In this document: positions 1 to 20,118 of the stretch, piece by piece
How positions within the stretch are numbered: the stretch's first letter is position 1
Layout: the number at the start of each line of letters is the position of its first letter
Origin: a virus
IMG/VR virus record: IMGVR_UViG_3300025168_000909
Coordinates: 1-20,118 of that record
Strand: one strand, 5' to 3'
DNA length: 20,118 nucleotides
The notes under the pieces: model-generated
Databases searched by the model: none
The model's input: the letters and a program-made list of their open reading frames with translations, nothing else
Told to the model about the DNA's origin: nothing
Made by a program: the position numbers and the translations under genes

Positions 1-936
1 ATTGACTCCCTGAATTCCCACATCATAAGAACCAGTCTGATAAGGCTCCATATCAACATAAAATTTTACCCACATGCGATCATTATAGCCATCAAAGCCA
101 AAATTGCTAGGAGTTGGGAAAAGACGCAGCTTATTGTCTATAAGTTCATAAGAATAGTTTGACGTACGCGTAGTAATCGAATCTTCATACATGATCGCTT
201 GCATTTTGTTTTGCCATGTGGGTATAACTTCGAAAGTAGAATCGTCGGCAAACTGTCCATAGGTGGACATATTTCCGACCACTCCAATACCCCCATAGTA
301 CCCAAAGAAGCGCCACATAGCCCGCGGAGAGCGATAGAAAACTCTTGTCACTAGAATACGCTTCTTGCCTACTTTTCCAGCGTAGGGTACCGGATCGCCG
401 CCGTCGTCGACGCCCGAATCAGAGGCGGCCTTGATGATCTTTTGAAGATCATAGTCTTGCTGTCCAGAGGCCGGCTTAAAGCTAGCAGAATATTGAGGAA
501 ATGTTCCGCCAAAGCCTCCTGCGGCAGCGGCGCCATCGCCTACACGACGCGAATAGCCTAATGAAAAGCGTGCATACTGAAGGCTGGCGCTTGTGGGGCC
601 TGAAGTTCTACTTCCTCGATGATCAAACGTTCCAGTCGCAGAGCCCAGGATAGATGACAACACATTCTTACCCTGGTGAAGGTTAATAATATAAGAATAT
701 TCAAGAACAGCCTCTTCGTAGGCAGCGTATACATTAGAAGGCGTCAGCTCAATATCAACAACATCTCCTCCTAATTTCTTATATACATAATTAACCTGAA
801 GGGAAGCACCACTTAAAAAAAGCCTAGAGCCGGTATATACACCAAACGGGCACCCTTGCGCTACTTGCGCAGCAGAGCCAGTAGAAGTGAGAACAATTGC
901 GCTGGTTTGCGATCTCGGACTTAGGTTAGTGGGCAT
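1..936 (-). CDS. Virion protein, possibly neck/head-tail connector (partial, 3' end outside window)
   Basis: The frame is open for 312 codons from an ATG at 936-934 to the left edge, so the C-terminus is missing. It begins MPTNLSPRSQTSAIVLTSTG. A GGGAG Shine-Dalgarno site lies about 9 bases before the ATG. An amphipathic stretch around residues 75-95 (NVYAAYEEAVLEYSYIINLH) resembles the helical segment of head-tail connector proteins, and a later aromatic stretch contains SPRAMWRFFGYYGG. The frame has no stop codon and a composition typical of a real gene. Its place just downstream of the capsid genes, where T4-like phages carry further head, neck or tail genes, supports a virion role. I do not recognise a named family; the connector idea is inference. 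It could also be a tail or baseplate component. Confidence 0.75.
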   Translation of the reverse strand, partial: MPTNLSPRSQTSAIVLTSTGSAAQVAQGCPFGVYTGSRLFLSGASLQVNYVYKKLGGDVVDIELTPSNVYAAYEEAVLEYSYIINLHQGKNVLSSILGSATGTFDHRGSRTSGPTSASLQYARFSLGYSRRVGDGAAAAGGFGGTFPQYSASFKPASGQQDYDLQKIIKAASDSGVDDGGDPVPYAGKVGKKRILVTRVFYRSPRAMWRFFGYYGGIGVVGNMSTYGQFADDSTFEVIPTWQNKMQAIMYEDSITTRTSNYSYELIDNKLRLFPTPSNFGFDGYNDRMWVKFYVDMEPYQTGSYDVGIQGVN

Positions 937-954
937 TCAAAAATTCTCCCTTAC

Positions 955-965
955 TATAAGTAGTA
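955..965 (-). promoter_or_regulatory. Recurrent intergenic motif, copy 1 (coding strand TACTACTTATA)
   Basis: This lies 19-29 bases upstream of the partial virion gene that starts at 936. It is one base away from the TACTATTTATA found in other spacers of this window. The function is unknown; a phage-specific late promoter element is a possibility. Confidence 0.25.
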
Positions 966-970
966 ATCTC

Positions 971-998
971 AATAACAAAATTCCCACACAAGTATGGG
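971..998 (-). terminator. Weak candidate terminator after the 115-aa gene
   Basis: On the minus strand CCCATA-CTTG-TGTGGG folds into a 6-bp stem (one G-U pair) with a 4-base loop, followed by AATTTTGTT. It lies 24 bases after the stop codon of the basic 115-aa gene. The stem is short and the T-run is interrupted, so this could be chance. Confidence 0.35.
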
Positions 999-1021
999 TG
1001 CCGTGCTAAAAGGAAAATTAT

Positions 1022-1369
1022 TTATGCTGTAGCAGTCGTTGTCTTCTTTTTTGTGACCCTCTTTCTCGCTGAAGGTGCGGTCTTCTTGCGAGGAGCTGGT
1101 GTCTTCTTCGTTTTTGTTGTCTTGAGGGTTGGCGCTTTTGTCGAGGCCTCTTCTTGCGCTAAAGTTGGCGCCGTTGGCGCCGGGGGGGCCGCCGCCGGCG
1201 CTGGCGATGTAACGGCTTCTACCGTGACTTTCTTCTCAGTCGGTGACGATTCGACAGCCAGAGGTGTAGGGGCCGTTGTCGTGATAGCAGCTGCCATCTT
1301 CATTCTTGGGTGCGCCGAGTGTTTTGCGTTAAACTTATTGGTTGTAAGTATTCTTCTTTTCTTGCCCAT
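1022..1369 (-). CDS. Small, very basic Lys/Ala/Pro/Thr-rich protein (histone H1-like tail)
   Basis: This 115-aa protein starts MGKKRRILTTNKFNAKHSAH. After about residue 25 it becomes low complexity, with Ala/Pro/Thr-rich sequence and then a strongly basic C-terminal third containing KTTKTKKTPAPRKK and ARKRVTKKKTTT. The composition resembles the C-terminal tails of histone H1 and bacterial H1-like proteins, which neutralise DNA. An AGGAG Shine-Dalgarno site sits 6 bases before the ATG, which supports a real gene. A terminator lies upstream at 1462-1491, so it probably has its own promoter in the 1370-1461 spacer. A DNA-condensing or packaged internal head protein is an inference from composition and position only. 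The hydrophobic antisense frame over the same bases is treated as a shadow. Confidence 0.7.
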   Translation of the reverse strand: MGKKRRILTTNKFNAKHSAHPRMKMAAAITTTAPTPLAVESSPTEKKVTVEAVTSPAPAAAPPAPTAPTLAQEEASTKAPTLKTTKTKKTPAPRKKTAPSARKRVTKKKTTTATA

Positions 1370-1388
1370 AAAAAACTCCTGTTTTGTC

Positions 1389-1400
1389 TAGTAACTAGTT
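1389..1400 (-). promoter_or_regulatory. Recurrent intergenic motif variant (coding strand AACTAGTTACTA)
   Basis: This lies 20-31 bases upstream of the 115-aa gene. AACTAGTTA differs by one base from the AACTATTTA core seen upstream of the gene starting at 6442, and resembles AACTAGTTATA at 2042-2052 upstream of the 149-aa gene. It is the only promoter-like element I see in this spacer. Confidence 0.22.
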
Positions 1401-1461
1401 CAAAAAAGCGCAAATCTCAAAAAATTGGTGGCGAAAAAAATGAGAGGATCGTGGTTTTCAT

Positions 1462-1491
1462 AAAAAACCCCCAATCCGAAGAAAGGGGGTT
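1462..1491 (-). terminator. Rho-independent terminator after the 149-aa gene
   Basis: On the minus strand AACCCCC and GGGGGTT pair around a 12-base loop and are followed by a run of Ts (the + strand A-run at 1462-1467). It lies about 40 bases after the stop codon of the 149-aa virion gene. It probably separates that transcript from the basic 115-aa gene. Confidence 0.8.
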
Positions 1492-1529
1492 AAATATAAA
1501 ATATATTTTATTTAGTATTTCTTATCGGT

Positions 1530-1979
1530 TTATCCAAAAACAACTGCGGCGGAGGTATTGGAAAGACCCACCACCATCCAGTCGTCACCATTATAGCATG
1601 CTAGCTGAACCCAGTCGCCCACCGCTGCTCCTCCGGTTTGATCGAAGATAATCTTCGTATCGCCAGCAACGGCAGTATCTTTACCGTTGTGAGCCGTAAT
1701 GTTGCCAACAAAGTCTTGGGTGGCAGAGGCTTGAACAATATCCACATCGGCCGTAGCATTCACAAGCCAAAACGTAAATGTAAGCCCTGTTGCCGCAGAA
1801 GGCAAAGTAACATCGTGTGTAGTCGACCCATCAAGGAAAATAATTTTCCCCGAATCGGCTGCAGTTAAAGTTGTATCTGCGGTAGTCGTCTTAGTCGCTT
1901 GCTTCCGCATTTGAAGCGCATTTTGATTTTCGTTAATCAGGCTCTTAATTCTGGCCCAACCTACTCTCTTTGTTCCCAT
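1530..1979 (-). CDS. Small fibre/decoration-like virion protein with the shared C-terminal beta domain
   Basis: The protein is 149 aa from the ATG at 1979, which has AGGAG 8 bases upstream; a start 12 codons earlier lacks this support. It opens with a basic helix-like segment (GWARIKSLINENQN), then has a beta-rich domain from about residue 35. That domain shows an LTAADSGKIIFLDG strand, VTLPSAATG, and a late YNGDDWMVV motif near residues 129-137. The same order of motifs ends four fibre-like proteins at 5297-9408, but here the domain is almost the whole protein. Such domains are common in phage fibre and virion proteins. It sits between the major capsid gene and the basic 115-aa gene, with a terminator on each side, so it may be an abundant head decoration protein. 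That role is inferred. Confidence 0.85.
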   Translation of the reverse strand: MGTKRVGWARIKSLINENQNALQMRKQATKTTTADTTLTAADSGKIIFLDGSTTHDVTLPSAATGLTFTFWLVNATADVDIVQASATQDFVGNITAHNGKDTAVAGDTKIIFDQTGGAAVGDWVQLACYNGDDWMVVGLSNTSAAVVFG

Positions 1980-2041
1980 AATATATTTCTCCTTATATAA
2001 TATTAATTCGGTCAATTAACGAAAGGATTTCTCCTCTCGCC

Positions 2042-2052
2042 TATAACTAGTT
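2042..2052 (-). promoter_or_regulatory. Recurrent intergenic motif variant (coding strand AACTAGTTATA)
   Basis: This lies about 63-73 bases upstream of the 149-aa gene, just past the major capsid terminator. It differs by one base from the AACTATTTATA form, so it could start a separate transcript of the 149-aa gene. Confidence 0.22.
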
Positions 2053-2063
2053 TTAGACAAACG

Positions 2064-2092
2064 AAAGCCCCCACCTAAAAGGTGGAGGCTTT
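2064..2092 (-). terminator. Rho-independent terminator after the major capsid gene
   Basis: Two 12-base arms (2064-2075 and 2081-2092) pair around a 5-base loop. In the minus-strand RNA the single mismatch becomes a G-U pair, so the stem is continuous, which favours action on the minus strand. It ends in CTTT followed by a moderately T-rich stretch. It starts about 20 bases after the capsid stop codon. Confidence 0.75.
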
Positions 2093-2114
2093 ACATTTAT
2101 TTTGCTACTAGTGT

Positions 2115-3926
2115 TTAGCCAGTTGCGCCGGCTTCACCAATGAGTCCGCGGACGATAACAAGACCGTACATATCAGGACGCACCATTTGCTTGGCATAAC
2201 GCGTCATGACTCCCTTACGGGGTACGAAGTCTTCTGGTCCGAAGATCGTAGGTGTAGTCTGCAGTGGTACGTAAGGTGCGTACACGTATCCGCTTTCAAG
2301 GAAAGAGGAGCCGCGGCGTCCAACGAGAACCACGTTGCGCAGGAAGTATGGGTCAACAATGACGTCAAACTTCTTACTCAACGAACCAACCTTGACGGCA
2401 CCGACAGAGCCAGTCTCGTCATCAGCGGTAACGCTAGCACGGAATCCAGCAGTGAACTCAAGCACGTTGGCGATTTCAGGTCCGCAGACGAGAAAGTTAG
2501 CGCCACCACGCAGAGTCTTACGATGGATCTGGGCAGAAACGTCATTGATTGTCTCAATGAGTGTCTCGTACCACTCGCTCACAGTACCTGTGAAGTCGGG
2601 AGCAGCAGAAGCAGCACCGATTTCAGCACCAGTCTCGCGGTTCAAGAAGAGACCCGGAGAACGCGACCAGTAGTAGGTAGAAGCTGTAGCACCATTCACA
2701 AGGTCCGCAAGGATCTCGCGATCGATTTCAAGAGCAATCTGCTCCGAAAGGATGCTTGTAAGCTCGACCTCTGCATCAAGGTTGTGGTAAGCGTTAAGAT
2801 CCTGTCCTAACTCTGGAGTCCACTTAGCCTTGAGCTTCTTGGTCTGTGCGGTAACAGCGATGCTATCCACCTTGATGTCAATCTCGGGGATCTCTTCGCT
2901 ATTCTCAAGACCCCAAAGAGCAGTACCGACAACCGAGCCAATAGCATTGCTAGCAATGATATTATCCTTGATTGGGAACTGACACATGGCTTCAAGAGAA
3001 CCAAGAGCAACATTCGAGCCAGCAACACCACCAGCACTATCAGCACCGATAACAACGAAACGAACGTTCGAAGAATCTGCGGCGCCTGTCTGCATGGTAA
3101 GACGACGAATCAAGAAGGATTCATCACCAACATTGGTTGCAGTTGTTCCACCACCCTGACCACCGAACGATGCCGAGAAAGCACCAAGGTTCTTAAAGTC
3201 AGCGGGCTGTCCACTCTGGGAACCAGTGAGTACACTACCAGCACACTCAAAGACAGCAACACCAATGCGCTCGCCCGAAGACGAAAGTGCAAGGATGTCG
3301 GGGTCATACTGAAGCCACTTACGACGCTGCGTCTCGGTAGAACCGGAGAGCGAGAAGTTGTCAGCAAGATTCCACTGGGCAGTCTCAACACCGCCGGAAC
3401 CACTTGGAGACGCATAAGCGTAACCACGTGCACCAACTGTGCGAGGACCAGATGCATCAGAACCGGATGTAGCTGTTAAGCTAACACCGCCTGTGATCTG
3501 GGAACCAACCTGTGCTGTACCATAAATGGACTTATCAGCAACGTTACCAAAACGATCTGTCATGGTGTTCGATGCACCAAGGTTTGGCGAGAACACGAAG
3601 TCGAGGAAGAAGATAAGTCCACTAGGGAGACTCATCGGCTGAACGGAAACGAGATCGTTTGCGATCAATCCTGCAAACACACGACGAACGATGGGGAATG
3701 CGACAGCTGCGAAGCCCTCAACATCACCACCAGACATAGTGCTGCTCTCACGAAGAAGTTCCTTGGCTTGATTCTCAAGAAGTCGAGCCATAGCATTCTT
3801 TTTACGGTCACTTGTCAGGCCTTCTAAAAGACCTGTGCGCTCCCACTTTGTTAACAAAGCATGACCTTCGGCGCGCATATCACGGTTAACGATACCTTCC
3901 GTTAACCTTTCAACGATACTAGACAT
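2115..3926 (-). CDS. 23: Major capsid protein (T4 gp23-like precursor)
   Basis: This 603-aa protein builds the capsid shell. The gp23 signature is clear: residues 363-404 run KKLKAKWTPELGQDLNAYHN and continue through a DAEVELTSILSEQIALEIDR segment, and residues 549-590 contain YAPYVPLQTTPTIFGPEDF and MVRPDMYGLVIVRG. The N-terminal 60 residues look like the removable arm of T4 gp23. LRE at 58-60 fits the L/I-x-E site of T4-type prohead proteases and lies near the known T4 cut after residue 65. T4 gp23 is 521 aa; the extra length is mainly a Gly/Ser-rich region around residues 140-310, where the gp23 insertion domain falls. Codon use is biased (GCT Ala, CTT Leu), as expected for an abundant protein. 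The gene has a full-length Shine-Dalgarno site and its own terminator. Confidence 0.97.
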   Translation of the reverse strand: MSSIVERLTEGIVNRDMRAEGHALLTKWERTGLLEGLTSDRKKNAMARLLENQAKELLRESSTMSGGDVEGFAAVAFPIVRRVFAGLIANDLVSVQPMSLPSGLIFFLDFVFSPNLGASNTMTDRFGNVADKSIYGTAQVGSQITGGVSLTATSGSDASGPRTVGARGYAYASPSGSGGVETAQWNLADNFSLSGSTETQRRKWLQYDPDILALSSSGERIGVAVFECAGSVLTGSQSGQPADFKNLGAFSASFGGQGGGTTATNVGDESFLIRRLTMQTGAADSSNVRFVVIGADSAGGVAGSNVALGSLEAMCQFPIKDNIIASNAIGSVVGTALWGLENSEEIPEIDIKVDSIAVTAQTKKLKAKWTPELGQDLNAYHNLDAEVELTSILSEQIALEIDREILADLVNGATASTYYWSRSPGLFLNRETGAEIGAASAAPDFTGTVSEWYETLIETINDVSAQIHRKTLRGGANFLVCGPEIANVLEFTAGFRASVTADDETGSVGAVKVGSLSKKFDVIVDPYFLRNVVLVGRRGSSFLESGYVYAPYVPLQTTPTIFGPEDFVPRKGVMTRYAKQMVRPDMYGLVIVRGLIGEAGATG

Positions 3927-3931
3927 AATTT

Positions 3932-3943
3932 ATCACCTCCTTA
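3932..3943 (-). promoter_or_regulatory. Perfect 12-base Shine-Dalgarno site of the major capsid gene
   Basis: On the coding strand TAAGGAGGTGAT is the exact complement of the conserved 3' end of bacterial 16S rRNA (ATCACCTCCTTA). GGAGG ends 9 bases before the ATG at 3926. Other genes here have only 4-6 matching bases, so this site marks the most strongly translated gene of the window. Confidence 0.9.
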
Positions 3944-3961
3944 TATATAATGATTTTATGT

Positions 3962-5230
3962 TTATTTTATTCCAGCTAGTCTCTTCATCCTATCCTGCAA
4001 GGGATCGGACGAAGGCTTCTCATTGTGTCGAGAAGCACGTATTACAGAAGAACGACGTGTGATTGCCTCGCTCAGTGATTGTGGGCTTTTTGTAGGTTTA
4101 GCCTCCACTGTGCTTTGAAGCGTATCGAAAATCGTTCTTGCTTCTGTAACAGAACCGGCGCGTGAAATAGCTTCGACAATTCTTTCTTTTTGTCGCTCAT
4201 TTAAGGAGGTATTTCTTAATACTCGGTTCGTATAAAGTAGGCGAGCATTCGAAAGGTTTACATCTTGTAAGCCTTCCTTAAGCTGGGTTGTTGCCTCTTT
4301 ATATTGAGAAAGGTGCTCTCTGAGTTGTTTATTTTCAAAAACTAACTCTTCTTGAGCTTTTCTTAAAACTTCTAATTCGTCTTGCATATCGGTGCTCCGG
4401 CGGTGAGCGAGAGCTTTTTCCATCTCCCACTTCTGACTCTCGGAAGAGCGGCCGGCCCAACCAGAAAGGGTTGCACCCATATCAACTGTTAATTTTTCGA
4501 CAATCTCATCTACAAGAAAGTCAAAACTTTCTTCTTGTACATCCGGATCGTCCTTGTCGGCGTCGGCACCATCTGGTACCCCATCACCATCATCATCCAC
4601 GCCTGCGGCGGAGCGCGCTCCATCGGAATAAGGGCCTTTCTTTTCGGCAATTCCATCCATCTGATCTTTATCTGCCTCCGCAGCAGCTGCGGAGCCTGCT
4701 AGGGCAGATCCGCTATTGTCATCATCATCTTCTGCCTCTTCTCCAGCAAAAGAACCAGGGTCATCAACGCCCTCTGCAAGAAGGTCTTCGAGATCTGACA
4801 TTTCAAAATCAAGTTCAGCAGATTCGTCTAGAGTAGCCTGTAGGTCAGTGATGGCTTCCTGAAGGGAGCCAAGATCTAGATTGAACTCAACTTTTTCTCC
4901 ATCCGAAAGATTGCCGCTTAAGCCAGTACCGCTTTTATCGCTAATACCATCGATTGCGGCCAAAGGAACATCGTCGGGATCGACAATTTCTTCGACAGGT
5001 GCATCTCCCGTGAGTGCATCGTCTTCCATCTCGGGCTCCATGGCAGCCTCTTCGGGGGCGCCTATCTCACCTCCCATTGACAAATCCAAATCGTCTTGTT
5101 CTAGGAGCCTTTCCAGCGCCTCTCTCACTTCTACAGAATATTTATCTATAATAGACGCTTCTGCGTTCTTAAGGGCGGCTTCTTTTAATGCCGTGGCATC
5201 AACTATAGCTTCTTTGAGCAAACTAGACAT
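3962..5230 (-). CDS. 22: Prohead scaffold/core protein (T4 gp22-like)
   Basis: This 422-aa protein is very acidic in its first 235 residues and strongly helical with coiled-coil character from about 265 to 375. It is placed directly before the major capsid gene, as gp22 is in T4. The segment NARLLYTNRVLRNTSLNERQ (328-347), followed by KERIVEAIS, is the part I associate with marine T4-like scaffolds. Several L-x-E sites (for example LKE at 5-7 and 15-17) could be cut by the gp21-type protease, as happens to T4 gp22 during maturation. Residues 212-229 contain a DDDGDGVPDGADADKDDP calcium-loop-like sequence. The C-terminus RMKRLAGIK is shared in part with the 430-aa head-operon protein. It is longer than T4 gp22 (about 270 aa). 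AGGAG lies 7 bases before the ATG. Confidence 0.9.
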   Translation of the reverse strand: MSSLLKEAIVDATALKEAALKNAEASIIDKYSVEVREALERLLEQDDLDLSMGGEIGAPEEAAMEPEMEDDALTGDAPVEEIVDPDDVPLAAIDGISDKSGTGLSGNLSDGEKVEFNLDLGSLQEAITDLQATLDESAELDFEMSDLEDLLAEGVDDPGSFAGEEAEDDDDNSGSALAGSAAAAEADKDQMDGIAEKKGPYSDGARSAAGVDDDGDGVPDGADADKDDPDVQEESFDFLVDEIVEKLTVDMGATLSGWAGRSSESQKWEMEKALAHRRSTDMQDELEVLRKAQEELVFENKQLREHLSQYKEATTQLKEGLQDVNLSNARLLYTNRVLRNTSLNERQKERIVEAISRAGSVTEARTIFDTLQSTVEAKPTKSPQSLSEAITRRSSVIRASRHNEKPSSDPLQDRMKRLAGIK

Positions 5231-5261
5231 ACGGTAACTCCTAAAAATAATACCAATTCAA

Positions 5262-5272
5262 AATAAATAGTA
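5262..5272 (-). promoter_or_regulatory. Recurrent intergenic motif (coding strand TACTATTTATT)
   Basis: This sits 32-42 bases upstream of the scaffold gene in a 66-base spacer. It matches the motif in the spacers before the genes starting at 6442, 7890 and 9841. It could be the start signal for a scaffold-capsid transcript, but I see no proof of that. Confidence 0.3.
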
Positions 5273-5296
5273 CGCAAGCGTCCAAAATACCCTGGT

Positions 5297-6442
5297 TCAG
5301 CTTCCTTTGCTGGCAATAAGCCACCAATTTTCACCATCCGACTGGAGCGTACGTGACGAGTAGTTCATTTTGATAATCATTTCCTCGGCAATATCTATTT
5401 TCCCCTCGGTGGCCACTACTTTAACGACCCCTGAATTCAGTTTATATTTATCGCGATTAACTTTCTTCACGATCAAGACTCTTCCGCGGTTATTAACAGC
5501 AGGTGGCAGAGCCACAACAGCTTTGTCTTTACCAGAGTCTATTAAAATAGTGTAATCCCCATCTTGCACAGAGTACTTTTGAGTCTTAACTGTCTTAATA
5601 GCTTGACATACTTGGCCTTGCATTCTAACAGTTCCTAGAAACTCTGCAGTATGATCGTTTTTAATCTTATGCGAGCGCAATGTTCCGTCAAGAGTTAAAA
5701 CCCCATGTTGTGCATTAAAAGTTAAAGCGTTGGAGGATATAAATCCATTTCTCCCTTTTAGCTGGAGCGATCCTATGTCTCCGGTGGGTCGAGGCACTCT
5801 TTCTGAAATGTACCTTGCATGTAAGTTTTTTAATGTTGAGGAGCGAACTTGGTTTAGCGATTCGTCATACACAAAAATTGTATCGTCATCACTTAAGTTT
5901 TGACCATTCTGGGTGATGTCACTGCAAGCTTTAGTATCTAGGGTCAACCTTTGACCTTTGAATGATAAGCCGCTTCGGGGGGCGACGTTGACGTCTATGC
6001 CATCTTCTGTGCACGAAATACCGTCACCAACTTTAACTTGAAGGGCGCCGCGCACACTCATTAGGCCTTGACCAATCTTTAGAGACTCTGCGGGGACCGG
6101 TTCAGAAAATTTAGTGGCCGGCACATTTGTTAAATCAGACGCATCCCCTTGTATTGAAGTAGCCGCCAAGTGAGGAACGTATAATATATCGTGATGGTAT
6201 CTTAAATCATAATGAGAAGAAGCTACATGGTTATCCTGATACACCAATAATCCGTTTGGCGCCGCATTAGAAAGCTCTCGAATGGGCAAATCCCGAGCCG
6301 TTATACAGGGTGCTTTTGCATCGATGTCATAGAACGCGCTAGCACTCACTGTGTTTTTAAATATTTTTACGCCACCTATTTGCTGGTCTGCGTGTTGATC
6401 CACAGAACCCTCTACTTTACCCTTTAAAACATTGTATGCCAT
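5297..6442 (-). CDS. Fibre-like virion protein with the shared C-terminal beta domain (381 aa)
   Basis: The start is the ATG at 6442, supported by GGAG 8 bases upstream; an in-frame start 30 codons earlier would run through the terminator at 6469-6503. The N-terminus MAYNVLKGKV resembles MAYNILSGTV of the 207-aa protein. The middle has fibre-type segments such as GDASDLTNVPA (99-109), GQGLMSVRGALQVKVGDGIS (125-144) and GLSFKGQRLTL. From about residue 285 the C-terminal domain has the shared order of motifs: YSVQDGDYTILID, VVALPPAVNNRGRVLIVKK, then SDGENWWLI at the end. It is probably a trimeric fibre or spike subunit. Whether it sits on the head or the tail cannot be told from the sequence; its place before scaffold and capsid genes hints at the head. 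Confidence 0.85.
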   Translation of the reverse strand: MAYNVLKGKVEGSVDQHADQQIGGVKIFKNTVSASAFYDIDAKAPCITARDLPIRELSNAAPNGLLVYQDNHVASSHYDLRYHHDILYVPHLAATSIQGDASDLTNVPATKFSEPVPAESLKIGQGLMSVRGALQVKVGDGISCTEDGIDVNVAPRSGLSFKGQRLTLDTKACSDITQNGQNLSDDDTIFVYDESLNQVRSSTLKNLHARYISERVPRPTGDIGSLQLKGRNGFISSNALTFNAQHGVLTLDGTLRSHKIKNDHTAEFLGTVRMQGQVCQAIKTVKTQKYSVQDGDYTILIDSGKDKAVVALPPAVNNRGRVLIVKKVNRDKYKLNSGVVKVVATEGKIDIAEEMIIKMNYSSRTLQSDGENWWLIASKGS

Positions 6443-6456
6443 TTTTGATCTCCACA

Positions 6457-6466
6457 GTAAATAGTT
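6457..6466 (-). promoter_or_regulatory. Recurrent intergenic motif (coding strand AACTATTTAC)
   Basis: This lies between the terminator at 6469-6503 and the Shine-Dalgarno site of the 381-aa fibre gene, only 15-24 bases before its ATG. If it is a promoter element the resulting leader would be very short. Confidence 0.25.
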
Positions 6467-6468
6467 GC

Positions 6469-6503
6469 AAAAAAAAAGGATGCCTCCCGTAAAGGAGACA
6501 TCC
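6469..6503 (-). terminator. Strong rho-independent terminator after the 447-aa fibre gene
   Basis: On the minus strand GGATGTCTCC and GGAGGCATCC pair over 10 bp (one G-U pair) around a 6-base loop, followed at once by nine Ts (the + strand A-run 6469-6477). It lies about 43 bases after the stop codon of the 447-aa gene. The G-U pair exists only in minus-strand RNA, which confirms the direction. Confidence 0.92.
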
Positions 6504-6546
6504 AAAGATTTAAGGTAAAGACCCCAAACCAAAGTATAACTTCGGC

Positions 6547-7890
6547 TTAGAGGACGAACCAGGCAAGAGCATCGTAAGCGATGAGCGTAACAGCTGAACC
6601 AGTCGATTCAAGAAGAATCGAAGCTGCAGCTTCAACTGTGTCACCACCAGCAGCGGCGAGGACAAGGTTACCAACACCACCAGAAAGCTTGACAAAGAGT
6701 GTCTTACCAGCGCTAGCGCCAGGAAGAGTGACAGTGCCACCATTAGCAGAAGTGATAAGAGCGAAGTCAGTTCCAGCAGCAATAGAGCCACCAGCAGCAA
6801 CTTTCTCAACATCCTTAGCAACGTCAGCACCAACAATATTATCAACGTAAATCGTAGAGAAACGAAGAGCCGAAGATCCTAAGTTATTAGTGCTATCGAT
6901 AGTCGGTCTAATGTCGGCACTCACAAAAGTAATACCACCAACTTGAAGACCACCAGAACCAGAGATGGTTGTGAACTGAGCAGCAGCTTGAGTGGCTGCA
7001 CCAATAGCAGTGCCATCGATATTACCGCCGTTGATGTCAACAGTAGTAAGTGTCGATGTGCCAGTAGCAGTGATCGCATCAATGTAACCATGGTCGATGT
7101 GTGCTTCAGCAAACTGCTTTGCAGACGAACCAAGATCGATTGCACTATCACGTGCAGGAACCAAATCACCTCCCCACAAGGAGTTGCTACCAATCTGAAG
7201 AACACCAGAGCCAGAAAAGTTACTACCGGAAACAACCGCAGGGGTTGTAGAACCGAGAGCAGCAGGAGCAGCCCAGTCAGCACCGTCAAGCTTGTCAGCA
7301 TTCAGGTTGTCAACTTTGGTTGTCGAGGTAACAGAAAGAGGCGCAGTGCCTGTCGTGATATCAGAGATAAACTGAGTTGCGCGAAAGGTGAAAGCACCAA
7401 TGTCGAGGTTAGCTTCAGCAGTAAGGCCACCAACAGTAGCAGTTCCGCCCTGAAGATCCAGGGAGTTAGCTGTTACAGCGGTAGCGCCCAGAGTTGTTCC
7501 GGACATTGAGGTGAACACAGCAGTACTCGGAGACTCGCTACCGATTGCAACACCGTCGATTTCACCAGCGTTGAAGTAACCAGCAACTGGATCTGCATCT
7601 GTACCAATCTGATCGATATAACCGATCCCGTGGACATACAAGTCCTTCCACTGTTTGCCAGAAGCACCAAGGTCCGCCGCGGCGTCAGCGAGAGGAGAAA
7701 CAGCAGCAGCAAAAGTGGCAGCACCTCCAACCTGAAGAACACCAGAGCCGCTCATAGAAGCAGCGGTAAGAGCACCAGCAAGCGAAATCTTAGCTTTAGA
7801 AGCACCGGAGTGATCGTATACTTCGAGATCACCCTCTTGAATTAAGGAGCCGCTCATACGAGCACCTCCTACTTGAAATTTATAAGCCAT
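6547..7890 (-). CDS. Repeat-rich fibre-like virion protein, probably abundant (447 aa)
   Basis: The protein starts MAYKFQVGGARMSGSLIQEG. Three repeat units hold SGSG(V/G)LQ(V/I)G near 47, 226 and 310, each followed by a (D/N)LG(A/S)S(G/A)...DxI segment. A second repeat, G(E/N)IDG(V/T)AIG followed by a (V/Q)FT(S/T)(M/I)SG turn, occurs at 109-131 and 289-311; this type is common in phage fibre stalks. NADKLDG at 198-204 is another fibre-type motif. Residues 360-447 form the shared C-terminal domain: GTDFALI, GTVTLPGASAGKTLFVK, and an ending YDALAWFVL. Ala is mostly GCT, Gly GGT and Leu CTT/CTC, as in the capsid gene. GGAGGG lies 9 bases before the ATG. It has its own 183-base leader and strong terminator, so it probably forms a separate, highly expressed unit. 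The exact virion location is unknown. Confidence 0.9.
   Translation of the reverse strand: MAYKFQVGGARMSGSLIQEGDLEVYDHSGASKAKISLAGALTAASMSGSGVLQVGGAATFAAAVSPLADAAADLGASGKQWKDLYVHGIGYIDQIGTDADPVAGYFNAGEIDGVAIGSESPSTAVFTSMSGTTLGATAVTANSLDLQGGTATVGGLTAEANLDIGAFTFRATQFISDITTGTAPLSVTSTTKVDNLNADKLDGADWAAPAALGSTTPAVVSGSNFSGSGVLQIGSNSLWGGDLVPARDSAIDLGSSAKQFAEAHIDHGYIDAITATGTSTLTTVDINGGNIDGTAIGAATQAAAQFTTISGSGGLQVGGITFVSADIRPTIDSTNNLGSSALRFSTIYVDNIVGADVAKDVEKVAAGGSIAAGTDFALITSANGGTVTLPGASAGKTLFVKLSGGVGNLVLAAAGGDTVEAAASILLESTGSAVTLIAYDALAWFVL
6835..7752 (-). repeat. Three diverged protein repeats in the 447-aa fibre-like gene
   Basis: The units cover about 7752-7612, 7218-7075 and 6966-6835. Each encodes SGSG(V/G)LQ(V/I)G, a spacer, (D/N)LG(A/S)S, and an aromatic-containing strand ending near DxI. 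The protein is conserved more than the DNA, so the repeats are old rather than recent duplications. Confidence 0.8.
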
Positions 7891-7928
7891 TTATAAAAAC
7901 CCTCCATATTATAGTTTTTTTATGGTTG

Positions 7929-7984
7929 TTGGATAAATGTAGATACACCTATCCAAACCTGAGAATAGAAAAATCTTCTATCTC
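7929..7984 (-). other. Two hairpins in the leader of the 447-aa fibre-like gene
   Basis: The spacer 7891-8073 holds no gene. Two inverted repeats are clear. At 7961-7984 a 9-bp stem (GAG plus ATAGAA arms) has a 1-base bulge and a 5-base loop. At 7929-7956 7-bp arms TTGGATA/TATCCAA enclose a smaller TGT/ACA stem. On the minus strand they fall between the ACTATTTATA motif and the Shine-Dalgarno site, so they could form a structured 5' leader. Neither is followed by a T-run on the minus strand, so they are not typical terminators. A role in mRNA stability is speculative. Confidence 0.45.
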
Positions 7985-7987
7985 GCT

Positions 7988-7998
7988 TATAAATAGTA
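7988..7998 (-). promoter_or_regulatory. Recurrent intergenic motif (coding strand TACTATTTATA)
   Basis: This is the best-placed copy, in a 183-base spacer 98-108 bases before the 447-aa gene. Read on the + strand, the same bases give TATAAATAGTATT, which looks like a T4 late promoter but would point away from the gene. The direction of action is therefore uncertain. Confidence 0.35.
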
Positions 7999-8073
7999 TT
8001 TTTGATACTCTCAAATTAAGTTTTTTTAGCACCGACCACAACCTAGCGCGCCTTTTTCGAACTTTGCACAAAA

Positions 8074-8697
8074 CTAGAATATTCTATAAGATCCGGAAGA
8101 CACATAACATAAGGCTACGGCGCCGAAAGATGATTCGATCTTAATATTCGTTAGGCCATCAATCGTATGAATGTCAAAGCCTTCAACAGTTAAAGTGTTA
8201 GTGCCACTAACGCCGGCTGGCGCTTTAACTCTAACCACGTCTCCAACAGATGCGCTGCTTGGGGTTGTCCATGTTCTCGCAGACGTAAATGTAGCGCTGC
8301 CATAATTTAAACCTACACTTAGATTACCATCAGCATCGCCGATGCCGTAAACAGACAGACGGTTACTTGTTCCTCCAGAACTACTAATCCCGGTGAGCAT
8401 GCTACCATCACCGTAATAAACCGAAGCCGACACACTTAAACTTGCAGTAAGATGGCCAGTTATGTTCATAACCGAACCATCAAACTTTAGGTTTGACTCA
8501 CAAGTTAGGTTATTAGCATCTCCGCCAACATTCGTCAGAATAGAATTATTGGTGGCATTAGAAACGCGAGGAATATTGATGATGGCGGCGCCATCGGATG
8601 TGCTTAAATTACCAGAAACAATATTGCCAACAACCAAGCTGCCCGGTATGTATTCCTGGGCGGCGATGACCGTGCCTGATAAAATATTGTAGGCCAT
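8074..8697 (-). CDS. Fibre-like virion protein (207 aa)
   Basis: The protein begins MAYNILSGTVIAAQEYIPGS, close to the start of the 381-aa fibre-like protein. A low-complexity beta-rich body follows with SNLKFDGSVMNITGHLTAS (68-86) and a YYGDGSMLTGI turn, a motif common in phage and virus fibre proteins. The final 80 residues are a diverged form of the shared C-terminal domain (TWTTPSSASVGDVVRVKAPA, IDGLTNIKI, and an ending SSGSYRIF that lacks the usual Trp). A GGGGGT Shine-Dalgarno-like run lies 8 bases before the ATG. It follows the 230-aa gene by 18 bases and probably shares its transcript. The role as a fibre or decoration subunit is inferred. Confidence 0.82.
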   Translation of the reverse strand: MAYNILSGTVIAAQEYIPGSLVVGNIVSGNLSTSDGAAIINIPRVSNATNNSILTNVGGDANNLTCESNLKFDGSVMNITGHLTASLSVSASVYYGDGSMLTGISSSGGTSNRLSVYGIGDADGNLSVGLNYGSATFTSARTWTTPSSASVGDVVRVKAPAGVSGTNTLTVEGFDIHTIDGLTNIKIESSFGAVALCYVSSGSYRIF

Positions 8698-8715
8698 AGA
8701 TCACTACCCCCTATA

Positions 8716-9408
8716 CTAGAACACGAACCAATGGGATCCATCTGTATATAGGTTAATGGCGGGCATTGTGCCAGTAAGCGCATAGTCAGCGCGGCCATCA
8801 ATTTTATTACTTGTTCCAACAGCCGCCGAAACTTGTACGTAAGTAGAACCTCTATCTCTGAATTCGTCCTTAATGACAAGGAGAGAACCCACTCCTACTA
8901 CTGATGCGGTAGGAAGATGCAGCACTTGATGGCCAGAACCACTACATCCAATAATATAATCGGTGTTATTTAAGTTAGAGTTGGCAGTAACTCGCCTGTA
9001 GCCTCCTCCGAACGCTCGGACATGAGTGCGCCGATTGGTCACCGAGGCGCTCAAAATATAAGCCCCTCCAATAGCTGATACAATCAGGCTTCCTGTGCGC
9101 TCATGCATGTCATCGTTAGAGTTACCAAAAAACGTTGATCCGGTGGCATCGATGTTTGTTACATTCTCATAATGAATCTGACTAGCACTCAATGCACCAG
9201 TCAAAATCATATTACCCGACAAGATCAATGTAGAAGGTTGATACCCAGTATATATCCCAGCAGAAGCCGTGATGTATGTTAGCATCATCGAGCCGGTCGT
9301 GCTTGTGGCAGCCGAAGAAGTTACGAACTGAAGCGACTGTGCGGGGCCCGCAGCGGAACCATCAGTCGATCCAGAACAGTTTATAAATGCCCAGCCAAAT
9401 CTAGCCAT
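8716..9408 (-). CDS. Fibre-like virion protein with the shared C-terminal beta domain (230 aa)
   Basis: The protein starts MARFGWAFINCSGSTDGSAA and is rich in Ser, Thr, Gly and Ala. LILSGNMILTGALSASQIHY (81-100) is a typical fibre-stalk repeat. The last 95 residues are the clearest copy of the shared C-terminal domain: NNTDYIIGCSGSG, LHLPTASVVGVGSLLVIKDE, ASNKIDG-like TSNKIDG, and the ending LYTDGSHWFVF. This domain ends many phage fibre proteins and may help trimerisation. AGGAG lies just before the ATG and overlaps the stop of the 142-aa gene, which points to translational coupling. Confidence 0.85.
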   Translation of the reverse strand: MARFGWAFINCSGSTDGSAAGPAQSLQFVTSSAATSTTGSMMLTYITASAGIYTGYQPSTLILSGNMILTGALSASQIHYENVTNIDATGSTFFGNSNDDMHERTGSLIVSAIGGAYILSASVTNRRTHVRAFGGGYRRVTANSNLNNTDYIIGCSGSGHQVLHLPTASVVGVGSLLVIKDEFRDRGSTYVQVSAAVGTSNKIDGRADYALTGTMPAINLYTDGSHWFVF

Positions 9409-9412
9409 CTAA

Positions 9413-9841
9413 CTAAACTCCTACAGAGCCAGAGAAGTTGGGTCCTAAAGTGCCAGAAGTTCTTTGTCTGGGAATAGTAGTGAGACCAGAAACCACATCG
9501 CACGTTCCTGCCGTGGCGCCATAAAGCCAAATATTAGAAACCTTCATCTCATAAATGTCAGACTTTCCAAAACCACCAGATCCGCTAGGAGGGACTGTAA
9601 AATAATATTTATCTCCTTTGTCTGAAGTTTTTGCGCCTGTAACGCCAGCTGCAGAGAAACCCACTCGTAAGTCTGAAGCTCCTCGATTAAAGACTTGGAA
9701 CCAACGACTAACATATGGCAAGTCAACCAAGCGCGCTGTAGTATCATAAATGACACTAGCGCTAGCAAAAGGGCGTCCGCTGACTTGGTATGCAGGGACA
9801 TTATTGATCCCTACTTCCATTTTCCAATAGTTGCCGCTCAT
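9413..9841 (-). CDS. Virion-type beta protein, unrecognised (142 aa)
   Basis: The sequence is beta-rich with aromatic strands: NVPAYQVSGRPFASASV (14-30), LPYVSRWFQVFN (41-52), DLRVGFSAAGV (57-67) and a final GLTTIPRQRTSGT. I associate this pattern with small virion proteins of marine T4-like phages but cannot name a family. GGAGG 7 bases before the ATG supports the start. A copy of the recurrent ACTATTTATA motif lies 29-38 bases upstream and overlaps the stop of the bS21 gene, so a transcript may start here. The gene heads the block of fibre-like genes, which suggests a related role such as attachment protein or decoration protein. Confidence 0.75.
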   Translation of the reverse strand: MSGNYWKMEVGINNVPAYQVSGRPFASASVIYDTTARLVDLPYVSRWFQVFNRGASDLRVGFSAAGVTGAKTSDKGDKYYFTVPPSGSGGFGKSDIYEMKVSNIWLYGATAGTCDVVSGLTTIPRQRTSGTLGPNFSGSVGV

Positions 9842-9869
9842 TATAAAACCTCCGAAATTTGTTTACACC

Positions 9870-9879
9870 TATAAATAGT
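9870..9879 (-). promoter_or_regulatory. Recurrent intergenic motif (coding strand ACTATTTATA)
   Basis: This lies 29-38 bases before the 142-aa gene and overlaps the TGA stop of the bS21 gene. It marks the border between the tightly packed head-assembly operon and the fibre block. Confidence 0.32.
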
Positions 9880-10124
9880 CACTTATTATTCCTATTCCGT
9901 CTTTCTTGCGCTCTTTGTTTTTTAAGCCTTTCTCTCTGGCGTGCTCTTTCTGCGCGTGCACGCTTTTCTTTCTTGGCAACAGAAGGCTTTTTGTAGCGAC
10001 GTCGATCTTTTACCTGTTCGATGATACGTTCTTTCTTTACTTTCTTGTTAAACTTGCGAATCATTTTTTCGTTATTGCCGCGACATTCGCGCGATGTTAC
10101 AGATACATTTATTTTTTTGCTCAT
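9879..10124 (-). CDS. rpsU: Phage-encoded small-subunit ribosomal protein bS21
   Basis: This 81-aa, extremely basic protein matches the bS21 pattern. Residues 19-58 (EKMIRKFNKKVKKERIIEQV, then KDRRRYKKPSVAKKEKRARA) follow the order of E. coli S21, where a Lys/Arg-rich helix leads to a Y-x-KP turn and a second helix. It is about 10 residues longer than E. coli S21, mainly at the Arg/Gln/Lys-rich C-terminus. bS21 sits on the 30S platform near the 16S 3' end and helps mRNA recruitment. Viral bS21 genes are known from marine and freshwater phages. Here the gene is in a head-assembly operon, 7 bases after the 141-aa gene, with TAGGA serving as both stop and Shine-Dalgarno site. It probably enters host ribosomes late in infection; the effect on translation is inferred. 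Confidence 0.9.
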   Translation of the reverse strand: MSKKINVSVTSRECRGNNEKMIRKFNKKVKKERIIEQVKDRRRYKKPSVAKKEKRARAERARQRERLKKQRAQERRNRNNK

Positions 10125-10131
10125 TTTATTC

Positions 10132-10557
10132 CTATTTCATTGCTTTCCAAATTTGTGACGCACCACCCAAAAGCGATGAGATGTCTACACCAGCATCACC
10201 AGGGTTACCCAAATCAACAGTGCCTGCTTTGGGGGTCGAGGATTCATGGGCCGTCATAGCCTCTGTGCCTTCAAAAAGATTAACACCATTGTATGCGTCA
10301 GAGCCGACTGATTTCATAAGGTTTTGGCGATGTTCTTGCATTTTCTTCCGGGTCTGTGCCGCTTTTTGTTTTTGCGGAGGGTTCCCAGTAAATAGAGAAT
10401 CGTTAGATTTTTGCTGTGTTTCGACAACAAGATTGCCCTGCATGCCTTTGGCCACCTCGGCCACAACATTCGAAAGAAGACCCTCTTCGATGAGAACTTC
10501 ATGAATGCACTCTTTAACGAGCGGCTTGATTAATTGTTTTAAGTCTGATTTCTTCAT
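10132..10557 (-). CDS. Head-operon protein of unknown function (141 aa)
   Basis: The first 40 residues form an amphipathic helical segment (MKKSDLKQLIKPLVKECIHE, then VLIEEGLLSNVVAEV) like those I associate with proteins of uncultured marine myophages. The middle is charged and Gln/Lys-rich (PPQKQKAAQTRKKMQEHRQN), and the C-terminus ends DISSLLGGASQIWKAMK. The start codon overlaps the stop of the 430-aa gene (ATGA), so the two are probably translated together. LIE at 22-24 would suit the prohead protease. It is probably a minor core or internal head protein, but I do not recognise the family. Confidence 0.78.
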   Translation of the reverse strand: MKKSDLKQLIKPLVKECIHEVLIEEGLLSNVVAEVAKGMQGNLVVETQQKSNDSLFTGNPPQKQKAAQTRKKMQEHRQNLMKSVGSDAYNGVNLFEGTEAMTAHESSTPKAGTVDLGNPGDAGVDISSLLGGASQIWKAMK

Positions 10558-11846
10558 TTTATTCCTGCTAATAGTTTCCAGTGATTGAGTATTTTTTGTT
10601 CATTGAGATTGCGATCATCATCATCGGCGTAGTAGGCTAACCTTTTTTTCTCTTTGTCATATTTCATTTCTAGAACGTCTCTAATTTCGTCTAATGTAAA
10701 ACCGGATTTCTGAGCGTAGGTTTTAAATTTTTCAAGGTTGTTGGCGTTCTCGAAAATGGCGTCGAAGAGTTTAACGGTGTCTCCGGACGGATATTGTTCC
10801 GCCCATTTGGCGATTTGCGTGTTAGCTCCACTCCATATCCTATCGAGCGTTCTTGCATTATCAAGCAACAATCTCTTCCGGATCCTGATCACTTTTTGTG
10901 CCGGTGTTTCATCTTCATCTGGAGCCCTAGTGTCTTCTTCGGGTTCTGGTTCTGGCTCTTCTGTGGGCTCTTCGGGTTCTGGTTCTGGCTCTTCTGTGGG
11001 ATCTTCCTTTTTCTCGCCCTCGGAATCGCTGCGGGTGGTCGAAAGTGTGGCGCCCAAGGAGGCGACGCGCTTTTTAGCTGTCGCCTTTAAGGCATGTGCT
11101 GTCGCGCGGTGATATGCGGCTGCCTTCATGGCTTTGACCCGGCGCGCAATAACCTCTCGATATTTGACCAGCTCCTCTTTAGATATCTTGCCGGCATCCG
11201 CAGCTGCAGTCGCTTTGGCAAGAAGTTGAGTTGCTATCTTTTGGGTTTCTGCGTTAATCTGCTTTTCCATAGCTACCCTTTGGTCCAGCAAGCTTTGCTC
11301 TTTTTTCTTTTTGACTTTAGCTTCAGATGTGGTGGTGGACTCACTGTCACTGCGGCCGAAGGATGACGCAGCTCGATCCACGAGCCCCAGCAAGCTGTCT
11401 ACTCCAGGCAACGAACCAAAAATATCCGTTGGCAGCTCATCATCAGTTGCAGCAACTTCAAGGGTCGATTCCTCTTCGGACGCTCTAACTTCCATGGCTG
11501 CCATCTCATATGAGTCTTCTAGTTCTCTGGCAACGGCCGCTCTCCGAGCTGGAGAAAGTGTAGCGAATCCGGCCTGAACGTGGCCGGTCCAATAGCCGCC
11601 GTACATAAAGTCGCGAGCGCTCTGGACTGCTTCGGGTACATACTTTATAACGACGCTTAGCAGGAATGGGAGTGCCTGCTTGAGGACTTCACCTCCCATC
11701 TTCAAAGCGGCCTTTCCGACCATCCTCCAATCGATTTCGCGCAACAGCTCTTCATCTTCAACAGCAGTTACTTCTTCCTCGTTGACAAACTCACGCCATG
11801 CGTCGAAAGTTGCTTTATCGTCGTTAAAGCTGCTCCAATCACTCAT
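10554..11846 (-). CDS. Large charged head-operon protein, possible internal/core protein (430 aa)
   Basis: The N-terminus MSDWSSFNDDKATFDAWREF is followed by an acidic stretch and a helix with hydrophobic character around 55-75 (LKQALPFLLSVVIKYVPEAV). Residues 185-270 are Lys/Ala-rich and helical, then comes a Pro-Glu region (about 280-305) made by a 33-bp tandem duplication, and a helical C-terminal domain. The last residues NHWKLLAGIK share LAGIK with the scaffold. The gene starts 8 bases inside the protease gene and overlaps the 141-aa gene by ATGA. This position beside the protease, the charge pattern and the C-terminus suggest an internal head or core protein. No known family is recognised, so the role is inference. 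Confidence 0.8.
   Translation of the reverse strand: MSDWSSFNDDKATFDAWREFVNEEEVTAVEDEELLREIDWRMVGKAALKMGGEVLKQALPFLLSVVIKYVPEAVQSARDFMYGGYWTGHVQAGFATLSPARRAAVARELEDSYEMAAMEVRASEEESTLEVAATDDELPTDIFGSLPGVDSLLGLVDRAASSFGRSDSESTTTSEAKVKKKKEQSLLDQRVAMEKQINAETQKIATQLLAKATAAADAGKISKEELVKYREVIARRVKAMKAAAYHRATAHALKATAKKRVASLGATLSTTRSDSEGEKKEDPTEEPEPEPEEPTEEPEPEPEEDTRAPDEDETPAQKVIRIRKRLLLDNARTLDRIWSGANTQIAKWAEQYPSGDTVKLFDAIFENANNLEKFKTYAQKSGFTLDEIRDVLEMKYDKEKKRLAYYADDDDRNLNEQKILNHWKLLAGIK
10936..11001 (-). repeat. 33-bp tandem duplication encoding a Pro-Glu repeat
   Basis: Two adjacent 33-base units (10936-10968 and 10969-11001) differ at only their last base. Each encodes 11 residues of the type PTEEPEPEPEE. 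DNA identity this high points to recent slippage or duplication within the 430-aa gene. Confidence 0.92.
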
Positions 11847-12444
11847 CGTCCAAAACCTCGTTCAATAATCTATTGATACGATCGGCTTTGGTGAATACGT
11901 GATTGTTGAAGTTCTTGGCCTCTTGCATCATAAATGCGTTTGGTGTCGACGGCTCTGACACAAAATCAAAACAAATAAGCTGAAAGTCATCCTCTACAAT
12001 CGTTTGGCCTGCGCTCTCGCTTACAGAGCCCATGCCGCGAGAAGAGATTCCAAGTTTAACGCCAGATTCTACAAGCGACTTAAGTATGCCACCTGAAGGA
12101 GTGTCAAGTACCTTAACTTTCCCCATCACATTCTTCTGGTCCCACCATACATCAGTTACCATATGCGATGCATTCTTTAAGTTGATGACCGAATCCTCGG
12201 GATGATCAAGTTCACCGAGTGCTCTGCGTTCTTGCACGAGCTTTTGGTAGTTTTTCATCTCGCGCATTAAAACCCGGTGAGGATATACTCTGCCGTTTCC
12301 GTTTTGAACGTCAGCTTCTTGAAGCTTTCCAGACAAAATCATGCCGCCGTTTGCCACGTATCTCTTTTCCTCTTCGGTTAAAAGATCTTGACAAACGCCG
12401 CCTTCGCAGAGTTCATAGTATTCTCGTAAGAGCTTCTTGCTCAT
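11839..12444 (-). CDS. 21: Prohead maturation protease (T4 gp21-like)
   Basis: The protein is 201 aa, close to T4 gp21 (212 aa). The fold family is that of herpesvirus-type assemblin proteases. Visible motifs are NGRVYPHRVL (50-59), LGELDHPEDS (76-85) with the probable catalytic His81, and GISSRGMGS (132-140) with a probable catalytic Ser at 134 or 135. A CFDFVSEPSTPNAFM segment (158-172) also fits the family. It cuts scaffold, capsid precursor and core proteins at L/I-x-E sites during head maturation. AAGGAT lies 8 bases before the ATG. In T4 the scaffold gene follows directly; here about 6.6 kb of other genes intervene. Confidence 0.95.
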   Translation of the reverse strand: MSKKLLREYYELCEGGVCQDLLTEEEKRYVANGGMILSGKLQEADVQNGNGRVYPHRVLMREMKNYQKLVQERRALGELDHPEDSVINLKNASHMVTDVWWDQKNVMGKVKVLDTPSGGILKSLVESGVKLGISSRGMGSVSESAGQTIVEDDFQLICFDFVSEPSTPNAFMMQEAKNFNNHVFTKADRINRLLNEVLDDE

Positions 12445-12492
12445 AGCTAAGATCCTTTACAGCAACGACGAACCGGCTGTAGCATCCATTTG

Positions 12493-12795
12493 TCAGTCCA
12501 AGTTGTGGTCATGTTTCACTCCATTATCTCCGAAGAGCATTGTTAAAATATAAGATGTTCCCGACGATATGCCTCCCAAAAGGAAGAAATTAAACACAGT
12601 TACATCAAAACTAAATAGTTCTGTAAACGGAGAAAGTAGCATTAAAAGCCAGCCAACGTGGAAACCCATACACATTGGGCAGTTTGCTAGTTCTCCAAGC
12701 TTGCCTTTCTTTGGTCTTAATCTCGAAAACACCTTGCCATAGACAAGGATTTGTGTCAGCCCGTAGGCGCAAAGTATGAATGTTAATAGTTCCAT
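12493..12795 (-). CDS. DUF1360-like small membrane protein with a Cys pair (100 aa)
   Basis: Three hydrophobic segments are visible (about 2-17, 47-61 and 68-87). Between the first and second lies a basic loop (RLRPKKGK) followed by NCPMCMGFHVGW (38-49). The CxxCxGF(W/H)xG pattern next to a membrane helix is what I know from DUF1360 proteins, whose function is unknown. The C-terminus ends in a charged HDHNLD. Its start overlaps the stop of the 73-aa gene by one base (TAATG). Its place between portal and protease suggests co-expression with head genes, perhaps a membrane platform for prohead assembly, but this is speculative. Confidence 0.8.
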   Translation of the reverse strand: MELLTFILCAYGLTQILVYGKVFSRLRPKKGKLGELANCPMCMGFHVGWLLMLLSPFTELFSFDVTVFNFFLLGGISSGTSYILTMLFGDNGVKHDHNLD

Positions 12796-13016
12796 TACTG
12801 GCCCTTAAGGCTATTTTGAAAAACAACGATTAATGACTGTATCGCCTCTTGGGCAAGATTAGCATCACCTTGCGCTGCCTTGTTAATATTGCTGATCAAT
12901 TGGGCGGCTTGGTCCTCCAGATCGCGAAATAGGGAGGCCTTCGTCTCTGGGGTTTGTTCTTGGGCCTCTAACATTGTCTTATTCCAGCTTTCAATTATCG
13001 TCTTCATTTCCGTCAC
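12795..13016 (-). CDS. Small helical head-operon protein (73 aa)
   Basis: The start is a GTG at 13016 with GGAG 7 bases upstream; the in-frame ATG three codons later is too far from that site. The protein is mostly helical and acidic (MTEMKTIIESWNKTMLEAQE, later LFRDLEDQAAQLISNINKAA). In length and place it recalls T4 gp67 (80 aa), a prohead core protein between portal and protease, but I see no clear sequence likeness. Treat the gp67 idea as positional only. Confidence 0.65.
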   Translation of the reverse strand: MTEMKTIIESWNKTMLEAQEQTPETKASLFRDLEDQAAQLISNINKAAQGDANLAQEAIQSLIVVFQNSLKGQ

Positions 13017-13026
13017 AGCGCTTCTC

Positions 13027-13566
13027 CTAAATTGTATACAAATAGTTTAATGAATAGGGGTCTCGTATATACCCCGGGCGGATAGAACCTTGTTCCGAGC
13101 GCTGGGGCACTTCTCCAAGTTCTGTGGAGTCTGTCTTATCTGGGTGCACAAGCTCATCGTCAGCCATTGATACAATAGCTTCGGTCGACTCAAAATAAGG
13201 ACGCTCTTCCGTAATAAACGAATCGATATTAACTAGGGCTAGTTTGGCTGCAGAAATACTCTCGTTAAAGGGCGTCTGCAGCGTGGCCTCAAAAGCTCCA
13301 AAAAAAGATCCCGCCTGGATAGATTCGGGAAGAACTATTCCGCGCTTGTGGAGAAACGAAAATAATCTATTTTGGGCTCCATACACCAAGTCATTCATCG
13401 TTTCTTTGGGGAATACTAACACCTTATTCTCTTTGGTGGATAGCACAATATCAATATCGCCATGGCCAAAAATCATCAAGTCTCCGCTAATACTTTTGCG
13501 GATATCCATCTCCAGGCGTACAGAGGCTTTATTCGCCCCTTTTCCGACTTTAACTACGATCGGCAT
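13027..13566 (-). CDS. Head-operon protein of unknown function (179 aa)
   Basis: The ATG at 13566 is chosen because the only earlier start in frame is a TTG two codons upstream; an AGGA lies 11 bases before the ATG. The N-terminal half looks beta-rich (MPIVVKVGKGANKASVRLEM, GDLMIFGHGDIDIVLSTKEN), the second half helical and acidic, ending SIRPGYIRDPYSLNYLYTI. The gene overlaps the one before it by 17 bases. It occupies the T4 gp67/gp68 region between portal and protease. I do not recognise a family. Confidence 0.75.
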   Translation of the reverse strand: MPIVVKVGKGANKASVRLEMDIRKSISGDLMIFGHGDIDIVLSTKENKVLVFPKETMNDLVYGAQNRLFSFLHKRGIVLPESIQAGSFFGAFEATLQTPFNESISAAKLALVNIDSFITEERPYFESTEAIVSMADDELVHPDKTDSTELGEVPQRSEQGSIRPGYIRDPYSLNYLYTI

Positions 13567-14383
13567 CTTCAAATATTTCCTTTACTAGTTGCTGTGTTTT
13601 TAATACAGTCAGGAGCATCTTATCATTAACAGGCTCTGCTTTAAACGAATCAAAACGCTCTAAAATGCTTTTAGCTTTCTTTAGCATTTCAGGATCTTGC
13701 TTGATAATATCGCCACCCATAGACTTTTCTAAAGCCTCGCGGAGTCTGGTTAGCTCGCAATTCAAAAACACCTTCAACTCTAATCCATTATTTACAAAAG
13801 ATGAAATATAGTGTTCCAGCAAAGTTTTCTGCTCACTCAATAGAGAGTTGTTATATTTATTATTAAATTTGGCAACAAAAGATTTATAAACCACATCATC
13901 TATTTCGCCAACTGGTGCGCTTTGTGTGGGGGTGCCACTCATATCAGATAGCAGCTGCGTTTCTAGCATAACTCTTTGCTTGGGAGAAGACTTGTCAGAA
14001 AAGATGTGGTATATTGTTGCAAGAGTGCGATAGTTAGGAACAAAAGTATTATAAAAATCTCTTTCTATTTCAACATTAACATCTTTAATGAGATCACTCT
14101 GTTTCACGAACAGACCGTGGGCATCAAGCAGACGGCTAGCTTGTTTAGCCTCTATGAGAATTCTTTCGGCAGTTCTCTGATCAATGTTCTGATTTTCGTA
14201 CAAAGAACGATAGCAATCTAAGTGTTGCTTTAAAATCGACCCTTCCTTAAAGTGTTTCTTGAGCAAAGACACCGCTATTTTATGACGTCTTTTGTCTTTC
14301 TTCATCGCTGCTACTGTAACTTCGCGTACGAGAGACTCGTAAATAAAAGCAGTATTTCTTTTTTTATTATGCCTTATCTTCAT
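13550..14383 (-). CDS. Helical head-operon protein of unknown function (277 aa)
   Basis: The ATG at 14383 has GGAG 6-7 bases upstream, which makes it a better start than the TTG five codons earlier. The protein is basic at its N-terminus (MKIRHNKKRNTAFIYESLVR) and almost wholly helical, with charged heptad-like stretches such as LLKKHFKEGSILKQHL. It overlaps the portal gene by 17 bases and the next gene by 17 bases, so the three are probably coupled in translation. Its place directly after the portal gene suggests a head core or portal-associated factor. I do not recognise a family. Confidence 0.78.
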   Translation of the reverse strand: MKIRHNKKRNTAFIYESLVREVTVAAMKKDKRRHKIAVSLLKKHFKEGSILKQHLDCYRSLYENQNIDQRTAERILIEAKQASRLLDAHGLFVKQSDLIKDVNVEIERDFYNTFVPNYRTLATIYHIFSDKSSPKQRVMLETQLLSDMSGTPTQSAPVGEIDDVVYKSFVAKFNNKYNNSLLSEQKTLLEHYISSFVNNGLELKVFLNCELTRLREALEKSMGGDIIKQDPEMLKKAKSILERFDSFKAEPVNDKMLLTVLKTQQLVKEIFEDADRS

Positions 14384-16388
14384 TCTTATTCTCCACAAGT
14401 ATATTGTCTTTTTTCTCTAAACCTTCTAGAAGAGTGCGAATAGTACTGTTCAATTCAAACAACTTCTGCTCTTCAACTGTTTCTGTCATTGAATAAATAG
14501 ATTCATTTTGTTCATAAATACCTCTTCCTGCCGATGGCATCGCTAAAGTATTTAAGTCGGTGAGGCCTGGGACGGTATTTCTAGTAGTACTAGAAGATTT
14601 TTCTTTTGACCATTGGCTTTGCATATGGCGCGTCCTGGCGCCCCTTCCTCTTCTATCTCTTTTGACTGGTTGGTACACTTTTCCTTTGGATCCGGGTGTT
14701 AGTCGCGGTGAATCTCTAGAGCCTGGAGGCACTGCTAAAAGAGAAGAATCATCCCCGCCCCCCGTGTCTGCTGATGCATCACCGGCGGGCATCTCTTCTG
14801 GACCTCCCAGATCAAGACCTCCTTCTTCGCCACCAAGTTCTCCGCCAAGATCACCTCCCAGATCGCCACCCAGATCGCCACCAAGATCTCCGCCTAGGCC
14901 ACCGCCTTCGCCAGCAGCTGCAGCTTCAGCAACTGCTTGCAGTGACGCGTCATGTTTGCGATCGTAGTACATCTCTCGTTGATTGCGAATAAACTCTTCA
15001 TTAGACATACCAAATATATGTTCAGTGACCCAGCGCCGCGAGAAGAAGCCTTCAGTGGCGGAACCGGCAATGTCAAACTTCTGCTTCCAGTGCTCAATCT
15101 CTTGAAGTTCTGCGATCTTTGAAGGGTTATTGAGAGAGAGGCCAAAAGATAGTAGATCGTCGCCGCGGAAACCCAACGTATATAAGTGGATGATACCAAC
15201 CTTCTCAAGTTCTGACACGATGACTCGCTGCAATCTTTGGATCGTTCTCGCAAAACGAATGTCTTTTTGAGCTAGCGTAGTCTTATCTTCGGCGGCGCCT
15301 TCGCCCATAGCGAGATATGCTTGGGGTATTTTTAATGCAGAAAAGAGCTTATCGCGGAGATACTTAATATCATCAATCGCTGTAATGTTTTGGGCGCCGG
15401 CAAGAGATGTAATCTCTGTCGCGGATCCTGCACGAACAGGGATGAAATAATCTTCTTCAATAGACATCGGATTATAGCGTAGATCGACTCGACCAGATGT
15501 AGGATCTACTACCGAGTGGCGTTTAAGTTGCGTTACAATCTTTTGCATGTACTGTTCGACTTCATTGGGAGGCACGGCGCCGACATCAATCTTAAACACT
15601 CGGCGTTCGGACGAACGCACTACACGATAAGCCATCATGGCGTCTTCCATAAGAACCAATTGGCGCCAGATGCGACGAGCAGGTTCTAAAATAGAGGTGC
15701 CGTATGGAGCATATTTGTCATTTCCCAAAATACGGAAATGACAAACCTGCCAGTTCTCAAATGTCATACCCGCGGAGTTCCATTGATATTGCACATAGTT
15801 AGGGTTGGTGGAATCCATACCTTCTAGTCTTTCAATCTCTGAACTGGGAAGCGCAATAACCGATTGAACTCCGAACTTATCATCAATATCTAAATAAAGA
15901 AAGAAATCTCCATACTTACACATTGTTCTGGCCCAACCAAAAAGATTATATTGAGCGTTAAGGATGTTGTCATAAAGAATCGCCAACACCGCCTTAATTT
16001 CTTCATTCGGACATTTGATATTAATCATAGGACGTAAATCAGAATATGTTGTCATTTCATCTGCATAAATATCCATTGTTGATGCAATCTCTGGCATATA
16101 CTCCATTTGGTCAAAGTCAACATAGCGCTCGTTTCTGCGCTGATTTGCAATAGCATTTGTAGCAATATTATCTAAAGGATTATATAGGCTCTTTTTGAAC
16201 TGCTGGCCGCTGGCTGTTTTAAATCGTGAAGAAAACTTATCTAGATGTTGACGTCGAATGCGGCGGCCGGTCTGCGAACGATAGTTTATAATCGGTCCTG
16301 AAAACAACCGAGTCAAGGCCTTAAACAATGTAGACTGTTGGTTGGCCGGGTTTTTACCTTGTGATTTGTTGCGGTTCTTTGGTGCCAT
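14367..16388 (-). CDS. 20: Portal protein (T4 gp20-like) with a long C-terminal extension
   Basis: The portal forms the 12-fold ring at one capsid vertex through which DNA is pumped. This 673-aa protein carries the gp20 core: MEYMPEIASTMDIYADEMTT (95-114), YAPYGTSILEPARRIWRQL (226-244), ERRVFKIDVG (261-270), SIEEDYFIPVRAG (309-321), the LAGAQNITAIDDIKYLRDKL segment (329-348) and LKIPQAYLAMG. T4 gp20 is 524 aa. Here the extra length is mostly C-terminal: an Ala/Gly-rich start, the (LGGD)n repeat at 498-529, then a Ser/Arg-rich linker and an acidic helical end. The terminase gene is just upstream, with 8 bases between them. Confidence 0.95.
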   Translation of the reverse strand: MAPKNRNKSQGKNPANQQSTLFKALTRLFSGPIINYRSQTGRRIRRQHLDKFSSRFKTASGQQFKKSLYNPLDNIATNAIANQRRNERYVDFDQMEYMPEIASTMDIYADEMTTYSDLRPMINIKCPNEEIKAVLAILYDNILNAQYNLFGWARTMCKYGDFFLYLDIDDKFGVQSVIALPSSEIERLEGMDSTNPNYVQYQWNSAGMTFENWQVCHFRILGNDKYAPYGTSILEPARRIWRQLVLMEDAMMAYRVVRSSERRVFKIDVGAVPPNEVEQYMQKIVTQLKRHSVVDPTSGRVDLRYNPMSIEEDYFIPVRAGSATEITSLAGAQNITAIDDIKYLRDKLFSALKIPQAYLAMGEGAAEDKTTLAQKDIRFARTIQRLQRVIVSELEKVGIIHLYTLGFRGDDLLSFGLSLNNPSKIAELQEIEHWKQKFDIAGSATEGFFSRRWVTEHIFGMSNEEFIRNQREMYYDRKHDASLQAVAEAAAAGEGGGLGGDLGGDLGGDLGGDLGGELGGEEGGLDLGGPEEMPAGDASADTGGGDDSSLLAVPPGSRDSPRLTPGSKGKVYQPVKRDRRGRGARTRHMQSQWSKEKSSSTTRNTVPGLTDLNTLAMPSAGRGIYEQNESIYSMTETVEEQKLFELNSTIRTLLEGLEKKDNILVENKNEDKA
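14802..14897 (-). repeat. 12-bp repeat tract encoding (LGGD)n in the portal tail
   Basis: The units encode LGGD four times, then LGGE twice, then degenerate copies ending DLGG (residues 498-529). Neighbouring 12-base units differ by one to three bases, for instance GATCTTGGTGGC and GATCTGGGTGGC. The tract is likely to vary in length by slippage and to act as a flexible linker. Confidence 0.88.
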
Positions 16389-16396
16389 TTATTCTC

Positions 16397-17983
16397 TCAC
16401 TTTATAATCCATTTATATTGTTGGTATAACTTTTCAGCTTCAGTCATTTTATCAAAAATTTGATCTTTTTTGTATCCATGTTGACCTTTAATCTGTGTGT
16501 TCATAGTTGTGCGAGCTGTATAAATCGCGCTAACGAAAGCTTTTTGATAGTTTAAATCTCGCGCATTAACTTGAAGAGCAGTATCCCTGACCCAGCAAGC
16601 GATCGCGAGAGCCATGATAAGATCATCATTATATCCTTTCATTGCTTGCGGTTTACCATTCCTCCAAATAAAAGTTTTCATCTCGTTGGTTGTACGAGAA
16701 GAATATATGGTAATTAGTTTGTTTCTGATAAACTCCTCTAATTTGGCTACGATGAGAGGTCTCGTCTTCATTGATGTGGTAAAACCGGGTACCGCAGAGT
16801 TTGTGTTCTCTGCTTGGTGTTGTTCAATATACTCATGGGTCGACTTAATAGAATGATATACATTGGGATACTGGTAGTCATCCATCAACTTTGTCAGGAC
16901 TGAATATCCAATATTGTTGTTCTCGACCACAAGCATACAACCGCCAAATTCTCTACCCACACTATTGAGCATATTAGCAAACATATCTAATGTCGGCTTT
17001 CCTTGGTATTCCCCTACCACTTGCAGGGTCTCAAGTTTAATAATATGAAAAGTAGAAAAGTCGGCGCCGTCTCCTCTTGAAACATCGGCCACTAACAAGT
17101 AATTGCATGTAGGATCAAACTCCTCCCAGATCCAAAAGTTTCTATCAAACCCAGTTCTGTACTTGGGCTCACATACAGTAGACAGCATCCACTCCATACA
17201 ATCAGGATCAATAACTGTCTCCCCTGAAGTGTTGAAGTTGCATTCTAACTCTTGCGCGATCTGCCTCTTGGACATATTCTTGGTTTCTTTCTTATACCAC
17301 TCTCGGTCTCTGTCGGGGTGTACGTCCCAAGATAGCATCGTAAGGTGAAAATTGTTAGCGCCAGCTTCAGAGTCGCTACAAGTTTTATGGAACCAGTTAC
17401 CCACTCCGTTGGGCGTAGAAAGGGCTATACAGCGACCACCCGTTGATAGGGTGGGATACAGGCCAGTCCACAGCTCTTCAAGGTTTTCAATATGAGCCGC
17501 CTCGTCAAGGACCAAAAGAGACAGAGCTTCCGAGCGACCAGCATCGCCGGAGGTAGAGGCTGCCTTAATCGTAGAGCCATTAGATAGTTCAAATGATGTG
17601 CGGTTATCGACACTAATCGTTGCAATCTTTAACCAGTCAGGGACATTGCGCATAATGCTTTTGACTTTCTTAACCAAGTTTCCTGCTGTCGCAAACTTGG
17701 TTGCCATAACAAGAATAGCCTTATCGCGGTGGAATAGCATCATCCATACGATATAGCCTGCGGTAATAGTTGAGATACCTAGCTGACGAGCTTTTAGAAT
17801 AACGTTAAAACGGTAATCATTAAAATCTTCGAGAAGGTCATCTTGGAAGTCGAAAGTGTTAAAAAGAATAAGTCCATGTAATGGGTGTGATATTCTTGCG
17901 TAGTTGTTGAGGAAGTAGGAGGGATCTTTTCCACACTTAAGTATCTCTTTTACTTGTTCTTTTTTGTCTAATTGAAAGCTCAT
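16397..17983 (-). CDS. 17: Terminase large subunit (T4 gp17-like packaging ATPase and nuclease)
   Basis: This 528-aa protein pumps DNA into the prohead and cuts the concatemer. ATPase motifs: Walker A KARQLGIST (64-72; T4 has SRQLGKTT), Walker B LLVLDE (156-161, with D160 and E161), and coupling motif STPNG (189-193). Nuclease motifs: ADVSRGDGADFS (299-310, D300), VVENNN (352-357, E354) and NDDLIMALAI (452-461, D453 or D454), which together fit the RNase H-like metal site. Note that the Walker A lysine of the classical GKT is replaced by Ile-Ser and the usable Lys/Arg is at the start of the motif, as in other large terminases. No small subunit gene is seen in the window. No strong Shine-Dalgarno site lies before the ATG. 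Confidence 0.97.
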   Translation of the reverse strand: MSFQLDKKEQVKEILKCGKDPSYFLNNYARISHPLHGLILFNTFDFQDDLLEDFNDYRFNVILKARQLGISTITAGYIVWMMLFHRDKAILVMATKFATAGNLVKKVKSIMRNVPDWLKIATISVDNRTSFELSNGSTIKAASTSGDAGRSEALSLLVLDEAAHIENLEELWTGLYPTLSTGGRCIALSTPNGVGNWFHKTCSDSEAGANNFHLTMLSWDVHPDRDREWYKKETKNMSKRQIAQELECNFNTSGETVIDPDCMEWMLSTVCEPKYRTGFDRNFWIWEEFDPTCNYLLVADVSRGDGADFSTFHIIKLETLQVVGEYQGKPTLDMFANMLNSVGREFGGCMLVVENNNIGYSVLTKLMDDYQYPNVYHSIKSTHEYIEQHQAENTNSAVPGFTTSMKTRPLIVAKLEEFIRNKLITIYSSRTTNEMKTFIWRNGKPQAMKGYNDDLIMALAIACWVRDTALQVNARDLNYQKAFVSAIYTARTTMNTQIKGQHGYKKDQIFDKMTEAEKLYQQYKWIIK

Positions 17984-18008
17984 TAATCATTTTTTGACTT
18001 GAGGTTCA

Positions 18009-18260
18009 TTAGCGCGGGAGCTGTAAAACGCCCGCATCAATAAGCTCTTCCACTACATCGGGATGTAATTGTCCAGTAATTGCTAACGATTGTCCGTCCA
18101 CCACAACATCCATATTAAATGTCCCAGAGGCGCCCACTATAACAACAGGACCATCGGGCTCCAAAAGAGCACCTCCCACAGGCATTGCAGAGCCAGCACC
18201 GATCGCTTCAGATATCTCTTCCTTAATCATTTCTTTTAATTGTCTTTTGGTGATTTTCAT
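18009..18260 (-). CDS. Small phage protein of unknown function (83 aa)
   Basis: The protein starts with a charged helix MKITKRQLKEMIKEEISEAI, a type of N-terminus I associate with many small proteins of uncultured marine myophages. A beta-rich part follows (GPVVIVGASGTFNMDVVVDG) and a short helix HPDVVEELIDAG. It overlaps the 180-aa gene by ATGA and ends 25 bases before the terminase gene. A virion or packaging accessory role is only suggested by position. Confidence 0.75.
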   Translation of the reverse strand: MKITKRQLKEMIKEEISEAIGAGSAMPVGGALLEPDGPVVIVGASGTFNMDVVVDGQSLAITGQLHPDVVEELIDAGVLQLPR

Positions 18261-18799
18261 TTTTCTTTTTTCCTTGTATCGTTATCGGGTCTGGTTCCCC
18301 AGCCTCCTTGTTCTAAAAATGTTTTCCAGCCTTTCTCTACTGGATTGGTAGAGCCACTGTTGTCATCGTTCATGTTGTTGGAAAGACCTCCCACCTTATA
18401 GTGCTTTTGAGCTAGCACCCAAGAACGCACACGAGATGAGTTTTCGACCCTAACATCAACTTCACCAACTTCTGTTAAAGTAACTCCGTTGCCTGTGATT
18501 TTTTTGTATTCCTTTGCAATCCAACCTTTAATGTCGGTGAGTCTTTGGTCGATTTCTCCTTCGAAGCCGCTAGCGTATACTTCTTTCAGCTGAATTTCAG
18601 AATGGTAACTTAAGCACATCATGTTACCATAAAACTTTACATTAAATCCATCCATTACGCGCTGATCAATAAGGGCATCGCCCTCTTCGCGTCGTAAGAT
18701 GCCATCCTTTGCTGGCTGGTAGTCTTCGCCGAGAGCGCCATCATAAGCGTTAGCGGCGGCTTGTGCTAATCCTTGTACTATTTCATAAACTGTTGCCAT
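18257..18799 (-). CDS. Phage protein of unknown function (180 aa)
   Basis: The N-terminal half mentions a helix MATVYEIVQGLAQAAANAYD and the segment DQRVMDGFNVKFYGNMMCLS; the middle is charged (FEGEIDQRLTDIKGWIAKEY); the end is a polar, Gly/Asn-rich tail finishing DNDTRKKEK. GGAG lies 8 bases before the ATG. The start overlaps the end of the zinc-ribbon-like gene by 17 bases and the stop overlaps the 83-aa gene. I do not recognise a family, though it looks like a conserved gene upstream of the terminase rather than a chance frame. Confidence 0.78.
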   Translation of the reverse strand: MATVYEIVQGLAQAAANAYDGALGEDYQPAKDGILRREEGDALIDQRVMDGFNVKFYGNMMCLSYHSEIQLKEVYASGFEGEIDQRLTDIKGWIAKEYKKITGNGVTLTEVGEVDVRVENSSRVRSWVLAQKHYKVGGLSNNMNDDNSGSTNPVEKGWKTFLEQGGWGTRPDNDTRKKEK

Positions 18800-19172
18800 T
18801 TTCGGGTCTCCATCCTTTTAGCCATCTCTCTTCTCTTCCCTCGACATATTGAATATAGCATTTATTGCAACACTCAAATTTGACGAGGCAAACATCATCC
18901 ATAGATTTCTTTGGGAAAGACCCGCAGACAGGACAACTTTTTAAAGATTCTCTATTAAGTAGTTTTTTTGAGATCTTAATCCCATTAACATCTACTTTTT
19001 CTTGCCACTCTTCATTCTTGCGTTGTTTTTGATAAAAATGCTTTGATTGTAACAGGTATTCTTTTTCTTTTTCTTCGTTCCAATTTCCACGTGGGTTTTG
19101 GATCGCTTCCTTCCCGTATTTTTCTGCGATCGCCTTCTCAATTCGAGCGATCTTATCTGGATCTTTACTCAT
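18783..19172 (-). CDS. Zinc-ribbon-like small phage protein (129 aa)
   Basis: The ATG at 19172 (MSKDPDKIARIEK) is preferred over one 11 codons earlier that would give a longer overlap with the upstream gene. The first 65 residues are charged and helical. The C-terminal part has CPVCG (80-84) and ECCNKC (100-105), six Cys in all counting C95, which could bind one zinc ion. It ends ERWLKGWRPENGNSL. Zinc ribbons of this size often bind nucleic acid or protein, but no specific function can be assigned. It overlaps its neighbours by 8 and 17 bases. Confidence 0.78.
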   Translation of the reverse strand: MSKDPDKIARIEKAIAEKYGKEAIQNPRGNWNEEKEKEYLLQSKHFYQKQRKNEEWQEKVDVNGIKISKKLLNRESLKSCPVCGSFPKKSMDDVCLVKFECCNKCYIQYVEGREERWLKGWRPENGNSL

Positions 19173-19578
19173 TAAACACGCGGTACGCAGCATAAGTGGT
19201 AGCAACTCCTGCTGCTATGCCGCCGGCAAACCACCACAACTTATTGCTCGGTGACTGACTCAACATTGCCTCTTGTAAGGCAGCAATCTCAATGTCTTTT
19301 TGCTCGATACGCAAGTCGGACTCGCGCATCAAAGCATCTAAACGAATTTGAAAATTTTGACGCTCAAGGTGAAACTCTGTAGCCTGTACATCTAAATGAT
19401 ACTCAACCTCTAGGTCGCAACCCATTCTGTATTCTTCAGGCAGAACTAACAACTCGGCAATGCCGCGCTTATTAAACAAAACACCCTCAAAGGGCGCTGG
19501 CTCATTTTCTCCAAGAATAGTAAACTGTGGCGGCTGAGCATATGCCGCCGTAGAAAATAACAATGCTTTAAGGAACAT
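19165..19578 (-). CDS. Secreted coiled-coil protein with C-terminal membrane helix, possible spanin-like lysis protein (137 aa)
   Basis: Residues 1-14 (MFLKALLFSTAAYA) look like a short signal peptide with an AYA-Q cleavage site. The segment ENEPAPFEGVLFNKRG (24-39) follows, then a coiled coil at about 58-107, and a membrane helix at 114-131 (KLWWFAGGIAAGVATTYAAY). The order of exported N-terminus, periplasmic coiled coil and C-terminal membrane helix is that of a unimolecular spanin, but no lipobox Cys is seen after the signal. A stop codon 9 codons upstream of the ATG rules out a longer N-terminus. The start lies 11 bases inside the previous gene. It could instead be an inner-membrane or endolysin-regulating protein. 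Confidence 0.75.
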   Translation of the reverse strand: MFLKALLFSTAAYAQPPQFTILGENEPAPFEGVLFNKRGIAELLVLPEEYRMGCDLEVEYHLDVQATEFHLERQNFQIRLDALMRESDLRIEQKDIEIAALQEAMLSQSPSNKLWWFAGGIAAGVATTYAAYRVFNE

Positions 19579-19978
19579 ATTGAAATCCGAATGTATCTGT
19601 TACTTGGTCTGCGAGTTCTTCTTTGTTTTCTGTGAATTGCCGGCGGTTATCGATTGTAGTCTCAATTTCAATAATTCTTTCCTCAACCACCACTTCAACT
19701 TCAGCGCTGTCTTGCTCATATTGTTTCTCCAGTAAATCTAATGCATCGCGATAAGTTCGCAAAGCTTGTTCTTTTCTTTCTAATTCTTCTGCGTGTATAT
19801 CTTGTAAACCGTCGATTTGGTTTTGAAGAGACTGTTGGCTCGCTTCGTAAGTGTTCTCAAGCTGTTTATAATCATAGCGCATTTTGCCAATAACTGCAAG
19901 TAAAAGAACAATAATTGCTATTTCTTTCCAGTTTTTCTTTACGAACCCGAGAACTTTAAGCCAGTCAACTTTTAACAT
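19568..19978 (-). CDS. Rz-like inner-membrane spanin candidate (136 aa)
   Basis: A single membrane helix at about 19-32 (EIAIIVLLLAVIGKM) follows a short basic N-terminus, so the rest would lie in the periplasm. Residues 33-115 form a long charged coiled coil (YKQLENTYEASQQSLQNQI and onwards). This is the layout of i-spanins such as lambda Rz, which join the inner membrane to the outer membrane in the last step of lysis. The start overlaps the stop of the holin-like gene by one base (TGATG). No sequence-specific spanin signature is visible, so the assignment rests on architecture and neighbours. Confidence 0.72.
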   Translation of the reverse strand: MLKVDWLKVLGFVKKNWKEIAIIVLLLAVIGKMRYDYKQLENTYEASQQSLQNQIDGLQDIHAEELERKEQALRTYRDALDLLEKQYEQDSAEVEVVVEERIIEIETTIDNRRQFTENKEELADQVTDTFGFQYVP

Positions 19979-20118
19979 CAGACGCCTTTCATCTTGGCAA
20001 GACCATCAATAACACCCTGTGTACCGATGTAAATTGCGGAGAGCATCACCCAGTCCCCCGATTCAAGGCCATAAAATGCCATCAATCCTGTGGCTGTTAG
20101 CCAAACCAGAAACTTGCG
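19978..20118 (-). CDS. Holin-like small membrane protein (partial, 5' end outside window)
   Basis: Only the last 46 codons are inside the window, open to the right edge. They read as two hydrophobic segments, KFLVWLTATGLMAFYGL and DWVMLSAIYIGTQGVIDGL, split by a short ESG turn, then a basic end AKMKGV. Small two- or three-helix proteins with a charged tail next to a spanin-like gene are commonly holins, which open the inner membrane at lysis. The TGATG overlap with the Rz-like gene supports one lysis operon. The missing N-terminus limits certainty. Confidence 0.65.
   Translation of the reverse strand, partial: RKFLVWLTATGLMAFYGLESGDWVMLSAIYIGTQGVIDGLAKMKGV

Follow-up and report, generated by a model that had tools for sequence, protein, structure and literature searches.

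Gene content of the locus

The window analysed here is the complete 20,118-base record, a linear fragment from an uncultivated T4-like phage. All genes under discussion lie on its minus strand. The open reading frames of five proteins, designated A to E, are present at the positions below, each with an ATG start and without internal stops. The locus is listed from high to low coordinates; CTD denotes the C-terminal domain described in the following section.

14367-16388, minus strand: T4-type portal, from family searches
11839-12444, minus strand: prohead protease of the T4 gp21 type (PF03420, 2.5e-31)
9879-10124, minus strand: bS21-like ribosomal protein gene (PF01165, 7.4e-9), upstream border of the cassette
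9413-9841, minus strand: F142, conserved, the next gene upstream of slot A
8716-9408, minus strand: slot A protein, 230 aa, with the conserved start MARFGWAYxxC and the CTD at residues ~145-229
8722-8976, minus strand: slot A CTD (XD1-type), HMM boundaries
8074-8697, minus strand: slot B protein, 207 aa, start MAYNILSGTV, with a CTD of the C-slot type
8086-8304, minus strand: slot B CTD, HMM boundaries
6547-7890, minus strand: slot C protein, 447 aa, start MAYKFQVGGARMSGS, with a hypervariable stalk
6556-6765, minus strand: slot C CTD, HMM boundaries
5297-6442, minus strand: slot D protein (D381), 381 aa, start MAYNVLKGKVEGSVDQ, with a conserved N-terminus, an adenovirus-fibre-like shaft and the CTD
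5939-6064, minus strand: slot D short paired strands, residues 127-168, resembling the shaft repeats of adenovirus and Afp fibres
5312-5602, minus strand: slot D CTD, residues 281-377, confidently modelled
3962-5230, minus strand: probable scaffold (gp22 position), from its position and from relatives just before MCP; it forms the downstream border of the cassette
2115-3926, minus strand: major capsid protein, MCP (gp23; PF07068, 4.8e-72)
1530-1979, minus strand: E149, short spike, with a predicted N-terminal helix (residues 3-22) and a beta domain; its gene directly follows that of MCP

The earlier note had placed four of these genes between those for the protease and the scaffold. This arrangement was borne out, with the name "scaffold" being a positional one: family searches with the 3962-5230 gene gave no match, and it is so named because it lies directly before MCP and has relatives at the equivalent place. 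F142 matched no known family in family searches and has no CTD; its gene is duplicated in some relatives (L034:2130-3058; L178 and L179). A bS21-like gene within the head operon was seen in 93 loci. Since such genes adjoining capsid genes are known from Bacteroidetes phages (PMC9723584), the one at 9879-10124 gives a weak hint of the host.

Comparison of the five window proteins with curated families gave no reliable direct match. Slot C produced weak matches to tail spike families (End_tail_spike, 0.0016, 19 bits, below the cut-off of 25), and the shaft of slot D matched the profiles of 8uur, 9qgo and 8on5 weakly (0.0025-0.011), its strand pairs being modelled with medium confidence. Beta-helix depolymerase families were not found in A, B or D by family searches. 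Among isolated phages there were no close relatives of A, D or E, and matches of slot C were limited to its repeat motifs.

A C-terminal domain common to the five proteins

Relatives of the phage (80) were fetched by their capsid protein, and profiles were then built. Plain pairwise BLAST within the window linked the C-termini of A and D (1e-5) and, weakly, the N-termini of B and D (0.02), with C and E not significant. When iterated HMM searches were seeded with A, B, C or D, each recovered the other three, with values no weaker than 1e-10 in the final round. Comparison of family profiles connected D with A (96%, 2.6e-9), D with B (98%, 4.7e-15, N-terminus included) and A with C (86%, 4.6e-6). 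The CTD profile also matched the E profile (82% probability, 1.1e-5), as against 0.5% for the unrelated neighbour F142 used as a control. An iterated search seeded with E reached A, D and B only after several rounds, in which profile drift is possible. On the strength of these iterated searches and profile comparisons, the CTDs of A, B, C and D constitute one sequence family, to which E is a related but distinct and more distant member of the wider kinship.

The claim that five genes end in a common beta domain therefore withstands profile-profile comparison, with E at a distance. Two finer points of the earlier note also hold: the start MAYN(V/I)L(K/S)G(K/T)V common to D and B is real and conserved, and the Trp is indeed missing from the 207-aa copy, whose CTD belongs to the C-slot type.

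Predicted fold and known relatives of the domain

A CTD family profile of 67 members was compared with solved structures. It matched gp34, the long tail fibre of T4 type (8e-8 as the sum of several weak stretches), the baseplate protein gp10 (1.7e-5) and residues 96-169 of TSP4 of phage CBA120 (2.8e-4), a stretch inside the region 80-178 that has been named XD1 (PMC8825819). In PHROGs, the profile led to baseplate and proximal tail-fibre families. The Pfam model of the T4 gp9/gp10 N-terminal domain, PF07880, was matched by 10 of the 67 family members (best 9e-6) and gave no direct match with window proteins A to E; a PF07880 search of the long relatives was silent, with all controls equally silent.

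Structures were modelled as single chains. The D381 model is highly confident in the CTD only (residues 281-377, pLDDT about 94), its N-terminal half being of low confidence. Its fold search returned a tailspike depolymerase, TSP4 (7rfv, 1e-4), T4 gp9 (1qex, probability 0.99), StcE (4dny, probability 0.95) and the capsid spike of Pseudomonas phage Pa223 (9ny6_C, 9.9e-5). The E149 model is good over its whole length (mean pLDDT 90); the solved structure that E149 fits best is the same chain of the Pa223 spike (5.6e-6), which it also matches by sequence profile (2.8e-5), and the depolymerase matched by D381 comes next. PDB entries 9ny6_C and 24qj were thus matched by both the D381 CTD and E149, the two models not having been superposed on each other. 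A fold search of a viral library gave 316 matches at 0.001 or below, which shows the fold to be very common and not exclusive to capsid spikes.

Profiles and models together identify the CTD as a predicted beta sandwich of the XD1 / T4 gp9-gp10 N-terminal type. The XD1 fold has also been described for gp9 and gp10 and for glycan-binding domains in StcE and CpaA, and its function has been called not yet fully understood (PMC8825819). The domain is widespread, already well known in kind and not new; its arrangement is the remarkable part. It resembles PF07880 and XD1 of TSP4 in predicted fold and, at the level of the family profile, in sequence, but here it occupies the extreme C-terminus and occurs in four paralogous head-operon genes, and the window proteins themselves gave no match to the Pfam model. 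Likewise, the Pa223 spike is the best solved structure for E149 and among the best for D381, but Pa223 is a podophage with a 295-aa spike, whereas here a T4-like phage carries E together with four longer fibres.

Order of the slots in related phages

Slots were assigned in relatives by profiles of the slot-specific N-termini, an interval being the stretch bounded by the S21 gene and the scaffold. All 44 distinct complete intervals kept the order F-A-B-C-D, with no violation. Most of these held all four slots, some had an extra fibre after D, and five had A only. Slot A was present in 44 of 44, a frequency that is uninformative because many of the loci were anchored on slot A. Of the 35 relatives that were chosen by capsid protein alone and have 2.5 kb or more of sequence ahead of the scaffold, 31 carry one or more CTD fibres there and 19 carry three or more. 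A fixed-order, conserved and large set of fibres in the head operon is the unusual feature of these phages.

The CTD was restricted to the cassette in the contigs searched: a profile search of contigs of 107-187 kb, which are possibly incomplete and in which remote copies could escape, found no further clear copy outside it. One weak extra match (3.6e-4) lay after MCP in G008, at the place of E-type genes. The nearest isolates by MCP, Flavobacterium phage immuto and Microcystis phage Mel-JY01, had neither a CTD nor a slot N-terminus in the genes checked around protease, scaffold and MCP, and the cassette is therefore not general to the wider group.

Exchange and conservation of the domain

The earlier note had spoken of several exchangeable subunits. 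We found that in 239 of 249 cases the best partner of a CTD belonged to its own slot. A CTD tree of 182 rows, built on a short alignment and with many unresolved forks, required 7 changes of slot label, where the minimum is 3 and shuffled labels need about 99. Free exchange of CTDs was rejected on these figures. The exceptions were few: window B and four relatives carry a C-type CTD (support 99), the slot B CTDs from L074 and L150 fall among C types, and the slot A CTDs from L018 and L060 among B types. Because CTDs mostly stay with their slot, "exchangeable subunits" turns out to be mostly wrong; the slots are distinct, with their own conserved N-termini, a fixed order and few CTD transfers.

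We also considered a hypervariable, receptor-binding CTD, and conservation did not support it: mean CTD identity is 35-48%, a moderate value unlike that of a fast-evolving tip. In C (20%) and D (38%) it is the stalk that varies, and in A and B the N-terminus, stalk and CTD are similarly conserved. This distribution would suit a CTD that is a mere trimer-closing cap devoid of binding function, with specificity lying in the stalks, as would the apparent role of XD1 as a spacer in TSP4, gp10 and gp9 (PMC8825819). On the other hand, the distal face of a domain placed at the C-terminus remains free, and glycan binding is known for this fold in StcE and CpaA (PMC8825819). In our estimate a mere cap falls only a little short of an even chance. 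As a cap would fit any location in the particle, this estimate does not compete with those given below for head, tail and neck.

Location of the fibres in the particle

Because the CTD fibre genes lie inside the operon that builds the capsid, several kinds of adhesion fibre are probably carried on the head. A position of A to E on the capsid or its vertices is the most likely of the readings, with about even odds. The following observations argue for it: 1) linkage of the cassette to protease, scaffold and MCP is strict across the 44 distinct complete intervals; 2) E adjoins MCP and has a capsid spike as its closest solved fold; 3) the baseplate module with gp6 and gp25 is found at another place, in G003 at a distance of tens of kb, and five long relatives have a giant LamG protein near it; and 4) profile searches of the 107-187 kb contigs showed clear CTDs at this locus only. 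Against it, the nearest sequence relatives of the CTD, namely gp34, gp10 and TSP4, are tail or baseplate proteins, no capsid-binding motif was identified in the slot N-termini, and the position of a gene does not by itself fix that of its protein in the virion.

That kinship with tail-fibre and baseplate proteins is why a tail location has to be weighed, in which A to D would be tail fibres or baseplate spikes, perhaps a branched four-protein complex, with genes that merely reside in the head operon. The Ackermannviridae tailspike complex TSP1-4 offers a precedent: as here, there are four spike proteins with gp10-like domains, which in CBA120 form a branched complex on the baseplate (PMC8825819). 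The stalk of slot C has DLGSS-type repeats known from tail fibres, and searches of six long relatives showed no S74 or Collar tail-fibre domain at other places. However, TSP1-4 are enzymatic spikes with the docking domains XD2/XD3, and neither XD2/XD3 nor a depolymerase body was found here; the sequence match is confined to XD1, with no docking-type XD2/XD3 by sequence in the A, D and CTD profiles. The locus is moreover strictly linked to protease, scaffold and MCP and distant from the baseplate genes, which have a LamG protein near them, and E, next to MCP, has the capsid-spike fold. We regard a tail location as rather unlikely.

Still less probable, to the point of being doubtful, is that A to D are whisker-like fibres of the neck or portal vertex, assembled with the head and sitting at the collar. 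The head-operon location would agree with this, as would the distinct fibre types, and the N-terminal motif common to B and D could mean one anchoring ring. But the neck-like gene, recognised by position only, lies on the opposite side of MCP, and searches of families and solved structures gave no fibritin-like match.

Returning to the capsid, the earlier proposal of a head-fibre or decoration system stands in that the family is real, is conserved inside the head operon and includes, in E, a capsid-spike fold; it falls short in its exchangeable subunits, and its placement on the head has about even odds. Capsid fibres of phage 7-7-1, whose proteins were not identified in the study that describes them, are head-borne and make the first host contact, as proposed here; unlike in our proposal, they bind the flagellum, with one fibre per vertex (PMC12796354).

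Proposed function

We propose that the five proteins are trimeric fibres or spikes of the virion that end in an XD1-type sandwich. A to D would form an ordered, non-interchangeable set, each anchored at its own site by a short slot-specific N-terminus and capped at its free end by the CTD, which would close the trimer; the stalks in between differ greatly in length. By analogy with related domains, the CTD may also bind surface glycans. E would be a short spike with its N-terminal helix as anchor. Fibres on the capsid or its vertices would make the first, reversible host contact, and final binding would fall to the baseplate's own giant lectin-domain protein.

A candidate for the latter is present in relatives. 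Five long relatives with an A-to-D cassette have a LamG protein of 3.7 kaa near the baseplate module, and G002 has a 2-kaa frame with LamG. The protein of G003 (84127-95151; L098:7127-18151), 3674 aa long, adjoins baseplate genes, and other long relatives have counterparts of similar size.

Other lineages, in which the cassette is changed, have different proteins just before the scaffold instead of a CTD fibre: LamG lectin-like proteins of 1018 aa, with four domains (L055:5616-8672), and of 378 aa (L060:7542-8678), and a propeller-like protein (L035:6714-7721). Such proteins in this gap favour an adhesion function of the locus.

Tentatively, and with somewhat less than even confidence, we suggest that a large uncultivated T4-like clade possesses, on its heads, an adhesion system made of four to five different, position-specific fibres that share one domain; it would be encoded between protease and scaffold by a cassette of fixed order and be distinct from the tail adhesin. 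The head fibres that we found described in the literature are of one kind per phage. If the suggestion is true, the capsids of this clade, which has no close cultured relatives, would be multi-purpose adhesion surfaces with four distinct fibres and a short spike. The fixed slots further predict that the N-terminal 45-100 residues of each slot have a specific binding site on the particle. Both the type of domain and the type of structure are known; their arrangement here is unusually large and conserved.

Other features of the head operon

In one relative (L048), two MCP genes stand in tandem, at 4826-6646 and 6720-8555. Three minus-strand head-operon proteins of the window, those of 10554-11846, 10132-10557 and 3962-5230, have similar C-terminal peptides (HWKLLAGIK, IWKAMK and RMKRLAGIK, in that order). 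In immuto, Mel-JY01 and RM378, the protein at the scaffold position ends in WQKLAGIIK, MKKLAGIVK and IKRLAGL, respectively. This common C-terminal peptide of head-operon proteins may be a signal for entry into the prohead.

Follow-up and report, generated by a model that had tools for sequence, protein, structure and literature searches.

A bS21 gene with a fixed, co-oriented place among the head genes of a marine T4-like phage lineage

The DNA analysed here (the window) covers all 20,118 bases of an IMG/VR virus record. Judged from its genes for the large terminase subunit (TerL), portal, protease and gp23 capsid protein, it is a fragment of a marine T4-like phage. Positions 9879–10124 of the minus strand encode an 81-aa protein with an ATG start, which according to its family matches is a genuine copy of ribosomal protein bS21. 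The gene is a well-supported further case of the published phage bS21 located in head genes. The explanation that we hold to be probable, although by no means assured, is that this bS21 is functional. The head cassette is fixed and co-oriented; bS21 would be produced from it alongside the head proteins, and its translation would probably be coupled to the small gene directly upstream. It would most likely swap into 30S subunits of the host, and the exchanged protein would keep initiation on phage messages going during the mass production of capsid.

An earlier reading of this DNA, made from the sequence only, had assigned the 81-aa product to bS21, and family comparisons agree. The ORF scores 35.6 bits against Pfam PF01165 Ribosomal_S21 (curated cut-off 27, E 7.4e-9) and 34.3 bits against the NCBIfam equivalog TIGR00030 (curated cut-off 28.95). 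The profile search, proposed in that reading as a check for another basic protein family, returned bS21 models. PHROG 21469, "ribosomal protein S21", is matched at E 0.0024. In phmmer against PDB, the window protein retrieves 34 sequences, all bS21 or bS21m except for two designed proteins that match at E 0.005–0.007. The profile of 62 viral relatives matches solved bS21 chains with a best E of 7.9e-7. The described pattern of a basic helix, a Y-x-KP turn and a second basic helix is seen as well: YKKP occupies residues 44–47, and the AlphaFold2 model (pLDDT 80.7, pTM 0.38) predicts helices at 18–43 and 49–79 around the KKPS turn. Foldseek of this short helical model against PDB gave no match at E <= 10, which may count against the explanation above; the sequence matches to bS21 chains are clear. 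The K46-P47-S48 turn and the core residues are invariant across 62 bS21 sequences. The median dN/dS is 0.18 for 189 pairs of related viral bS21, a ratio by which these copies are under purifying selection.

In the window, bS21 is flanked on one side by the genes for prohead protease (11839–12444; Pfam Peptidase_S77, E 2.5e-31), portal protein (14367–16388; Pfam Portal_T4, E 1e-76) and TerL (16397–17983; PHROG 2, E 1.4e-50), and on the other side by the gp23-type major capsid gene (2115–3926; Pfam Gp23, E 4.8e-72). All of them are on the minus strand. The capsid gene is preceded by a conserved neighbour (3962–5230, minus strand), called scaffold-like by position only and without a Pfam match above the cut-off. 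The small partner gene directly upstream of bS21 (10132–10557, minus strand) likewise has no Pfam match above the cut-off. The gene downstream of bS21 (9413–9841, minus strand) is conserved in 69 of 82 loci, a count in which the window stands twice; its second row, L001, is left out from the capsid Shine-Dalgarno (SD) counts onward. The proposed location in a head gene cluster is thus confirmed, while the "fibre block" said to adjoin it is weakly indicated by one Pfam tail-spike match below the cut-off. Elsewhere in the window, a cysteine-rich ORF at 18783–19205 weakly resembles the Lar restriction-alleviation family (E 0.018, below the cut-off).

The scan of IMG/VR with the window bS21 protein found 104 relatives, 80 of which were kept. 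Together with the window, they constitute a placement set of 81 loci. The 80 relatives include near-copies; the distinct proteins number 62, counting that of the window. In all 81 loci, the labelled gene that immediately precedes bS21 is the same small gene, and bS21 and every labelled head gene are co-oriented. In 81/81 loci, the start of bS21 either overlaps the stop of the partner gene or is no more than 14 bases away from it. This spacing suggests translational coupling, and bS21 is probably coupled in this way to the small upstream gene. The partner gene, present in 81/81 loci, equals bS21 in its invariance and may be the functional counterpart of the bS21_CN gene of Chen et al.

The second scan was started from the capsid protein regardless of bS21. 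It gave 79 new loci, 19 of which span the interval from protease to capsid. bS21 is located between these two genes on the same strand in 19/19 spanning loci, two of which are contigs already present in the bS21-queried set. Relatives without bS21, which could serve as natural controls, were not seen among these 19 loci. Flavobacterium phage immuto has no bS21 between protease and capsid; its host differs.

The capsid gene of the window carries AAGGAGGTGAT at 3932–3942 (minus strand), five bases before ATG. It is an extended SD with an 11-base match and a duplex energy of -18.4 kcal/mol, and the next strongest SD in the window is -10.7 kcal/mol. The description of this site as "maximal" is therefore justified, and it generalises to the relatives. 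In the bS21-queried set, the capsid SD has a median of -11.6 and is never weaker than -8.2 in 40/40 loci; genes without a placeable start were left out of this set, capsid genes in 0/40. The capsid SD is the strongest among the labelled genes in 22 of the 31 loci that have eight or more labelled genes. The median is -9.3 in the capsid-queried set, where 79 of 83 rows, including those of three named control phages, could be used and four capsid rows were left out.

These strong capsid sites could be taken as a sign of a selective late switch, in which ribosomes carrying the phage bS21 favour strong-SD phage messages, capsid above all, over those of the host. Such a role would be in line with the effect of bS21 on SD use reported for Flavobacterium johnsoniae (PMC9976891) and with the preferential translation of phage transcripts proposed by Chen et al. 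(PMC9723584). We regard it as unlikely. In eight large relatives, the share of ORFs with an SD of -6 kcal/mol or stronger is 44.6% of 233 within 15 kb of bS21 and 40.4% of 804 beyond 40 kb (p = 0.39). The medians of five early and eight late genes, assigned by homology to genes of T4, P-HM2, HTVC008M and immuto, are -4.3 and -5.7 (p = 0.12), a difference that is not clear with so few genes. SD use is enriched genome-wide in the lineage, 31–51% versus 15–22% in shuffles, and T4 is similar with 31% versus 14%, these fractions being rough in absolute terms because ORF calling mechanically took the first ATG as the start. Because SD use is genome-wide and is not enriched near bS21, a late SD switch is not supported. 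Prochlorococcus phage P-HM2 also has a strong capsid SD (-10.8), and the 41-kb stretch of it that was examined annotates no bS21. The SD of bS21 itself in the window is weak: an SD-like AGGA at 10130–10133 (minus strand; -4.2) that overlaps the stop codon of the upstream gene. These observations weaken the link between bS21 and initiation sites drawn in the sequence-only reading. As bS21 is present in all spanning members, the lineage itself provides no control.

Control of the head genes by T4-type late promoters was also considered. The motif TATAAATA, which we take to be that of T4-type late promoters, is not found in gene orientation in the window. Its two copies are both on the plus strand, opposite to the genes, and this candidate was dropped.

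The tight linkage with head genes might also reflect a function in the head. bS21 might be a basic protein recruited to the prohead core or coinjected with DNA, with the ribosome as a secondary site of action. Packaging was raised as a possibility by Chen et al. (PMC9723584). The unvarying location, with the protease gene on one side and the capsid gene on the other, and the long basic second helix predicted in the AlphaFold2 model would fit such a protein. However, the family scores are still above the curated cut-offs, the turn and core residues have stayed invariant, and the pelagiphage bS21 gene lies outside the head cluster. A head protein or packaged cargo thus appears quite improbable, and the sustained initiation on phage messages by exchanged bS21 is preferred.

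The residue at the position of Tyr54, read by gap-free count from the KP turn, gives clues about the host. In Bacteroidia, the 16S tail is described as bound in a pocket formed by bS21, bS18 and bS6, and Y54A in bS21 of F. johnsoniae raised the translation of strong-SD reporters (PMC9976891). Tyr54 is named as the residue stacking on the anti-SD by Chen et al. (2022, PMC9723584). Among close relatives of the window protein, this column contains Arg in 62 of 63 and Asn in one. Tyr is seen in 6/6 bS21 from Bacteroidota/Chlorobiota MAGs, and Lys or Arg in 14/14 other bacterial bS21. In the more distant head-cassette set (22 sequences), the column is variable and never aromatic. Arg at this position, together with the SD-rich genomes, suggests that the anti-SD of the host is usable. 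The binning of contigs is weak and contradictory evidence on the host: one relative (L082) is binned in a Flavobacteriaceae MAG, and another (L083) in an Acidiferrobacteraceae MAG.

Of eight large records of bS21 phages that were searched, six carry a tmRNA gene (L108:9469-9890, L121:5525-5864, L128:4026-4362, L146:18710-19047, L138:2203-2533, and L145:11884-12222), with tags of the form ANNN...RLAA. All four phage tmRNAs submitted to Rfam passed RF00023. The tags in the lineage end in RLAA, whereas five Bacteroidota tags end in ALAA or AMAA. The phage tags are unlike both the Bacteroidota and the gammaproteobacterial MAG tags compared, and the best Bacteroidota matches to the phage tmRNA cover only its 3' end. 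A second tmRNA, with the tag ANTDVEQAYALAA, is located at L261:1503-1832 in the same Acidiferrobacteraceae MAG as the phage contig L083; L261 is possibly another phage contig. SD use and tmRNA tags together speak against a Bacteroidetes host.

The contrast between Arg and Tyr, the effect of Y54A and the binning of L082 could be combined into the proposal that a Tyr54-type bS21 of the host hides the anti-SD and that the phage Arg form frees it, activating SD-led phage genes. This is very improbable, since phages of known Bacteroidota hosts have no SD enrichment (immuto 2% versus 2% shuffled, phi38:1 7% versus 4%), SDs of the lineage occur also far from bS21, the binning is weak host evidence, the tags end differently from the Bacteroidota tags compared, and Lys or Arg stands at this position in all 14 other bacterial bS21 examined. 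Equally doubtful is the extension that ribosomes would be made to read SDs and that the capsid message, through its extended SD, would profit most. If it were true, phage bS21 would be a natural anti-SD release subunit.

The explanation by sustained initiation, with bS21 made alongside the head proteins, is supported by the family scores, the dN/dS, the uniform placement in both scans, the genome-wide SDs and the prevalence of the capsid SD as the strongest site. We infer late synthesis of bS21 from the position of the gene only. Viral bS21 has been described widely, and one, from a pelagiphage, entered E. coli 70S ribosomes (Mizuno et al. 2019, PMC6375957); by this precedent, the window bS21 would enter the ribosome, too. 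A benefit for capsid translation would be a further step. In the same report, translation by ribosomes with the pelagiphage bS21 was down to about 5% in E. coli extracts, which counts against the explanation and means that a benefit is not given.

The marine lineage extends the head-cluster bS21 beyond freshwater Bacteroidetes phages, as a gene that is invariant and co-oriented. It combines a residue of the non-sequestering type with SD-rich genomes, which speaks for a benefit of phage bS21 that is independent of hiding the anti-SD. The Arg type and the Tyr type offer a clean comparison for the effect of viral bS21 on the choice of start sites.

Neither the placement nor the idea is new. For rpS21 of huge phages, the promotion of phage initiation was proposed as a hijack hypothesis (Al-Shayeb et al. 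2020, PMC7162821). The sequence-only reading had presented the placement and the link to the anti-SD as novel; both are already contained in Chen et al. (2022, PMC9723584). That paper describes bS21 surrounded by genes for TerL, portal, protease and capsid, late transcription, a core structural gene no more than ten genes away from bS21 in 388 of 900 published bS21 phages, an anti-SD connection and a translation-switch hypothesis. The freshwater Bacteroidetes phages described there resemble the window in this neighbourhood and in having a conserved neighbour gene. The differences are in strand, in the Tyr54 position and in SD use. bS21 of the Chen phages is opposite to the head genes, whereas it is on the same strand in all loci of both scans here; the Tyr54 position is aromatic in 61/61 cases among the Chen phages and Arg in nearly all members of the window lineage.

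Three other phages can be compared. Microcystis phage Mel-JY01 (PP395634.1), a cultured isolate for which the literature search found no paper, shows the same order on one strand: protease, small gene, bS21 (annotated RpsU, WWT39311.1), further genes, scaffold-like gene, and capsid. Its bS21 (P0002) is divergent and was not found by tblastn with the window protein, and its capsid SD is weaker (-6.4 versus -18.4). In the 484-kb record of huge phage LR756508, an unannotated 79-aa bS21-like ORF (L168:17747-17986; LR756508.1) precedes scaffold-like and capsid genes. Unlike in the window lineage, its bS21 is very divergent, its capsid SD is weak (-3.0) and SDs are little enriched. Pelagiphage HTVC008M shares with the window a bS21 in a marine T4-like phage, and it is the HTVC008M protein that enters E. 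coli ribosomes (PMC6375957). Its gene is found in the replication region, with CobS and Hsp20 on either side, whereas that of the window is among head genes. The bS21 tree is based on 80 columns, has long branches and came with warnings from the program itself; it comprises 24 random close relatives, the window and L082 (25 distinct rows), plus all other sequences. In this tree most cassette bS21s cluster, Mel-JY01 and LR756508 are placed among the bacterial rows, and HTVC008M, with a branch length of 3, is placed inside the phage rows.
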